Shown here in pieces: positions 1 through 64,000 of a stretch of 64,000 nucleotides of DNA. Source of the stretch: Hydrotalea sp. (GTDB lineage Bacteria > Bacteroidota > Bacteroidia > Chitinophagales > Chitinophagaceae); the NCBI GenBank assembly GCA_027364735.1, contig DAHXOT010000017.1, forward strand, positions 186,001 through 250,000. The letters run 5' to 3'. The translations under genes and the position numbers were made by a program. The notes under the pieces are model-generated. The model made no database searches and was not told the DNA's origin. It saw nothing but the letters and a program-made list of their open reading frames with translations. Every line of letters begins with the position of its first letter. Position 1 is the first letter of the stretch.

Positions 1-1
1 C

Positions 2-1669
2 TCTCAAGGTAATCAGTCAGCATCATATACCAATTCAGTTTATTCTAATTTCTTACTTACTTCCGATTTTGTTGCCAACTTCAATAAAAACATAAGCAAA
101 GATTTTAATTTAAATGCTTCTATTGGTACAACTTATATTGGCAATAAATTATCCGGAGTTTATGTAAATGCTCCTCAATTAGTTGTGCCGGTATATAATG
201 TAAAAAATGTATCGGGTTTGCCAAATATTAGTAATGGTGGTCTTTATGATAACTATGTGCGAGAAGCTAGAAAGTTTGGATTATTTGGAGATGCAACTGT
301 AGGATATAAAAATTTAGCATTTATACATGGTTCTTACAGAGGCGATGTTGATTCCAGATTATCTAAATCTAATCGGTTTATTCCTTATTACGATGTAGAT
401 GGTTCTTTAATATTAAGTGATCTGTTTCCTTCTATTGTAAGTAATAAAGGATTAACTTTTGCAAAAATTAGAGCAGCCTATTCTGTAACAGGTAATGCCT
501 CTGCATTGGGTGGTGGATCTCCTTATATAGGTTATGGTGCTTATGTAATTAATCCTACCTATAATGTTTCTCCCGGATTTCCTTATGGAAGTTTAGGTGG
601 TTACTCTTTAAACACAACTGTTGCCAATCCTAATTTAAAACCCGAAAAAGTAAATGAAACTGAAGTAGGTATTGAATTGGGTTTTATGAACAGACTTTAT
701 TTAACAATGGCAGCCTATCAGTCTGAACTAACCGATGGTATTGTAAGAGCCAATACGGCATCTTCTTCCGGTTTTTATAATGCGTTGTTAAATGCAGCTC
801 ATACGCAAAATAAAGGGTTAGAATTAGAATTATCAGGCAATGTTTTAAAAACTAAAAATGTTTCTTGGAACTTAAATGTAAACTACACTTATAATGAAAG
901 TAAAGTGGTTTCAATTAATGGTAATGTAAAACAATTGGGTATTTCTAATGCAATTGTTGATGGAAGTAATGCCAATGCCTATGCAGTAGTTGGATATGCT
1001 TTTCCGGTTATTGAAACACGTGATTGGGTAAGAGACCCTCAAGGCAGAGTAGTGGTGGATAGAGTTACAGGTAATCCAAAAGCTGATCCTAATTTAAAAG
1101 TGTTTGGACAAGCGACTCCAAAGAACATTTTAGGGCTAACTTCCAACTTTACATGGAAACAATTTACATTTACTGTTACGATGGATTATCGTGGTGGATA
1201 TAAAATATTTAACTCCATTGGTCAGTACATGGATTTTACAGGTATCAGTGCAACCACAGCATCCACCAACCGTCAACGTTTTGTATTCCCCAATTCTTCT
1301 TACTTTGATGCAGCAAAAGGACAATATGTTGCCAATACCAATATTATGGTTGATGATGCTAATTTTAATTTTTGGCCCGGATTATACCGTAGTGTAGGTT
1401 CAAACTATATTACCAGTGCTGCTGCTTGGAAGTTGAGAGAAGTAGCTATTGCTTACGAAATTCCTAGAAAAGTGTTTGCCGCTACTAAAATTGTTCAACG
1501 TGCAGTATTTACATTATCTGGAAGAAATTTATTAATGATTAGACCAAAATCTAATTTGTGGACAGATCCTGAATTTAGTGATGGAACAGGTAATGATGCA
1601 GGTAGAACATCTACCAATCAGGCACCACCAACCAGATTATTCAGTGCAACACTATCCGTTACTTTCTAA
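2..1669 (+). CDS. SusC/RagA-family TonB-dependent outer membrane receptor, C-terminal part
   Basis: Partial gene: the frame is open from base 2, so the N-terminal plug and the start lie outside the window. About 555 residues of the beta-barrel remain. Family hallmarks are the NPNLKPEK stretch followed by alternating barrel strands, the WKLREVAIAYEIP segment near the end, the LSGRNL strand and the terminal LSVTF with a final aromatic residue for BAM recognition. SusC proteins are TonB-driven importers that work in the outer membrane with a SusD lid; the SusD gene follows after 23 bases, so the two are surely co-transcribed. No glycosidase or peptidase is adjacent in the window, so the substrate cannot be inferred. 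Confidence 0.95.
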   Translation, partial: SQGNQSASYTNSVYSNFLLTSDFVANFNKNISKDFNLNASIGTTYIGNKLSGVYVNAPQLVVPVYNVKNVSGLPNISNGGLYDNYVREARKFGLFGDATVGYKNLAFIHGSYRGDVDSRLSKSNRFIPYYDVDGSLILSDLFPSIVSNKGLTFAKIRAAYSVTGNASALGGGSPYIGYGAYVINPTYNVSPGFPYGSLGGYSLNTTVANPNLKPEKVNETEVGIELGFMNRLYLTMAAYQSELTDGIVRANTASSSGFYNALLNAAHTQNKGLELELSGNVLKTKNVSWNLNVNYTYNESKVVSINGNVKQLGISNAIVDGSNANAYAVVGYAFPVIETRDWVRDPQGRVVVDRVTGNPKADPNLKVFGQATPKNILGLTSNFTWKQFTFTVTMDYRGGYKIFNSIGQYMDFTGISATTASTNRQRFVFPNSSYFDAAKGQYVANTNIMVDDANFNFWPGLYRSVGSNYITSAAAWKLREVAIAYEIPRKVFAATKIVQRAVFTLSGRNLLMIRPKSNLWTDPEFSDGTGNDAGRTSTNQAPPTRLFSATLSVTF

Positions 1670-1692
1670 ATTCAACTTTAAAATTTGTTACT

Positions 1693-3243
1693 ATGTATAA
1701 AATAATTAAATCTTATATCTTTCAATCAGCATCGGCCTTATTGCTATTAACAGCAGTAGGTTGTAAGAAAGGTACTTTCGATATTAATGATACCAATCCA
1801 AACGTTCCGTCAACTGTTGCTCCTCAATATGTTTTATCATCATCATTAGCTTCTACCGCTACATTAGTTTCCGGTAATCCGGGTGGTGGTTCTATTAGTG
1901 GCAACGATTTGTTTAATATGTACATGGGATATTGGGCAGTAAGTGGCGATTATATTCCTAATGCTTCATTAGTGCAGTATACACTAACTACAGATTTTGG
2001 TGCTTCAATTTGGGATAATACGTATCCTACTATTCAAAACTTAAAAAGTATTGAAGGGTATTATGCTGGTTCGCCGGCAAAAGGCGCCAATTATATTGCC
2101 ATTGCCAAAATAACCAAATCTTTATTGTTTCAGCGATTGGTAGATATTTATAATAATATTCCCTATACTCAGGCAGCAGCCGGTGGTACAATAGCTACAC
2201 CGGTGTATGATGATGCTAAAACTGTTTATACTAGTTTGGTTAATCAGCTCGATTCATCTGTGGCTTTAATTAAATCTGCTTCTGTTTCAGCCGATAATCC
2301 AGGTAATTATGATATTATGTTTGGTGGAAATATGCCTCAATGGATCAGTTTTGCCAATACTTTAAAATTGAAAATTTTATTGCGGCAAACACAAATGTCG
2401 GGTAGTAGTGCTTACATTACTTCAAAATTAGCTGGATTAACAACAGCCGATTTTATTGGATCCAATGCAGATGCAATGATCAATCCGGGATATAATAATG
2501 GAGCTACCAATCGGCAAAATCCTTTATGGCAAGATTTAGGATGGAATCCTACCGGTGCTTTACAAGGTCTTTCATCTTATTTTAGAGCTAACAGTTATGC
2601 AGTTAATTTTTATACCAATACGAACGATCCAAGACTTTCATTAGTTTATGCTTTGAATAGTTCGGGTGCAGTGAAAGGGCGTGCTTTTGGAAGTACCAAA
2701 TTAGAGCACAATACCGATATTTCAGCAATTGGCGGAAACAGTACCGGAGCTCCTCAAAGTATTGGATTATTAAAATCCTATAGTCAAGGATCGGTTATAT
2801 TATCATCAACAGAAAGTTTATTCTTGCAAGCAGAGGCAGTGCAAAGAGGCTTCTTATCGGGTAGTGCTAATGCATTATATCAATCTGCTGTTGCAGAATC
2901 ATTCAGATTATTAGGTGTTGCTGGATATACAGCAGCAGCAGCTACTTATACTGCTCAAAGTGGTGATGTTGTTAATTTTACCAATTCGGTTAATCCCATT
3001 AAAACAATTATTACTCAAAAATGGGCTGCATTAAATACCTATGATCCATTAGAATCTTGGAGCGATTGGAGACGATTAGGAATACCTTCCGATTTGCCTA
3101 TTTCTACCTATCCGGGTACTACCGCAACACATATACCTTATCGTTTACTATATCCAACTTCTGAATATAATTATAATACTGCTAACGTAAATGCTCAAGG
3201 AACAATTGACGCATTAAGCTCTAAGATTTTTTGGATGCCATAA
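1693..3243 (+). CDS. SusD/RagB-family outer membrane lipoprotein
   Basis: A 516-residue surface lipoprotein that caps the SusC channel and captures substrate. The N-terminus has a hydrophobic stretch and the lipobox LTAVGC, with lipidated Cys24 followed by KK. The body fits the SusD-like group with helical TPR-type repeats (for example SLFLQAEAVQRGFL near residue 380 and KWAALNTYDPLESWSDWRRLG near residue 445, the usual C-terminal SusD signature). It sits directly after the SusC gene and just before another lipoprotein, a standard SusCD-plus-accessory arrangement. Family assignment is firm; ligand unknown. Confidence 0.94.
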   Translation: MYKIIKSYIFQSASALLLLTAVGCKKGTFDINDTNPNVPSTVAPQYVLSSSLASTATLVSGNPGGGSISGNDLFNMYMGYWAVSGDYIPNASLVQYTLTTDFGASIWDNTYPTIQNLKSIEGYYAGSPAKGANYIAIAKITKSLLFQRLVDIYNNIPYTQAAAGGTIATPVYDDAKTVYTSLVNQLDSSVALIKSASVSADNPGNYDIMFGGNMPQWISFANTLKLKILLRQTQMSGSSAYITSKLAGLTTADFIGSNADAMINPGYNNGATNRQNPLWQDLGWNPTGALQGLSSYFRANSYAVNFYTNTNDPRLSLVYALNSSGAVKGRAFGSTKLEHNTDISAIGGNSTGAPQSIGLLKSYSQGSVILSSTESLFLQAEAVQRGFLSGSANALYQSAVAESFRLLGVAGYTAAAATYTAQSGDVVNFTNSVNPIKTIITQKWAALNTYDPLESWSDWRRLGIPSDLPISTYPGTTATHIPYRLLYPTSEYNYNTANVNAQGTIDALSSKIFWMP

Positions 3244-3269
3244 TTACAACAACATTAAATCATATTAAT

Positions 3270-4157
3270 ATGAAAAATATTTTAGTTATACTTTTATTTG
3301 CTACCGTGCTTTTTAGCGGTTGCTTAAAAGATACCACCATTAACTCTGATAGTGGTCTTAAGTCTGTAACCGCTATTGCAGAATTACCATATCATGGATT
3401 GGAAAATTTTGGTAATGATGCTGTAATTACAGCCGGACAAACTGCCCCCATTGTTATACCTGTTATAACCAATATTGCATCTTTACCGGTAACAAAAACT
3501 ATTACAACAACATTGGCTATTGATGATGCAGCGCGTACCGCATACAATGCAGCAAATACTATTCAATTCAATGCTTTGCCCGATAGTTGTTACTCTTTTG
3601 CTACCAAAACGGGAACAATAAAACCCGGTTATAATTTAGATACTTTGTATTTAACTGTGTATCCTAATAAAGTTGACCCAAGCCAAAATTATATGTTGGC
3701 AATTACTTTAAAAGATGCATCCGGCATACCCATCAGTGGTAATTTTGCAACAGCTTATTTTCACATGATTGGAAATCCGTTGGCTGGAAATTATACATGG
3801 AATTATACAAGATGGAATAATCAAGGCGGAACAGGAACACCATCGGGTTCATCTTTTACCGGTCAAACCCAAACATTATTACCGGTTGATCCTTTAAGTG
3901 TATCTGCAATTACAGGTTATTACACTCAACCAAGATATGTTTTATCATTTCAAAATAATGGAGGTACGTTAAGCAATTTTGCAGTATCGTTTAATACTTC
4001 CGATATTAATAATTTATTTACTCCAAATGGCATTACTATTACTGATGGGCCTTATATTGATATTGCCGATCCTGTTGCAAAGCATTTTAAATTTCATTAT
4101 GTGGTATTTAATGGAGCATCTTATCGTTACTTAATTGATGAATATATTCATCAATAA
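3270..4157 (+). CDS. DUF1735-type surface lipoprotein of the SusCD operon
   Basis: I start this at ATG 3270 rather than the in-frame codon at 3231 because only this start puts a lipoprotein signal at the N-terminus (MKNILVILLF, then FSGC with Cys18) and avoids overlap with the SusD gene. The product is 295 residues. After the signal comes a beta-sandwich-like region (about 25-175) resembling the BT_3987-type N-terminal domain DUF1735 found in third proteins of Sus-like operons; the C-terminal 120 residues are unassigned. It probably acts as a surface ligand-binding protein (SusE-like position). A strong terminator follows, so SusC-SusD-this gene form one transcript end. Confidence 0.8.
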   Translation: MKNILVILLFATVLFSGCLKDTTINSDSGLKSVTAIAELPYHGLENFGNDAVITAGQTAPIVIPVITNIASLPVTKTITTTLAIDDAARTAYNAANTIQFNALPDSCYSFATKTGTIKPGYNLDTLYLTVYPNKVDPSQNYMLAITLKDASGIPISGNFATAYFHMIGNPLAGNYTWNYTRWNNQGGTGTPSGSSFTGQTQTLLPVDPLSVSAITGYYTQPRYVLSFQNNGGTLSNFAVSFNTSDINNLFTPNGITITDGPYIDIADPVAKHFKFHYVVFNGASYRYLIDEYIHQ

Positions 4158-4176
4158 TTATTCTAACAATTTGTGT

Positions 4177-4208
4177 AAAAGCTACTCATCTCGAGTAGCT
4201 TTTTTTTA
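4177..4208 (+). terminator. Intrinsic terminator of the SusCD operon
   Basis: Stem GCTACTC / GAGTAGC (extended by A-T pairs) with a four-base loop, followed directly by a run of T. It lies 20 bases after the DUF1735 lipoprotein stop and closes the operon. Confidence 0.85.
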
Positions 4209-4263
4209 ATAATTATTTATCCTATTTTCAGTACTATTTTTTACAGTTATAAGTTTGTTTATT

Positions 4264-5400
4264 ATGAGAAATAAGCATTTATTATTACAGTTTATTCTGT
4301 TGATGGTTGTTATGGTAGTTAAATCGCAAAGTAATTCTTCTGCTCAAAAATTTATGCTAACAGGATTTGTAAAAAATGAAAAAGGTGAAAAAATTGCTTA
4401 TGCCTCAATTGGTTTAAAGCATAATCAAATGGTAGGAACCATGGCAGATAGTACCGGTTTTTTTAGTATTAATACATTACCGGGCAGCGAATTAATTGTA
4501 AGCAGAGTTGGATACATTTCTAAAACAGTAAAGGTGGAAAAGAATAACAATATTACTGTTGTGTTACAGCCTGAATTGAGTGCATTAAAAGAAGTATCTG
4601 TGCAAAATACGCTGCATGAATTAGAGGTGTACAATGAAACAAGTAGTATTAATAACGAAATAATTGCTTCCACTTTACAAAATTTTGTTAGTTCTCAAAA
4701 TATGAGTTTTGGTTCGGGGTTTACTGAGAGCGCCGGACAATCAAGTAGTTTAGGAAATACACATTCGGCCGGAAGTGATATTGGTGCAGGAAGGTTTAAT
4801 AAAGGTGTATTTCTTCCCATATTTAAATTGCCGCCTGAAACAGTTGGCAGTAGATTTATTTTAAAGAATTGGGCAGAAGGAATGGTAGTAGATACTAACA
4901 ATAGTATTATCAATAATGCAATGTATAAATACAATTACGATAAAGTTTCAAAATCGTTAGTGATGACTTTGGATAACAGGCAAATGACAATTGTAGATAA
5001 TCAACAACTCAATGGTTTTGCACTTCATTCCGATGAAGGAATTTTTATTTTTATTAAAATACCAATGATTAGTAAACATGCATATTTACAACAATTGGCA
5101 TTTAGTACTCAAAAATATCGCCTGTATAAACTAATTAAAACGCGTTACGAGAAAGCCAATTATACAAGTAATGGTCTTATTGAATCGGGAAAAGATTATA
5201 ACGAATATATTGATGAGTTTACTTATTTTTTAATTTTTCCGGGTGGAAAAGAATTTAGAGTAGTAGAGTTAAAAAGAAAATTACTTAAAAATATTTTTTA
5301 TCAAGAAACAGATAAAGTTAAAAAATACTTTTCCGATCATAATGACCAATTTATAAATGAATCCTTTTTAATAGGGTTGGTTGAATTTCTCAATCAATAA
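4264..5400 (+). CDS. Exported protein with carboxypeptidase regulatory-like domain
   Basis: Start taken at ATG 4264 (a TTG lies three codons upstream). The 378-residue product has a signal peptide (MRNKHLLLQFILLMVVMVV) and then, at about 32-110, a CarboxypepD_reg-like beta-sandwich: the sequence runs GFVKNEKGEKIAYASIGL, DSTGFFSI, LIVSRVGYIS and ends with a VSVQNT segment, as seen before TonB plug domains. Here no plug or barrel follows; the remaining 270 residues contain polar strands and no motif I recognise. It may be a periplasmic or surface protein that borrows the TonB-receptor N-terminal domain. It is flanked by its own terminator-separated region, so it is probably a single-gene unit. 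Confidence 0.7.
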   Translation: MRNKHLLLQFILLMVVMVVKSQSNSSAQKFMLTGFVKNEKGEKIAYASIGLKHNQMVGTMADSTGFFSINTLPGSELIVSRVGYISKTVKVEKNNNITVVLQPELSALKEVSVQNTLHELEVYNETSSINNEIIASTLQNFVSSQNMSFGSGFTESAGQSSSLGNTHSAGSDIGAGRFNKGVFLPIFKLPPETVGSRFILKNWAEGMVVDTNNSIINNAMYKYNYDKVSKSLVMTLDNRQMTIVDNQQLNGFALHSDEGIFIFIKIPMISKHAYLQQLAFSTQKYRLYKLIKTRYEKANYTSNGLIESGKDYNEYIDEFTYFLIFPGGKEFRVVELKRKLLKNIFYQETDKVKKYFSDHNDQFINESFLIGLVEFLNQ

Positions 5401-5446
5401 ATTAGTCTATTCATAACTTTCTTTTAATTTGCAACAAATTTATCTC

Positions 5447-5755
5447 ATGCAAGATCAACAACCCAATCAATTGAATATTGAAATTAGTGAAGAAATTGCC
5501 GAAGGCTCTTATGCCAATTTAGCTATTATTACACATAGCCATGCCGAGTTTGTAATGGATTTTGTGAATGTAATGCCTGGTACGCCTAAAAGCAAAGTAA
5601 AAAGCAGAATTATTTTTACGCCAATGCATGCCAAGCGTTTTATGAAAGCATTAATTGATAATATAGAAAAATATGAAACAATTAATGGCTCTATTAAAGA
5701 TTTAGAGCAAATTGAAATTCCTATGCACTTTGGCGGTCCAACTGCCCAAGCTTAA
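5447..5755 (+). CDS. DUF3467 family protein
   Basis: A 102-residue cytosolic protein starting at ATG 5447 (the TTG at 5429 would add six residues). The pattern EGSYANLAIITHSHAEFVMDF, then MPGTP, then SRIIFTPMHAKRFMKAL and a C-terminal helix is the DUF3467 signature, a small family widespread in Bacteroidota and other phyla. No biochemical role is established that I know of. It stands alone between an exported protein and a convergent epimerase-like gene. Confidence 0.85.
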   Translation: MQDQQPNQLNIEISEEIAEGSYANLAIITHSHAEFVMDFVNVMPGTPKSKVKSRIIFTPMHAKRFMKALIDNIEKYETINGSIKDLEQIEIPMHFGGPTAQA

Positions 5756-5824
5756 AATAGTACTGTTATTTTTTAATAGCTAAAAGCAATAAAGAATATT
5801 ATATAGGATATTCAGTTGATGGTA

Positions 5825-6700
5825 TTAAAATAATCTAACGGCCCAAGTTCTGCTGAAAGTTTTTTTAGGAGGTAAAATATTCATTCCTTCTTTATTAATT
5901 AATTGTTGATTTGTATCTACATTATCTGCAATACCACACCAAGGTTCAAGGCAAATAAAGTTGGCATCTTTACTACTCCATATTCCCATGTAAGGGAAGT
6001 TATCGAATAGCATGGTTAATCCATGTTCTGTTTTATCGCTAACAATAGAAATTCTATTTGATTGTAGCGATTTGAAAACTAAAGCATCAGTATAAAATAA
6101 GCTTTTAGTAAGTGGTAATTTGTTGGTATTATTTAAAAGTGGCGTAGCCGTAGTTTCAATTAATCCATTAGCCGCAAGAGGATAGTGGCCGGCATGCTCA
6201 TTTTTATTAAACAAAAGATAATAATCTGAAAATTCTGTTTCTTTAACTAATGGAAGTGCAAATGCAGGATGTGCACCAACCGAAAATAAAATATCCTTCT
6301 CATCTGTATTTTTTACAAAATAACTTACTGCAAGTGTATTATCTAATAATTCGTAATAAACAAAAAACTCGAACTGAAATGGATAGTTTTTTCTTGTTGT
6401 TTCATCGGCTTCTAATAAAAAACTAATGCTTGTAGCATCTTGATATATTACCTCAAATTCCATATCTCTTGCAAAACCATGCCTGTTTAATTGATAACTT
6501 TTTTCATTGTAGTAGTAAGTATTATCTTTTAATCCGCCTACAATTGGAAATAAAACCGGACTTTTCTTTCCCCAAAATGTTGGATCTCCATTCCATAAAT
6601 ACTCTAATTGAGTTTGATTACTGTAAAGCCGCTGCAATTCGGCACCTTTACTGGCAATAACCACTGTAATTTCATCATTCGTTAAAGTGTAATTATCCAT
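5825..6700 (-). CDS. Aldose 1-epimerase (mutarotase)-like protein, LacX type
   Basis: A 291-residue protein of the galactose-mutarotase superfamily. Seen directly: the N-terminal ASKGAELQRL strand, WKKSPVLFP-type segment (WGKKSPVLFPIVGG near 45), SVGAHPAF near residue 143 carrying the likely catalytic His, and CLEPWCGIAD near residue 255 carrying the likely catalytic Glu. The family interconverts alpha and beta anomers of hexoses in the cytosol. It has no signal peptide and no sugar-metabolism neighbours, so the substrate is open. It runs convergently to the DUF3467 gene. Confidence 0.85.
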   Translation of the reverse strand: MDNYTLTNDEITVVIASKGAELQRLYSNQTQLEYLWNGDPTFWGKKSPVLFPIVGGLKDNTYYYNEKSYQLNRHGFARDMEFEVIYQDATSISFLLEADETTRKNYPFQFEFFVYYELLDNTLAVSYFVKNTDEKDILFSVGAHPAFALPLVKETEFSDYYLLFNKNEHAGHYPLAANGLIETTATPLLNNTNKLPLTKSLFYTDALVFKSLQSNRISIVSDKTEHGLTMLFDNFPYMGIWSSKDANFICLEPWCGIADNVDTNQQLINKEGMNILPPKKTFSRTWAVRLF

Positions 6701-6886
6701 ACATTCTGCAATTAATTCTCTTGCTAATTAACAATATTTACTAAACAAGGTAAAACGAATAGTGCAGCAAACCGAAAATTCGTATAGTTTTCTTTAACAA
6801 AATAATTAGTTTTTAACAAAATATTGCTTTTAATAAATATGAATTGGCATTGTTTTATCTTTATTTCACGTTAAACTCTAAACTTT

Positions 6887-7585
6887 ATGGAAGACAAAAA
6901 AAAATACAAGGTATTGCTTTGTGAAGATGATGCGAACCTTGGCATGGTTTTAAAAAATTATTTAGAACTAAATGATTACGATGTAATATTAGAACGCGAT
7001 GGAAGGCTTGGACTTGCAGCGTTTCAGCGTGAGCGATTTGATATTTGCTTATTAGATGTAATGATGCCTCATGTAGATGGTTTTACATTAGCCGAAGAAA
7101 TACGTGATGTAGATCCCGATATTCCCTTATTTTTTTTAAGTGCCAAAACCATGAAGGAAGATATTATTCAGGGATATAAATTGGGTGCCGACGATTATAT
7201 TACAAAGCCTTTTGATAGTGAAGTTTTATTGCTTAAAATAAAAGCAATTTTAAAGCGTAACGAAGAGGAAAATAGGATAAGTGAAAATATTGAATTTGAT
7301 TTAGGCGTGTATCATTTTAATCCCAAGTTGAGAGAATTAACCCACGATGGAAAAACACAAACTTTATCTCCCAAAGAAAACGAATTATTAAAAATGTTAG
7401 CCGAGCATAAAAATGATTTATTACCTCGGGAGCGTGCATTAAAAAAAATATGGGGTAGCGATACTTATTTTAATGGTAGAAGTATGGACGTGTATATTGC
7501 TAAATTGAGAAAATATTTGAAAGATGATGAGCATATTGAAATAGTAAATATTCATGGAAACGGATTTAGGTTAGTGGCTTCTTAA
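6887..7585 (+). CDS. OmpR/PhoB-type response regulator
   Basis: A 232-residue two-component regulator. The receiver domain (about 7-120) has the acidic pair E13/D14, phospho-acceptor Asp57 in LLDVMMPHVDG, the FFLSAKT switch and the KPF lysine near 108. A winged-helix Trans_reg_C domain fills the C-terminus (LSPKENELLKML, then SMDVYIAKLRKYL and GNGFRLV). It resembles RprY-like regulators common in Bacteroidota. No histidine kinase is adjacent, so its partner is elsewhere. A perfect bidirectional terminator separates it from convergent ruvB. Confidence 0.93.
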   Translation: MEDKKKYKVLLCEDDANLGMVLKNYLELNDYDVILERDGRLGLAAFQRERFDICLLDVMMPHVDGFTLAEEIRDVDPDIPLFFLSAKTMKEDIIQGYKLGADDYITKPFDSEVLLLKIKAILKRNEEENRISENIEFDLGVYHFNPKLRELTHDGKTQTLSPKENELLKMLAEHKNDLLPRERALKKIWGSDTYFNGRSMDVYIAKLRKYLKDDEHIEIVNIHGNGFRLVAS

Positions 7586-7610
7586 TGAATTAGCTGCTGG
7601 CTATTACGTT

Positions 7611-7642
7611 AAAAAAACCTCCAAAATTTTGGAGGTTTTTTT
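7611..7642. terminator. Bidirectional intrinsic terminator, response regulator / ruvB
   Basis: Perfect 32-bp palindrome: A7, stem CCTCC, AAAATTTT centre, GGAGG, T7. It ends both the rightward regulator transcript and the leftward ruvB transcript; the ruvB stop codon overlaps its edge. Confidence 0.92.
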
Positions 7643-8678
7643 AATAATTAAATAAATCATTTTTGGGTGTAATTTTTAATTGTGTTTTTTTAAGATGCTC
7701 GTAAGCTTTAGCAGTTGCTTCTCTTCCTCTGGAGGTTCTTTGTAAAAATCCTTCTTGAATTAAAAAAGGTTCATACACTTCTTCTAAAGTTCCCGATTCT
7801 TCTCCAACTGCAGTGGCAATAGTAGTAATGCCAACAGGGCCACCTTTAAATTTTTCAATGATAGTATATAAAATCTTATTATCCATTTCATCTAATCCAT
7901 GTTCATCTACATTCAATGCTTTTAATGCATGTTGCGTAATACCTATATCAATAATTCCATCGTTAAGCACTTGTGCAAAATCTCTCACTCTTCTTAGTAA
8001 TCCGTTTGCAATACGTGGAGTGCCTCTGCTTCTTCGGGATATTTCTGAGGCAGCATCTGCTGAGATAGAAGTTTTTAAAATATGCGAACTTCTTTCAATA
8101 ATTTTTTTTAAAGTTTCTGCTTTATAATATTCTAAGCGAGATTTAATGCCAAATCGAGAAAGAAGTGGCGCGGTTAATAAGCCGCTTCTGGTTGTAGCAC
8201 CAATTAAAGTAAATTGGTTTAAATTAATTTGTACACTTCTTGCATTAGGCCCACTATCAATCATAATATCAATCCTAAAATCTTCCATAGCAGCATATAA
8301 ATATTCTTCTACAACATTGCTTAGACGATGAATTTCATCTATAAATAAAACATCATTTGGTTCTAAATTGGTAAGTAAACCTGCAAGATCTCCGGGCTTC
8401 TCAATAACTGGTCCACTTGTTTCCTTAATATTTACGCCTAATTCATTGGCAACAATTCGGCTTAAGGTTGTTTTGCCTAATCCGGGAGGTCCATGAAATA
8501 AAATATGATCTAAAGCTTCACCTCTAATTTTTGCAGCTTTTATAAAAATGATGAGGTTCTCAATAATTTGGTTCTGGCCACTAAAATCATTAATTACAGA
8601 AGGGCGTATCGAGTTTTCAAATTCTCTATCGGTTGTATTTAAATTTTCTTTGTTGTTATTTAAATTAGGATTCGGCAT
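7641..8678 (-). CDS. ruvB: RuvB Holliday junction branch-migration ATPase
   Basis: A 345-residue AAA+ motor that, with RuvA, drives branch migration of Holliday junctions. Walker A is GPPGLGKT at 63-70, Walker B is LFIDEIH near 113-119, sensor 1 is in [18 protein letters not shown] (which also carries the arginine finger region), and the C-terminal winged helix contains the [16 protein letters not shown] signature. N-terminal [11 protein letters not shown] matches the usual RuvB opening. ruvA and ruvC are also in this window but not adjacent (36.9 and 20.5 kb). Length is normal. Confidence 0.98.
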
Positions 8679-8798
8679 AGTATTGTATTAAGCCAGTTGG
8701 TGAATGTTTTTCAAAACTACAAAACAATTTATCAAAACATACTCCTAAGTAATTGGTATGAATAAGTTGAATAAGTAGAAGAGGAAAAAAATAGTAAA

Positions 8799-8837
8799 AT
8801 TTTATTTGTATATACAAATAAAATAGTTTTATCTTTG
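8799..8837 (+). promoter_or_regulatory. marR promoter with overlapping 26-bp palindromic operator
   Basis: Bases 8799-8824 form a perfect palindrome with core ATTTGTATATACAAAT. Its left arm supplies TTTG (8805-8808), which lies 21 bases before TATCTTTG (8830-8837); together they fit the Bacteroidota promoter TTTG-N(17-23)-TAnnTTTG. The operator therefore covers the -33 element, as expected for autorepression. The same 16-bp core recurs before the next gene. Confidence 0.8.
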
Positions 8838-8842
8838 TGTTC

Positions 8843-9271
8843 ATGAAAATTTCAGAAAGTAAATATTCCAATTGTTTATATTTTACTGCTAATGCATTGG
8901 CTCGTAAAGTAGAGCGTATTGCAATAGATAGTTGGAAGAGTGTAAATCTTTCGCCGAGTCATGCATATTTATTAATGTTAGTAATTGAAGAGCCTGGTTT
9001 ACAGCCGGGAGTATTATCCGATCAATTACAACTAAAACCTAGTACCATAACGCGTTTAATAGAAAAATTAGAGAAAAAAAAGTTGTTGATAAGAACCATG
9101 GATGGGCGAATAACAAATATCTATCCTACCCCCTCTGGAAAAAATTTATTGCCAAAATTAAAAGAATGTTTAAAACAATTTTATCAAAATTATGTTGAAG
9201 TATTGGGAAAGGAAGAAAGTGTTCGATTGGTTAAAAGTATGCATCAGTTAATTGATAAATTGGAAGGATAA
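8843..9271 (+). CDS. MarR-family transcriptional regulator, OhrR-like cysteines
   Basis: A 142-residue winged-helix regulator starting at ATG 8843 (GTG 8837 is in frame but lies inside the predicted -7 box). The DNA-binding region runs LQPGVLSDQLQLKPSTITRLIEKLEKKKLL with wing RTMDGRITNIYPT. Cys11 sits in YSNCLYFTANALARKV, a position like the redox cysteine of OhrR, and a second Cys109 lies near the C-terminus, similar in spacing to two-Cys OhrR proteins. Palindromic operators before this gene and before 9325 suggest that it represses itself and the downstream redox operon. The inducer is inferred to be an oxidant or electrophile, not shown. Confidence 0.88.
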   Translation: MKISESKYSNCLYFTANALARKVERIAIDSWKSVNLSPSHAYLLMLVIEEPGLQPGVLSDQLQLKPSTITRLIEKLEKKKLLIRTMDGRITNIYPTPSGKNLLPKLKECLKQFYQNYVEVLGKEESVRLVKSMHQLIDKLEG

Positions 9272-9286
9272 TTTTTTCCATTTAAC

Positions 9287-9302
9287 ATTTGTATATACAA
9301 AT
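9287..9302 (+). promoter_or_regulatory. Second MarR operator, upstream of the redox operon
   Basis: Perfect 16-bp palindrome ATTTGTATATACAAAT, identical to the core of the operator before the marR gene, 22 bases upstream of the next start codon and 15 bases after the marR stop. It suggests a separate regulated promoter for the two enzymes. Confidence 0.78.
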
Positions 9303-9324
9303 ATAAAATTTAAAACTAAAATAT

Positions 9325-9972
9325 ATGAAAGTAGGAATTATTGGTTCAGGTATAGTAGGTCAGGTTTTGGCCAACGCTTTTAATGCCGAAGGGCATCAGG
9401 TTACTTTAGGTACGCGTAATATTTCTAAAGAGGAACTAATTGCATTTAAAAACAATCACCCAACAATTGCAATTAATAATTTTTCCGATACTGCAAAGAA
9501 TGCCGATTTAATTGTTCTGGCAGTAGCAGGAGCAGTGGCTACCGAAGCTATTCAATTAGCCGGGCATGAACACTTTGCTCATAAAATTGTTATTGATGCT
9601 ACTAACCCAATTGCAGCTGCTCCGCCTGAAAATGGGGTATTAAAGTTCTTTACCGACCTGAATGAAAGCTTAATGGAAAAAATTCAAAAAGAAATTCCGG
9701 ATGCACAGGTAGTAAAAGCATTTAGTTGTGTGGGTAATGCGTTTATGTATCAACCTTCTTTTCCCGATGGAACACCAACTATGTTTATTGCAGGTAATAA
9801 CACCGATGCTAAAAAAGTTGTAACAGATATTTTAATTTCTTTTGGTTGGGAAGTAGAAGATATGGGATTAATGGAAGCGGCACGTGCTATTGAACCTTTG
9901 TGTATTTTATGGTGTTTGCCAGGCTTTACAAAAAATCAATGGACACATGCTTTTAAATTATTGAAATTATAA
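9325..9972 (+). CDS. NAD(P)-binding oxidoreductase, F420-dependent NADP reductase fold
   Basis: A 215-residue protein with an N-terminal Rossmann fold: G7xG9xxG12 in GIIGSGIVGQ and LGTRN at the end of the second strand, where Arg favours NADP(H). The rest matches the pfam03807-type family of NADP oxidoreductases, which in organisms without F420 act as NADPH-dependent reductases of unknown substrate. It lies 53 bases after the marR stop, behind the second operator, and 39 bases before an SDR. A role in detoxifying reactive carbonyls or quinones under MarR control is inference. Confidence 0.82.
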   Translation: MKVGIIGSGIVGQVLANAFNAEGHQVTLGTRNISKEELIAFKNNHPTIAINNFSDTAKNADLIVLAVAGAVATEAIQLAGHEHFAHKIVIDATNPIAAAPPENGVLKFFTDLNESLMEKIQKEIPDAQVVKAFSCVGNAFMYQPSFPDGTPTMFIAGNNTDAKKVVTDILISFGWEVEDMGLMEAARAIEPLCILWCLPGFTKNQWTHAFKLLKL

Positions 9973-10011
9973 TCACCAATTAGTCTATTAATTTAAAATT
10001 AAATAATAATT

Positions 10012-10749
10012 ATGTCAAAGAAAATTGCACTTATTACAGGTGCCAATAAAGGTATTGGCTTCGAAACTGCAAGGCAGTTAGGTAAAAAAAATATTACGGT
10101 TATTGTTACAGCCCGTAATGCTGATAACGGAAATAAAGCAGTAAAACAATTAAGAGAAGAAAATATTGATGCCGAATTTTTACAATTAGATGTAGATAAT
10201 CCTACGCACATACAACAAGCGTACGATTATATAAATACTAAACATGGCAAATTAGATATTTTAGTGAACAATGCGGGCATTCAAATTGAACATGCTAATT
10301 GGGGTGTTAACACCGCCGAAACTGTTACCGAAAAAGATTTAAGACAAACTTTTGAAACCAATTTTATTAGTGTAATTCTGTTAACTAATACATTGTTACC
10401 GTTGTTAAGAAAAAGTGAAGCAGGCCGCATTGTAAATCTTAGCAGTATTTTAGGTTCACAAACTTTACACAGCGATCCTAAATCGCCTATTTATGCTTCT
10501 AAATTGTTTGCATACGATGCTTCTAAAACAGCATTAAATTCTTATACTATTCATTTAGCTGCAGCTTTAAAGGGTACAAATATTAAAGTTAACTCTGCCC
10601 ATCCGGGTTGGGTAAAAACCGATTTAGGTACCGATGCTGCACCTATGAATGTAATTGATGGTGCTAAAACTTCTGTAGAATTGGCTTTATTGGGCGATGA
10701 AGGCCCATCGGGTAAATATATACATTTGGGTCAGGAACTTCCATGGTAA
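10012..10749 (+). CDS. SDR-family oxidoreductase, carbonyl-reductase-like
   Basis: A 245-residue classical short-chain dehydrogenase/reductase: TGANKGIG cofactor loop at 9-16, NNAG near 86, catalytic Ser in NLSSILG, and YDASK supplying Tyr and Lys. The long insertion between Ser and Tyr (GSQTLHSDPKSPIYASKLFA) is typical of carbonyl-reductase-like SDRs that act as monomers with NADPH. Probably co-transcribed with the upstream NADP-binding reductase and, through the operator, with marR. Substrate not deducible. Confidence 0.88.
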   Translation: MSKKIALITGANKGIGFETARQLGKKNITVIVTARNADNGNKAVKQLREENIDAEFLQLDVDNPTHIQQAYDYINTKHGKLDILVNNAGIQIEHANWGVNTAETVTEKDLRQTFETNFISVILLTNTLLPLLRKSEAGRIVNLSSILGSQTLHSDPKSPIYASKLFAYDASKTALNSYTIHLAAALKGTNIKVNSAHPGWVKTDLGTDAAPMNVIDGAKTSVELALLGDEGPSGKYIHLGQELPW

Positions 10750-10754
10750 AATAA

Positions 10755-10788
10755 AAAATCCCACTACTTGTTTAGTGGGATTTTTTTT
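10755..10788. terminator. Intrinsic terminator after the MarR-regulated operon
   Basis: Stem AATCCCACTA / TAGTGGGATT with an eight-base-class loop and a T8 run on the right; A-rich on the left, so it can also end the leftward leuS-small ORF transcript. Confidence 0.88.
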
Positions 10789-10790
10789 AA

Positions 10791-10949
10791 TTACTTCTCT
10801 TGTGTTTGTTGTGTTTTTGTTAGTGCATTATATCCTTCGAAAGACCCATGCCAATTAGCCGTTAGTAGTAATAAAAGTAACACTATTACAAACGACAAGA
10901 TTGCAGTGCCTGTAAAGTTTATTTTTACTTCTTCTGAATTGTGTGACAT
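10791..10949 (-). CDS. Small single-pass membrane protein downstream of leuS (52 aa)
   Basis: An ATG-initiated frame of 52 codons, stop immediately before a terminator. The product begins MSHNSEEVKINFTGTA, then has one clear transmembrane helix (about 16-34: AILSFVIVLLLLLLTANW) and a polar tail ending in TQQTQEK. It lies 53 bases after leuS on the same strand and uses the intergenic space fully, which argues that it is a real gene. I do not recognise a family. Such proteins are often subunits or regulators of membrane complexes, but nothing here indicates which. Confidence 0.65.
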   Translation of the reverse strand: MSHNSEEVKINFTGTAILSFVIVLLLLLLTANWHGSFEGYNALTKTQQTQEK

Positions 10950-11002
10950 AAGTAAGCATTTTATGATGGCAAATTAATTGAAAATCTATTGCATCGTAAA
11001 AT

Positions 11003-13918
11003 TTACAATACCACATTTATCATTTTATTTTTTACAAAAATTATTTTTTTAGGATGCTTTCCTTCAATCCATTTTTGAACCACTTCATTAGCTAAAACCA
11101 TTTTCTCCACTTCATCTTGTGTTGCAGCTAATGAAATTGTAAGCGTAGTTCTCAATTTTCCATTAATGCTGATAGGATATTCTTTGGAAGATTCAACTAC
11201 ATAAGCCGGATTGAATATTGGATAAGTTGCATCTAAAATGCTTGAAGTATTACCCAATAAGTGCCATAATTCCTCTGCAACATGCGGTGCATAAGGTGTT
11301 AGCATAATTAACAAAGGTTCTAAAATTTCGCGTTTATGGCATTTGGTATCTGCCATTTCATTTACGGCAACCATGAAAGCAGAAACAGCCGTGTTGAAAG
11401 AAAATCGTTCAGTATCTTCCTCAATTTTTTTAATGGCTTTATGTAAAACTTTTAATTCGGCTTCGGTTGCTTTTTCTTCGTTCCATACTTTTCCTTTTAA
11501 TTCATCGAAAAATAAACGCCATAATTTTTTTAAGAAACGATGCACACCTTCAATGCCTTTTGTATCCCAAGGTTTGCTCTGTTCAACCGGGCCCAAAAAC
11601 ATTTCGTACATGCGGAAAGTATCGGCACCATATTTTTCAACAAGATCATTTGGATTAACTGTGTTGAATTTTGATTTACTCATCTTTTCAACTTCCGCTC
11701 CGCAGATATATTTTCCATCTTCTAAAATAAATTCTGCATCTGCATATTCTCCATTACGCCATTTCTTAAACTCTTCTATATTTAATTCATAACCATCAAC
11801 AAAATTTACATCTATATGTAATTCACTATAAGTGTTAGGATAGTCTCTAATGTCAATGCTTTTTATCTTTCGATATTTTTCCTTATTAATTTTTTGATAG
11901 ATATCTATTACTTTACTTTTTATTTCATCATTACTAATTTTATCTATCAAATTTTTTGAAATAAAAATTGAAGGAGAAATTGGATTATTTGCTGGATTTG
12001 TTAAATCTAATAATAGTTCGTTAATGGTGTTTATTCTATAAACAAACCTCGAACTTCCTTGTATCATTCCCTGGTTCACTAACTTTCTATACGGTTCGTC
12101 AAAACCAATAAAACCTAAGTCGTACAATACTTTCGTCCACATGCGGCTATACAATAAATGTCCAACAGCATGTTCCGTTCCGCCAATATATAAATCCACC
12201 TGATTCCAATAATCACTTACTTTTCTATCGCAGAAACTTGTTTCATTTTCAGGATCCATGTATCGTAAAAAATACCAGGACGAACCTGCATAACCCGGCA
12301 TTGTATTCGTTTCTAATTCCTTCGCTACCCATTCAGGAATATTGGCCAAAGGACCTTCACCTTCGGGGCCGGGAGAATAAGTTTCTACTTCCGGTAGTAA
12401 AAGCGGTAATTCGTTTTCAGAAAGCGGATAGGCAACGCCATCTTTCCAAGTAATCGGAAATGGTTCGCCCCAATAACGTTGTCTGCTAAATGCCGCATCA
12501 CGCATTTTAAAATTGGTTTTGCGTTTACCAATTTTCATTTCTTCTATTTTGTTGCATACAATATCAATGGCATCTTTCATTACAATGCCATTTAAGAAAT
12601 CGCTATTTTCTAAAACAGCTTCTTTGGTAGCATTGGCTTCTTCTCCATTAAAGTGTGAACCAATGATATTGGTAATAGGAATATTAAAATGGTGGGCAAA
12701 TTTAAAATCGCGTTCATCGCCGCAAGGCACAGCCATTATAGCTCCTGTTCCGTAACCGGCCAGCACATATTCCGAAATCCAAATTGGAATTGGTTTTGCA
12801 TTAAAAGGATTAATAGCATAAGCACCGGTAAAGCATCCCGAAATTTTTTTCTCTGCCTGACGTTCACGGTCGCTACGGCTTTTTACATACGCTAAATAAT
12901 CGTCCACAGCAGCGGCTTGTTCGGCAGACTTTAAATCGTTTACAATATCTAACTCAGGAGCAACCACCATAAAATCAACCCCAAAAATGGTATCGGGTCT
13001 GGTGGTATAAACTCTTAATGAGGCAACTTTATTTTTTTCGCTTTGCACTGCAAAATCAATTTCGGCACCATAACTTTTTCCAATCCAATTGGTTTGCATT
13101 TCCTTCATGGCATCGCTAAAATCTACTGTTTGCAAGCCTTCTAATAATCTTTCTGCATATTCTGTTATTCTTAAATACCACTGGCGTAGTTTCTTTTTCA
13201 CAACCGGATGGCCGCCGCGTTCACTTACGCCATTTACTACTTCATCGTTTGCTAAAACGGTTCCTAATGCTTCGCACCAATTTACCTCGCCATAACCGCA
13301 AAAAGCCAAACGATAGTGCATTAAAATTTCTTGCTGGTATTTATCGGTATAACTTTTCCAATCATCTCTTTCAAATTCAATAGATGCATCGCCCGGGCAA
13401 GGATAATTGGTATTTCCTTCTTTATTAAAAATTTCAACCAAACTTTCAATGCTTTCTGCTTTTTGTTTTTGGCGATTGAAATAGGAATTGAATAATTGAA
13501 GAAAAATCCACTGAGTCCATTTATAATATTTCGGATCGCAGGTTTTAACTTCTCTATCCCAATCGAAACAAAAGCCAATTTTATCTAATTGTTTTCTGAA
13601 GTTGTTGATATTATTTTCGGTAGAAATGGCAGGATGAATGCCATGCTCAATAGCATATTGTTCGGCGGGTAGGCCAAATGCATCATATCCCATAGGATGC
13701 AGAACATTAAAGCCTTTTAAGCGTTTGTAACGTGCAAAAATATCACTGGCAATATAGCCAAGTGGATGCCCTACATGCAAACCGGCACCGCTTGGATAAG
13801 GAAACATATCCAATACATAATATTTGGGTTTATTGCTAACATTATAAACTTTATATGCTTTGCTTTCGTTCCAATATTGTTGCCATTTTTGTTCTAACTC
13901 ACGAAATTTATATTCCAT
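11003..13918 (-). CDS. leuS: Leucyl-tRNA synthetase
   Basis: A 971-residue class Ia synthetase that charges tRNA-Leu. The HIGH-type motif HVGH is at 48-51 in YPSGAGLHVGHPLGY; KMSKS starts at residue 745; the CP1 editing domain contains the threonine-rich TTRPDTIFG and the GTGAIMAVP...DERD segments. C-terminal anticodon-binding and LYAPHVAEE-like (LTPYAPHVAEELWHLLG) regions are intact. It carries a charged insertion just before KMSKS (about 640-690) that appears longer than in the Bacteroides enzyme as I remember it, and a second insert near 150-200. A small membrane-protein gene follows. Confidence 0.98.
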   Translation of the reverse strand: MEYKFRELEQKWQQYWNESKAYKVYNVSNKPKYYVLDMFPYPSGAGLHVGHPLGYIASDIFARYKRLKGFNVLHPMGYDAFGLPAEQYAIEHGIHPAISTENNINNFRKQLDKIGFCFDWDREVKTCDPKYYKWTQWIFLQLFNSYFNRQKQKAESIESLVEIFNKEGNTNYPCPGDASIEFERDDWKSYTDKYQQEILMHYRLAFCGYGEVNWCEALGTVLANDEVVNGVSERGGHPVVKKKLRQWYLRITEYAERLLEGLQTVDFSDAMKEMQTNWIGKSYGAEIDFAVQSEKNKVASLRVYTTRPDTIFGVDFMVVAPELDIVNDLKSAEQAAAVDDYLAYVKSRSDRERQAEKKISGCFTGAYAINPFNAKPIPIWISEYVLAGYGTGAIMAVPCGDERDFKFAHHFNIPITNIIGSHFNGEEANATKEAVLENSDFLNGIVMKDAIDIVCNKIEEMKIGKRKTNFKMRDAAFSRQRYWGEPFPITWKDGVAYPLSENELPLLLPEVETYSPGPEGEGPLANIPEWVAKELETNTMPGYAGSSWYFLRYMDPENETSFCDRKVSDYWNQVDLYIGGTEHAVGHLLYSRMWTKVLYDLGFIGFDEPYRKLVNQGMIQGSSRFVYRINTINELLLDLTNPANNPISPSIFISKNLIDKISNDEIKSKVIDIYQKINKEKYRKIKSIDIRDYPNTYSELHIDVNFVDGYELNIEEFKKWRNGEYADAEFILEDGKYICGAEVEKMSKSKFNTVNPNDLVEKYGADTFRMYEMFLGPVEQSKPWDTKGIEGVHRFLKKLWRLFFDELKGKVWNEEKATEAELKVLHKAIKKIEEDTERFSFNTAVSAFMVAVNEMADTKCHKREILEPLLIMLTPYAPHVAEELWHLLGNTSSILDATYPIFNPAYVVESSKEYPISINGKLRTTLTISLAATQDEVEKMVLANEVVQKWIEGKHPKKIIFVKNKMINVVL

Positions 13919-14221
13919 TTAATACGTACAATTTATTTATCTATAACAATTTTCTTTGAAACTATATTTTACAATACTATTTAATTTTTGACGGTTGCAT
14001 GCTTTACCTTTTTAAGGTGTAGCAGCCCATACGAATAAGGTAAAATCGGCTTTTCTGTTATTCATTTTCCAATCTGTTTGCAAAATTCTACTTATTCTAA
14101 CAAAACTTTACAATGCAAAACTTATAAATGGTATACTTTACAAACGATTTTGCTCGTTAAAGGTGTGCAAATGTACGGCTTTGCACTACATTTGCCATTG
14201 CGAAAAGTAAAAGTAATTATT
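13919..14221. other. leuS-ftsX divergent intergenic region with leader hairpin
   Basis: No credible gene in 303 bases between two divergent starts, so it must hold both promoters. A hairpin with a perfect 9-bp stem (GCAAATGTA at 14167-14175, TACATTTGC at 14187-14195) ends 26 bases before the ftsX ATG and may lie in its mRNA leader. No tRNA or riboswitch class is recognisable. Confidence 0.5.
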
Positions 14222-15097
14222 ATGGCATCTGATGGAAAATCATCGTTAAAGCGTAGTAAACCCAGTTATATTTATAGCATAATTGGTGTTTCGTTGGTAT
14301 TATTACTTATGGGTATTATGGGCTGGGTATTTTTAAATTTTCATAAGGCAGGGAATGCATTTAAAGAAGATATAAAATTACAGGCGTTTTTACGTACTGC
14401 CAATAAAGATACCATTGGCTTAATTCAGCAGTATGTGGCATCGCAGCCTTATGCAAAAGATGTTCAATACATTAATAAAGAATCTGCCAAAAAAATTTGG
14501 AATAAAGATAATAATGAAGATTGGGCTAAAATTTTAGATGAAAATCCGCTACCAGAAAGCATTGACTTTTTTGCCAAAGCCGATTATGTGAATAAAGATA
14601 GTTTAGAAAAAATTGATGCTGCTTTAATGCGTTTATATGGCAATCAGATAACAGAATTAAAATATCCTAAAGATTTAGTAAATAATTTAAACGATAAAGC
14701 CAGCCGATTTGGTATTGGTTTTTTGGTGGTTGCCATTATACTTTGCATTATAGTAATTATAAGTATCGATAATACTATACGGTTGGCAATGTTTAGTAAC
14801 CGGTTTTTAATTAAAACCATGCAAATGGTAGGAGCAACCAGAAATTTTATTACCAAACCAATGGATATTAAAGCTGTTATAAATGGATTGATTAGTGCCG
14901 GGATTGCTATTGTTATTTTATTTATTATGATAACGTGGTTAGAAAATCAGGTACCGCAATTAAAAATTATTAGAGATAATGGATTAAATTTTATTCTTTT
15001 TGGCGGAATGATAGTAATTGGGGTTGGCATTTCTCTTTTCAGCACGCATAGAAGTGTTAGAAAATATTTGAGAATGAAGCTGGATGATTTGTACTAA
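14222..15097 (+). CDS. ftsX: Cell-division ABC transporter permease FtsX
   Basis: I choose ATG 14222, giving 291 residues, the usual FtsX length; an upstream GTG-type frame from 14078 would add an improbable 48-residue tail. Layout: short cytosolic N-terminus, TM1 (about 20-38, YSIIGVSLVLLLMGIMGWVF), a periplasmic domain with KAGNAFKEDIKLQAFL, then three more TM helices in the C-terminal half (IGFLVVAIILCIIVIISI, INGLISAGIAIVILFIM, ILFGGMIVIGVGISLF). With FtsE it activates periplasmic peptidoglycan hydrolases at the septum; ftsE is not in this window. Followed by DUF3098 and uppP, an order familiar in Bacteroidota. Confidence 0.92.
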   Translation: MASDGKSSLKRSKPSYIYSIIGVSLVLLLMGIMGWVFLNFHKAGNAFKEDIKLQAFLRTANKDTIGLIQQYVASQPYAKDVQYINKESAKKIWNKDNNEDWAKILDENPLPESIDFFAKADYVNKDSLEKIDAALMRLYGNQITELKYPKDLVNNLNDKASRFGIGFLVVAIILCIIVIISIDNTIRLAMFSNRFLIKTMQMVGATRNFITKPMDIKAVINGLISAGIAIVILFIMITWLENQVPQLKIIRDNGLNFILFGGMIVIGVGISLFSTHRSVRKYLRMKLDDLY

Positions 15098-15240
15098 GAA
15101 AGGCAAAAGGTATAAGGCAAGAACAATGAAATGCTTTTATCAAATAGCCACCCTATTTTTAAAATTTAAGTTTTTTTTCTACTGCCTATTGGCTGTTACC
15201 TTACAACTTTTGTTATATTGCAACCCTCAAACAAAGAAAA

Positions 15241-15492
15241 ATGAGCGACAAAAATCAAAAAAAATTAGAGCCATTATTTACTAAAGATAATTATATATGG
15301 ATGGGTATTGGAGTTGCTATTATTGCATTGGGCATGTTTTTAATGAGTGGTGGCAAAAACCAAGATCCAAATGTATTTGACTATAATGTGGTTTATAGTA
15401 CCACCCGAATTACAGTTGCACCTATTTTAATTATTGCCGGATTATTAATAGAAGTATTTGCTATTTTCAAAAAAAGCAAAGTATCCGAATAA
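15241..15492 (+). CDS. DUF3098 membrane protein
   Basis: An 83-residue protein with two TM helices (about 19-36, YIWMGIGVAIIALGMFLM, and 58-74, APILIIAGLLIEVFAIF) joined by a loop with NQDPNVFDYNVVYSTTR. The sequence is typical DUF3098, a family regularly found between ftsX and uppP in Bacteroidota, which suggests an envelope or division role. A possible promoter is TTGG (15189-15192), 21 bases, TATATTG (15214-15220). A terminator follows the gene. Confidence 0.85.
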   Translation: MSDKNQKKLEPLFTKDNYIWMGIGVAIIALGMFLMSGGKNQDPNVFDYNVVYSTTRITVAPILIIAGLLIEVFAIFKKSKVSE

Positions 15493-15519
15493 TTTTTTTA
15501 TTGCATTAAATAATTACTA

Positions 15520-15547
15520 AGCAGTGAAATCTTCACTGCTTTTTTGT
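15520..15547 (+). terminator. Intrinsic terminator after DUF3098
   Basis: AGCAGTGAA / TTCACTGCT stem with a very short loop, followed by T6. It separates the DUF3098 gene from uppP. Confidence 0.85.
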
Positions 15548-15577
15548 TTCTTTACTGTATCAACAAAATATTGAACA

Positions 15578-16375
15578 ATGGATTTAATTCAATCTATTAT
15601 TATTGGCATTATTGAAGGGCTAACAGAGTTCTTGCCTGTATCATCAACCGGGCACATGATTATTACCAGTTCTATAATGGGAATTGAAACCGATGAGTTT
15701 ACCAAACTTTTTGAAATAGCAATTCAATTGGGTGCAATTCTTTCTGTAGTAGTTTTATATTGGAAAAAATTCTTCGATTTTTCGAAATGGCAATTCTATA
15801 TTAAACTTATTGTAGCAGTTATACCGGCATTAATATTAGGGAAACTATTATCCGAAAAAATTGATAAATTATTAGAAAGTCCAACTACAGTAGCTGTTAG
15901 TTTATTAGTAGGAGGAATTATTTTGCTATTCATAGATAAATTATTTACAAAGCCTTTAATAAAAGAAGAAAAAGATATTAATTACAATAAAGGGTTTATT
16001 ATTGGTATTTGGCAATGTTTGGCTATGATACCGGGTGTAAGTCGCAGTGCTGCTACTATTATTGGCGGAATGCAACAAAAATTAACCCGAAGTATTGCAG
16101 CCGAATTTTCTTTTTTTCTGGCAGTGCCAACAATGGCTGCCGCAACAGGGTATAAATTATTAAAAACTTTTTCTACTCATCCCGATGTTGTTACCAATAA
16201 ACATAATTTATTTTTATTGGCTGTAGGCAATGTAGTGGCTTTTATAGTGGCCATGTTGGCTATTAAATTTTTTATTGGCTATTTACAAAAGCATGGTTTT
16301 AAAATTTTTGGCTGGTATAGAATTTTGGTAGGAATTATTGTTTTAGTATTAATACATCAGGGATTAATTAAATAG
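15578..16375 (+). CDS. uppP: Undecaprenyl-diphosphatase
   Basis: A 265-residue integral membrane phosphatase (BacA/UppP) that recycles undecaprenyl pyrophosphate to the carrier lipid used for peptidoglycan and O-antigen. Both conserved motifs are intact: [16 protein letters not shown] at 13-28 and [14 protein letters not shown] near 156, giving the catalytic Glu, His, Ser and Arg. About eight TM helices. Overexpression of the family gives bacitracin resistance in other bacteria. It stands 203 bases... of the ftsX/DUF3098 block downstream, with its own terminator-insulated start. Confidence 0.96.
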
Positions 16376-16450
16376 AGAATTAATAATGAATAAAAAATAC
16401 TTGTTGGTTTAAATACTTAATTCTTTATTTTCAGTACTTAATTACTTGCT

Positions 16451-17734
16451 ATGCCAACTGCTTCTAAGAAAGTTATTAATGCTTGGGCAATGTACGATTG
16501 GGCCAACAGCTCTTATTCACTAATTATTACTTCTGCCATTTTTCCTGCATATTATACTGCAATTGCTCCAGCTCAGGTTCAATTTATTGGAAGAACTTAT
16601 GAGCGTTCTGCATTAGCATCTTACGCTATTTCTTTTTCTTTTTTAATTATTGCGTTTCTATCTCCTATTCTTTCTTCAATAGCCGATTACAAGGGCAATA
16701 AGAAAAGTTTTATGCAGTTCTTTTGTTATGTAGGTTCTGCTGCATGTTGCAGTATGATTTTTTTAACGAAAGATACCATTGGATGGGGAATTGTAGCTTC
16801 CATTATTGCATCAATCGGGTATTGTGGAAGCATTGTTTTTTATAATGCCTATTTACCCGAAATAGCCGATGAAAAAGATCAGGACGATGTAAGTGCCAAA
16901 GGTTTTGCCATGGGGTATATTGGTAGTGTAATTTTAATGGTAGTTTGTTTGGTTTTTATTATGATGAATGATAAAATGAATTTAGGATGGGGAACATGGC
17001 CGGCAAGGATTTCCTTTTTGTCGGTTGGAATTTGGTGGGCCGGATTTGCCCAAATTACTTTTAAATGGATGCCGCCTTCTAAACCATCCGAACAAGATTT
17101 GCAACATAGTATTCTTACCAATGGTTTTCATGAATTAAAAAAAGTATGGAACGAGTTGCAGCATTATCCAAGGTTAAGCAGGTTTTTACGAAGTTTCTTC
17201 TTCTTTAATATGGGCGTGCAAACAGTAATGTATTTGGCAACTTATTTTGCATCGGATGAGCTGAAAATGGCATCTTCTCAATTAATTATTACTGTATTAA
17301 TTATTCAGTTGGTTGCCATAGTTGGAGCTACATTATTTGCAAAATTATCCGATAAAACCAATAATATTTTTACATTAGGTGTATTAATTACTATTTGGAT
17401 TGGTATTTGTTTTTTTGCATCGCGTGTTACAACCGTAACCGAATTTTATATAGTGGCTTTTTGTGTGGGTATGGTAATGGGAGGTATTCAATCCATGAGC
17501 CGATCTACTTATTCTAAATTACTTCCTGAAACAAAAGATACGGCATCGTACTTTAGTTTTTATGATGTATGTGATAAAATGGGAACAGTGATTGGAACTT
17601 TATCTTTTGGATATGTAGGTGAATTTTTAGGCGGTATGAGAAATTCTGTTTTAGCATTAATGACCTTCTTTATTATTGGTTTAATACTTCTATTATTTGT
17701 TAAGGAAAAAATGCCTAAAATAATTGCAGCATGA
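16451..17734 (+). CDS. MFS transporter, UMF1/Atg22-like family
   Basis: A 427-residue polytopic membrane protein with about 12 TM helices. The opening WAMYDWANSSYSLIITSAIFPAYY is the hallmark of the UMF1 (vacuole effluxer Atg22-like) branch of the major facilitator superfamily; GGIQSMSRSTYSKLLPE near residue 345 is also conserved there. Bacterial members are orphan transporters. The stop overlaps the next gene start by four bases (ATGA), so transport and the MBL hydrolase are translationally coupled and may handle the same compound; this is inference. Confidence 0.88.
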   Translation: MPTASKKVINAWAMYDWANSSYSLIITSAIFPAYYTAIAPAQVQFIGRTYERSALASYAISFSFLIIAFLSPILSSIADYKGNKKSFMQFFCYVGSAACCSMIFLTKDTIGWGIVASIIASIGYCGSIVFYNAYLPEIADEKDQDDVSAKGFAMGYIGSVILMVVCLVFIMMNDKMNLGWGTWPARISFLSVGIWWAGFAQITFKWMPPSKPSEQDLQHSILTNGFHELKKVWNELQHYPRLSRFLRSFFFFNMGVQTVMYLATYFASDELKMASSQLIITVLIIQLVAIVGATLFAKLSDKTNNIFTLGVLITIWIGICFFASRVTTVTEFYIVAFCVGMVMGGIQSMSRSTYSKLLPETKDTASYFSFYDVCDKMGTVIGTLSFGYVGEFLGGMRNSVLALMTFFIIGLILLLFVKEKMPKIIAA

Positions 17735-18606
17735 AATTATATACCATAGAAACAGAATATTTTAAATTAGATGGAGGTGCTATGTTTGGCGTAGTGCCTA
17801 AAGTAATATGGAATAAATTAAACCCTGCCGATGAAAATAATTTATGCAGTTGGGCTATGCGTTGTTTACTAATTGAGGATGGAAACCAGCTAATTTTAAT
17901 AGACAATGGTGTGGGTAATAAACAAAGCGAAAAATTCTTTAGTCATTATCATTTACATGGCGAGCATACATTAAACGCTTCTTTAAAAAAATTAGGATTT
18001 AGTAAAGATGATATTACCGATGTAATTCTTACCCATCTTCATTTCGATCATTGTGGAGGAAGTATAGATAAAGTTGGCGATAAGCTTGTACCGGCTTTTA
18101 AAAATGCAACTTATTGGAGTAATGAAGCTCATTGGCAATGGGCAGTATATCCGAATGATAGAGAAAAAGCATCTTTTTTAAAAGAAAATATTTTGCCAAT
18201 TCAAGAAAGTGGGCAACTTAAATTTGTGCAAAGAAATGGTGTAATTGCTAATGAGAGATTAGAAAAAGTGATTTCCGAAATTCATCCCAATATTTCATTT
18301 CGGTTGGTTAATGGTCATACAGAAGCAATGATGCTGCCTCAGATTGAGTATAAAGGAAAAACTATCGTGTATATGGCCGATTTGCTTCCTTCAGTGTATC
18401 ATATTCCAATGCCTTACATTATGGGTTATGATATGTTTCCGATGACCACTTTGCAGGAAAAAAAATATTTTTTGCACGAAGCAATTACTGATAATTATAT
18501 TTTATTTTTTGAGCATGATCCGGTAAATGAATGTTGTACTTTACAGCAAACAGAAAAAGGTATTCGAGAAAAAGAAGTATTTTCGTTACAAGAATTAGCG
18601 AATTAA
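17731..18606 (+). CDS. MBL-fold metallo-hydrolase
   Basis: A 291-residue metallo-beta-lactamase-fold enzyme. The metal motif THLHFDHCGG near residue 100 gives HxHxDH; a downstream His in VNGHTEAM and an Asp in YMADLLPS complete a two-zinc site, and FFEHDP supplies the last His. The arrangement resembles lactonase or AHL-lactonase-like MBL proteins, but the substrate is not clear from sequence. It has no signal peptide, overlaps the transporter gene by ATGA, and ends convergently with a 4-base overlap with the DUF3108 gene. Confidence 0.9.
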   Translation: MKLYTIETEYFKLDGGAMFGVVPKVIWNKLNPADENNLCSWAMRCLLIEDGNQLILIDNGVGNKQSEKFFSHYHLHGEHTLNASLKKLGFSKDDITDVILTHLHFDHCGGSIDKVGDKLVPAFKNATYWSNEAHWQWAVYPNDREKASFLKENILPIQESGQLKFVQRNGVIANERLEKVISEIHPNISFRLVNGHTEAMMLPQIEYKGKTIVYMADLLPSVYHIPMPYIMGYDMFPMTTLQEKKYFLHEAITDNYILFFEHDPVNECCTLQQTEKGIREKEVFSLQELAN

Positions 18607-19394
18607 TTTCTTTTAATAAGTGCTGTAAGTGGGTATCGAATATTTCTATATTGCATCATATCTACTTTAATGCTTCCAACGGTAATGGGGCTTTCAATTC
18701 TAACGGGAATATGGTTGGTATCGTTGGTTACCCATACAGTCATTTTTTCTCCACCTTCAAAAATAGTTCCTTTCACTAAAAGTGGTTTAAATTGAATGGT
18801 ATTAAAAGTGCCATAGCGTGTTTTAATAGTTTCTTTTCCTACATATTTTATATACAAATGATATACTTCATTATCTAAAAACATATCAAATGGTATTTTA
18901 TCGTTTGGATGAAATTTATCGAAATCAATATTTCTTGCATAGTAAATAGAGCTTAAAACATCCTGAATGCAAGTAGGTACTTTAAAAGTGCCTTTTGTGG
19001 TAGTGGCAGTATTGTTTTGTTTATTGAAAGTTACATCTTCATTGGTTTTATAGCCACCTTCATCAACATTTCTAATAAATTTATAGGGTTGAAGATTGGC
19101 AGAATCGAAATAAGTTTCATACTTATCTCTTACTTTAAATATCCAATCGTAGCTTGGGTTCGAACTTCCGGTACCAATTACATGATAAACAGGTTTATTA
19201 TTCATTTTATCTAACGATACAGAAAAGTTGGCCGATCCTGCATTTACATAAATGCCAATAACAGAGTAAAATATAGTATACGAAATGCTTTCGCCATTTT
19301 GAAAGGCAAAGTTTCTAACGCTACAAAAATCGTCTCCTGCCGATAATTGCGAAAGAATAAAAAATAAAAAAATAAACGATATAATTTTTTTCAC
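18603..19394 (-). CDS. Exported DUF3108 protein
   Basis: A 263-residue secreted protein with a cleavable signal (MKKIISFIFLFFILSQLSAG). The body is all beta: FQNGESISYTIFYSVIGIYVNAGSA, KVRDKYETYFD, then RYGTFNTIQFKPLLVKGTIF and PVRIESPITVGSIKVDM, which together match DUF3108, a family predicted to form a lipoprotein-carrier-like half barrel in the periplasm. Substrate unknown. Start lies 3-4 bases after the stop of the upstream flippase-like gene (19399), so the two are probably co-transcribed. Confidence 0.85.
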   Translation of the reverse strand: MKKIISFIFLFFILSQLSAGDDFCSVRNFAFQNGESISYTIFYSVIGIYVNAGSANFSVSLDKMNNKPVYHVIGTGSSNPSYDWIFKVRDKYETYFDSANLQPYKFIRNVDEGGYKTNEDVTFNKQNNTATTTKGTFKVPTCIQDVLSSIYYARNIDFDKFHPNDKIPFDMFLDNEVYHLYIKYVGKETIKTRYGTFNTIQFKPLLVKGTIFEGGEKMTVWVTNDTNHIPVRIESPITVGSIKVDMMQYRNIRYPLTALIKRN

Positions 19395-19398
19395 TCAG

Positions 19399-20388
19399 TT
19401 ATTTCTTAAATAGTCTAATGCCTAAAACAAATATACTGCCAACTACAGCCGGAACTACTTTGTTAATTATCCATACACCAGTGGCAGTTAAAATAATTCC
19501 AATAGTATTTGTACTTATTAAGCCTAATAATGCAATACTTAATTTGCCACGTAAACCAATTTCTGCTAAAGTTATACTTGGTACAATGGCTAATGCTAAA
19601 AACATAATGCCTAACAACCAAAATTCTTGTATATAACTTGCATCAACTTTAAAAACCTGTAGCAATAATAAGTATTGCGAAATAAATACCAAATAACGTG
19701 CAAAAGAAAGATTTAAAATTCTTGTTAATTCTTTCCAATGAAAATCTTCTACCTTCTGAATAAAGAAAGAATATTTTGCTATCCAAGGTATTTTTTCTAC
19801 CGTTTTTGTTACCCACGATAAACTAAAATACAATGAAACCATTAATACACCAATAATTATTAAAATATAAATTAATCCGTCTAACCATACTATTGATAAT
19901 TCAGAAAATGGGTTAAGTGTAAAATTAAAAAAATATCGTAAGTATAATAAGCCTATGGTTCCCATTGTAACTGTAATAATAAGTTGTGCAAGACTTCCTA
20001 CCATTGTTACAGAAATAGAGCGAATTCTATTTCCTTCATGCATATAAATAGATCTGCCAATATATTCTCCAACGCCATTAATAGTTCCAAATGCAAATGC
20101 TTCTCCGCTAAATATGGCTTTAAACGCAGTAAAGAATGAAATATTTTCAATTTCATGTACTAATAATTGCCATTTTCGGGCTTCTAATCCCCAATTTATC
20201 AGCATTAAAAAAAGTACAATACTAATTTTACCCCATTCTATAATTCCAAACGAAGAAGCAATGTTCTTCCATATTCCATACACATTTTGTTGTTGTTGTA
20301 TTTGATGATAAATGGAAATGGCTAACCAGAGAAATATTGCAGGACCAACAAAGTAATTTATTAATATTCTTAGCCGTTTGTGAATCAT
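19399..20388 (-). CDS. Flippase-like membrane protein (lysylphosphatidylglycerol synthase TM-domain family)
   Basis: Start set at ATG 20388 (329 residues): the frame remains open to 20553 but that would run into divergent ruvC. The protein has about seven to eight TM helices and the conserved FSGEAFAFGTINGVGEYIGRSIYM region near 90, and ends with TTNTIGIILTATGVWIINKVVPAVVGS, which fits the AglD/UPF0104 family of LPG-synthase-like membrane domains without the synthase catalytic part. These are predicted lipid flippases. Upstream partner of the DUF3108 protein; the pair may act in the envelope. Divergent from ruvC with an 83-base gap. Confidence 0.8.
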   Translation of the reverse strand: MIHKRLRILINYFVGPAIFLWLAISIYHQIQQQQNVYGIWKNIASSFGIIEWGKISIVLFLMLINWGLEARKWQLLVHEIENISFFTAFKAIFSGEAFAFGTINGVGEYIGRSIYMHEGNRIRSISVTMVGSLAQLIITVTMGTIGLLYLRYFFNFTLNPFSELSIVWLDGLIYILIIIGVLMVSLYFSLSWVTKTVEKIPWIAKYSFFIQKVEDFHWKELTRILNLSFARYLVFISQYLLLLQVFKVDASYIQEFWLLGIMFLALAIVPSITLAEIGLRGKLSIALLGLISTNTIGIILTATGVWIINKVVPAVVGSIFVLGIRLFKK

Positions 20389-20471
20389 TAACCAAATATT
20401 GTTGCATGCAAAGAAAAGCCGATTGAGCAATATAAAAAACTTATTGTAGAATAAAGTATTTTCACCTTTAA

Positions 20472-21035
20472 ATGAATCAATCAAAAATAATATTAGGAAT
20501 TGATCCGGGTACCCAAATAATGGGTTATGCTTTGTTGCAGGTAAATAATACACAATTACAAATTGTGCAAATGGATGTATTAAAACTTACTGCACACAAA
20601 GATGTTTATATGCGATTAGAAAAAATACATGCTAAAGTGTCTGAACTTATTTATTTATATAAGCCTACTGCTTGTGCAATTGAAGCTCCTTTTTTTGGAA
20701 AAAATATACAAAGTATGTTAAAGTTAGGAAGAGCTCAAGGCGTAGCTATTGCTGCTGCAATGCAAGGAAAATTACCTGTTACAGAGTATTCTCCTAAAAA
20801 AATAAAACAATCCATTACCGGAAATGGCAATGCCGATAAAGAGCAAGTATGGCTTATGTTACAACGATTATTGAAAATTGAGGAAAAGCCACAATATTTT
20901 GATGCAACAGATGCATTAGCAGTGGCATTATGCCATTATTATCAAACAAATTCGGCTATAGCTAAATTGAAAAATGGATTTAAGGATTGGAGCGATTTTA
21001 TTAAAAAAAATGAACAGTGTATTATTAAAAAATAG
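20472..21035 (+). CDS. ruvC: RuvC Holliday junction resolvase
   Basis: A 187-residue RNase H-fold endonuclease that cuts Holliday junctions. The four acidic catalytic residues are visible: Asp11 (LGIDPGT), Glu71 (CAIEAPFFG), Asp144 and Asp147 (FDATDALAVALCH). The FGKN loop and LGRAQGVAIAAA helix are typical. Works with RuvAB, whose genes are elsewhere in the window. The upstream region is shared with the divergent flippase-like gene. Confidence 0.97.
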   Translation: MNQSKIILGIDPGTQIMGYALLQVNNTQLQIVQMDVLKLTAHKDVYMRLEKIHAKVSELIYLYKPTACAIEAPFFGKNIQSMLKLGRAQGVAIAAAMQGKLPVTEYSPKKIKQSITGNGNADKEQVWLMLQRLLKIEEKPQYFDATDALAVALCHYYQTNSAIAKLKNGFKDWSDFIKKNEQCIIKK

Positions 21036-21070
21036 CTATTATGCCAATTCTATTTTGGGAATAAAAAAGA

Positions 21071-21096
21071 AAGTCGACATAAATTTATGCCGACTC
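21071..21096 (-). terminator. Terminator of the dipeptidase gene
   Basis: Imperfect hairpin AGTCGACATAAA / TTTATGCCGACT (one mismatch). On the minus strand it is followed by TTCTTTTTTATT, so it mainly ends leftward transcription from the dipeptidase; it also lies 36 bases after ruvC. Confidence 0.65.
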
Positions 21097-21119
21097 TCTT
21101 GTAGATTTTTATACCTGAT

Positions 21120-22490
21120 TTATTGTTTTAATGCAGCATAAAATTGTTGAAAATAAGGGATGGTTTCTATGCCTTTATAAAAATTAATTAAATCAAATTT
21201 TTCATTGGGGCTATGTAGGTTATCGCTATCTAAGCCAAAACCCATGAATACAATTTTTATTCCTAATTCTTTTTCAAATAAAGCACAAATAGGAATACTA
21301 CCTCCACCGCGAACCGGAATTGGATTTTTACCAAACGTGCTAAACATAGCTTTTTCTGCAGCTTTATATTCTATAGAATCTATTGGTGTCATATAAGGCT
21401 CACCGCCATGATGCTCTTGTGCTTTTACCATAACACCTTTTGGTGCAATACTTGTAAAATAGTGCAATAGTTTTTCAGTAATTTTTTCTGATGATTGATT
21501 AGGTACTAATCTTGCCGAAATTTTTGCATACGCTTTTGAAGGTAAAACCGTTTTAGCACCTTCTCCTGTATAACCTCCCCAAATGCCATTAACTTCTAAA
21601 GTAGGTCTTATGCCTGTACGTTCGTTTGTTGTATAACCATTTTCACCCCATAATACTTCTACTCCTAAATCTTTTTTATATTCTTCTTCATCAAAAGGAG
21701 CTTCAGCCATTTTTATTCTTTCTTCCGCAGTTACTTCAGCAACATCGTCATAAAATCCTGGAATAGTAATATGATTATTTTCATCGTGGCAAGAGGCAAT
21801 CATTTTAGATAAAATGGTGATAGGATTAGCAACAGCACCACCATAAACACCACTATGTAAATCTCTATTGGCTCCTGTAACTTCCACTTCAATATAACTC
21901 AATCCACGAACACCTACATCAATTGAAGGGTTTTCAATACTTAGCATGGATGTATCACTTATTAAAATAACATCGGCCTTTAAAAGTTCTTTATGTTCTT
22001 TTACAAACTTTGCCAAATTGGGGCTGCCAATTTCCTCTTCTCCTTCAATAATAAATTTAATATTGCATAATAATGTATTGGTTTTTACCAAAGTTTCTAA
22101 GGCTTTAACATGCATAAAAAATTGACCTTTATCATCGGCAGAACCTCTTGCATAAATTTTTCCATCTTTAATAATTGGATCAAAAGGTCCACTATGCCAA
22201 AGTGCTAATGGGTCGGGGGGTTGTACATCGTAATGCCCATAAACTAAAATAGTAGGTTTAGAAGCATCAATATTTTTTTCGCCATAAACAATGGGATGCC
22301 CATCGGTAGCGTAAATAGTAACAGTATCTGCACCGGCATCTAAAAAATATTTTTTAACTGCTTCTGCACAAGTAATCATATCTTGTTTATGCTCACTGCT
22401 GGCACTAATGCTGGGTATTTTTAGTAAACTCAGTAGTTCGTTTAAAAAACGATCTTTATGTTGTTCCTGATATTCTTTCCAAATTTGCAT
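21120..22490 (-). CDS. M20-family metallo-dipeptidase
   Basis: A 456-residue cytosolic peptidase of the M20 family. Metal and catalytic motifs: VYGHYDVQPPDP near 84 (His and Asp), ARGSADDKGQ near 113 (bridging Asp), EGEEEIGSP near 149 (general base Glu and ligand), DTSMLS near 180 and the C-terminal HSPNEKFDL His. The inserted dimerisation domain contains NRDLHSGVYGG. The family cleaves dipeptides or removes residues from short peptides. Two-zinc enzyme; normal length. Monocistronic by its terminator, although the CDF gene lies 43 bases upstream on the same strand. Confidence 0.92.
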   Translation of the reverse strand: MQIWKEYQEQHKDRFLNELLSLLKIPSISASSEHKQDMITCAEAVKKYFLDAGADTVTIYATDGHPIVYGEKNIDASKPTILVYGHYDVQPPDPLALWHSGPFDPIIKDGKIYARGSADDKGQFFMHVKALETLVKTNTLLCNIKFIIEGEEEIGSPNLAKFVKEHKELLKADVILISDTSMLSIENPSIDVGVRGLSYIEVEVTGANRDLHSGVYGGAVANPITILSKMIASCHDENNHITIPGFYDDVAEVTAEERIKMAEAPFDEEEYKKDLGVEVLWGENGYTTNERTGIRPTLEVNGIWGGYTGEGAKTVLPSKAYAKISARLVPNQSSEKITEKLLHYFTSIAPKGVMVKAQEHHGGEPYMTPIDSIEYKAAEKAMFSTFGKNPIPVRGGGSIPICALFEKELGIKIVFMGFGLDSDNLHSPNEKFDLINFYKGIETIPYFQQFYAALKQ

Positions 22491-22533
22491 ATTTTGGTGT
22501 TTTAATTTTATGCGAAGATAAATTGGTTATGAG

Positions 22534-23535
22534 TTATTTTGATTGAATAAGATTTGCATTATGTTTTTTATTTAAAACAATATTTTCGAATGTCCATTCT
22601 ACAGTTTGCATAAATAGATGTTTTCTTTCAGTACACGAGGTTTTAGGACAAATGGAACAGCTAAAATCCAAACATCCATCCGTATGAACAAACAATTCAA
22701 TGCTGCTGCCAAAATGCTGTTTAATTAGTTGTTCTAATGCATCAACTTGTTGATGTGCTTGATGAATATTAAAATACCATGGAATGGTTAAATGGCAATC
22801 GAAATGTAGTGTGCTTCCATATTTTATAACCCGTAAATTATGAATGTCAATCCAATTTTCACACCTGTTTTTATTTAAAAAAGTTACAAATGTTTCTAAT
22901 AGTTTTTTATCAGCTTCATCCATAATACCAGCAAGTGATGCACGAATAATGGTATATCCATTGTATAAGATGATGATGCTAATGATGAAAGCCAAAATCT
23001 TGTCTAACCAATATAAATGCGATACTGCCATTAGCAATAGGCCGGCTATAATTCCTGTGGTAGAATAGGTATCGAGTTGTAAATGTTTGCCACTTGCTTT
23101 TAAAGCAAGCGAATTATTTCTTTTACTCATCCATAAGCAAACGCTTCCGGCAATATAATTTAGTATTGCAGTAATTGCAATTAGGCCAATACCTGCATTG
23201 AGAGATTGAACAGGTTTTTTTTCAATAATATTTTCTACCGTTTCGTATACAATAAAAATTCCGGAGCTAACAATTAAAGTACCTTCGGCTGCAGCCGATA
23301 CAAATTCGGCTTTTCCATGCCCATAAGGGTGTTCCATATCTTTGGGTTTGGCAGCAACATATAAAGAGTATAAGCCAATAAAACCTGCAACTACATTTAC
23401 AATACTTTCTAAGGCATCGCTTAAAATAGCAACGGAGTTAGTTATATAATAGGCAGTTATTTTAGCAACAAATAAAACAATACTAAGTGTAGTAATCCAT
23501 ATTTGCAATCGAAAATTTTCTTTTTCTTTTTGCAT
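22534..23535 (-). CDS. Cation diffusion facilitator (CDF) metal transporter
   Basis: A 333-residue inner-membrane metal exporter. Helices TM2 and TM5 contain the metal-site residues in SDALESIVNVVAG (about 38-50) and HLQLDTYSTTGII (about 151-163), giving the HxxxD/DxxxD-type site; KDMEHPYGHGKAEF near 65 is the conserved cytosolic loop. A C-terminal cytosolic domain follows, with a Cys-rich tail (CLDFSCSICPKTSC) that is unusual and could bind zinc or iron. Preceded by osmC with a 17-base gap, so a stress-related operon osmC-CDF is likely. Confidence 0.92.
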   Translation of the reverse strand: MQKEKENFRLQIWITTLSIVLFVAKITAYYITNSVAILSDALESIVNVVAGFIGLYSLYVAAKPKDMEHPYGHGKAEFVSAAAEGTLIVSSGIFIVYETVENIIEKKPVQSLNAGIGLIAITAILNYIAGSVCLWMSKRNNSLALKASGKHLQLDTYSTTGIIAGLLLMAVSHLYWLDKILAFIISIIILYNGYTIIRASLAGIMDEADKKLLETFVTFLNKNRCENWIDIHNLRVIKYGSTLHFDCHLTIPWYFNIHQAHQQVDALEQLIKQHFGSSIELFVHTDGCLDFSCSICPKTSCTERKHLFMQTVEWTFENIVLNKKHNANLIQSK

Positions 23536-23552
23536 GGCATGGTGGTTAAAAG

Positions 23553-23963
23553 TTATACTAACTCAATGGTATAAGTAACTGCACAATGTTTTTTTAGCAT
23601 AATAGATATGCCACAATATTTTTCCTGCGAAAGTTCAATAGCCTTAGTTAATTTATCGGTATCTTCTTTTGCAATATTCGATTTGTAAATCATTTTAATC
23701 CATTTAAAAACTTTCGGATGCGTATCGGTTTGTTCAGTTTCTGCTTCAATTTCTAATACCGAAAAACTAACTTTCATTTTTTGCAGAATGCCTACTACGT
23801 CCATTCCGCTGCAGGTACATAGAGCACCTAATAGTGCTTGTTTTGGGCTCATGCCACTATCTAAACTACCACTATCTTTTGTAGTATCTAATTGAAATGA
23901 ATGATGGTTGTCGCTCATTACATCAAATGCTAATGCCGATTTCCATTTTGCTGTTGTTTTCAT
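23553..23963 (-). CDS. OsmC/Ohr-family thiol peroxidase
   Basis: A 136-residue protein of the OsmC family, which reduces organic hydroperoxides. The two reactive cysteines are Cys51 (in ALCTCSGMDVV) and Cys117 (in EKYCGIS), separated by 66 residues as in E. coli OsmC. Cys49 and Cys127 are extra. The gene is 17 bases upstream of the CDF exporter on the same strand and lies behind the superoxide dismutase terminator, so peroxide handling and metal export cluster here. Confidence 0.92.
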   Translation of the reverse strand: MKTTAKWKSALAFDVMSDNHHSFQLDTTKDSGSLDSGMSPKQALLGALCTCSGMDVVGILQKMKVSFSVLEIEAETEQTDTHPKVFKWIKMIYKSNIAKEDTDKLTKAIELSQEKYCGISIMLKKHCAVTYTIELV

Positions 23964-23981
23964 ATTTTTTAATTGAATAAA

Positions 23982-24014
23982 AAAAGCACAAAACTAAGAA
24001 GGCTTTGTGCTTTT
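23982..24014 (-). terminator. Terminator of the superoxide dismutase gene
   Basis: Stem AAAAGCACAAA / TTTGTGCTTTT around a short loop; on the minus strand it is followed by T-rich sequence. It lies between the SOD stop and the osmC start. Confidence 0.82.
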
Positions 24015-24041
24015 ATAGATGATTATGGGGAATTTATTTTT

Positions 24042-24788
24042 TTATACAAAAGATTCAAATCTTTTTTCAATAAAATTCCAGTTTACAATATTCCACCAAT
24101 TATGTATATAATCGGGTCTTTTATTTTGATATCGTAAGTAATAGGCATGTTCCCAAACATCTAAACCCAATAATGGAAATCCTTTTAAATCGCTAACATC
24201 CATTAATGGATTATCTTGATTGGGGGTAGAACCGATAATTAGTTTTTTATCATTATTAATTACTAACCAAGCCCATCCACTTCCAAATCGGGTTTTACCT
24301 GCATCTGTGAATTGTGTTTTAAATGTTTCGAAAGAGCCAAAATCTTTTTCAATAGCTAATAGTAATTGGCCGGATGGTTGTTTGTTTGCATTAGGACTCA
24401 TGCTTTGCCAAAATAATTCGTGATTATAATGGCCACCTGCATTATTTCTTAATTTGGTAGAGTATTTAGAAACCTTTGCCAGTAAAGCTTCTATACTTGT
24501 TGTAGTAGTATCTACTTTTTCTGTAACAATTGCTTCATTTAAATTTTTTGCATATAAAGCTGCATGTTTAGTATAATGAATTTCCATGGTCATTGCATCA
24601 ATAGCAACTTCTAAAGCCGAATAACTATAAGGCAATGGTTGTTGCGAATAACCGATAGAAGATGAATGATGATAGAAAGAAAAATCTTTAGTGAATGAAG
24701 ATAATATGGTAGAAGAAAAACCTAATGCAATACTTGCTTTGCCCGTATTTTGTAAAAATGTTCTACGGCTGGTAAGTTTTTTTTTCAT
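24042..24788 (-). CDS. Fe/Mn superoxide dismutase with Tat signal peptide
   Basis: A 248-residue protein. The N-terminus KKKLTSRRTFLQNTGKASIALGFSS has the twin-arginine motif SRRTFLQ (7-13) and a hydrophobic stretch, so the folded, metal-loaded enzyme is probably exported. The mature part is a normal Fe/Mn-SOD: first ligand His in MEIHYTKHAALY, second in NAGGHYNHELFW, then the signature DVWEHAYYLRY with Asp and His ligands. It disproportionates superoxide to peroxide and oxygen outside the cytoplasm. Metal choice (Fe, Mn or cambialistic) cannot be fixed from sequence alone. It is 9 bases downstream of the LptF/LptG-like gene. Confidence 0.92.
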   Translation of the reverse strand: MKKKLTSRRTFLQNTGKASIALGFSSTILSSFTKDFSFYHHSSSIGYSQQPLPYSYSALEVAIDAMTMEIHYTKHAALYAKNLNEAIVTEKVDTTTTSIEALLAKVSKYSTKLRNNAGGHYNHELFWQSMSPNANKQPSGQLLLAIEKDFGSFETFKTQFTDAGKTRFGSGWAWLVINNDKKLIIGSTPNQDNPLMDVSDLKGFPLLGLDVWEHAYYLRYQNKRPDYIHNWWNIVNWNFIEKRFESFV

Positions 24789-24797
24789 AAAAAATAT

Positions 24798-26246
24798 TTA
24801 GGTTGATTGATTGTTATTGTTTTTAAAGTTACCAAAAAACAGTTTAATGTTTTTAAAGAATCTATAATACGATTCTTTATTAAACAATTGAGAATCTTGC
24901 ATGGCTTTACGGGTTAAAAATATTCCTACGGGCAATAAAATAAAAGTTGAAAGCCACATGCCCGTAAAAGCACTCATTACACCTTCTTTTGCAAACTTTT
25001 CGCCAAGGGTATTAAATAAGTAAAAGAAAGTAAAAAAGATAATAGCAAAAACCAAAGGTGTACCTATTCCGCCTTTACGAATAATAGAACCCAAAGGAGC
25101 ACCAATCATAAATAAAACCATACATGCAAAACTAAACGTAAATTTTCTATGTAATTCTATTTCGTGTAACCGCATAGATTCTTGTTTAGCTTCGTAATCG
25201 GTGGCTAAAAATTGAATATTTGTTTTTGCTACACTTAATTGCGATGCAGCTCTTTCGTATATATAATGTTTTTGAGAATCGGGAACAAGGCTTATATAAG
25301 AATGAATATTTTTTAGCGAGTCTTTATTTACTTTTGGCCAAGCCGAATCTATATAACGCATAAAATTAATATTCGGTTCTACTTCTTTTTCTGCTCTTAA
25401 TTTATATTGCTTTCCTATATTTTTTAGAGAATCAATAGTGATATTTAGTTGCCTTGTGCTTAACATTTTAGGGTCATATTTAAAAGAGCTATCAACCGAT
25501 TTATTTAGTTTAAAACTGCTTAAATCAAACATCTTTTTGTATTCCTTAAAACTGGTTTTATAAAAATCGGTTTTGGTAGTTTGCCTTGGGCCTTTTTCTT
25601 CATAATTCCATCCATTTCGTAAAGTGAAAAGTAAAAACTTTTTATCGGGCGTGATACGCATTATGCCACTTTGTGCAATAATTAAATTGTCTTGTAAGCT
25701 GTATTTTTTTTGATAGATTGCTATGTTATGAATGGTGCTATCGTCTTTATCTTTCTTCCCAATTTTAATTATATAACCTTCAAACTTATTATAAAAAACA
25801 CCTTCTTTAATATCGAATGCAGGTTTCGAAACAATAATATCATACTTTACAGCAGCTAATTTTAGTTGTATAATAGGGTTAATATTATTGGCATTAAAAT
25901 AAGCAAATACGCAAAGAATACTTGTTATAATAAGTAGCGGTCGCATGAATCGAATAAGCGGAATACCTGCCGATTTTATAGCAACTATTTCAAATGTTTC
26001 TCCTAAATTTCCGAATGTCATAATGGATGATAAGAGCAAGGATAGGGGTAATGCCATTGGAATCCAATAAATGGCAACTAAACCTATCATGTATACTAAG
26101 GTTTTAAAGTCAAGATCTTTTCCAACCATATCATCTAAATAAAGCCAAAAAAATTGCATGATTAATACAAAAATGCAAATAAGAAATGTGGCAATAAATG
26201 GCCCAATAAATGATTTGATAATAAGTATGTCTAATTTTTTAATCAC
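24798..26246 (-). CDS. LptF/LptG (YjgP/YjgQ) family permease
   Basis: A 482-residue inner-membrane permease of the LPS exporter. Layout: three TM helices in the first 110 residues (FIGPFIATFLICIFVLIMQFFW, VYMIGLVAIYWIPMALPLSLLLSSIM, IRFMRPLLIITSILCVFAYF), a large periplasmic beta-jellyroll, and three TM helices in the last 150 residues with LHRKFTFSFACMVLFMIGAPLGSIIRKGG, typical of the family. The first TM boundary MTFGNLGETFEIVAIKSAGIP is also diagnostic. Bacteroidota often encode one such permease per locus. Co-directional with SOD; divergent to the 26271 gene. Confidence 0.93.
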   Translation of the reverse strand: MIKKLDILIIKSFIGPFIATFLICIFVLIMQFFWLYLDDMVGKDLDFKTLVYMIGLVAIYWIPMALPLSLLLSSIMTFGNLGETFEIVAIKSAGIPLIRFMRPLLIITSILCVFAYFNANNINPIIQLKLAAVKYDIIVSKPAFDIKEGVFYNKFEGYIIKIGKKDKDDSTIHNIAIYQKKYSLQDNLIIAQSGIMRITPDKKFLLFTLRNGWNYEEKGPRQTTKTDFYKTSFKEYKKMFDLSSFKLNKSVDSSFKYDPKMLSTRQLNITIDSLKNIGKQYKLRAEKEVEPNINFMRYIDSAWPKVNKDSLKNIHSYISLVPDSQKHYIYERAASQLSVAKTNIQFLATDYEAKQESMRLHEIELHRKFTFSFACMVLFMIGAPLGSIIRKGGIGTPLVFAIIFFTFFYLFNTLGEKFAKEGVMSAFTGMWLSTFILLPVGIFLTRKAMQDSQLFNKESYYRFFKNIKLFFGNFKNNNNQST

Positions 26247-26270
26247 GCTTCAGTTTCTTATTATTGTTGA

Positions 26271-26846
26271 ATGGCAAATGTAAAACTTTCGGAAAGAGAA
26301 TTAATGTTGGTTACTGATGTGGACATTATTTTAACAAAGAACAATATTATAACAAAAGTGTATCAATTATTTGGCGAGCTAAGCAATTTTTATATTACAG
26401 CAGGAAATAATTTTTTAGAGGATGAGGTAAAACTTATTTCTGCTAAAATTTCGAAAGGAGAAAATTATGAAGGTTTGCCATGGGTAATGCTCGATTATCC
26501 AAGATATTTTAAAGGCGATAATTGTTTTTCAATACGAACTTTTTTCTGGTGGGGCAATTTTTTTAGTATCAGTTTGTATGTGAAAGGAAAATTTAAACAA
26601 CAATTGCCAATTAAAAATTGGCCATCTATACTGAACAACTGGTATGTGTGTTGTAATCAAAACGAATGGCAACATCATTTTAGAGAAGATAATTATCAAC
26701 TACTCAATAATTATTCAATTGAAAAAATACAAGAACTTTCTTTTTATAAATTCTCTAAAAAAATTGCAATTTCAGAGTGGAATAGTGTTGAATCTTTTAT
26801 GCAAAAAAACTATTTGCACTTACTGCAAATAAATACAATGAGTTAA
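26271..26846 (+). CDS. Conserved-looking hypothetical protein, 191 aa
   Basis: I do not recognise this family. The predicted product is soluble, without a signal peptide, with an N-terminal charged helix (KLSERELMLVTDVDIILTKN), a central aromatic-rich patch (GLPWVMLDYPRYF, then RTFFWWGNFFSISLYVKG), and a helical C-terminus. It reads as a genuine gene: clean ATG 25 bases from the divergent permease start, full use of the interval, and coding-like third positions. The stop is two bases from the convergent START-like gene. Function unknown; the aromatic core might bind a hydrophobic ligand, which is only a guess. Confidence 0.7.
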   Translation: MANVKLSERELMLVTDVDIILTKNNIITKVYQLFGELSNFYITAGNNFLEDEVKLISAKISKGENYEGLPWVMLDYPRYFKGDNCFSIRTFFWWGNFFSISLYVKGKFKQQLPIKNWPSILNNWYVCCNQNEWQHHFREDNYQLLNNYSIEKIQELSFYKFSKKIAISEWNSVESFMQKNYLHLLQINTMS

Positions 26847-26848
26847 AA

Positions 26849-27253
26849 TTAGTTACCCAATCTGTGAAATAAATCTTTTACCTGCGAACTCCACAATTGG
26901 CTTTGATCTTTAATTTCATTTTTTTCTGCAAAATCTGCAATAACCAAAATTGTTTGATTGGATATTTCTGTTTTGGCTATTCTAAACTCAAAGTATTCAT
27001 TTTTTTCGCTATGTAGCCATTTAAAGCGAATAAATTTATCTTCTTCTTGGTCTAAAATTTTTGCTTTATCGGGCGTGCCGCCATTCCAACTAAAACTATA
27101 TACACCTTCCCATTCGTCAACTTTATCGGCAAACCATTCCTGCAAACCGGCAGGAGTGCTTAAAAATTCAAATAGAATGGTGGGAGAGCAACGCACCGGA
27201 AATTCTAACGTAAATAATTGTTTTTTACTCATTACTTTCTCTTTATTCTTCAA
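26849..27253 (-). CDS. START-like/SRPBCC domain protein
   Basis: A 134-residue protein (128 residues if ATG 27232 is used, which starts MSKKQLFTLEFPV and looks the better N-terminus). The run EFPVRCSPTILFEFLSTPAGLQEWFADKV is the START-like hydrophobic-ligand-binding fold found as a stand-alone domain in Bacteroidota; ILDQEEDKFIRFKW and the C-terminal helix fit. Cytosolic. Ligand unknown. Convergent with the 26271 gene and divergent from rpoD. Confidence 0.85.
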   Translation of the reverse strand: MKNKEKVMSKKQLFTLEFPVRCSPTILFEFLSTPAGLQEWFADKVDEWEGVYSFSWNGGTPDKAKILDQEEDKFIRFKWLHSEKNEYFEFRIAKTEISNQTILVIADFAEKNEIKDQSQLWSSQVKDLFHRLGN

Positions 27254-27505
27254 TTCAAGGGCTGCAATAATATTAAATAATCTATACCAACCAAATGTTT
27301 TTTTTAAAAATGACTGTTTTTGTGTAAATAAACGGCTTTTTTGGCACTAAAAACATTTTTCGTATTAAATCCTGAACGTTTTCTAAATTTTTTTGGGAAG
27401 TATCTCTTAACTTTTTTAAATTGCTGATAAATCCTCAGGTGTTGCAGTGCAAGTTTCCTTAAACCAAATTTAGTCAACCAAACATAACATGCTTTAACCA
27501 TGGGA

Positions 27506-28372
27506 ATGCGGCAACTTAAAATTTCAAAATCGATTACCAATCGCGAAAGTCAGAGTTTAGAAAAGTATTTACAAGAAATTAGTAAATTAGAATTGCTTGG
27601 CTCCGATGAAGAAGTACAATTAGCAAGCCTAATACGGCAAGGCAATAAAAAAGCCTTAGATCGGTTAGTTAAAGCTAATTTACGTTTTGTGGTTTCTGTT
27701 GCAAAGCAATACCAAAATCAAGGACTAACACTACCCGATTTAATTAATGAAGGAAATTTAGGATTAATTAAAGCGGCACTTCGTTTCGATGAAACTCGAG
27801 GATTTAAATTTATTTCCTATGCTGTATGGTGGATACGCCAAAGTATTTTACAGGCTTTAGCAGAGCAAAGTAGAATTGTTCGGTTACCCCTAAATAAAGT
27901 GGGTTTAACTAATAGAATAGGAAGAGCCTATCAGCAATTAGAACAAGAGTTTGAAAGAGAACCAACACCTGAAGAATTAGCTGGCTTGTTAGAAATAGAA
28001 ATTGAAGAAGTATCAGCTACTATGAATATTAATGTTAGGCATATTAGCGTAGATACTCCTTTAAATGAAGGCGAGGATAATACATTGATAGATATTATGG
28101 AAAATCCCAATGCCGATAAAACAGATAGCAAGCTTGAATATTACGAATCTCTTAAAACAGAAATTGAACGAAGTATGCTTGCATTAACCGAAAGGCAAAA
28201 ATGTGTATTATGCTATTTTTTTGGAATTGGATTAGAAAATGCTATGAGTTTAGAAGATATAGGCCATCATTTTAATTTAACACGCGAAAGGGTAAGGCAA
28301 ATAAAAGATAAGGCCATAAATAAATTACGCTCTACAAGCAGATGTAAACATTTAAGAGTTTATCTCGGATAA
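27506..28372 (+). CDS. rpoD: RpoD/SigA-type sigma-70 factor
   Basis: Start at ATG 27506 (MRQLKI), the usual Bacteroidota start; ATG 27500 adds two residues. The 288-residue protein has region 1.2 (SLEKYLQEI), region 2 ([51 protein letters not shown]), region 3 and region 4 with [23 protein letters not shown]. As in the phylum, the long N-terminal region 1.1 is missing. It directs RNA polymerase to TAnnTTTG promoters. Region 4 is less typical: it reads [15 protein letters not shown] and ends [10 protein letters not shown], with three cysteines I do not expect. It could be the primary factor or a paralogue. Confidence 0.9.
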
Positions 28373-28406
28373 AAAACTTACACACACTATATTTGCAGCT
28401 CAATTT

Positions 28407-28433
28407 AAAGTGAACTTGTTGTTCACTTTTTTA
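28407..28433 (+). terminator. Intrinsic terminator of rpoD
   Basis: Stem AAAGTGAAC / GTTCACTTT with a five-base loop (TTGTT) and trailing T residues, 34 bases after the rpoD stop. Confidence 0.88.
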
Positions 28434-28458
28434 TTTGTAATGATTGAAAAAACAAAAT

Positions 28459-29784
28459 ATGTTTAATTCACTTAGCGAAAAGTTAGAATCTGCATTTAAA
28501 AACCTTAAAGGTCAGGCACGTATTAACGATTTAAATATTGCTAATACGATAAAAGATATTCGTAGAGCATTAATAGATGCCGATGTAAACTTTAAAATTG
28601 CCAAAGAATTTACCGATAAAGTAAAAGAAAAGGCAATTGGAGAAAAAGTACTCAATGCCATTAGCCCGGGTCAATTAATGGTAAAAATAGTGCAAGATGA
28701 ATTAACCGAATTAATGGGTGGCACAGCTTCCGAATTTAATATCAATGGCAATCCTGCAATTATTTTAGTTGCAGGTTTACAAGGTAGTGGTAAAACAACT
28801 TTTACCGGAAAATTGGCAACCTATCTTAAAGCACAAAAAAAATCTCCTTTAGTGGTTGCTGCCGATATTTATCGCCCTGCAGCTATTGAACAATTAACTG
28901 TTTTAGCCAACCAAATAGGTGTAAGTATTTATAAAGAACCCGATACCAAAGATGCAGTATCAATTGTACAAAATGCCATAAAAGAAGCAAAAGCAACCAA
29001 TAAAAATGTAGTAATAATAGATACTGCCGGACGATTGGCGATTGATGAAATAATGATGACAGAAGTTGCCAATATTAAAGCAGCAGTTAACCCTACTGAA
29101 ATATTATTTGTTGTAGATGCTATGACCGGTCAAGATGCTGTAAACACAGCAAAAGCATTTAACGATCGATTGGATTTTACAGGTGTAGTATTAACAAAAT
29201 TAGATGGAGATACACGTGGCGGAGCTGCATTATCTATAAAATACACTGTAAATAAGCCTATTAAATTTATGAGCAGTGGAGAAAAGATGGATACACTCGA
29301 TGTATTTTATCCCGATCGAATGGCTCAACGAATTTTAGGAATGGGTGATATTGCCTCGTTAGTAGAAAAGGCACAAGCACAATTTGATGAAGAGCAAGCT
29401 AAAAAATTAGAAAAGAAAATTAAAAAAAATCAATTCGACTTTCAAGATTTTTTGGAACAATTACAGCAAATTAAAAAAATGGGCAACCTAAAAGATTTAA
29501 TGGGCATGATTCCCGGAGTAGGTAAGGCTATTAAAGATGTAGATATTAATGATGATGCTTTTAAAGGAATTGAGGCAATTATACAATCAATGACTCCATC
29601 CGAAAGATCAAACCCCGATTTAATTAATCAAGGCAGAAAACTGAGAATTGCAAAAGGTTGCGGAAAAGATTTGAGCGAAGTAAATGCATTTATGAAACAA
29701 TTTGAGCAAATGAAAAAGATGATGAGCATGATGAATAAAATGCCAACAGGTGGGTTTCCGGGAATGAGAGGCATGAGAAACTAA
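28459..29784 (+). CDS. ffh: Signal recognition particle protein Ffh (SRP54)
   Basis: A 441-residue GTPase starting at ATG 28459 (MFNSLSEKLE). N domain to about 85; G domain with P-loop GLQGSGKTT near 107-115, AADIYRPAAIEQL, DTAGRL, and TKLDGDTRGGAAL; C-terminal M domain rich in methionine (KKMMSMMNKMPTGG) that binds 4.5S RNA and signal sequences. It recognises nascent membrane proteins and delivers them to FtsY. The 4.5S RNA gene is not in the window. Monocistronic between the rpoD terminator and rpsP. Confidence 0.98.
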   Translation: MFNSLSEKLESAFKNLKGQARINDLNIANTIKDIRRALIDADVNFKIAKEFTDKVKEKAIGEKVLNAISPGQLMVKIVQDELTELMGGTASEFNINGNPAIILVAGLQGSGKTTFTGKLATYLKAQKKSPLVVAADIYRPAAIEQLTVLANQIGVSIYKEPDTKDAVSIVQNAIKEAKATNKNVVIIDTAGRLAIDEIMMTEVANIKAAVNPTEILFVVDAMTGQDAVNTAKAFNDRLDFTGVVLTKLDGDTRGGAALSIKYTVNKPIKFMSSGEKMDTLDVFYPDRMAQRILGMGDIASLVEKAQAQFDEEQAKKLEKKIKKNQFDFQDFLEQLQQIKKMGNLKDLMGMIPGVGKAIKDVDINDDAFKGIEAIIQSMTPSERSNPDLINQGRKLRIAKGCGKDLSEVNAFMKQFEQMKKMMSMMNKMPTGGFPGMRGMRN

Positions 29785-29913
29785 CCATGTTAAATTTTTA
29801 TGAAAAGCAGAATTTAGAATGCAAAACTTGGTAGGTATAAATTCGTTTATTAATTTCGCCGTCCAATTAATTTAGAAACCCTATTTCTTAACGCCTTTAA
29901 ATTTCTATTTAAC

Positions 29914-30360
29914 ATGGCAGTAAAAATGAGATTGCAAAGACACGGAAGTAAAAAACGCCCATTCTACTTTATAGTAGTGGCCGATGCCCGTGCACCAAGA
30001 GATGGTAAGTTTATTCAAAAAATCGGAACTTACAATCCATTAACTGTACCTGCAACTATTCAATTAGACCGTCAAAAAGCCTTAGATTGGTTGCATAAAG
30101 GTGCTCAACCCACCGATACAGTTCGTCGTATTCTCTCTTTCAAGGGAGTGTTGTTCTTAAAACATCTATTGCGTGGTGTAAAATTAGGCTTGTTCGATGA
30201 AGCTGCAGCGATGGTAAAATTTCAGCAGTGGCATGATGAACATGAAGCCCAAATTAAACGTCGCAGTGATACACATCGTAATCAACAACGCCAACGCCGC
30301 GAATATAAACCGGCTGTTAAAAAAGTTGATGGAGATGCCCAAAGTTCTAGCGAAGCTTAG
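29914..30360 (+). CDS. rpsP: 30S ribosomal protein S16
   Basis: A 148-residue small-subunit protein. The S16 core occupies about the first 82 residues ([31 protein letters not shown], then GTYNPL and [10 protein letters not shown]); a basic C-terminal tail of about 65 residues with [18 protein letters not shown] is the extension usual in Bacteroidota. rimM and trmD, often next to rpsP, are absent and a terminator follows directly. A likely promoter is TTGG (29828-29831), 19 bases, TAATTTCG (29851-29858), one mismatch from TAnnTTTG. Confidence 0.97.
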
Positions 30361-30386
30361 TTTAACTCAATTAACTCATTCCCAAT

Positions 30387-30420
30387 AAAATCCCGAATAA
30401 ATTTTTATTTGGGATTTTTT
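30387..30420 (+). terminator. Intrinsic terminator of rpsP
   Basis: AAATCCC / GGGATTT stem enclosing a further AATAAA / TTTATT stem, followed by T6. Located 26 bases after the rpsP stop. Confidence 0.85.
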
Positions 30421-30709
30421 AGTTTTAAACTATTTCCTAAAATGATCTCAATAATGAAATCTAATAGGTTTATGTTTTTGGGAAAAAAACACCAATAATT
30501 GAACAAAAGAAAGTTTTTTCGGTTAAAAATGTAGTTTTGGTATCTATTACTAATAATAATATTAGATTATTATCAATAATAGCTCTCATATTGCTATAAC
30601 ATGGTCAGCACACTTCTGGCACTGTATTGCAATTAACAACAAAATTAAATTTTCAAGGGCACAATTAATTTATGCCTAAAGGTGTACATAAAAAGTAATA
30701 TAATTTTTA
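30421..30709. other. Gap upstream of the pterin genes, no gene seen
   Basis: Together with the terminator this is a 349-base interval. I find no frame longer than about 13 codons with a start, no tRNA and no riboswitch class I can identify (the pterin or queuosine context made me look for preQ1- or THF-like folds). It must hold the promoter for the PTPS-folE pair. Confidence 0.45.
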
Positions 30710-31120
30710 ATGAGTAAAGTGGCCATATATAGAAAGGAACATTTTTGTGCAGCACATCGGTTGCACAATTCGCAGTGGGATGATGAGAAGAATAAGCGTG
30801 TTTTTGGATTATGCAATAATCCTAATTATCATGGCCATAATTATGAGATAATTGTAAAAATAGTAGGTATACCGAACCAAGAAACAGGTTATGTGTTAGA
30901 TACTAAAATTTTAAGCGATTTAATTCAAAGAGAAGTTATTAAAAAATTCGACCATAAAAATTTAAATTTAGATGTAGCTGAATTTAAACAGATTAATCCA
31001 ACAGCAGAAAATATAGCAATTGTAATATACAATTTGCTAAAACCTAAGCTGGATGAAGATTTAGAATTAAAAATATTATTGTATGAAACAGAAAGAAACT
31101 TTGTTGAATATCCGGCTTAA
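30710..31120 (+). CDS. 6-pyruvoyl-tetrahydropterin synthase / 6-carboxytetrahydropterin synthase family protein
   Basis: A 136-residue T-fold enzyme. Zinc ligands: His15/16 in CAAHRLH and the pair in NYHGHNYE. The Cys in FGLCNNPNYHGHNYE sits where mammalian PTPS has its catalytic Cys, and DHKNLNLD plus NPTAENIA also look like the eukaryote-type enzyme. Family members make either 6-pyruvoyl-tetrahydropterin or 6-carboxy-tetrahydropterin (queuosine path). The overlap with folE, which makes the substrate dihydroneopterin triphosphate, shows pathway coupling but does not decide the product. Confidence 0.88.
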   Translation: MSKVAIYRKEHFCAAHRLHNSQWDDEKNKRVFGLCNNPNYHGHNYEIIVKIVGIPNQETGYVLDTKILSDLIQREVIKKFDHKNLNLDVAEFKQINPTAENIAIVIYNLLKPKLDEDLELKILLYETERNFVEYPA

Positions 31121-31802
31121 TGGCGATAAAATTGAGTTAAGCGATATTTTAATAGACGAGATGGGAGATAATCATGTAAGTACATCGGTGGATACGCCAT
31201 TACGTGCAGATGCTTTTGATATAAGTGATGAGGAGAAAATTAATGCAATAGAAAAACATTTTGCATCGATTATGGAAATAATGGGATTGGATTTAAGTGA
31301 TGACAGTTTAAAAGGTACTCCACGTCGTGTTGCAAAAATGTATATCAAAGAAATATTTAGTGGTATTAATCCTGCTAATAAACCCAATGTAGCATTGTTC
31401 GATAATAAATATAAATACAATGAAATGTTGGTAGAAAAAAATATTTCATTTTATAGTAACTGCGAACATCATTTTGTACCAATTATTGGTAAAGCTCATC
31501 TGGCATATATTAGTAATGGTAAAGTTATTGGATTAAGTAAATTAAACAGATTGGTTGAATACTACGCCAAACGTCCGCAGGTTCAAGAACGCATGACTAT
31601 GCAAATAGGTAAAGAGTTGCAAGCTGTTTTAGGTACAGAAGATGTTGCTGTGTTAATTGATGCCAAACATTTATGTGTTGCAAGCCGTGGAGTAGAAGAC
31701 GATACATCCAGCACCATTACTGCATTTTATGGTGGTAAGTTTAAAGACGATACAACGAAGAATGAATTTCTTCGGTTAATAGAAATGAAAACTGAATTTT
31801 AA
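31083..31802 (+). CDS. folE: GTP cyclohydrolase I
   Basis: A homodecameric enzyme that turns GTP into 7,8-dihydroneopterin triphosphate for folate and other pterins. Zinc motif YSNCEHHFVPIIG and CVASRGVEDDTSST give the Cys, His and Cys ligands; LNRLVEYYAKRPQVQERMT is the conserved active-site helix. The frame opens at ATG 31083, 38 bases inside the PTPS gene (239 residues); ATG 31161, just beyond it, gives 213 residues and a more usual length. I cannot decide between them. Downstream lies a terminator. Confidence 0.95.
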   Translation: MKQKETLLNIRLNGDKIELSDILIDEMGDNHVSTSVDTPLRADAFDISDEEKINAIEKHFASIMEIMGLDLSDDSLKGTPRRVAKMYIKEIFSGINPANKPNVALFDNKYKYNEMLVEKNISFYSNCEHHFVPIIGKAHLAYISNGKVIGLSKLNRLVEYYAKRPQVQERMTMQIGKELQAVLGTEDVAVLIDAKHLCVASRGVEDDTSSTITAFYGGKFKDDTTKNEFLRLIEMKTEF

Positions 31803-31823
31803 AATTGAATGCTATTATACACA

Positions 31824-31861
31824 AAACCCGGTAACATTTTTTGGTATCGGGTTTTCTTTTA
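31824..31861 (+). terminator. Intrinsic terminator of folE
   Basis: AAAACCCG / CGGGTTTT stem extended by GTA / TAT pairs (one G-T pair), with an A/T-rich loop and T-rich tail, 22 bases after folE. Confidence 0.82.
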
Positions 31862-31867
31862 TTTTTG
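31860..31867 (+). promoter_or_regulatory. Candidate -7 element for fabD
   Basis: TATTTTTG matches TAnnTTTG, 21 bases before the fabD ATG; a TTTG lies 16 bases upstream (31840-31843), slightly close for a -33 box. It overlaps the tail of the folE terminator. Confidence 0.4.
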
Positions 31868-31888
31868 AGTTGTTATTAAAATTTTAAT

Positions 31889-32782
31889 ATGAGTAAACAT
31901 GCATTTATTTTTCCCGGACAAGGAGCACAATATAGTGGAATGGGAAAAACTTTATACGAAACAAATCATCATGCAAAAGAACTTTTTGAAGAGGCCAATG
32001 AAATAATGGGTTTTAGAATTAGTGATATAATGTTTGAAGGAACTGAAGAGGAATTAAAACAAACTAATGTTACACAGCCTGCTATTTTTTTACACTCGGT
32101 TATTGCATTTAAAGTATTAGTAACACAAATACCCGATATGGTTGCAGGTCACTCACTTGGAGAGTTTTCTGCCTTAGTAGCTAACAATGTTTTACCGTTT
32201 AAAAATGCTTTGCAATTAGTAAGTATACGTGCTAATGCTATGCAAAAAGCATGTGCATTACATCCTTCAACAATGGCGGCGGTATTGGCTTTAGCAGATG
32301 ATAAAGTTGAAGAAATTTGTACGACTATTATGCAAGAAACAGGTGAAGTTGTTGTGCCTGCAAATTATAATTGTCCGGGACAGTTAGTAATTAGCGGTTC
32401 AATAAAAGGAATTGATATTGCTTGCCAAAGAATGAAGGCTGCCGGTGCAAAACGTGCTTTGGTATTACCTGTTGGCGGTGCATTTCATAGTCCATTAATG
32501 TTATCTGCCAAAGAAGAATTGGCTGCTGCTATTGAGGCTGCCACCTTTCATTCGCCTTCTTGCCCTATATACCAAAATGTAGTAGCAAAAGCGGTGTCAA
32601 ATGCTGCCGATATAAAAAATAATTTAATTAATCAGTTAACAGGTGCAGTGCGTTGGACACAAACTGTTCAAGCCATGCAAGCCGATGGTGCTATACATTT
32701 TACAGAAGTTGGTCCGGGAAAAGTTTTACAAGGGTTAGTGCAGAAAATTTTTAAAGAAGCAGTTGTTGATGGAGTGAATTAA
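31889..32782 (+). CDS. fabD: Malonyl-CoA:ACP transacylase
   Basis: A 297-residue enzyme that loads malonyl groups onto acyl carrier protein to start fatty acid elongation. The nucleophile Ser89 is in VAGHSLGEFSAL, the oxyanion Gln in FPGQGAQYSGMG at the N-terminus, and the catalytic His in GGAFHSPLM near 200. Normal length and intact motifs. Stands alone between the folE terminator and a convergent GNAT gene; fabH is 3 kb away on the other strand. Confidence 0.97.
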   Translation: MSKHAFIFPGQGAQYSGMGKTLYETNHHAKELFEEANEIMGFRISDIMFEGTEEELKQTNVTQPAIFLHSVIAFKVLVTQIPDMVAGHSLGEFSALVANNVLPFKNALQLVSIRANAMQKACALHPSTMAAVLALADDKVEEICTTIMQETGEVVVPANYNCPGQLVISGSIKGIDIACQRMKAAGAKRALVLPVGGAFHSPLMLSAKEELAAAIEAATFHSPSCPIYQNVVAKAVSNAADIKNNLINQLTGAVRWTQTVQAMQADGAIHFTEVGPGKVLQGLVQKIFKEAVVDGVN

Positions 32783-32833
32783 TAGCTATATCATAAAACT
32801 ATTTTCAATAAGTAATAACATACTACCGCTACA

Positions 32834-33283
32834 TTAGAAGTCCAGTATTCCATTCATCCATTCCGGATCTAAAGTGGCATTATATTTTTTATAAAAATTA
32901 ATGGCAGGTTCATTCCATTCCAATACCTGCCAAACCATTCTTTTAAAATTTCTGGCTTTGGTTTCTTCAATAACTTTTTCAAATAAAAGTTTGCCTAAGC
33001 CATTTCCACGCATTTTTTCTGTTACTAAAATATCTTCTAAATATAAACATTGCCCTTTCCATGTACTGTATCTTATGTAATACAACGCAAATCCTTCTAC
33101 GTTGCCATTCACTTCGGCTACAAAAGCCCACCATACCGGATTTTTACCAAAACCACTTTCTTTAAAATGTTCTATATCAACAGTAACTTCGTGTGGAGCT
33201 TTTTCGTATAGTGCTAATTCTTTTATAAGTTCTAATAAACGAAAACAATCTTTTTTTTCTGCCTTACGAATTTTTATATCCAT
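32834..33283 (-). CDS. GNAT-family N-acetyltransferase, diamine-acetyltransferase-like
   Basis: A 149-residue acetyltransferase. It opens KIRKAEKKDCFRLLELIKELALYEK, has YLEDILVTEKMRGNGLGKLLF (acetyl-CoA loop RGNGLGK near 94-100) and ends WNEPAINFYKKYNATLDPEWM. This pattern is that of spermidine/spermine or thialysine acetyltransferases, which acetylate small amines. Its start lies inside the last 20 bases of the upstream unknown gene, so they are translationally coupled. Convergent with fabD. Confidence 0.9.
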   Translation of the reverse strand: MDIKIRKAEKKDCFRLLELIKELALYEKAPHEVTVDIEHFKESGFGKNPVWWAFVAEVNGNVEGFALYYIRYSTWKGQCLYLEDILVTEKMRGNGLGKLLFEKVIEETKARNFKRMVWQVLEWNEPAINFYKKYNATLDPEWMNGILDF

Positions 33284-33830
33284 TTTTTAATAAGTTAATA
33301 TGCATTACAATTTCAAACAAATATTCATCCCAGAACTGAATTGCTTCTTTAACAATTGAATAATCAGTTCTACCTTTAAAATAACCATTTTTTATACTTG
33401 AAGAAATGGTTACTCCATTATAATTATTAGGAATAATAGTGCCAATACCATCGCTAATGTTAAAAGAAACAATTAATTCACCATCTTTTATTTTAGATCT
33501 TTGTGAAAGAATTTTCTCTGATGAACTCCGGTATTCTTTAAGTAAATTGTTTCTTTCTTCTGCAATAAAGAGATGAAAAATTTGAGGTTCTGGCTTTAGT
33601 TTTATAAGTTTCTCCCATTTAGTGTCAATTACTTTTTGAACTTCAATTTCGCTATTTTTTCTATCAACTTTACATAAGACATGTCCAACAGTTCTCAATA
33701 ATGTGAGATTTGAAATCCAAATAACTCTATATTCAGCATTTTGCCTGTTTTCTAAAAGCATTTCAGCAGCTATTCTGCAATCATCTAATACTTGTAATGC
33801 TTTTAATGGGTAGTTAATAAACATGCTCAT
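33264..33830 (-). CDS. Hypothetical protein of unknown family, 188 aa
   Basis: Not recognised. A soluble, largely helical protein: CRIAAEMLLENRQNAEYRV, a NLTLLRTVGHVLCKV helix and a basic-acidic EERNNLLKEYRSSSEK stretch, then a beta-rich part with ISDGIGTIIPNNYNGVT and a last helix AIQFWDEYLFEIVMHI. A good ribosome-binding site (AAAGGTG, six bases before ATG) supports the start. It overlaps the GNAT start by 20 bases. Genes on both sides are housekeeping, so this looks like an accessory insertion, although its base composition is not obviously foreign. Confidence 0.7.
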   Translation of the reverse strand: MSMFINYPLKALQVLDDCRIAAEMLLENRQNAEYRVIWISNLTLLRTVGHVLCKVDRKNSEIEVQKVIDTKWEKLIKLKPEPQIFHLFIAEERNNLLKEYRSSSEKILSQRSKIKDGELIVSFNISDGIGTIIPNNYNGVTISSSIKNGYFKGRTDYSIVKEAIQFWDEYLFEIVMHINLLKNGYKNS

Positions 33831-33952
33831 TTTAACACCTTTTGTTTTAATTTCTAAAATTGAAACCGAGTCTGGCTTAGTTCAATAAAATTACTGAACA
33901 CATAAGATCGCAACACAACAGATTGGTTATTATTTTTGGGATATTAAAAATT

Positions 33953-35179
33953 TTATTGCAATGCCTGTTCAAAATCGTTAATGATATCTTCTATATTTTC
34001 TATGCCAACGCTTAAACGAATTAACCCATCGGTAATGCCAAATTTTTCTCTTTCTTCCTTACTTACACCTTTATGGCTCATACTTGCCGGATGAGAAATT
34101 AAGGTATCTACAGTGCCCAAAGAAATGGCACGAACACACATTTGTAATTTGTTGATGAATTTTTTTCCTGAATCTAATCCGCCTTTTAATTCAAAACTCA
34201 TAACAGCACCGGGATGTTTCATTTGTTTTTTTGAGATGGCATAATCGGGATGAGATGTTAAACCGGTATAATTTACTTTTTCAACCGCCGGATGTTGTGC
34301 TAAATAATTAGCAACAATTGCTGCATTGCTGCAGTGGCGTTGCATTCTAAGTTCCAATGTTTTTAAGCCATTGCTTAATAAAAATGCATCGAACGGATTG
34401 CTATTGCCACCCAATAATACATGCCATTTCCAAACTTTGGTATTCATCAATTCAATATCCTTTCCTAATAATACACCGCCAATAGCAGTGCCATGCCCGT
34501 TTAAAAATTTAGTAGTAGAATGAAAAACAAAATCTACATTATATTTAAATGGCTGCTGTAAATAAGGTGTTGCAAAAGTATTATCTACACTTACTAAAAT
34601 ATTTTTTTCTTTGGCAATATTTGTTACAGCTTCTATATCCACACATTGAATGGTTGGATTAGCCGGGGTTTCTATATGTATTAGTTTAATAGCATTATTC
34701 TTTGAAACAATTTCTTTTACTGTATGTAAATCTCTTAGGTCTGCAATAATTACATTGATATTATTTTCTGCTAAAACTTTATGTAACAACTCATGCGTAC
34801 CACCATATAACGAATAGTGTGATAATACGGCATCGCCGGATTGTAAGGTGCTTAAAAATAAGGTGGTCATGGCGGCTTGCCCACTGGAATGAAGTATGGC
34901 TTTAAGTTGTAGCGAGTTGCCGGTTTTATCAGTTAATCCAAATGCTTCTAATGCAGCAATGGTTTTTTCTGCAGCGGTAAAGGTAGGATTACCCCAACGT
35001 GAATAGATTCTTGATTTATCTGATCCTGCAAAACGTTCCATTCCTTGTTCGGCCGTATCGAATGTAAAAGTTGATGTGGCAAAAATAGGTGTAATGTGTG
35101 CAAACTCTGCATTATTGTTATCGGCTGCGTGTAATGCAATAGAACTAATGCCGGATAAGTGAAACAATCCTTTATTCAT
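33953..35179 (-). CDS. PLP-dependent Cys/Met-metabolism enzyme (cystathionine gamma-synthase / methionine gamma-lyase type)
   Basis: A 408-residue fold-type I enzyme. PLP lysine lies in HSTTKFLNGHG, the phosphate loop in SSGQAAMTT, and the cofactor-stacking Tyr in HYSLYGGTHELL; SRIYSRWGNPT is the substrate-side motif near 57. The C-terminal SLGTVDTLISHPASMSHKG is typical. It could make cystathionine from O-acyl-homoserine, lyse it, or degrade methionine; sequence by eye does not settle this. No met-operon neighbours. Its upstream region is free for a promoter. Confidence 0.9.
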   Translation of the reverse strand: MNKGLFHLSGISSIALHAADNNNAEFAHITPIFATSTFTFDTAEQGMERFAGSDKSRIYSRWGNPTFTAAEKTIAALEAFGLTDKTGNSLQLKAILHSSGQAAMTTLFLSTLQSGDAVLSHYSLYGGTHELLHKVLAENNINVIIADLRDLHTVKEIVSKNNAIKLIHIETPANPTIQCVDIEAVTNIAKEKNILVSVDNTFATPYLQQPFKYNVDFVFHSTTKFLNGHGTAIGGVLLGKDIELMNTKVWKWHVLLGGNSNPFDAFLLSNGLKTLELRMQRHCSNAAIVANYLAQHPAVEKVNYTGLTSHPDYAISKKQMKHPGAVMSFELKGGLDSGKKFINKLQMCVRAISLGTVDTLISHPASMSHKGVSKEEREKFGITDGLIRLSVGIENIEDIINDFEQALQ

Positions 35180-35289
35180 AATAAATTATATAATAGTTGT
35201 AAGCAAAATCTTTATTCAATAAAAATACAGCATACTATACTATTTATAATAGCGAAGTGAATAAAAGTTGCAGGGTGTGGTTAATCAAT

Positions 35290-35724
35290 TTACTCTGCTA
35301 AAGTCCAAACAGAAGTTCTGCCAAACCAAGAAAAACTACAAATAAAACCACGAAGTTTTAAACTTTTTTCTGTTAAAGTTAATTTTCCACAATAGGTTTT
35401 TCCACTATGAGGATCATAAACAGTTCCCTCTTCATACACATTGGGTTCTGTGCTTTTTTTAAATTTTTTTAAGATGACTAAATTTAAAACAGGTGTTGAT
35501 TTTAATTTATCATCCGGGTTTTTATTATCAACTCTTGGATGACCATTTTTGTCATTAGGTGTTTGTAAGTAAATTATTTTGCCATAGAAATATCCATCAC
35601 TTGCTTTATATATTTGAATTTTCGAAGTTTTTTCTTCACTCCACCAAATTTTTTCAATTGGTTCTTTTTGTGCTATGCCAAATTTAGTAATTAGTACTAA
35701 TGCAAATAGTAATATATTTTTCAT
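35290..35724 (-). CDS. Exported DUF2147 protein
   Basis: A 144-residue protein with a short signal peptide (MKNILLFALVLITKFGIA). The mature part has the DUF2147 pattern: KIWWSEEKTSKIQIY, DGYFYGKIIYL, then GTVYDPHSGKTYCGKLTL and SLKLRGFICSFSWFGRTSVW. This lipocalin-like beta-barrel family is periplasmic or secreted; ligand unknown. Located between the PLP enzyme and fabH on the same strand. Confidence 0.88.
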   Translation of the reverse strand: MKNILLFALVLITKFGIAQKEPIEKIWWSEEKTSKIQIYKASDGYFYGKIIYLQTPNDKNGHPRVDNKNPDDKLKSTPVLNLVILKKFKKSTEPNVYEEGTVYDPHSGKTYCGKLTLTEKSLKLRGFICSFSWFGRTSVWTLAE

Positions 35725-35784
35725 AAAATATTTAATATTTAGGAAAACAAAAGTATAATAATAGTAATTGAATTGATCATTAAG

Positions 35785-36780
35785 TTAGCTATTATAGGCC
35801 CATTTAATCCAAGTGGCACCCCAGGTAAATCCTCCACCAAAAGCTGCAAGTATAATATTATCTCCTTTATGTAATTGTTTTTCCCAATCCCATAGGCATA
35901 ATGGAATAGTTGCTGCTGTTGTATTTCCGTAGCGTTGAATATTAATCATTACTTTATCTTTCGATAAACCCATTCGGTTAGCAGTTGCATCAATAATTCT
36001 TAAGTTAGCCTGATGAGGAACCAACCATTCTATATCATCTCCGGTTAAATTATTTCTTTCTAATAATTCGGCACTAACATCGGCCATACCTTTTACAGCA
36101 AATTTAAAAACAGGTTGTCCATCCTGATGTATAAAGTGTTCTTTAGCTAAAACGGTTTCAACACTTGCGGGTTTTAAAGAGCCGCCAGCTCTCATGTATA
36201 GATAATTCTTTCCAATACCATCGCTTTTTAAAAGACTATCCATTATTCCATCTTCATCGGTACTTGGTTCTAATAAAACAGCACCTGCTGCATCGCCAAA
36301 TAAAATACAGGTTGCTCTATCGGTATAATCAACAATACCGCTCATTTTATCGGCACCAACTACAACAACCTTTTTATATCGGCCACTTTCAATAAATGAA
36401 GCACCGGTGGTTAAGGCAAATAAAAAACCACTGCAAGCGGCATTTAAATCGAATCCAAAAGCATTAGTAGCTCCTATATTATCGCCAATAATATTGGCTG
36501 TAGCCGGAAACATCATATCGGGTGTAACGGTGGCACAAATAATACAATCTATTTCTTTGGCATCAATATTTCTTTTGCGTAGTAGTTCTTGTACTGCGGG
36601 TGTTCCTAAATCGCTGGTAGCTTTACCGGGTTCTCTTAAAATTCTTCTTTCCTCAATTCCGGTTCTTGTTCTTATCCATTCATCGTTGGTTTCTACCATT
36701 TTTTCTAAATCGGCATTGGTAAGTTTTGTTTCTGGAACATATCCACCAACGGCTGTAATTGCTGCTTTGATTTTTGTCAT
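35785..36780 (-). CDS. fabH: 3-oxoacyl-ACP synthase III
   Basis: A 331-residue thiolase-fold condensing enzyme that starts fatty acid chains from acetyl- or branched acyl-CoA and malonyl-ACP. Catalytic triad: Cys in [11 protein letters not shown] near 112, His in VPHQANLRI near 253, Asn in [11 protein letters not shown] near 283. Opening [10 protein letters not shown] and [14 protein letters not shown] at the end are typical. plsX and rpmF, its frequent partners, are absent. Divergent from ruvA. Confidence 0.96.
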
Positions 36781-36906
36781 GCTTTTCTATATAATTATAT
36801 TAAAAATCGGGCACAAATATCTGAAATCATCTTATAAAAAAATTTGTAAATTATTTTCAATGTTTTTTAAGCATTGCCAAATTAACTAAAATTGGCTTTA
36901 ATACTA

Positions 36907-36914
36907 TATTTTTG
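36907..36914 (+). promoter_or_regulatory. Candidate -7 element for ruvA
   Basis: TATTTTTG matches TAnnTTTG and ends six bases before the ruvA ATG, so transcription would begin at or beside the start codon. No clear TTTG partner is visible at the right distance. Confidence 0.4.
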
Positions 36915-36920
36915 AGGAAT

Positions 36921-37499
36921 ATGATTGCTTTTGTTAAAGGTAATTTTGTGGATAAAACACCCTCGCATGTAGTTGTAGAGGTAAATGGTGTGGGATACGA
37001 TTTGCAAATTAGTTTGCATACCTATTCGGCTATTGCAGATAAAGAAAGTGGCAAATTGCATACTCATTTACAGATTACCGAAAATAATCAAACACTTTTT
37101 GGATTTGCAGAGCAAGCTGAAAAAGAAATATTTTTACAATTAATTAGTGTAAGTGGTATTGGTGCAGCTACTGCAAGAGTGATGTTGTCTGGAATGAAGC
37201 CGGTAGAAATTGCGAAAGCTATTGTGCAAGGAAATACCAAATTATTGGCAACCATAAAGGGAATTGGCAAAAAAACAGCAGAAAGATTAATTGTTGAATT
37301 AAGAGATAAGTTAAGCAAACAATCAATAGAAACAAGCAATATAGCACCAGAATCTGTTATGGAAGAAGATGCTGTTAATGCATTAATTGCTTTAGGAATT
37401 AATAGAGTTGCAGCAGAGAATATTGTAAAAAAAATCATACTTTCAAGTCCCAATGCTACATTAGAACAAATTATTAAACACGCACTTAAAAATCTGTAG
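36921..37499 (+). CDS. ruvA: RuvA Holliday junction DNA-binding subunit
   Basis: A 192-residue protein starting at ATG 36921 (TTG 36912 is in frame but weaker). Domain I opens MIAFVKGNFVDKTPSHVVVEVNGVGYDLQIS; two helix-hairpin-helix motifs (LISVSGIGAATARVML and ATIKGIGKKTAERLIVELRDKL) bind the junction; the C-terminal domain III (EDAVNALIALGINRVAAENIV) contacts RuvB. sprA follows after 37 bases, an order found in other Bacteroidota. Confidence 0.97.
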   Translation: MIAFVKGNFVDKTPSHVVVEVNGVGYDLQISLHTYSAIADKESGKLHTHLQITENNQTLFGFAEQAEKEIFLQLISVSGIGAATARVMLSGMKPVEIAKAIVQGNTKLLATIKGIGKKTAERLIVELRDKLSKQSIETSNIAPESVMEEDAVNALIALGINRVAAENIVKKIILSSPNATLEQIIKHALKNL

Positions 37500-37536
37500 T
37501 TTATTGTAAAACTTCTACACAACCAAGACTAATTTT

Positions 37537-40500
37537 TTGAAGCAAAGAAGTGTTTATTTTGTGCTGTTATTAATAACTGTTAGTGCATTGGTTTGTACTA
37601 CGTCAACTCTTTTTGCTCAAACCAATACAAAAGATTCTTTACGTTTCCCTTTAACCGATAGAAGGGGTGATAAATTTACTTTTAATTCAACCAATCCTTT
37701 CGATCTTTCCGATACTGGAATTATTAAACAAAGGTTGGAATACGATCCGGTAACCAATAGATATAATATTGTTGAAAAAATAGGCAATACTTTATACCGA
37801 AATCCCACCTATCTTACTTTTCAAGAGTATTATCAATTACGAGCTAAAAAAGAAGAAATAGATTATTTTAAACTTCGAGCTGCAGCTTTAGATTCTTTAA
37901 ATAAAAAAGTACAACGACCCAAGCCTCATGTATATACCAGTTTATTTGATAGAATTTTTGGTGTAAATAATATTCTTCCAAAAGGAGGCAATACCAATCC
38001 TTTGAAAGTAGATATTAAAACTCAGGGAAATATTGATTTAATGATGGGTTATTTGGGTCAAAACACATTAAATCCAACACTTCCAGAAAATGCACGCAGA
38101 ACCGGCGGTTTCGATTTTAATATGAATGCCAACATTAATACCAATGCTAATATTGGCGATAAACTAAAACTTCCTTTTAATTACAATACATTGGCCAATT
38201 TCGATTATTTGAATAAATTGAAATTAGATTATAAAGGAATGGATGATGAAATTATTCGCAGTATTCAAGCAGGTAATGTTACTTTTCAGTCAAAGGGATT
38301 ATTAATACCCAGTGCACAAAACTTATTTGGTATTAAAACACAATTACAATTTGGTCGGTTATCAATTACTGGTGTTTTGGCTAATCAAAACTCTCAAACG
38401 CAAAGTCAAAGTTTACAAGGCGGAGCCTCTTTAAACAGGTTTCAAAAAAAGTTAGATGATTATGAAGAAAATAAAAACTTTTTATTAGCTCATTACTTCC
38501 GAAAAAACTTTAAAAATGCTATGAGTAATTTGCCTGTAGTAAACAGTCAGGTTCAAATTAAGCGAATTGAAGTGTGGGTTACAAATAGAAACGGAACTAC
38601 AACAGATACACGTTATGTAGTAGGGTTAATGGATTTGGGCGAAAATCAGCCGTATAATGTAACAATATCATCACTTACATCTAATCCTTTGCCATCGAAT
38701 GGTTCAAATAATTTGTATAGTTCAATTATTAATAATCCTTCCAGTCGCGATCCATCATTAGTAGCTGGTATATTACAGGGAAGAAGTTTAAATGCAGTAG
38801 ATGATTATGAAAAAACATTTGCCCGAAAATTATCGCCTTCAGAATATTATTTCAATCCGCAAATTGGATTTATTTCTTTAAATAGTTTGCAATTACAGCC
38901 AGATGATGTTTTAGCAGTTGCTTATCAATATACATATAACGGTAGAGTATATCAGGTAGGAGAATTTTCACAAGATGTAGGTGTAGATTCAACTCAAGGG
39001 GTTCAAAAAGTATTGTTTTTAAAACTTTTAAAAGCTACTTCTTCTCGAACTAATTTACCTATTTGGAAGCTGATGATGAAGAATGTATATTCTTTAAATA
39101 TGGGAAATATTACTCGGGATGGGTTTAAATTAAACATATTATATCAGCAACCGAGTGGTGGCACAAATGTTTATTTACCTGAAGCATTGCCTGCGGTTAA
39201 TGGAAAAACTTTATTGAATATTTTAAATTTAGATAGATTAAACAGCCGAAACGATCCACAACCCGATGGTGTATTCGATTTTGTAGAAGGCTTCACTATT
39301 TTACCTCAATATGGGAAAATAATTTTTCCGGTATTAGAGCCATTTGGAAGCGATTTAGATGCATTGGCATTTAACGGCCAGCCATCTTCAATAAAACAAA
39401 AATATTTATTTCCGCAATTATACGATTCCATAAAAGCTATAGCTCAAACTTATGCTAACGTTGATAGGTTTATGATGCAAGGCATGGCAAAAGGTAGTAG
39501 TAGCTCCGATATATTTTTAAATGCTGTAAATGTTCCGCAAGGTTCGGTTAAGGTAACAGCCGGCGGACAAATATTGCAAGAAGGAACCGATTATGTAATT
39601 GATTATAATTTAGGAACCGTAAAAATTATTAATCAGGCAATTATTAATTCGGGTGTGGCGGTAAATGTATCGTACGAAAATAATGCAGGAGTTGGTTTGC
39701 AACAAAGAGGGTTTATGGGATTGAGATTAGACTATGCTGCCAGTAAAAAATTATCTGTTGGAGGATCAATGGTAAGATTAAATGAACGCCCGTTTTTTAC
39801 AAAAATGAGTTATGGAGAAGATCCACTGCGTAATACAATGTATGGACTTGATTTTTCTTATAAATCAGATTGGGATGGACTTACAAGAGCTTTAAATAAA
39901 TTGCCTTTCTATTCCTCTAAAGCAAAATCGTCCATTACAGCGTATGGAGAAGGAGCTTATTTTAAACCCGGGCATCCACCTCAAATTGGTAATGGAGCAA
40001 ACGGATTAATTTATATGGATGATTTTGAAGGAACTACCAGTAATATTGATTTACGATTTCCTTTGGTTTCATGGGCATTAGCATCAACACCACAAGGCAC
40101 AACCGATTTTCCAGAGGCAGCTTTAAATGACGATTTAAATTATGGTAAAAACAGAGCCAAACTTTCGTGGTATAATATTGAACCCAATTTGCAAGATAAA
40201 AATGCACCTAATAATCCGTTGGCGGCTAATCTCACAGAATTAAGCGATCCAAGAGTACGAATGGTATACACCAACGAATTGTTTCCGCAGCAAACAACTA
40301 ACATTACCAATACGCAAACGGTTACTTTCGATATGGCTTATTATCCAACAGAAAAAGGCCCCTATAATTACGAAAGCAATATCAGTCAGATTGATGCCAA
40401 TGGAAAATTAAAAAATCCACAAAAACGTTGGGGTGGAATGATGCGAAGTCTTGACCAAACCGATTTTGAAACCAATAATATTGTGTATGTAGAGTTTTTG

Positions 40501-43500
40501 GTGCAAGATCCTTTCATTAAAAATTCCAATAGTACAGGCGGTAAATTGCGCATTAATTTGGGAGATGTAAGTGAAGATATTTTACGTGATGGAAAACGTT
40601 TTTATGAAAATGGATTAAATACTCCCAATTCTCCGGCTCCTATGGATACCAGCAAATGGGGAAATGTACCTTTAAATCCAATTCAAACCACAAATGCTTT
40701 TAGCAACAATGCATCGGACAGGCCATTTCAAGATATTGGTTTAGACGGTTTAAATGATGATAGCGAAAAAATAAAACACAACGATTATTTGGTACAGCTA
40801 TCTAATAATTTTGGAGCAAGTTCAGCAGCGTATCAAAAAGCCGCAAAAGACCCTTCCAATGATGATTATACTTGGTACAGAGATCCTTCTTTCGATGCAG
40901 GCGGAACAGGTATTTTAGGGAGGTATAAAAATTATAATAATACCGAAGGAAATTCACCGGTTGTATTGGGTAATAATATTTTATCTCCTGCGGCAACTCT
41001 GTATCCGGATAATGAAGATTTGAATAGAGATAATACACTCAATCAAACAGAACAATATTTTGAATATGAAATTGATTTAAAACCGGGTATGGGTGTTGGC
41101 TCTAATCCATACATAGCCCAAAAACAAGTAGTACCTGTAACCTATGCCAATGGAACTAAAGGAAGCGAAAATTGGTATTTATTCAGAGTACCTATTAACA
41201 GTTATACCAGAAAAATTGGTAATATCCCCGACTTTAAATCTATTCGCTTTATCCGAACCTATTTAACCGGCTTTACCGATTCGGTAATATTGCGGTTTGC
41301 ATCGTTTAATTTGGTAAGAGATGCTTGGCGTCAATTTAATTATCAATTAGATTCTACAGGTTCATATACACCACTGTCTTCTTCGCCTACAACTTTTAAT
41401 GTTACATCAGTTAATTTAGAACAAAATAGTGGCCGAACTCCTGTAAATTATATCATTCCTCCGGGCATTCAGCGTGTGCAACAATTAAGTAACAATGGTG
41501 TAAATATTTTGCAGAATGAACAATCGTTAAGTTTACAAGTACACAATTTAGCCAATGGAGATGCAAGGGCTGTTATTAAAACAGTAAATTTTGATTTAAG
41601 ATATTATGGCAGATTATCTATGTTTAGCCATGTTGAAAGTATTGTGGGAAGCAATGTTAAAGATAATGAGGTTAATTTGGTAATGCGTATTGGGCAAGAT
41701 TTTTTGAGCAATTATTATGAAATAAAAATTCCTTTAAAAGTTACGTTACCCGGTATGTATTCCTCAGCACAAGATACAGTGGTATGGCCTACAGCCAATA
41801 ATCTTGATTTTAATTTACAAGATTTAATTAATTTAAAACTAAAGAGAAATAATTCGGGTATTTCAGTTACCAATATTTTTAGACAAATAGTAGGCAGCAA
41901 AGTATATAGTATTATGGGTAATCCTAATTTGGGGCAAGTAACCGGAATTTTAATAGGAGTAGAAAATGCAAAAGATAATAATCTTTCTCCTTTAAATGCT
42001 GAAGTATGGGTTGATGAATTACGATTATCGCAAATTAATGAGCAAGGTGCTTATGCTGCTACAGGAAGAGTAGATATAACATTGGCCGATTTGGGTAAAG
42101 CTTCTATTTCGGTTAATACACATACTCAAGGATTTGGCACATTAGATTCGCATATTAACGATAGAGCCCGTGATAACTTATTTCAATTCGATGCCTCACT
42201 TTCTATTGATGCAGGAAAATTAGTACCCAAAGCTGCCCGATTATCTATTCCGGTTTATGCAGGTATTAATCAAACAACGGTTTTGCCGCAATACGATCCG
42301 TACGATTTAGATATTTTATTAAAAACCAAATTATCGGCCAGTACAACCAAAGCCATTAGAGATTCTATTAAAAATGCGGCAATGGATAGAACCACAATTA
42401 AAACATTAAATTTTACTAATGTGCGTGTAATGCCAAAAGGCAAAACACATTTATGGAGCCTTAGTAATTTCGATTTAAGTTATTCCTATACACAAACAGT
42501 AGAATTTAGTCCTGTAATTCAAAATAATTCGCTTACTAAATGGCGGTTTAATTTGGGTTATAGCTATACTAATGCAACAAAATATCATCAGCCTTTTAAA
42601 AAATTAATTAAATCTAACAGCAACTGGTTTTCTTTAATAAAAGATTTTAATTACAACTTAAAACCTTCTTTAATAAGTATTAGAACCGATATTAATAGGC
42701 AGTTTGGCCAATATACACCACGTATTGTAAATACCGATTTAACTTTCTCGAAAATTACTTCGGTAGATACTACCTACGATAAATATTTTAGATTCGACAG
42801 ATATTATAATATGCGATGGGATTTAGCCCGATCGCTGAATTTCGATTTTTCTGCAACAAACAATGCAATTGTTGATGAACCTTATGGTGCCTTAAATTCA
42901 AAAGCTAAAAAAGATTCTGTTAAACAAAATTTTTGGAAAGGCGGCAGAAATATTATGTATCAGCAGAGAACTATTTTAAGTTATACAATTCCGCTTAATA
43001 AGCTTCCTATTACCGATTTTATTTCGGCAAGATATAGTTATGCAACTTCTTACAATTGGATAGCAGCAAGCAGATTGGCAATTAGTTTAGGAAATATTAT
43101 TGAGAACAGTCAAGAAAATAATTTCACCGGTGATTTCGATTTTACAAGATTGTATAATAAATCTAAGTGGTTGCGAAATGCCCAATCAATACCAAAAATA
43201 ACTTCTTCTCAAAAAAATGGTATCAATAAACCCAATAACAATTCTCCATCTCCCAATAAATCAGCAACTAATAATATTTTAGGTGTAACTATTTTAACGC
43301 GAAACGAGGTAATACATGATAAATACGGAAATAAACTTACAGGAAAAGAAAAGCGAGCAGCATTAAAAAAATGGCGGCAACAAAAAAGGGATCTTCGCTT
43401 AGCAAAAAAATTACAAATAGCAAATGAACCAAAGCAAGTAAGCGATATAGAAAAAACCGGAATTGGATTATTAACGATGGTAAAGCATGTTGGATTAGAA

Positions 43501-44868
43501 TATGGAGCAAATTATAGAAGCCGTATTCCAGGGTATATGGATAGTACGCAATTTTTGGGTCAAAATTGGAGAAGTATGGAACCCGGGTTAGATTATATTT
43601 TTGGTCGCCAACCCGATACCAATTGGTTAAACAGAAAAGCTGCCAAAGGATTAATTACAAGAGATAGTACATTTAATTTATTGTATAGGCAAAATTTTGA
43701 ACAACGATTTAAACTTACCGCACAAGTTGAACCTATTAGAGACCTAAGAATAGATTTGAATGTTGATAAAACATTCTCGAAAGAATATTCTGAATTATTT
43801 AAAGATACTACTAATTCGGGCTTAGCTCAACAACATTTAAACCCTTATGCTACGGGTAGTTTTAGTGTTTCGTATATTTCATTCAATACTTTATTTGGTA
43901 AACGAAATCCTAATGAAATAACTTCATCATTTCAAAAATTTGAAGATAATAGGTTAATTATTTCGGCACGTGTTGCTCAAAAAAATCCATATTGGAATGG
44001 GTTGTACACCAATGATGGTTTTGCTTCGGGATATGGAAGGTATTCGCAAGATGTTTTAATTCCGGCTTTTCTTGCTGCATATACTAAAAGTAGTCCTTAT
44101 ACAATTCCATTATTAAAAGAAAATAATGGAAATATTACTTCAAATCCTTTTAGTGGTATTTTGCCTAAACCTAATTGGCGATTAACTTATAGCGGATTAA
44201 CCAAAATTCCTGCCCTTGCCGATGTTTTTTCTTCCATAGTTATTACACATGCTTATTCGGGTACATTAAGCATGAATAGTTTTTCAAGTGCATTAAATTA
44301 TCAAGATCCATTGCGTCGTGGTACACCCGGATTTATAGATTCGGTAAGTGGTAATTTTATTCCTTTTTTCTTAGTGCCCAATATTACCATGCAAGAACAA
44401 TTTTCTCCATTAATTGGTATTAATGTAACAACCATTGATCAATTAAACTTGAAGTTTGAATATAAAAAAGCAAGAATAATGAGTTTAAGTTTGGTAGATT
44501 TTCAATTAAGTGAAACCAATAGTACCGAGTGGACAATAGGCGGAAGTTGGAGAAAAAGAGGATTGAATCTTCCTTTTCAATTACCTTTTATGAATGGAAA
44601 AAAGTTACAAAATGATCTTACTATTAAATTAGATATTTCTATGCGAAATGATTTAACAACTAATAGTAAATTAGACCAAAGTAATGCCTATGGAACAGGC
44701 GGACAAAGAGTAATTATTATTCAGCCTGCTATAGATTATGTTTTGAATAATAGAATAAATATAAAATTGTACTTCGATCAAACAAGAGCTACGCCCTATA
44801 TTTCTACTTCATCGCCTACTATTATTACCCGTGGCGGATTACAGGTAAGAGTATCTTTAACTCAATAA
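37537..44868 (+). CDS. sprA: SprA, T9SS outer membrane translocon (gliding motility)
   Basis: A 2443-residue protein, the giant 36-strand barrel that forms the type IX secretion translocon. No in-frame ATG occurs near the 5' end, so TTG 37537 is the best start; it gives a signal peptide (KQRSVYFVLLLITVSALVCTTSTLFA). Typical SprA regions are KLPFNYNTLANFDYLNKLKLDYKG, SIQAGNVTFQSKGLLIPSAQNLFGIKTQLQFG, YMDDFEGTTSNIDL and WVDELRLSQ, with long barrel strands to the C-terminus. Exports T9SS cargo such as the product of 45681-48125. Length is close to known SprA. Probably co-transcribed with ruvA. Confidence 0.96.
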   Translation: MKQRSVYFVLLLITVSALVCTTSTLFAQTNTKDSLRFPLTDRRGDKFTFNSTNPFDLSDTGIIKQRLEYDPVTNRYNIVEKIGNTLYRNPTYLTFQEYYQLRAKKEEIDYFKLRAAALDSLNKKVQRPKPHVYTSLFDRIFGVNNILPKGGNTNPLKVDIKTQGNIDLMMGYLGQNTLNPTLPENARRTGGFDFNMNANINTNANIGDKLKLPFNYNTLANFDYLNKLKLDYKGMDDEIIRSIQAGNVTFQSKGLLIPSAQNLFGIKTQLQFGRLSITGVLANQNSQTQSQSLQGGASLNRFQKKLDDYEENKNFLLAHYFRKNFKNAMSNLPVVNSQVQIKRIEVWVTNRNGTTTDTRYVVGLMDLGENQPYNVTISSLTSNPLPSNGSNNLYSSIINNPSSRDPSLVAGILQGRSLNAVDDYEKTFARKLSPSEYYFNPQIGFISLNSLQLQPDDVLAVAYQYTYNGRVYQVGEFSQDVGVDSTQGVQKVLFLKLLKATSSRTNLPIWKLMMKNVYSLNMGNITRDGFKLNILYQQPSGGTNVYLPEALPAVNGKTLLNILNLDRLNSRNDPQPDGVFDFVEGFTILPQYGKIIFPVLEPFGSDLDALAFNGQPSSIKQKYLFPQLYDSIKAIAQTYANVDRFMMQGMAKGSSSSDIFLNAVNVPQGSVKVTAGGQILQEGTDYVIDYNLGTVKIINQAIINSGVAVNVSYENNAGVGLQQRGFMGLRLDYAASKKLSVGGSMVRLNERPFFTKMSYGEDPLRNTMYGLDFSYKSDWDGLTRALNKLPFYSSKAKSSITAYGEGAYFKPGHPPQIGNGANGLIYMDDFEGTTSNIDLRFPLVSWALASTPQGTTDFPEAALNDDLNYGKNRAKLSWYNIEPNLQDKNAPNNPLAANLTELSDPRVRMVYTNELFPQQTTNITNTQTVTFDMAYYPTEKGPYNYESNISQIDANGKLKNPQKRWGGMMRSLDQTDFETNNIVYVEFLVQDPFIKNSNSTGGKLRINLGDVSEDILRDGKRFYENGLNTPNSPAPMDTSKWGNVPLNPIQTTNAFSNNASDRPFQDIGLDGLNDDSEKIKHNDYLVQLSNNFGASSAAYQKAAKDPSNDDYTWYRDPSFDAGGTGILGRYKNYNNTEGNSPVVLGNNILSPAATLYPDNEDLNRDNTLNQTEQYFEYEIDLKPGMGVGSNPYIAQKQVVPVTYANGTKGSENWYLFRVPINSYTRKIGNIPDFKSIRFIRTYLTGFTDSVILRFASFNLVRDAWRQFNYQLDSTGSYTPLSSSPTTFNVTSVNLEQNSGRTPVNYIIPPGIQRVQQLSNNGVNILQNEQSLSLQVHNLANGDARAVIKTVNFDLRYYGRLSMFSHVESIVGSNVKDNEVNLVMRIGQDFLSNYYEIKIPLKVTLPGMYSSAQDTVVWPTANNLDFNLQDLINLKLKRNNSGISVTNIFRQIVGSKVYSIMGNPNLGQVTGILIGVENAKDNNLSPLNAEVWVDELRLSQINEQGAYAATGRVDITLADLGKASISVNTHTQGFGTLDSHINDRARDNLFQFDASLSIDAGKLVPKAARLSIPVYAGINQTTVLPQYDPYDLDILLKTKLSASTTKAIRDSIKNAAMDRTTIKTLNFTNVRVMPKGKTHLWSLSNFDLSYSYTQTVEFSPVIQNNSLTKWRFNLGYSYTNATKYHQPFKKLIKSNSNWFSLIKDFNYNLKPSLISIRTDINRQFGQYTPRIVNTDLTFSKITSVDTTYDKYFRFDRYYNMRWDLARSLNFDFSATNNAIVDEPYGALNSKAKKDSVKQNFWKGGRNIMYQQRTILSYTIPLNKLPITDFISARYSYATSYNWIAASRLAISLGNIIENSQENNFTGDFDFTRLYNKSKWLRNAQSIPKITSSQKNGINKPNNNSPSPNKSATNNILGVTILTRNEVIHDKYGNKLTGKEKRAALKKWRQQKRDLRLAKKLQIANEPKQVSDIEKTGIGLLTMVKHVGLEYGANYRSRIPGYMDSTQFLGQNWRSMEPGLDYIFGRQPDTNWLNRKAAKGLITRDSTFNLLYRQNFEQRFKLTAQVEPIRDLRIDLNVDKTFSKEYSELFKDTTNSGLAQQHLNPYATGSFSVSYISFNTLFGKRNPNEITSSFQKFEDNRLIISARVAQKNPYWNGLYTNDGFASGYGRYSQDVLIPAFLAAYTKSSPYTIPLLKENNGNITSNPFSGILPKPNWRLTYSGLTKIPALADVFSSIVITHAYSGTLSMNSFSSALNYQDPLRRGTPGFIDSVSGNFIPFFLVPNITMQEQFSPLIGINVTTIDQLNLKFEYKKARIMSLSLVDFQLSETNSTEWTIGGSWRKRGLNLPFQLPFMNGKKLQNDLTIKLDISMRNDLTTNSKLDQSNAYGTGGQRVIIIQPAIDYVLNNRINIKLYFDQTRATPYISTSSPTIITRGGLQVRVSLTQ

Positions 44869-44870
44869 TA

Positions 44871-45629
44871 TTATTTTTTATAAAATAAATTTGCATTAGC
44901 CTGTGCAGTAGGCATAATAGTTAACTCGTTAATGCATACATGTTCGGGTAGTGTAGCACAATAGAAAACTGTATCGGCAATATCGTTAGCAGATAATGGC
45001 GTATAACCTTCGTAAACTGCAGCTGCTTTTGCTGCATCACCTTTAAAGCGTACTAAAGAAAATTCAGTTTCTGCAGCTCCCGGATGTATTGCCGTAACTT
45101 TAATAGAATGATGTAATAAATCAATTCTCATACTTTTACTTAAAGCATCTACGGCATGTTTGCTGGCACAATAGCCATTACCATATTGGTACACTTCTTT
45201 TCCTGCAATAGAGCCTATATTAATAATATGTCCTTTTTGTTTTGCAATCATATAAGGTAAAATAGCTCGAGTAACATACATCATGCCTTTAACGTTGGTA
45301 TCGAGCATAGTTTCCCAATCGTCAATTGCTGCATTTTCAAAACTATCTCTGCCCAATGCAAGTCCTGCATTATTAATTAGTACATCAATATTTTTCCATT
45401 CATCAGTTAATCCCGATAAAATAGTAAATACTTCATTTTTATTTCTAACATCAAAAGTTAATGGTAAAACCTTTATTGTGTATTTTTTTTCTAATGCATT
45501 GGCTAAAGCAAGTAAGGTATCTTTTCTTCTTCCGGTAATAATAATATTTGATTGATTGGATGCAAATTTTTCGGCTATTGCTTTACCAAAACCAGATGTA
45601 GCGCCGGTTACAAGAATAGTTTTATTCAT
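44871..45629 (-). CDS. SDR-family dehydrogenase, YdfG-like
   Basis: A 252-residue NADP-type SDR: TGATSGFG at 8-15, GRRKD after strand two, NNAGLALG near 89, catalytic Ser in NIGSIAGKEVYQYGNGYCASKHAV with YCASK supplying Tyr and Lys, and IHPGAAETEFSLVRFKGD, which is characteristic of the YdfG/serine-3-dehydrogenase subgroup acting on 3-hydroxy acids and malonic semialdehyde. Stops two bases from sprA, convergent. Confidence 0.9.
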   Translation of the reverse strand: MNKTILVTGATSGFGKAIAEKFASNQSNIIITGRRKDTLLALANALEKKYTIKVLPLTFDVRNKNEVFTILSGLTDEWKNIDVLINNAGLALGRDSFENAAIDDWETMLDTNVKGMMYVTRAILPYMIAKQKGHIINIGSIAGKEVYQYGNGYCASKHAVDALSKSMRIDLLHHSIKVTAIHPGAAETEFSLVRFKGDAAKAAAVYEGYTPLSANDIADTVFYCATLPEHVCINELTIMPTAQANANLFYKK

Positions 45630-45680
45630 AACAAGTTTTTTTATTCAATTTAGAAGTTGATTGTTTTATTCAAAAATGGT

Positions 45681-48125
45681 TTAACGAATTAATACAACAG
45701 TTCCCTTCTTAAAAATGTTGTTGCCTTTAAAATCAATTCCTTGTGCAACATAAACATACGCACCACTGGGTTGTTGTGTTCCGTTAAATGTTCCATCCCA
45801 TCCATCTCCAATTTGTGATGTACTGAATAATAATTGTCCGTACCGATTATAAATTCTAAAAAAATTCAGTTTAGATAATCCAACGGTAATGGGTTTAAGT
45901 ATATCATTAAGTCCATCTTTATTAGGGGTAAATGCACTGGGAATAAATATTTCCGGATTAGACTTATAAATCTTTACAGTTATAAAACTCTCTGCAAAGC
46001 AGCCAATAGCATTGGTTGCAGTTACTTTATACTTTATAGAATCGATACTTGCATTTAAAGTAGCAATAGGGTTATAAATAGATGAATTGTTTAGTCCTAT
46101 TGTTGGGCTCCAAGAATAAGAAAGTGCCTCTTGGCTGGTGCTAGTAGCAATTAATTGTAAAGGCTGATTGGCAATAATAGCTGTATCGTGTCCGGCATTT
46201 AGGGTAATAAGCGGTAAAACATTTATTCTAAATGTGTCGGTTAAAATGTTAGGACAATTGCCATTTTTAAAACTAATAATATAATCTGTTTTTTTAGAAG
46301 GGGCTGCTTGTGCAGTAAGGTACAGAGGATTGGATGATATGTTGTTGTTATTAGGATCGAATAGGGCTGTTTTTGTTGACCATGTATAACTTGTAGCCGC
46401 CTGAATATTTAAGTTTAAAATAGCTTTTGTGCCAAAGCAAATGCTGGTATCGGTAGGCGAAATAGTTGCTTGGGGAAATAACGCATCATAAATAGCTGTA
46501 TAAGCAATTTTGCTGGTATCGGCTGGGCAGGCACCGCTTTGTACTACTACCCGATATTGTGTTGGTGTACTCGATGCTAACACACTATAAACCGAATCGG
46601 TATAAATAGGATTAATATTTTTCCAATGCAATGTATCGGCAGAAGATTGCCAATTAATAATTTTTCCTTTAAAACCATTTGCAGTTAAATTAGCACCTTT
46701 GTTTTGGCCTAAACAAATAGAAATATTTGATGGACTAATTGCTCCGCCTACACTTTTTTCACTAACAATAATAGTTGCATTATTAGACGTATCTAATGCA
46801 CAAACACTACCATTTTGTACCACTGCTTTGTAATAGGTTGAATTTAATAGATTAGCTGCTGTATAAGATGTTGTATTAGGATTACCAATATCTCTCCAAT
46901 TAATAGAATCGGTAGAGGATAGCCACTTTATAACATTACCTACACTACCATTTAATTGTAAAATGGAACTATTGTTTCCGGTACAAACCGTAGTATTTCC
47001 GGTTATGGTTCCGGCTATAGTTGGTGGAGAAGTATTTACATTTATTGAGGAAGATAAATTGGCACAAGAATTTTTTTGATTAACCGAAATTTGTCCGGGT
47101 GTATTTCCTACAATTACCGATAAAATGTTGGTGTTATTTGAGTTGTTTAAAATAGTCCATCCATTTGGAACTACCCAATTATAGGTGGCTCCGGCTAATG
47201 CGGGAATAGTATATAGGGAAGTATTATTAGTACATGCAGGATTATCTCCGGTTATAGTTAATCCGCCGCAAGTATTTCTTAATGCAATGTAGGCATAAGC
47301 AAAATGTCCACCGGGTACACAATTATCTGCTTCAAAAGTTAATACTACTTTTTGTCCACGATACGGTGATAAATCAAATGTAACTTCTGTCCATCCTTTT
47401 GTCCAAACTCTTTTTTTCGATTCATTAATATTTCCATTATCGTTGGGCGAGAGTGTATTACTTAAACTAAAACCTTCTTTAATAGCTGCATTCTGGTCTA
47501 ATACAAAACTGGTGCCCGATGCAATAGTGGGTAATTGATAAAAGGCATTGGCACAATCTATAGTTCCGGTATTGGTATTTAAGTTGGCAGAAAAAAGGGG
47601 CACTTGCGACGTTAGGTGTGGGGCACTTTCTAAAACCATTGCATAAGCATACGTCATGGTATAGGGTGCCGATGGTGAACCTGCAGGCACATTAATTACA
47701 TAACTAATACCTCTTATTAAACCACCTTTTGTACCTGTGCCATTACCGGTTGTAATAGTGGTAGAGCCCAACATAATTGAATAGCCATAATTAAATCCAT
47801 TGATGGTAGGAATAGTAGCAAAGCCTCCAAAAGGATCGGTACTGTTTTGGGTAAGTACTTGAATACCCGGAGTTGAAAAAGTATATTCGTTAATTCCTTT
47901 ATTACCTATAGTGCCAACAGGTGCGGCAACACTGGTATCGTATTTTTGCATAATGGCTGTTGGGCCATTACCATTGGCGTTATTGCCCGTGTAAGCTGCC
48001 CAATGGGTTAAATCTTTAGTAGAGAAATTAATATTAATTGGGCAAGCCTCATTTTGTGCAAAGAGCGAAATAGCCATTAAACCGAAAGTAAATAGCCATC
48101 CTATTTTTATCCAATAATACAACAT
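45681..48125 (-). CDS. T9SS type-B cargo protein with gliding-motility-associated C-terminal domain
   Basis: An 814-residue secreted protein. Signal peptide (IGWLFTFGLMAISLFAQ); a 270-residue N-terminal region with paired Cys; a PKD-like segment (ATYNWVVPNGWTI); about three Ig/SprB-like repeats with recurring CxG..NxxxxxLxxNG and WQSSADTLHWKNI patterns; and a C-terminal sorting domain FIPSAFTPNKDGLND...FRIYNRYGQLLF...WDGTFNGTQQPSGAYVY, the type-B (CHU_C) signal. It is expected on the cell surface or in the medium, exported through SprA. Adhesion is plausible but unproven. Stands alone as a transcription unit. Confidence 0.9.
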   Translation of the reverse strand: MLYYWIKIGWLFTFGLMAISLFAQNEACPININFSTKDLTHWAAYTGNNANGNGPTAIMQKYDTSVAAPVGTIGNKGINEYTFSTPGIQVLTQNSTDPFGGFATIPTINGFNYGYSIMLGSTTITTGNGTGTKGGLIRGISYVINVPAGSPSAPYTMTYAYAMVLESAPHLTSQVPLFSANLNTNTGTIDCANAFYQLPTIASGTSFVLDQNAAIKEGFSLSNTLSPNDNGNINESKKRVWTKGWTEVTFDLSPYRGQKVVLTFEADNCVPGGHFAYAYIALRNTCGGLTITGDNPACTNNTSLYTIPALAGATYNWVVPNGWTILNNSNNTNILSVIVGNTPGQISVNQKNSCANLSSSINVNTSPPTIAGTITGNTTVCTGNNSSILQLNGSVGNVIKWLSSTDSINWRDIGNPNTTSYTAANLLNSTYYKAVVQNGSVCALDTSNNATIIVSEKSVGGAISPSNISICLGQNKGANLTANGFKGKIINWQSSADTLHWKNINPIYTDSVYSVLASSTPTQYRVVVQSGACPADTSKIAYTAIYDALFPQATISPTDTSICFGTKAILNLNIQAATSYTWSTKTALFDPNNNNISSNPLYLTAQAAPSKKTDYIISFKNGNCPNILTDTFRINVLPLITLNAGHDTAIIANQPLQLIATSTSQEALSYSWSPTIGLNNSSIYNPIATLNASIDSIKYKVTATNAIGCFAESFITVKIYKSNPEIFIPSAFTPNKDGLNDILKPITVGLSKLNFFRIYNRYGQLLFSTSQIGDGWDGTFNGTQQPSGAYVYVAQGIDFKGNNIFKKGTVVLIR

Positions 48126-48157
48126 AATTGTTAGTTTAAATACAGCATTACGCTACA

Positions 48158-48955
48158 TTAATCAACCTTTTCAATAAAACCAAGTAAATAGTTATTTAGT
48201 ACATCAACGGCTTCAATCATACTCATGTGTGCCACATTTTCTATTATATGAATATAAGAACAATGTGGAAGCTGAATTTGTTGTTCCAAATCTTTTAACG
48301 GAGCAGCAACATCTTTATCGCCAATTATAAATAAAATAGGACTATTAATGGAAGAGAGAATAGCTGTTCTATCGGGTCTTTGCATCATAGCACTATAATA
48401 TTGTTGTAAAGCTTCTGTACTAAATTTTTTTCCTGCCTCAATTAAAGATGCTATTTCCTGCTGAAATGCTTCTTTAGAAATATCGGAAAATAAATTAGGA
48501 ATAGTTATTTTAATAAATTGATAGGCACCTACTTCATTCATTGTTTTAATTGCTTTTGCCCGCATGGCTTTTTTTTCGTTAGAATCGGCGAATGCGGTAG
48601 AATGGATTAAGCCTAAGCCCAATATTTTTTCCGGAAATAATTCTGCAAAAGCTAATGATATATAGCCACCCATACTATGCCCCATTATAATACATGTATT
48701 AATTGCTTCTCTTTCAAGAATAGAATTAATACATATCGCAAAAGCCTCAATAGTGTTGATGCTTGCATTGTATGCCGATAAACCCGAACCGGGCAAATCG
48801 GGTACTATAACTAAACAATGTTGTTGTAAAAAATCAATTTGAGATTGAAAAATGTTTCCATCCTCCGGAAAACCATGAATTAATACCACAGGTTTTCCTT
48901 TTCCGTACATTCGGTACATTACTGGTTGTTGCAAATAAATAAACCTTTTTTGCAT
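48158..48955 (-). CDS. Alpha/beta-fold hydrolase
   Basis: Start at ATG 48955 (265 residues); longer frames would overlap the upstream gene. Oxyanion motif VVLIHGFPEDG near 22, nucleophile Ser in IMGHSMGGYIS near 90, acid Asp in FIIGDKDVAAP near 207 and catalytic His in ENVAHMSMIE near 235. Cytosolic, no signal. The family includes esterases, C-C hydrolases and dehalogenase relatives; substrate unknown. It starts two bases after the DUF4105 stop, so the two are coupled. Confidence 0.88.
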   Translation of the reverse strand: MQKRFIYLQQPVMYRMYGKGKPVVLIHGFPEDGNIFQSQIDFLQQHCLVIVPDLPGSGLSAYNASINTIEAFAICINSILEREAINTCIIMGHSMGGYISLAFAELFPEKILGLGLIHSTAFADSNEKKAMRAKAIKTMNEVGAYQFIKITIPNLFSDISKEAFQQEIASLIEAGKKFSTEALQQYYSAMMQRPDRTAILSSINSPILFIIGDKDVAAPLKDLEQQIQLPHCSYIHIIENVAHMSMIEAVDVLNNYLLGFIEKVD

Positions 48956-48957
48956 AA

Positions 48958-50109
48958 CTATGCTTGATATAATTTGATATATCGTATTAATCCTGCTAAT
49001 GCCAATGGAAACAAAGCAATATTTAATTGCTGGGGTATAATTAGCCAACTAACTAATAATAATGCTGTAATAACTGCTGCTATTAAAAAATATTTTTTAA
49101 TAAATATTGGCTTCTTCCAAATAAAAAATGCTGCAAAAAAATTAGTAGGTAATGCCCAACACAAATTAAAGTTATTGGTACAAACAATATGGTCGGTTGC
49201 AAACCACATAAATAGTAAAAGAATACCTATTATTCCGGTACTGTATAATAAAAATGAATCAATCAGTTTGGTTGCAATTTTAGCCCAACCCGATTGAAGA
49301 AATGAGATAAGAATAATAAGAATTGAAATAATACTTGAAATAAGCAATGGAGTATATTGGTAGGCTGCTGTATTAGGTGGGTTTTCTTGTAAAATTAATT
49401 GCGTATTTAAAACTAAATGGGCGGTATCTTTTTTTAATAAGGCACTATCCAAACCTTTTAATAAATAATCGGGTAAAAACATAGCTTGTTGCGTGGTTAC
49501 TTTTTCATCTGTTTTACTTCCCAATAAAATATCAATACCTAATTTACTCCATGGTTTTCCGCCTTTATCTAAATATTCGTGCAACATATTTCTATACGTT
49601 GTTCCTTTGGCGGTAATAGCATTAGGAATGGTAGCTGCGGTAATATTTTTAAAAACTATATCTCTTATTCTGGTAGTACAGTTATCGAACAAAAAATCGT
49701 ATTTATAATAACGGTTTGCACCTTGTAAGTTGGTACTTAGTGCATTAATTATTTGTTGTTTTTGCAGGCAAGTTAGGTTTAGTTCTTGTTCGTAAATACT
49801 TCGCTTATCTTCAATGTATTGAATAAGAAAATCTTTGTATTGCTCAATAGATAAATAATAATCTAATCTGCCTCTAATAAACTTGGTATAAAAATCCGGA
49901 TCATCGAAATTAAATGTGCCATAATTAAAAACAATATCGGTTCTATTGGCCGAATCTATAATTCTAATGGCTGTGTGCCCAAATGTGGCATATAGTTCAT
50001 CGGCAGGTGCACAGGTTAATACGCTAACTCTTATTGGGCATGCATTGTTTTGAGCAAAAGTAAATTGCTTAAAAGCTAAAAGAAAAATGATGAAAATATA
50101 TTTTCTCAC
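48958..50109 (-). CDS. DUF4105 membrane protein, candidate lipoprotein N-acyltransferase-like
   Basis: A 383-residue envelope protein: signal peptide (MRKYIFIIFLLAFKQFTFAQ), a periplasmic DUF4105 domain with YATFGHTAIRI (about 41-51, candidate catalytic His), VFNYGTFNFDDPDFYTKFIRGRLDYYL and FLFDNCTTRIRD near 145 (candidate Cys), then four to five TM helices in the last 140 residues. The His/Cys pattern resembles papain-like or LRAT-like acyl enzymes. From memory, recent Bacteroides work assigned lipoprotein N-acyltransferase activity (Lnb) to a DUF4105 protein; transfer to this gene is inference. Confidence 0.8.
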   Translation of the reverse strand: MRKYIFIIFLLAFKQFTFAQNNACPIRVSVLTCAPADELYATFGHTAIRIIDSANRTDIVFNYGTFNFDDPDFYTKFIRGRLDYYLSIEQYKDFLIQYIEDKRSIYEQELNLTCLQKQQIINALSTNLQGANRYYKYDFLFDNCTTRIRDIVFKNITAATIPNAITAKGTTYRNMLHEYLDKGGKPWSKLGIDILLGSKTDEKVTTQQAMFLPDYLLKGLDSALLKKDTAHLVLNTQLILQENPPNTAAYQYTPLLISSIISILIILISFLQSGWAKIATKLIDSFLLYSTGIIGILLLFMWFATDHIVCTNNFNLCWALPTNFFAAFFIWKKPIFIKKYFLIAAVITALLLVSWLIIPQQLNIALFPLALAGLIRYIKLYQA

Positions 50110-50189
50110 AAAATTTTTTAAGTGCCCAAGTTCGGAAGAAATTATGAATTGGTTGACTGATTTTTTGGAATGTAGTGCCTATAATTTTT

Positions 50190-50579
50190 TTATAAGTGTT
50201 CAAGTATTTTTTGTTGTACCTCTTTTAATGTTTCGGGCGTTATAGGTATTTTTTTAGCTAAAGCATTCATATCTTTCATACTATTCATAGGTAATAAATG
50301 AATGTGTGCATGCGGAACTTCAAAACCAATAGTTATAATATTTACCCTATTATATTCATAAGCTTTTTGTATGGCATTTGCAATGGGTTGGGCAAAAGGT
50401 AATATACCGGCTAAATAATTGGCAGGTAAATCAAATAACCTATCTACTTCAATTTTAGGAACTACTAAGGTGTGCCCTAATGCCGATGGAAAAATATCTA
50501 AAAAGGCATAAAACATTTCGTTCTCTGCAATTTTATACGAAGGAATTTCTCCTGCAATGATTTTAGTAAAAATGCTCAT
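50190..50579 (-). CDS. HIT-family nucleotide hydrolase
   Basis: A 129-residue histidine-triad protein: opens MSIFTKIIAGEIPSYKIAENE, has FPSALGHTLVVPK near 30 and the triad HAHIHLLPM at about 90-98. Members hydrolyse AMP-lysine-type adducts or dinucleotides. Cytosolic, normal length. Located 279 bases downstream of greA on the same strand, behind the greA terminator. Confidence 0.92.
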   Translation of the reverse strand: MSIFTKIIAGEIPSYKIAENEMFYAFLDIFPSALGHTLVVPKIEVDRLFDLPANYLAGILPFAQPIANAIQKAYEYNRVNIITIGFEVPHAHIHLLPMNSMKDMNALAKKIPITPETLKEVQQKILEHL

Positions 50580-50806
50580 AAATTTTTTATTTGCTATTGC
50601 AAAATAATGATCCTTTTAATGCGTTTAATATAAAAATGTTTGAGATGACTACCAACTTACATTCTTTCAAACTCTATTTGTATGTTATTGGATGCTTATA
50701 CTTTATTATCATGCTGGCTGTGGGAAAGTAACCGTGCCGATAAATTAAAGATTAGTAAAATGAAAAACCCGATTATAATGTAATCGAACGGATTACCGTT
50801 ACATGT

Positions 50807-50839
50807 AAAAGCCCAAAAATGTATATTTTTGGGCTTTTT
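50807..50839. terminator. Terminator of greA
   Basis: Stem AAAAGCCCAAAAAT / ATTTTTGGGCTTTT (14 bp, perfect) with a 4-base loop, 19 bases after the greA stop; it has T-rich ends in both directions. Confidence 0.9.
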
Positions 50840-50857
50840 AATTAAGAATAGAAAAAG

Positions 50858-51325
50858 TTAAATAGAAATTTCTTCCACTTTAAATTTAATAATTCCGGTA
50901 GGAGCCTGAATTTCGGCAAGTTCTCCTTTTGCTTTGCCTAATAAACCTTTGCCAATAGGCGATGAAGCAGAAATTTTTCCTGCTTTTAAATCGGCTTCTT
51001 TTTCTCCAACAATTTGATAAGTTACCGTCTTTTTAGTACCCATATTGGTAATAGTTACTTTGGTTAATACAGCCACTTTACTGGTATCAATAGTTGATGG
51101 ATCAACAATTTTTGATGTAGCAATAATACCTTCCAACTGTTTAATTTTAGCTTCAAGCATACCCTGAGCTTCTTTAGCAGCATCGTATTCGGCATTTTCT
51201 TTTAAATCGCCTTTTTCTCTGGCTTCTGCAATAGCTTTCGATGCAGCAGGCCTATCAATTGTTTTCATGCGATGAAGTTCTTCTTTCATCTTCTCAAAAG
51301 TCTCTTTAGTTACGTGTTCACTCAT
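50858..51325 (-). CDS. greA: Transcription elongation factor GreA
   Basis: A 155-residue factor that stimulates transcript cleavage in backtracked RNA polymerase. N-terminal coiled coil (about 1-75) with ADxAENAEYDAAKEAQ-like sequence EKGDLKENAEYDAAKEAQ carrying the acidic tip residues; C-terminal domain with SPIGKGLLGKAKGELAEIQAP. Length normal. Its leader contains a terminator-like hairpin just downstream of a candidate promoter. Confidence 0.97.
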   Translation of the reverse strand: MSEHVTKETFEKMKEELHRMKTIDRPAASKAIAEAREKGDLKENAEYDAAKEAQGMLEAKIKQLEGIIATSKIVDPSTIDTSKVAVLTKVTITNMGTKKTVTYQIVGEKEADLKAGKISASSPIGKGLLGKAKGELAEIQAPTGIIKFKVEEISI

Positions 51326-51346
51326 AATCTTTTATTTTAAAAGAGA

Positions 51347-51401
51347 TAAAAAAAATACAACGCCGCATCATTTGTGCAGCGTTGCAGTAAGTACAAATAT
51401 A
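51347..51401 (-). promoter_or_regulatory. greA leader: -7 element plus terminator-like hairpin
   Basis: On the minus strand TATATTTG (51401-51394) matches the -7 consensus. A few bases on comes a GC-rich hairpin CAACGCTGCA / TGCGGCGTTG (51384-51358, one A-C mismatch, 7-base loop), then TA and T8 (51355-51348), 22 bases before the greA ATG. This looks like an intrinsic terminator placed between promoter and gene. Confidence 0.6.
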
Positions 51402-51522
51402 TAAATTTTGTGTAAAAAAATATTTTTTGCTGCCTTCTTTTCTGTTGTAAAAGATGAATATTGTATTTCTAACATATAGTTGTTGCATCACAATTTGTTA
51501 ATAGTTCTTTTACTTTTTGTTA

Positions 51523-51833
51523 ATGCACTGTAAATATTGCCGTATCACAGCTCAAATAGTTGCGCCTTCGAAATCAAAAATTGTTTATGAAGCTATTATT
51601 AGGAATCCCCTTGGAATATTGTTTGTTACAATATTCTTTTTTCTTTTTTGCGTAATAGGTTTTGCACAACAAAGTATAGAAGTAAAAGGAAAAATTGTAG
51701 ATGCTGCCACACAAAACCTATTGAAGGTGCAAGCATTGCAGTAAAGAGAAAAACCAATTTAACTACTACTGATGCTAATGGAAATTTTGTTATTGCTGCA
51801 GCAAAAGGCAATGGTTACAAAAGAAGAATATAA
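51523..51833 (+). pseudogene. Remnant of a carboxypeptidase-regulatory-like/TonB-receptor N-terminus
   Basis: Frame 1 encodes a hydrophobic signal (LGILFVTIFFFLFCVIGFAQQ) followed by SIEVKGKIVDAATQN; the homology then continues in another frame as PIEGASIAVKRKTNLTTTDANGNFVIAA, a typical opening of CarboxypepD_reg-like domains. One base appears to be missing near 51717. A second frame break near the start may also exist, because MKLLLGIP in another frame at 51587 looks like the original start. Nothing of the plug or barrel survives; the sequence runs directly into the aminotransferase remnant. Confidence 0.75.
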
Positions 51834-52220
51834 TATTGCTGCCGATATTTCTTTAGGGCAGTGTACGCATGAAAAAAGCCCATTAGGAGCTTCTGCCGCA
51901 TTAGCAATGCTTGAATATATAGATGATAATAGGTTATTGTATAAAGTAACGGAAGATGAAATTTTTGTTCGTGGTGCATTAGAAAAATTAAAAAATAAGT
52001 ATGCTATTATTGGTGATATTAGAGGCGTTGGATTGTTATGGGCAATTGAATTGGTAAAAGATAGATTTACGAAAGAGAAAGCAAATAAGGAGGCAGAATG
52101 GATCATGTATCACTGCTTATAGAACGGACTGGTTTTAAAATATCTCAGGGTAACGTTTTGCAGTTATGTCCTCCATTAATTATATCACGCAGCGAGTTAA
52201 AATTATTGCTATTGATATAA
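51811..52220 (+). pseudogene. Remnant of a class-III aminotransferase, C-terminal third
   Basis: From AMVTKEEYNIAADIS onward the translation follows the C-terminal part of PLP class-III (ornithine/GABA-type) aminotransferases: CTHEKSPLGASAALAMLEYI, then IGDIRGVGLLWAIELV. A TAG replaces an expected codon at 52120-52122 after MYHCL, and a single-base loss in the A-run near 52138 moves the remainder (KISQGNVLQLCPPLIISR) to another frame, which stops at 52220. The N-terminal two thirds, including the PLP lysine, is absent. Confidence 0.8.
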
Positions 52221-52278
52221 TTGAACATACAATTATCAATTGTGCTAAAAACTTTGCTTAATAGTATTTTTAGTTCGT

Positions 52279-52632
52279 TTAATCTTTCACTAATTTGTTA
52301 GCAGCATCCGGAAAAACAATGATAGGTTTATGTTTTTTTGCTTCTTCTTTATTCATCGTAGCATACGATATAACAACAATAATATCTCCTGCCATACCTT
52401 TTCTAGCTGCAGGTCCATTTAAACACATTACACCACTGCCTCTTGTTCCTTTTATTACATAAGTTTCTAAACGTTCGCCATTATTGGCATTTACAACTGT
52501 AATTTTCTCAAATTCGGTTAAATCGGCTGCATCCATTAAATCTTCATCAATAGTTAAGCTTCCTATGTATTGTAAATTAGCTTCTGTAATAACTGCTCGA
52601 TGTATTTTAGATTTTAAAACTTCAATCATCAT
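52279..52632 (-). CDS. panD: Aspartate 1-decarboxylase
   Basis: A 117-residue pyruvoyl-dependent enzyme that makes beta-alanine from aspartate for pantothenate. It is made as a zymogen cleaved between Gly24 and Ser25 in YIGSLTID, Ser25 becoming the pyruvoyl group; the numbering matches E. coli if the first of two adjacent ATGs is used. [33 protein letters not shown] and [10 protein letters not shown] are conserved. Follows panB with a 24-base gap. Confidence 0.96.
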
Positions 52633-52656
52633 AGAGTAAGTGTTGTATATTTTTTA

Positions 52657-53475
52657 TTAATAAGATTCAGATTGATTAGGAAATGAACCGGTTTTTACAT
52701 CGCTGCTATATTGTTGAATAGCCGTTGTAATTTGTTCATTAAGGTTTAAATATTGTCGTAAAAATCTTGGTTTAAATTCTGTATTAATTCCCAGCATATC
52801 GTGCATTACTAAAACTTGTCCATCGCAGTAGGGGCCTGCACCAATACCAATAATAGGTATATACACACTTTCAGATAATTGTTTAGTTAATAAAGCCGGA
52901 ATTTTTTCAACCACCACTGCAAAACAACCTGCTTTCTGTAAAAGTTGAAGATCGTTTTGTATTTTATCGGCTTCGGTTTTATTGGTAGCCCTGGTTGCAT
53001 AGGTTCCAAATTGATAAATACTTTGTGGAGTTAGGCCTAAGTGTCCCATTACCGGAATGCCTGCTTTTACAATGCTTTCAACACTTTCTATTATTTCTTC
53101 TCCGCCTTCTAATTTTATGGCATGTGCACCGGTTTCTTTCATAATTCTTATAGCACTGGCTAAGGCAATACTACTGTTAGATTGGTAAGAACCAAATGGC
53201 ATATCTACTACAACCAATGCTCTATTAACACCACGAACCACCGATTGCCCGTGATATATCATTTGATCTAAGGTAATAGGTAAAGTAGTTTCATGGCCTG
53301 CCATAACATTACTGGCACTATCTCCAACAAGAATTACATCAATACCTGCTGCATCAATCATTTTTGCAAACGAGAAATCGTATGCGGTTAGCATAGCAAT
53401 TTTTTCGTTCCTTGCTTTCATCTTAAGTAACGTATTGGTTGTAACTTTTTTTAAAGTGCTTTGAGCTGAAGACAT
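52657..53475 (-). CDS. panB: 3-methyl-2-oxobutanoate hydroxymethyltransferase
   Basis: A 272-residue (beta-alpha)8 enzyme that adds a hydroxymethyl group from methylene-tetrahydrofolate to ketoisovalerate. Motifs: [62 protein letters not shown] and [21 protein letters not shown], covering metal and substrate residues. Lies between panC and panD on the same strand, with an unusual repeat in the panC-panB spacer. Confidence 0.97.
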
Positions 53476-53495
53476 AATGCAGCATTTTTTTTATT

Positions 53496-53589
53496 AGCAC
53501 ATCTCTGCATTAGAATAAAATGTACACACAGATTTTATGTAACTGTTGCAAGTAAAAGCACATCTCTGCGTTAGAATAAAATGTACCCA
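53496..53589. repeat. Duplicated 33-bp element in the panC-panB spacer
   Basis: Two direct copies (53496-53528 and 53557-53589), 61 bases apart start to start, both containing AGCACATCTCTGC and TTAGAATAAAATGTAC, with only two mismatches. The 144-base spacer is almost filled by them. Coding potential on either strand is nil. Confidence 0.85.
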
Positions 53590-53619
53590 ATGGACTGCAA
53601 ATATAAATTTCCTTTTGAA

Positions 53620-54471
53620 TTATTTTGTCATAATTATGTTATCTATTAATCGAATGCCGTTTAAAAAAGCTGCAGCCAGAATTACTACTGATTTTTCACC
53701 GTCCCATTCCTCTACTAATTCAAGCGTATTTGCATCGGCTACGGCAACATAATCTATTTTTTCAAAGCCGCTATCATGTAATATGGAAACAGCTTTATCA
53801 ATTATAGGAGCCGTTTTTCCTTTTTGCAAGTGCAAGTTAATGTATTGAAGCGATTGGTAAATGGCAATTGCATTTAATACATCTTGCGAAGATAATCGCA
53901 TGTTTCTGCTACTTTTTGCTAAACCCGAGTTTTCTCTAATAGTAGGTGCTATAACAAGTTGTACAGTGCTAATTGTTTTATCGTTATTAAGTAAATGTTG
54001 TATTACCATGCATTGCTGATAATCTTTGGCTCCCATAATTAAATAATTAGGCATCACAAAATGAAGTAACCTATCAACAACTTGGCAAACACCTTGAAAA
54101 TGCCCCAGGCGATATTTTCCTTCTAAAATTTCTTCTAAATAGCCTAATTGGTAATTAGTTTTTTGAGTATATCCTTCGGGATAAATTTCTTGAACGGAGG
54201 GCAAAAAAACAATATCGCAATTTGCTAACTCAAGTAAGGTAATATCTCTATCGGTGGTAATGGGATATTTTTCAAAATCTTTTTGATCGTTAAATTGTGT
54301 AGGATTCACAAAAATGCTGCACACCGTAATATCCGAAATTTCTTTACTTTTTTTAATTAAAGAAATATGCCCTTCGTGCAGTGCTCCCATAGTTGGTACA
54401 AAACCAATTTTCTTTTCTTTAAATCGAACAAGAACTTCTTTTAATTCTGTTGCTGTTGTAATAATTAACAT
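53620..54471 (-). CDS. panC: Pantothenate synthetase
   Basis: A 283-residue ATP-dependent ligase joining pantoate and beta-alanine. Nucleotidyltransferase signature VPTMGALHEGHISLIKKS (about 26-43), SIFVNPTQFNDQKDFEKYPIT, the GHFQGVCQVV loop and the KMSKS-like RNMRLSSQDV segment are intact. First gene of the leftward panC-panB-panD block, divergent from coaBC. Confidence 0.96.
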   Translation of the reverse strand: MLIITTATELKEVLVRFKEKKIGFVPTMGALHEGHISLIKKSKEISDITVCSIFVNPTQFNDQKDFEKYPITTDRDITLLELANCDIVFLPSVQEIYPEGYTQKTNYQLGYLEEILEGKYRLGHFQGVCQVVDRLLHFVMPNYLIMGAKDYQQCMVIQHLLNNDKTISTVQLVIAPTIRENSGLAKSSRNMRLSSQDVLNAIAIYQSLQYINLHLQKGKTAPIIDKAVSILHDSGFEKIDYVAVADANTLELVEEWDGEKSVVILAAAFLNGIRLIDNIIMTK

Positions 54472-54559
54472 AGCAGTTAATTCATTTTAATAAATAGGAG
54501 GTAGCAAATATCAATTATTTTCAATTACAATATTCTGCTAACAATTAAAGAAACAATTT

Positions 54560-54567
54560 TACTTTTG
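54560..54567 (+). promoter_or_regulatory. Candidate -7 element for coaBC
   Basis: TACTTTTG fits TAnnTTTG and lies 7-10 bases before the two possible start codons; a GAGGAG run (54567-54572) gives a Shine-Dalgarno-like site best spaced for the second ATG. The two cannot both be used in a simple way. Confidence 0.35.
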
Positions 54568-54574
54568 AGGAGTT

Positions 54575-55765
54575 ATGATGCAAGGAAAAAAAATATTAAT
54601 TGGTATAACCGGCAGTATTGCTGCATATAAATCAATTATTTTAATACGCTTATTAGTAAAAGCCGGAGCCGAAGTAAAAGTAATTATAACCGATGCAGCT
54701 AAAAATTTTGTATCGCCTTTAGTTTTATCAACCATATCAAAAAATAAGGTATTAAGTACATTGTTTGAAGATGATGAATGGAGCAATCATGTAGCTTTAG
54801 GCCGATGGGCTGATGTGTTTTTAATTGCACCACTTACTTGTAATTCATTAGCCAAAATGGCAACAGCACAGTGCGATAATTTATTATTGGCAATCTATCT
54901 ATCGGCAACTTGTAAAGTAGTGGTAGCACCAGCAATGGATGAAGATATGTGGCAACATGCAGCTACCAAAAGAAATTTATCTCTTTTACAGCAAGATGGT
55001 GTTTCTGTTATTGATGTTGATAATGGTGAGTTAGCAAGTGGTTTGTATGGTAATGGAAGAATGGCAGAGCCCGAAGCCATTTTTAATTTTATAGAAGAAA
55101 ATTTTTGTAGAGAAAATATTTTGGCTGGAAAGAAGGTTTTGGTAACTGCAGGTCCAACATACGAAGCAATTGATCCGGTTAGGTTTATAGGAAATTATTC
55201 TTCGGGTAAAATGGGTTTTGCTATTGCGAATGCCTTTTATGAAAAAGGAGCCGATGTAACATTGGTAACAGGCCCAACAAACGAACAAGCCTATTATAAA
55301 GGAATTAAAACTGTTTCTGTTATTAGTAGTGATGATATGTTTGATGCTTGTATTAAACATGCTGCTGCCGATATTGTAATAATGAGTGCTGCCGTTGCCG
55401 ATTTTAAGCCAATAGAAAAAGCGTCAGAAAAAATTAAAAAAGGCTCAAACAATTTTAGCATAGAACTTACTGCTACTAAAGATATTTTATATTATTTTGG
55501 TGTTCATAAAACCGCCAATCAATTTATTGCAGGATTTGCTTTAGAAACCAATAACGAAAAAGAAAATGCTTTAAAAAAATTAGTAAATAAAAAAGTTGAT
55601 TGTATTATTTTAAATTCCTTAAATAATCCTCAATCGGGTTTTGGGTACAATACAAATACTATTACCATTTTAGATAACAACTCCGAACTTGTTTTTCCTA
55701 CAAAAACAAAAAAAGAAGTGGCAGCCGACATTGTACAATATATTATTCAAAAAGTAATAGTCTAA
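54575..55765 (+). CDS. coaBC: Bifunctional phosphopantothenoylcysteine decarboxylase / phosphopantothenate-cysteine ligase
   Basis: A 396-residue two-domain flavoprotein. The CoaC part (about 1-180) has GITGSIAAYKS, the FMN-binding VAPAMDEDMW region (PXMNXXMW-type motif) and the active-site Cys loop; the CoaB part opens VTAGPTYEAIDPVRFIGNYSSGKMG near 190. It turns 4'-phosphopantothenate and cysteine into 4'-phosphopantetheine. Start at ATG 54575 or 54578 (Shine-Dalgarno spacing favours the second). Divergent from panC, uniting pantothenate and CoA synthesis at one site. Confidence 0.97.
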   Translation: MMQGKKILIGITGSIAAYKSIILIRLLVKAGAEVKVIITDAAKNFVSPLVLSTISKNKVLSTLFEDDEWSNHVALGRWADVFLIAPLTCNSLAKMATAQCDNLLLAIYLSATCKVVVAPAMDEDMWQHAATKRNLSLLQQDGVSVIDVDNGELASGLYGNGRMAEPEAIFNFIEENFCRENILAGKKVLVTAGPTYEAIDPVRFIGNYSSGKMGFAIANAFYEKGADVTLVTGPTNEQAYYKGIKTVSVISSDDMFDACIKHAAADIVIMSAAVADFKPIEKASEKIKKGSNNFSIELTATKDILYYFGVHKTANQFIAGFALETNNEKENALKKLVNKKVDCIILNSLNNPQSGFGYNTNTITILDNNSELVFPTKTKKEVAADIVQYIIQKVIV

Positions 55766-56016
55766 TTATACACTTTATTTATTAGCAAACAATTTTGTAT
55801 TAATAGCAATACAGACTTGTGAAGCAATTTTTTGTGTAAGAAGAATTGTCGTTATGTTTATAAGTTGTAAAAAAAATTGCAAAACAGGCACTTGCAACAA
55901 ACAATTTTTAGCTTACGGACAAGTGGGTTCAAGCAATAATTTCTTTTTAGTTAATTAACTATTATTTATCATTGGCGTTTATTTTAATAACAACATATAA
56001 ACCAAAACAGCGAATT

Positions 56017-59000
56017 ATGAAGAAACTTTTCTTTCTTAAGTTTTTATTATTTGGATTGGTATTATTGGTTTTACAACAAGCACAAGGACAGGTAACAACT
56101 GCTACTCTTGGCGGAACAGTAAAATCGAAAGACAATAAACCCTTATCCGGAGCTATTGTTAAAATAGTATTTGCCGATGCCGGTATAAGTAAAACCGCAT
56201 TAACAAAAGCAGACGGTAGTTTTTTTATACCCAATTTACGAGTAGGCGGTCCCTACACAGTAACAGCAAGTTTTACCGGGTACTCTCCCAAAACAGAATC
56301 TAATATTTTTCTAGATCTAGGGCAAAATACCGATGTTGCTGTAGTTATGGAAAATACCACAACAGAACTAAATGAAGTGGTGGTAACTTCTAAATCAAAA
56401 ATATTCGATAATCAAAGAACCGGAGCTTCTATTAATATCAGTTCCCGCCAAATCAGGCAATTACCTACAATTACAAGATCTGCCGATGATTTTACAAGAC
56501 TTACCCCATCGGCATCGCCAACTTATAATGGAATGTCTTTTGCCGGAAGAAATGGTCAATACAATAACTTTTCTTTAGATGGTGCTGTATTTAATAATCC
56601 TTTTGGATTAGACGCACCTACACCTGGTGGACAAACTGGTGCACAACCCATTTCATTAGATGCAATTGATCAAATACAGGTAAATATTGCACCTTACGAT
56701 GTTACCCAAGCCGGATTTACAGGTGCAGGTGTAAATACGGTTACCAAAAGTGGTACAAATAATTTTTATGGAACAGTGTATAGCTTTTATCGCAATCAAG
56801 CAATGACGGGGCATAAAGTTGATGGCAGCAATTTTACAGTACCTTCTCTTTCTCAATATCAAGGAGGATTTTCTTTAGGTGGTGCTATCACTAAAAATAA
56901 ATTATTCTATTTTGTAAATTTTGAAACCGAACAACGCGAAGATGAAGCTAGTGCTTATGTGGCTCAAAACGCCTCTAATGTTGGCGGATTAACTACTTCA
57001 CGCGTATTGCAAAAAGATTTAGATTCTGTAAGCAATATTTTATACAGAAGATTTGGATATGTTACTGGTCCTTATCAAGGATTTACATTAAAAACTACTA
57101 ATTATAAATGGTTAGCAAAATTAGATTGGGTAATTAACGATAAACATTCTTTATCATTTACTTATAATGGCTTAGATGCAACACAAGAAAAGCCTGCACA
57201 TCCCAATGCTATTAACAGAAGAGGCCCTGATGCTATTACACTTCAATTTAAAAATTCGGGCTATCAAATGGTTAATAAATTAAACTCATTTGGATTAGAG
57301 TTGAAATCTAATTTTAATAGCACTTATGCCAATAAATTTAGAGCAGTATATACCTTGTTTAGAGATAATAGAAATCCTTTTTCAACCCCATTTCCTGCTT
57401 TAAATATCACTAAATATGGTGTGCCATATATTGTTGCAGGGCATGAGCCTTTTTCTATCAATAACGTATTAAACCAAGACGCTTTGCAGTTAACCGATAA
57501 TTTTAATATTATTCTTGAAAAACATACCATCACTGCAGGTGCTTCTTATGAGCAATTTAAATTTGCCAATTCATTTAATATTGTAGGATATGGCCCTGCT
57601 CTTTTTGGTGGAATTGATATAAACGATTTTATTAACAAAGCCCCTGTAGGCGGTAATTTAATTTTTGGTGCATATCCTATTGATGCCGATGCGGCTTATG
57701 CAAGAAATAGATATGCGGCTAATCAATGGTCTTGGTATTATTTAACGGTAGGGCAATTATCTGCCTATTTGCAAGATGAATGGAAAGCAGGCAAAAACTT
57801 TAAATTAACCTATGGTATTAGAATAGATAAGCCACTTTATTTTCCTTCAAAAGCAAGTTACAGAAGTCCTAATATGAATGCAGATGGTACTTTTGCCGGC
57901 TCATACACAACCGGTACCCCAACAGTTGCTAATAGAGATAATCTAAAACTTTTCGATCCATCAGGAAACCCAGTTTCAAATGGTCCCGGCCAGCAAATTG
58001 ATAATTCAAGAATGCCTAATGGAGCTGCTTTGATTTCTCCACGAGTTGGATTTAATTGGGATGCGAATGGAAATAAAACCCTGCAAGTAAGAGGCGGAAC
58101 GGGCTTATTTACCGGAAGATTTCCTTTTGTATGGTTAGGTAATGCAATTGGTAATCCTTTTTCGGGTTATTACGATGTTACAGCTCAAAATTTTAAATGG
58201 CCTCAGATATGGAGAACTAATGTTGGCGTAGATTATAAGTTGAAAACAGGAACTATTGTAACAGTAGATGTAGCTTATACAAAAGATATTAATGCTATGA
58301 TGGTTCGAGATTATGGATTAGGTACACCTACCGGTCATTTAAATTCAGGTACTGCCGATACCAGAAGTGTGTACACTACTACCGATAAAGGAGCAACAGG
58401 CACTTATGTTTTTACAAATACTAATGTAGGAAGCTCTTTTAACTTTACTGTACAAGCACAACAAAACTTTAAAAACGGATTTTATTTAACCGGTTCTTAT
58501 AATTATCTGGTTGCAAAAGATGCAAGTTCTATTTCAGCAGAAATATCAGGAGATGCTTTTGACAGAAATCCTGTTTTAGGAAATGCCAATGTTGCTATTA
58601 GCTCTCCTTCCTTATACGGAAATACTCATCGGTTTGTAGTAGCCGGTATTAAAAAGTTTGAATATGGTACCGAAAAGCAATATGGAACTACTATTTCATT
58701 TTTTGCGAATTGGACAAGCGGCAATAGATTTTCTTATGTATATGGTGGTGATGTAAATAATGATGGTTCTGCCTTTAATGATTTAATGTACATACCTACC
58801 GCAACCGAAGTTGGTAAAATGAACTTTACAACTTTAGTAGATGCTTTTGGTAATACGCAAAATGCAGCTGCACAAGCAACCGCATTCGAAAATTTTATTC
58901 AACAAGATAAATATTTACGTGCTCATCGTGGACAATATTCTGGTAAATATGCCGGAGTTACTCCTTGGTTTAGCCAGTTAGATATGCGTGTGCTACAAGA

Positions 59001-59265
59001 CTTTTATTTGAAAGCGAAAGGCAAAATGCATACCGTTCAGTTAAGTTTGGATATTATTAATTTAGGAAACTTATTAAATAGCCATTGGGGAATAAGGCAA
59101 TATGCTAGTACAACGGGTTATTATCAGCCTATTTCGTACTTAGGAACCGATGTTAATGGTAAAGCTATGTATCAGTTCGATCCTTCTCAAAAAAATACTT
59201 TTACTACCAGTCCTGATTTGCCTTCTCGTTGGCAAATGCAGTTTGGTGTGCGATACATTTTTTAA
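56017..59265 (+). CDS. Oar-like TonB-dependent outer membrane receptor
   Basis: A 1082-residue protein starting at ATG 56017, which gives a signal peptide (MKKLFFLKFLLFGLVLLVLQQAQG). Next a CarboxypepD_reg-like domain (TATLGGTVKSKDNKPLSGAIVKI to VVTSK, about 28-115), a plug with RSADDFTRLTPSASPTYNGMSFAGRNGQYNNFSLDGAVFNNPFG, and a large barrel ending FGVRYIF with a terminal Phe. This Oar/CirA-like class occurs widely in Bacteroidota; ligand unknown. No SusD-like partner follows, and a terminator ends the transcript. The 250-base upstream gap holds its promoter and a Cys-rich 34-codon frame of doubtful status. Confidence 0.93.
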   Translation: MKKLFFLKFLLFGLVLLVLQQAQGQVTTATLGGTVKSKDNKPLSGAIVKIVFADAGISKTALTKADGSFFIPNLRVGGPYTVTASFTGYSPKTESNIFLDLGQNTDVAVVMENTTTELNEVVVTSKSKIFDNQRTGASINISSRQIRQLPTITRSADDFTRLTPSASPTYNGMSFAGRNGQYNNFSLDGAVFNNPFGLDAPTPGGQTGAQPISLDAIDQIQVNIAPYDVTQAGFTGAGVNTVTKSGTNNFYGTVYSFYRNQAMTGHKVDGSNFTVPSLSQYQGGFSLGGAITKNKLFYFVNFETEQREDEASAYVAQNASNVGGLTTSRVLQKDLDSVSNILYRRFGYVTGPYQGFTLKTTNYKWLAKLDWVINDKHSLSFTYNGLDATQEKPAHPNAINRRGPDAITLQFKNSGYQMVNKLNSFGLELKSNFNSTYANKFRAVYTLFRDNRNPFSTPFPALNITKYGVPYIVAGHEPFSINNVLNQDALQLTDNFNIILEKHTITAGASYEQFKFANSFNIVGYGPALFGGIDINDFINKAPVGGNLIFGAYPIDADAAYARNRYAANQWSWYYLTVGQLSAYLQDEWKAGKNFKLTYGIRIDKPLYFPSKASYRSPNMNADGTFAGSYTTGTPTVANRDNLKLFDPSGNPVSNGPGQQIDNSRMPNGAALISPRVGFNWDANGNKTLQVRGGTGLFTGRFPFVWLGNAIGNPFSGYYDVTAQNFKWPQIWRTNVGVDYKLKTGTIVTVDVAYTKDINAMMVRDYGLGTPTGHLNSGTADTRSVYTTTDKGATGTYVFTNTNVGSSFNFTVQAQQNFKNGFYLTGSYNYLVAKDASSISAEISGDAFDRNPVLGNANVAISSPSLYGNTHRFVVAGIKKFEYGTEKQYGTTISFFANWTSGNRFSYVYGGDVNNDGSAFNDLMYIPTATEVGKMNFTTLVDAFGNTQNAAAQATAFENFIQQDKYLRAHRGQYSGKYAGVTPWFSQLDMRVLQDFYLKAKGKMHTVQLSLDIINLGNLLNSHWGIRQYASTTGYYQPISYLGTDVNGKAMYQFDPSQKNTFTTSPDLPSRWQMQFGVRYIF

Positions 59266-59287
59266 CAGCATTAGTAATATTTGCAAT

Positions 59288-59320
59288 AAAAAAGGATAAT
59301 CATTTGATTATCCTTTTTTA
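59288..59320 (+). terminator. Intrinsic terminator of the Oar-like receptor
   Basis: AAAAAAGGATAATCA and TGATTATCCTTTTTT pair around a two- to three-base loop, with T6 on the right, 22 bases after the stop. Confidence 0.88.
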
Positions 59321-59484
59321 TTAAGTAAAGTTCTTTCCATAAAAATAAAAATATTCCATTATGTGGAAAAATTTCAATAATCTACATTAGTTATTATATT
59401 GATTTTCAATTAGTTATTCTTTTGGCACTATTTTTCATCTTATTATATCAGATAAGCAATTATAAAATCTTAAAACTAAAAACC

Positions 59485-59577
59485 ATGAAAAGCCAAATTA
59501 ACATCGACCAAAAAATTACTAATATTCTTTCAGTTCTTTTTGTAACTATCATAATTGCATCTGCAGTTGTTTTTTAA
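59485..59577 (+). CDS. Membrane micro-protein, 30 aa
   Basis: A 31-codon frame: MKSQINIDQKI, then a hydrophobic segment TNILSVLFVTIIIASAVVF reaching the stop. It encodes one transmembrane helix with a charged N-terminal cap. It is bounded by the receptor terminator upstream and a strong terminator 63 bases downstream, which suggests an independent short transcript. I do not know a family. Chance cannot be excluded for so short a frame in AT-rich DNA, hence moderate confidence. Confidence 0.5.
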   Translation: MKSQINIDQKITNILSVLFVTIIIASAVVF

Positions 59578-59639
59578 AAAGCTTTTATTTTATTTTATTT
59601 TTTTCATAGCGTGATTTTAATTTTATAGTTTTTAGGGTG

Positions 59640-59668
59640 AAGCCTTTGTTTTCAAAGGCTTTTTTTAT
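59640..59668 (+). terminator. Intrinsic terminator after the micro-protein frame
   Basis: AAGCCTTTG / CAAAGGCTT stem, TTTT loop, T8 tail. No rightward gene other than the 30-codon frame could need it, since the following gene is convergent. Confidence 0.88.
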
Positions 59669-59684
59669 TCATAAAATTTGATGC

Positions 59685-60530
59685 TTATAATAATGCAAGC
59701 ATTGTAAGAAGAAGCGATGCCGAGTTTTCTGCTGCTATTTTACCATATTTTTCAAAATCTAAAACTGCCGAATCGTTTGCAGTATCTGAAATAGATCGGA
59801 TTATTATAAAAGGAATATTTTGTTGATAACAAACTTGTGCAATAGCTGCACCTTCCATTTCAATAGCATCTGCCTGAAATTGGGTTCTTAATTGTTTATT
59901 TAATTGCGTATTTGCTAAAAAAATATCTCCTGTAATAATTTTTCCCATTAAAATTTTTGGTTTCTCTGTATGTATTTTTTGTAATGATATTTTTTCAACA
60001 GCTTTATGGCATGCAGCTAATAAAAGGTTATCGCTTTGAAAGGTTATTGGATTTGCTTTAAAATTGTATGGATTAAAAGTTGGGCGTTCAATAAATCCGG
60101 TGGTAGTATTTCTGCCATAATCGTGGTAAGCAATTTTTTTGGCAATTACTATATCACCGGGTTGTAATGAAGGATTCATTGCACCTGCAATTCCCGAAAA
60201 TAAAATATATTTTGGATTAAAATGTTCTATTAAAATTGTTAGTGTAATGGCTGCATTTACTTTTCCAATTCCCGATCGGGCAATAACTATTGGTTGATGT
60301 TTAAGTTTACCTACATAAAAGTGAATGCCTTCTATGGTGGTATCTTTTTCTTGCAATAAAGAATCTTTTAGCAGTTGTACTTCTGTTTCAAATGCACCAA
60401 CAATGGCAATAATATTTTTATGCTTTTTTGGTAATGTATTGGCAACTTTATCTTGTTGTACTAATATACCCTGACTAAAAATATTTATTTGTATTAAGCT
60501 ACAAATTGCTAATGTAAATACATGTTTCAT
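59685..60530 (-). CDS. Exported 5'-methylthioadenosine/S-adenosylhomocysteine nucleosidase-like protein
   Basis: A 281-residue nucleoside phosphorylase-fold enzyme. The family motifs are clear: IIAIVGAFETEVQLLKDSL, IARSGIGKVNAAITL, FSGIAGAMNPSLQPGDIVIA, the AIEMEGAAIAQVCYQ acid loop near 223 and the catalytic Asp in IIRSISDTAND. Unlike the usual cytosolic enzyme (about 230 residues) it has an N-terminal signal peptide (FTLAICSLIQINIFSQG) plus a short linker, so it probably acts in the periplasm, splitting adenine from MTA, SAH or 5'-deoxyadenosine. Divergent from the porin-like gene. Confidence 0.88.
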   Translation of the reverse strand: MKHVFTLAICSLIQINIFSQGILVQQDKVANTLPKKHKNIIAIVGAFETEVQLLKDSLLQEKDTTIEGIHFYVGKLKHQPIVIARSGIGKVNAAITLTILIEHFNPKYILFSGIAGAMNPSLQPGDIVIAKKIAYHDYGRNTTTGFIERPTFNPYNFKANPITFQSDNLLLAACHKAVEKISLQKIHTEKPKILMGKIITGDIFLANTQLNKQLRTQFQADAIEMEGAAIAQVCYQQNIPFIIIRSISDTANDSAVLDFEKYGKIAAENSASLLLTMLALL

Positions 60531-60657
60531 TAAGTTTCAAATTTAGAATGATAATTATCATCGTTTACAAAATTACAATGGTACAATTTTGTGTTTCAAA
60601 TAACGATGGCTGTCATAATGATTAAATAAAATCAGTTTGATTTACAATTTTTCATTA

Positions 60658-61995
60658 ATGAAAACAGCGAGCTTTAAATTTCTTTTTATTCTTATTATAA
60701 TGATTGATTTATTTTCTTATAAAGTTTCAGCACAAGATAAATATCTTCAACTCGATGAGAATAAAAGTACGAATCAATGGAGTATTAAATATTCGGGTTT
60801 TGTTAGAAATGATATTTTTTTCGATTCTCGGCAAATTGTAAATGCAAGAGAAGGAGAATTGGAACTTTTTCCGGCCGATATTGCTAAAGATGTAAATGGG
60901 TTAGATAAAAACGCCGCATCATCTTTTAATATATTAGCTGTATCCAGCAGAATAACAGGAACGCTTACTGGTCCCGATGCTTTTGGTGCCAAAACAAGTG
61001 GTATTATTGAAGGAGAATTTTTTGGCAATGGCAATGGTGTGTACGAAGGAAATTTATTTAGAATGAGGCATGCATATGCCCAATTAGATTGGGGTAAAAC
61101 AAAACTAGGTTTTGGACAATATTGGCATCCATTATATAATTTTGAATGTGCTCCCGGGCAATTAAGTTTTAATGCAGGAATGCCTTTTGTTCCTTTTAAT
61201 AGAAGTCCTCAAGTTCGATTAACCCAAGCCTTTTCGCATAATTTTCAATTAATAGTTGCAGCTATTGCCGAAAGAGATTTTACAAGTATTGTTCCATATA
61301 ATAATTCAGGATTAGCCAGTTTCACAACTGCTGGTGTTAATGCAACCGAAGGTATACGCAACGCTGCCATTCCTAATTTGCATACGCAAGTAATATATAA
61401 AAAAGCTAATGCAATGTTTGGAGTTGCTGTTGATTGGAAAATGCTTCGTCCGGCATTGGCTGTGGGTGCTGCACCGGGTATTGTCAGTAATGCAACGGTA
61501 AGTGGTTTTTCGTTCGAGGTATATGGCAAAATAATTACTCAGTGTGCAACACTTAAAGCTTCGTTTGTTTCAGGACAAAATTTAACCGATCAATTAATGC
61601 TTGGCGGATATGTAGCATACGGAACATATAGTGCAACCACCGCTTCAATTTACTATCAATCAACTTCTGTAAATTCTTATTGGATAGATATTTCGGGAAA
61701 TGGTAAAAACATAATTCCTGGTTTATTTATGGGGTATTCAAAAAATAATGGTTCAAACGAGTTAAATGGTATTGCAGCTTATGGAAGAGGTATAGGCGTA
61801 TCCGGAAGAGGTATTAATGATATTATGAGGGTTAGCCCCAGAATAGAATTTGTTTCAGGAAAATTTAAAATTGGAACTGAATTAGAAATAACTACTGCTG
61901 CTTATGGCAGCAGTATAAGTAATGCAAAAGTTACAGGCAATACCGATGCTGTAACCAATATAAGAGGATTGTTTATTACAACATTTCTTTTTTAA
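60658..61995 (+). CDS. Porin-like outer membrane beta-barrel protein
   Basis: A 445-residue protein starting at ATG 60658 (a codon at 60637 is less likely). Signal peptide (FKFLFILIIMIDLFSYKVSAQ), then alternating amphipathic strands: KYSGFVRNDIFFDSRQIV, SSRITGTLTGPDAFGAKTSGIIEGEFFG, FRMRHAYAQLDWGKTKLGFGQYWHPLY, ending IRGLFITTFLF with a terminal Phe. It resembles DcaP/porin-superfamily proteins of Bacteroidota, but I cannot name a substrate. Ends in a strong terminator. Confidence 0.78.
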   Translation: MKTASFKFLFILIIMIDLFSYKVSAQDKYLQLDENKSTNQWSIKYSGFVRNDIFFDSRQIVNAREGELELFPADIAKDVNGLDKNAASSFNILAVSSRITGTLTGPDAFGAKTSGIIEGEFFGNGNGVYEGNLFRMRHAYAQLDWGKTKLGFGQYWHPLYNFECAPGQLSFNAGMPFVPFNRSPQVRLTQAFSHNFQLIVAAIAERDFTSIVPYNNSGLASFTTAGVNATEGIRNAAIPNLHTQVIYKKANAMFGVAVDWKMLRPALAVGAAPGIVSNATVSGFSFEVYGKIITQCATLKASFVSGQNLTDQLMLGGYVAYGTYSATTASIYYQSTSVNSYWIDISGNGKNIIPGLFMGYSKNNGSNELNGIAAYGRGIGVSGRGINDIMRVSPRIEFVSGKFKIGTELEITTAAYGSSISNAKVTGNTDAVTNIRGLFITTFLF

Positions 61996-62021
61996 AATTT
62001 TCTCATGTGTTGTTGTTTTAT

Positions 62022-62055
62022 AAATGGTGAAAGGAGACTTTCACCATTTATTTTA
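62022..62055 (+). terminator. Intrinsic terminator of the porin-like gene
   Basis: Perfect 12-bp stem AAATGGTGAAAG / CTTTCACCATTT with GAGA tetraloop (GNRA class) and TATTTTAT tail. Confidence 0.9.
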
Positions 62056-62112
62056 TATCTTTTAAACTAAACTTCATAATAATTTCGTACTTTAATTGTA
62101 TAATCTTTATCT

Positions 62113-62952
62113 ATGAGACCAGTATCCATTCCTGCTTATATTGCAAAGTGTTGGGAACCCAATTTATCGGAAGAAATAATGCTTCAATCTATTAGGCAAT
62201 CTTATCAGCAGCTTACCCAAAAAAAAGAACCCGAAGTATCTGTTGTAATTCCGGCATATAATGAAGAAAAAAATATTCTTCAAACCTTACTTGCATTAAG
62301 TAGCAACATAACGCAATGGCCTGTTGAAATAATTGTAGTTAATAATAACTCGAAAGATAGAACTGAATTTTTAGTAACAGCCTCGGGTGTAAGATGTGTT
62401 AACGAAACTAAGCAAGGAATAACTGCTGCAAGAAATGCCGGATTAAAAGCTGCAAAAGGAAAGTACATTTTAAATGCCGATGCCGATTCTATTTATCCGA
62501 AAGATTGGATTGAGTTAATGATATATCCATTAGCATTCAAAAAAAATATTGCATTAACGTACGGAAGATTTTCTTTTATTCCAATTGGAAAAACAGGAAG
62601 ATTGAGTTATTTTTTTTATGAATATTTTGCAGATGTTAGTCGCTTTATTAAAAAATATATAAAAGATGAAGCTGTAAATGTATACGGATTTAATTCGGCT
62701 TATAGAAGGTTGCAGGGATTAGCAGTAGAAGGATATAATCATCCGCCGGGAAGTAATGAAGATGGATATCTTGCTTTAAAACTTAGAAATAATGGGTATG
62801 GAAAATTATATTATGTTACTAATGTAAAAGCATTAGTATGGACATCCGACAGGCGAATACAAATTGATGGTGGCTTTATGAAAGCTTCAGTACAACGGAT
62901 AAAAAAATTCTTTTCTCGCAATAAAGAAGTTACCATTAGAAGCGATCTTTAA
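62113..62952 (+). CDS. Family 2 glycosyltransferase
   Basis: A 279-residue GT-A enzyme. VSVVIPAYNEEKNILQTLLAL starts the domain at about 44; IIVVNNNSKDRTEFLV, GITAARNAGLKAAKGKYILNADADSIYP carries the DxD metal site (DADS near 125). The C-terminal part has FNSAYRR and PPGSNEDGYLAL. A 40-residue N-terminal extension precedes the fold. No TM helices are obvious. Probably transfers a sugar to an envelope glycan or lipid; no cluster around it. Its stop overlaps the kinase stop by a few bases. Confidence 0.88.
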   Translation: MRPVSIPAYIAKCWEPNLSEEIMLQSIRQSYQQLTQKKEPEVSVVIPAYNEEKNILQTLLALSSNITQWPVEIIVVNNNSKDRTEFLVTASGVRCVNETKQGITAARNAGLKAAKGKYILNADADSIYPKDWIELMIYPLAFKKNIALTYGRFSFIPIGKTGRLSYFFYEYFADVSRFIKKYIKDEAVNVYGFNSAYRRLQGLAVEGYNHPPGSNEDGYLALKLRNNGYGKLYYVTNVKALVWTSDRRIQIDGGFMKASVQRIKKFFSRNKEVTIRSDL

Positions 62953-64000
62953 TTCCCTATCGAAAAATCTGCTTTCATTTGTTCAATTGCTTTATGTAAT
63001 ACTGTTGTAATTTTTTCGAGATGTAATTCTATTACCGATTCATCTATAATTATTTCTTCTTTCATTTCTAATGCTCTTATAGAAGTTCTAATTTTTTCTA
63101 TGCCCATACTATCTATGGTAGATTTCATTTTATGTGCAATAAAATTAACTGTTTTTATATCGTTCTCTTTTACGGCAGTAGTAAGTTTTTGCAATTCAAT
63201 GGGTATATTATCTAAAAATAGTTTTACCATTTTAGCGGCAAATTCAGGATTATTTCTTCCTATAACATTAACCATAGAAAGGTTGTATAATTTATCAGAA
63301 ACTTCGCTGCTATTAGATGATTCGGTTTTATTGTCGCTTACTTCTTTAATATTCGATTGTAAATATTTGCTAATGGTTTTGTACAGTTTTTCTTCTGTAT
63401 AAGGTTTGGTAACATAATCATTCATTCCGGCGGCAATATAAAGTTGGTCATCGCCTTTTAATGCATGAGCCGTTAAAGCAATAATAGGAATATTGGCTTT
63501 TGTAGCATCAGTAAGTTTTCTAATAGCTTTTGTAGCAGCAATGCCATCCATTTCGGGCATTTGAATATCCATTAAAATTAAATCGTAATTATTCTGTTTT
63601 ACTTTTTCTACAGCTTCTTTTCCGTTATTAGCAATATCTGTAGAAAACTGCCACGATTCTAAAATATGTTTAGCTAAATATTGATTTAACTCTACATCTT
63701 CTGCAATTAAAATTGTTTTTTTGCCAATACTTTTAAAACTAACTTCTGCTTTATTATCTTCTTTTAATAAACTGGCTGTACCTATTTCGTACATTAGTTT
63801 AAATAGAAATGTGCTGCCTTTACCTGCTTCGCTTTCTAATAAAATTTTTCCTCCTTGCATTTCAACTAAATTTTTACAAATAGATAAACCTAAACCTGTG
63901 CCACCATATTTTCTGGCAACATCGGTTGATGCTTGAATAAACGGATCGAAAATAGAAATGCTTTTTTCTTTGCTAATGCCAATACCTGTATCGCTTACCG
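62949..64000 (-). CDS. Hybrid sensor histidine kinase, C-terminal part (HATPase-REC-HPt)
   Basis: Partial: the frame continues past the right edge. Visible from N to C: end of the HATPase domain with G boxes DTGIGI and KYGGTGLGLSI followed by the conserved EMQGGKILLESEAGKGSTFLF; a receiver domain with VLIAEDVELNQ-like ILIAEDVELNQY, phospho-acceptor Asp in DLILMDIQMPEMDG and KPYTEEKL; and an HPt domain with the phospho-His in VNFIAHKMKSTIDSMG near the end. A phosphorelay protein. The sensor and dimerisation part lies outside the window. No output response regulator is adjacent. Confidence 0.93.
   Translation of the reverse strand, partial: VSDTGIGISKEKSISIFDPFIQASTDVARKYGGTGLGLSICKNLVEMQGGKILLESEAGKGSTFLFKLMYEIGTASLLKEDNKAEVSFKSIGKKTILIAEDVELNQYLAKHILESWQFSTDIANNGKEAVEKVKQNNYDLILMDIQMPEMDGIAATKAIRKLTDATKANIPIIALTAHALKGDDQLYIAAGMNDYVTKPYTEEKLYKTISKYLQSNIKEVSDNKTESSNSSEVSDKLYNLSMVNVIGRNNPEFAAKMVKLFLDNIPIELQKLTTAVKENDIKTVNFIAHKMKSTIDSMGIEKIRTSIRALEMKEEIIIDESVIELHLEKITTVLHKAIEQMKADFSIGN

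Follow-up and report, generated by a model that had tools for sequence, protein, structure and literature searches.

How does a repressor that shares a transcript with its target genes get made while those targets stay silent? The question is raised by a locus of Hydrotalea sp. lying in the window, by which we mean the whole 64,000-nucleotide stretch of DNA that was analysed. Here a marR gene is followed in the same direction by genes for an NAD(P)-binding oxidoreductase and a short-chain dehydrogenase (SDR), and the original prediction placed two matching palindromic operators of a small MarR regulon, one before marR and one before the enzyme genes (Table 1). With slightly better than even confidence we propose that MarR represses its own operon, marR-F420_oxidored-like-SDR, with operator 1 blocking initiation and operator 2 most likely acting as a roadblock to the polymerase. 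What comes out of the analysis is an operator motif, together with a regulator subfamily and a set of genes, in a Bacteroidota family; the regulator is found in about a quarter of the genomes sampled from it (39/147).

Table 1. Features of the marR locus, in window coordinates
Feature	Position	Strand	Remarks
ruvB (presumed)	7641-8678	opposite	upstream neighbour of marR
Operator 1, perfect 26-bp palindrome ATTTTATTTGTATATACAAATAAAAT	8799-8824	no strand	conserved core 8804-8819, ATTTGTATATACAAAT
-33 box TTTG	8805-8808	+	within left half-site of operator 1
-7 box TATCTTTG (TAnnTTTG)	8830-8837	+	N21 from TTTG; predicted transcription start about 8842
marR	8843-9271	+	142 aa; MarR_2 (PF12802), winged-helix repressor; Cys11 and Cys109
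T-tract	9272-9277	+	adjoins marR stop; -15 to -10 relative to operator 2
Operator 2, exact 16-bp core copy	9287-9302	no strand	gap between marR and oxidoreductase gene
NAD(P)-binding oxidoreductase, F420_oxidored (PF03807)	9325-9972	+	215 aa
Short-chain dehydrogenase (SDR), adh_short (PF00106)	10012-10749	+	245 aa

The palindromic sites and their association with marR

Both sites were found exactly as predicted, a perfect 26-bp palindrome before marR and a 16-bp copy of its core before the oxidoreductase-SDR pair. While the palindromic sites themselves stood, the length of 26 bp proved to be special to this genome: only about 16-18 positions are conserved across orthologs, and in the congener G037 the 16-mer is kept and the outer arms of the palindrome are not. 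The exact 16-mer occurs twice in the whole genome (2,773,140 bases, 54 contigs), both times at marR, and the core is thus not frequent at random sites, the point on which a genome-wide search had been suggested. When matched loosely, the motif is not rare in the window, since 4 matches at up to 3 mismatches stand against 3.46 expected by chance. Sites with two mismatches were found at 11 further places in the genome as compared to 7 for a reversed-pattern control; 9 of the 11 lie inside predicted ORFs and neither of the 2 intergenic ones is convincing, on which grounds a wider regulon in this genome was rejected.

The family sample comprised 147 genomes, of which 39 (the genome of the window included) carry a clear MarR ortholog at E 1.4e-43 or better, the next-best MarR matches being at E 5.3e-7 and weaker. 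The exact 16-mer is present in 25 copies in 19 of the 147 genomes, all 19 of them ortholog-bearing, and every copy lies beside the marR ortholog; the reversed 16-mer gave 1 copy in the same 147 genomes. Scored as the best match within 130 bases before marR, operator 1 was found at all 39 ortholog loci with at most 3 mismatches (11 exact, 17 with one, 9 with two and 2 with three). Operator 2 was found at 34 of 37 scored loci with at most 2 mismatches (14 exact), and the best match after marR at the other three has 5-6 mismatches. The two unscored loci, G043 and G141, lie at contig ends, and the short stretch after marR in G043, when read directly, contains both operator 2 and the T-tract. The window is A/T-rich and holds other perfect palindromes of 14-36 bp, which would favour taking the two sites for chance A/T-rich palindromes or for sites of another protein. 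Such an explanation is very improbable, as all 25 exact family copies are at this marR and none occurs in the 108 genomes without a strong ortholog, and as none of 2380 control stretches (about 130 bp each, from elsewhere in the same loci) has a site at up to 2 mismatches, with 4 at 3 mismatches. A chance palindrome is excluded by the genome, family and control-stretch counts. The two palindromes are real, far beyond chance, and, judged by where they recur, they are almost certainly the operators of this MarR, as the original prediction of two operators in one MarR regulon had it.

That the regulon is small also agrees with the family counts. Away from marR, sites matching TTTGYATATACAAA in the 147 genomes, counted by eye, were not commoner in the 39 genomes that have the regulator (15 places) than in the 108 that lack it (34 places), and a wider regulon in the relatives was rejected for want of clear enrichment. 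We fetched all 15 of the former and, among the 34, 5 of the 8 palindromic ones (TTTGTATATACAAA); four of these 5 sites lie inside ORFs. Five of the 15 precede or start one recurrent gene and the rest have no common target. In these five marR-bearing relatives (G134, G047, G137, G126 and G072; loci L175, L176, L177, L178 and L181, near locus position 1965-2041) TTTGCATATACAAA lies right at the start of the homologous gene. The site reads TATATTTGCATATACAAA in 4 of the 5, and in 3 of the 5 it is adjoined by a gene which we take to be gyrB-like. The site could be a -7 box common to these genes or mark a further target of MarR.

Beyond the family, 29 places were matched and 27 examined; G343 gave no locus and L173 no readable ORF. 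An N-terminal cysteine is present in the MarR of 17 of the 27 loci and absent from 10, all of them in f24. At the 17 loci with the cysteine, a 12-bp operator core (at most 2 mismatches) precedes marR in 16 and follows it in 11 of the 16 that have DNA there, as against 4 of 256 control stretches. The f24 relatives (L163-L172) have mostly weaker upstream sites, with 1-3 mismatches (5 of 10 at up to 2), and no site at up to 2 mismatches after marR, that is, no second operator; possibly they are a subfamily with another signal. A search of an open-licence literature library did not find TTTGTATATACAAA, though one of the 12-mers does turn up in literature which, by title, concerns Bacillus licheniformis promoters, antibiotic resistance in diabetes and rectal cancer. 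Searches of that library for MarR in Bacteroidetes, Chitinophaga or Flavobacteri, or together with NmrA, returned nothing on this regulator.

The regulator and the genes around it

The product of marR scores 37.1 bits with PF12802 (cut-off 27) and 27.5 bits with PF01047 (cut-off 24.6). Its AlphaFold model has a mean pLDDT of 95.3 and aligns about equally well with many solved MarR structures, the top Z being 16.9 (CouR). The model alignment and the wider searches covered 36 of the 39 orthologs (all except G127, G141 and G136). Cys11 is invariant in all 39 orthologs and Cys109 is found in 36; in the model, Cys11 lies just before the helix 12-30 and Cys109 within the helix 103-121. Because Cys11 is invariant, redox or electrophile sensing by this MarR is likely. 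The only NCBIfam OhrR model to appear, NF052638, gives 30.1 bits, far below its equivalog cut-off of 200.

Upstream of marR, on the opposite strand, lies a gene which we take to be ruvB, and a ruvB-like gene, so named on the same presumption, has this place in 29 of the 39 ortholog loci; the neighbourhood of marR is therefore old. A perfect 36-bp palindrome with poly-A/poly-T arms (7609-7644) separates ruvB from a converging gene, presumably for a response regulator, and is most likely a bidirectional terminator.

Downstream, the oxidoreductase scores below the NpdG equivalog cut-off (TIGR01915, 56 bits vs 149.8), and the solved chains that best match the SDR include plant reductases and NADPH carbonyl reductases. 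The first gene after marR at 35 readable loci is NmrA-like in 27, F420_oxidored-like in 3 (this genus and G055), aldo/keto reductase in 2, one which we presume to be Nth-like in 2 and another in 1, each cluster name resting on one scanned exemplar. The same-strand run after marR also includes F420_oxidored-like genes at 10 loci, SDR at 7, thioredoxin-like at 8, aldo/keto reductase at 5, zinc-type dehydrogenase at 4 and a small protein at 10. At the three loci without operator 2 the next gene is the presumed Nth-like one (G047, G134) or an aldo/keto reductase (G039), but G080 has the same aldo/keto reductase and does carry operator 2. Outside the family, 19 loci were compared with the family gene clusters: F420_oxidored and SDR follow marR in two f13 loci, NmrA-like in two f35 loci, SDR and NmrA-like in f23, F420_oxidored-like in f9, and SDR in two f10 loci and in f59. 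The protein after marR in f2 and f56 we take to be Old Yellow Enzyme-like. None of these enzymes was found at 8 of the 19 loci, two of which (L156, L205) are on short contig ends. The downstream enzymes are of types that would serve against quinones, aldehydes and other electrophiles.

Operator 1 and the promoter of marR

The promoter predicted before marR, TTTG-N21-TAnnTTTG, is present in the window as an exact match to the sigma-A promoter of Bacteroidota (-33 TTTG and -7 TAnnTTTG, about 19-22 bases apart). The TAnnTTTG consensus, at position -12 to -5, is described for Flavobacterium psychrophilum (PMC9723704). All but two of the orthologs (37 of 39, the exceptions being G086 and G059) retain the TTTG in the left half-site of operator 1, and a strict TAnnTTTG follows within 17-23 bases of the TTTG position in 32 of the 39, at exactly N21 in 24 of these; the other 7 have weaker -7 boxes or none. 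Both elements occur together in 30 of the 39, so that across the orthologs the predicted overlap between operator 1 and the -33 box is borne out. Operator 1 would thus cover the -33 box of what is, as far as motifs can tell, the only canonical promoter of the operon. When the F. psychrophilum offset is applied, the predicted leader is 0-5 bases long in 24 of 32 loci and 16-36 in 8, and the marR mRNA is predicted to be usually nearly leaderless, in the window (8838-8843) too. Leaderless mRNAs are reported as 5.5% in F. psychrophilum (PMC9723704).

A T-tract locked to operator 2

Operator 2 presents a different picture. A strict TAnnTTTG was found between -160 and +60 of operator 2 in only 2 of 34 loci and not in the window; the two boxes (G059, G013) overlap operator 2 itself and have no spaced TTTG, and no sigma-A -7 box was found at operator 2 of the window. 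An E. coli-type promoter-like match (10/12) does overlap operator 2 there, though such matches, at 6, are fewer than in shuffles, at 11.0. On the other hand, a run of at least 6 T's at -17 to -7 is present at 33 of 34 operator-2 loci as against 4 of 38 operator-1 loci (G127, at a contig start, was left out), a difference with a Fisher p of 6e-15, in which the relatedness of the loci is not corrected for. In all 32 loci whose stop-to-operator distance is 14-21, the five T's at -14 to -10 are invariant; the columns that separate the T-tract from operator 2 mostly drift, the one exception being an A at -3, kept in 26 of the 32. It is the coding strand that carries the T's (33 of 34 loci; an A-run in none of the 34). 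What is new here, and absent from the original prediction, is an operator 2 which by its motifs is without a canonical promoter box, yet has a T-tract locked to it, and for these two reasons we consider that the two operators probably act differently. A search of the literature, within a limited open library, turned up no account of such an operator with a T-tract next to it.

Several simpler accounts of the T-tract were considered and rejected. A run of at least 6 T's lies within 17 bases of the stop in 33 of 38 marR genes but in 5 of the 237 remaining ORFs at these loci. It is no property of the stop codon, as the T's stay with the operator in 6 loci where the distance is 18-37 instead of 15-17; in G112, for instance, operator 2 is 37 bases past the stop and the T's are still at -15 to -9. 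Nor is it part of MarR recognition, being absent at 34 of 38 operator-1 sites. The stop codon and T-run could not be read as a degenerate -7 box, as the stops are TAA, TGA or TAG and the TA is not kept. An intrinsic terminator after marR was likewise rejected: when the 30 bases before the T-run were folded at 33 loci, none gave a stable hairpin at an MFE of -8 or lower (median -1.2; strongest -6.6, in G130), and none was seen there in a scan of the window.

The T-tract is absent from the three loci without operator 2, and also from G055, where operator 2 overlaps the stop. The composite T-tract/operator pattern was found in 32 of the 147 family genomes. In 31 of them it lies at operator 2 of marR (and in 3 of these at operator 1 as well), G097 alone having it elsewhere; the reversed control gave 0. 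Outside the family the T-tract is present at only 4 of 11 operator-2 loci (f35, two; f56; f9), and hence it is not essential to the circuit.

How the two operators may act

We propose that MarR bound to operator 1 would cover the -33 box and sterically block initiation, and that MarR bound to operator 2 would be a roadblock, at which polymerase that has leaked through marR would halt just past the stop codon. The RNA in the halted polymerase would end in the U-rich copy of the T-tract, and the weak hybrid would favour release, so that a little repressor mRNA would be made without the enzymes. Oxidation or alkylation of Cys11 would probably be what inactivates MarR; both blocks would then fall and the whole operon, whose three genes presumably share one transcript, would be read. 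A more specific form of this proposal, which we put forward tentatively and would hold to fall short of an even chance, is a repressor-gated terminator, composed of T6-9, about 8 bases and a MarR operator, in which the bound repressor takes the hairpin's part and the RNA ends in the U-tract. A single MarR would then govern both the start of transcription, at operator 1, and its premature end, at operator 2, and repressor would be made without enzyme until the signal comes. If so, this would be a protein-gated terminator without an RNA hairpin that can be found by sequence alone, and it would answer the question with which we began.

Some observations speak against a roadblock. A polymerase stopped by a protein is expected to halt about 14 bp before the site, which would put the RNA end at the start of the T-tract and not at its end. 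The A at -3, the two TAnnTTTG boxes and the 10/12 promoter-like match at operator 2 also count against it, and would suit an unorthodox promoter there. So do the operators 2 that have no T-tract, in G055 and in most of the 11 loci outside the family, speak against it. A review does state that a protein roadblock may make polymerase backtrack and terminate, and names Mfd as a major factor where the roadblock is strong (PMC10310618).

In the main competing explanation, operator 2 covers a second, non-canonical promoter of the enzyme genes, the T-tract is its upstream or -33 element, and repression by MarR at either promoter is of the ordinary sort. An arrangement in which each of two sites silences a promoter of its own is the usual one, and it is described for SydR (PMC11633110). 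The strand specificity of the T-tract resembles that of promoter elements, the regions of operator 1 also tend to have A/T runs at a similar distance, and the promoter-like match in the window overlaps operator 2. We nevertheless find a second promoter rather unlikely, given the near absence of strict TAnnTTTG boxes around operator 2 and of any conserved -7-like columns downstream, and given that in 17 of the 32 loci with a readable next gene no more than 25 bases separate operator 2 from the start of that gene, where a -33/-7 pair using the TTTG of the operator has no room.

It is also conceivable, though improbable in our view, that the operon is simply autoregulated, with operator 2 raising the local MarR concentration or looping to operator 1 and the T-tract aiding DNA bending. 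MarR could bridge the two identical sites over their 483 bp, and operator 2 occurs without the T-tract in G055 and in f2, f10 and f23 loci; but bending makes no obvious demand for T over A on the coding strand, nor for the absence of the tract at most operator-1 sites, and MarR dimers are not known to loop DNA. A block to initiation at operator 1 together with a roadblock at operator 2 is the reading that we carry into the comparison below.

Comparison with known systems

In fold, the MarR model resembles OhrR (1z9c; Z 15.7, rmsd 1.9, 134 aligned residues, 22% identity) and SarZ (3hsr; Z 15.1, rmsd 3.3, 132 aligned, 22% identity), both of which, as here, have a cysteine at the start of helix 1; by the OhrR numbering that we assume, Cys11 would lie about 2 residues before the OhrR sensing cysteine in register. 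This offset, and the lack of the cysteine in the 10 f24 relatives, count against our proposal. Unlike OhrR, the targets here would be the F420_oxidored-like and SDR genes at the locus, and in relatives, by their exemplars, NmrA-like, zinc-type dehydrogenase, aldo/keto reductase and thioredoxin-like genes. SydR of Sinorhizobium meliloti is described as a MarR repressor with two identical perfect inverted repeats that controls its own and a target gene (PMC11633110), much as we propose here. Its cysteines C16 (helix 1, sensing) and C114 (helix 5) are 98 residues apart, exactly as are C11 and C109 (PMC11633110). The SydR sites, of another sequence (TATCGCGATA), share the single intergenic region that separates sydR from SMa2023, where two mapped starts lie downstream of them, and the redox response of SydR was demonstrated (PMC11633110), whereas here such a response is predicted. 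In further contrast to SydR, the target here follows in the same direction, there is no canonical second promoter, and a T-tract is present.

In trpRBA of Chlamydia trachomatis, too, an operator separates structural genes from a repressor gene: as described in PMC6504234, the YtgR operator lies between trpR and trpB and ends read-through transcripts. YtgR is presented there as iron-dependent and not the product of trpR, and the 348-bp gap contains an alternative promoter (PMC6504234), whereas the gap here is 53 bp, with no canonical promoter seen. A parallel to the two modes of action is offered by Bacillus subtilis, in which the MarR-type GbsR is described as a roadblock downstream of the start site and OpcR as occluding the -35 region (PMC7396694), the modes which we infer for operators 2 and 1, respectively. 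GbsR and OpcR are two proteins, whereas here both modes would fall to one protein at a single operon, whose proposed roadblock site has a T-tract next to it. The circuit itself is of an ordinary kind, and the T-tract/operator element would be an unusual variant of it, for which we propose a mechanism.
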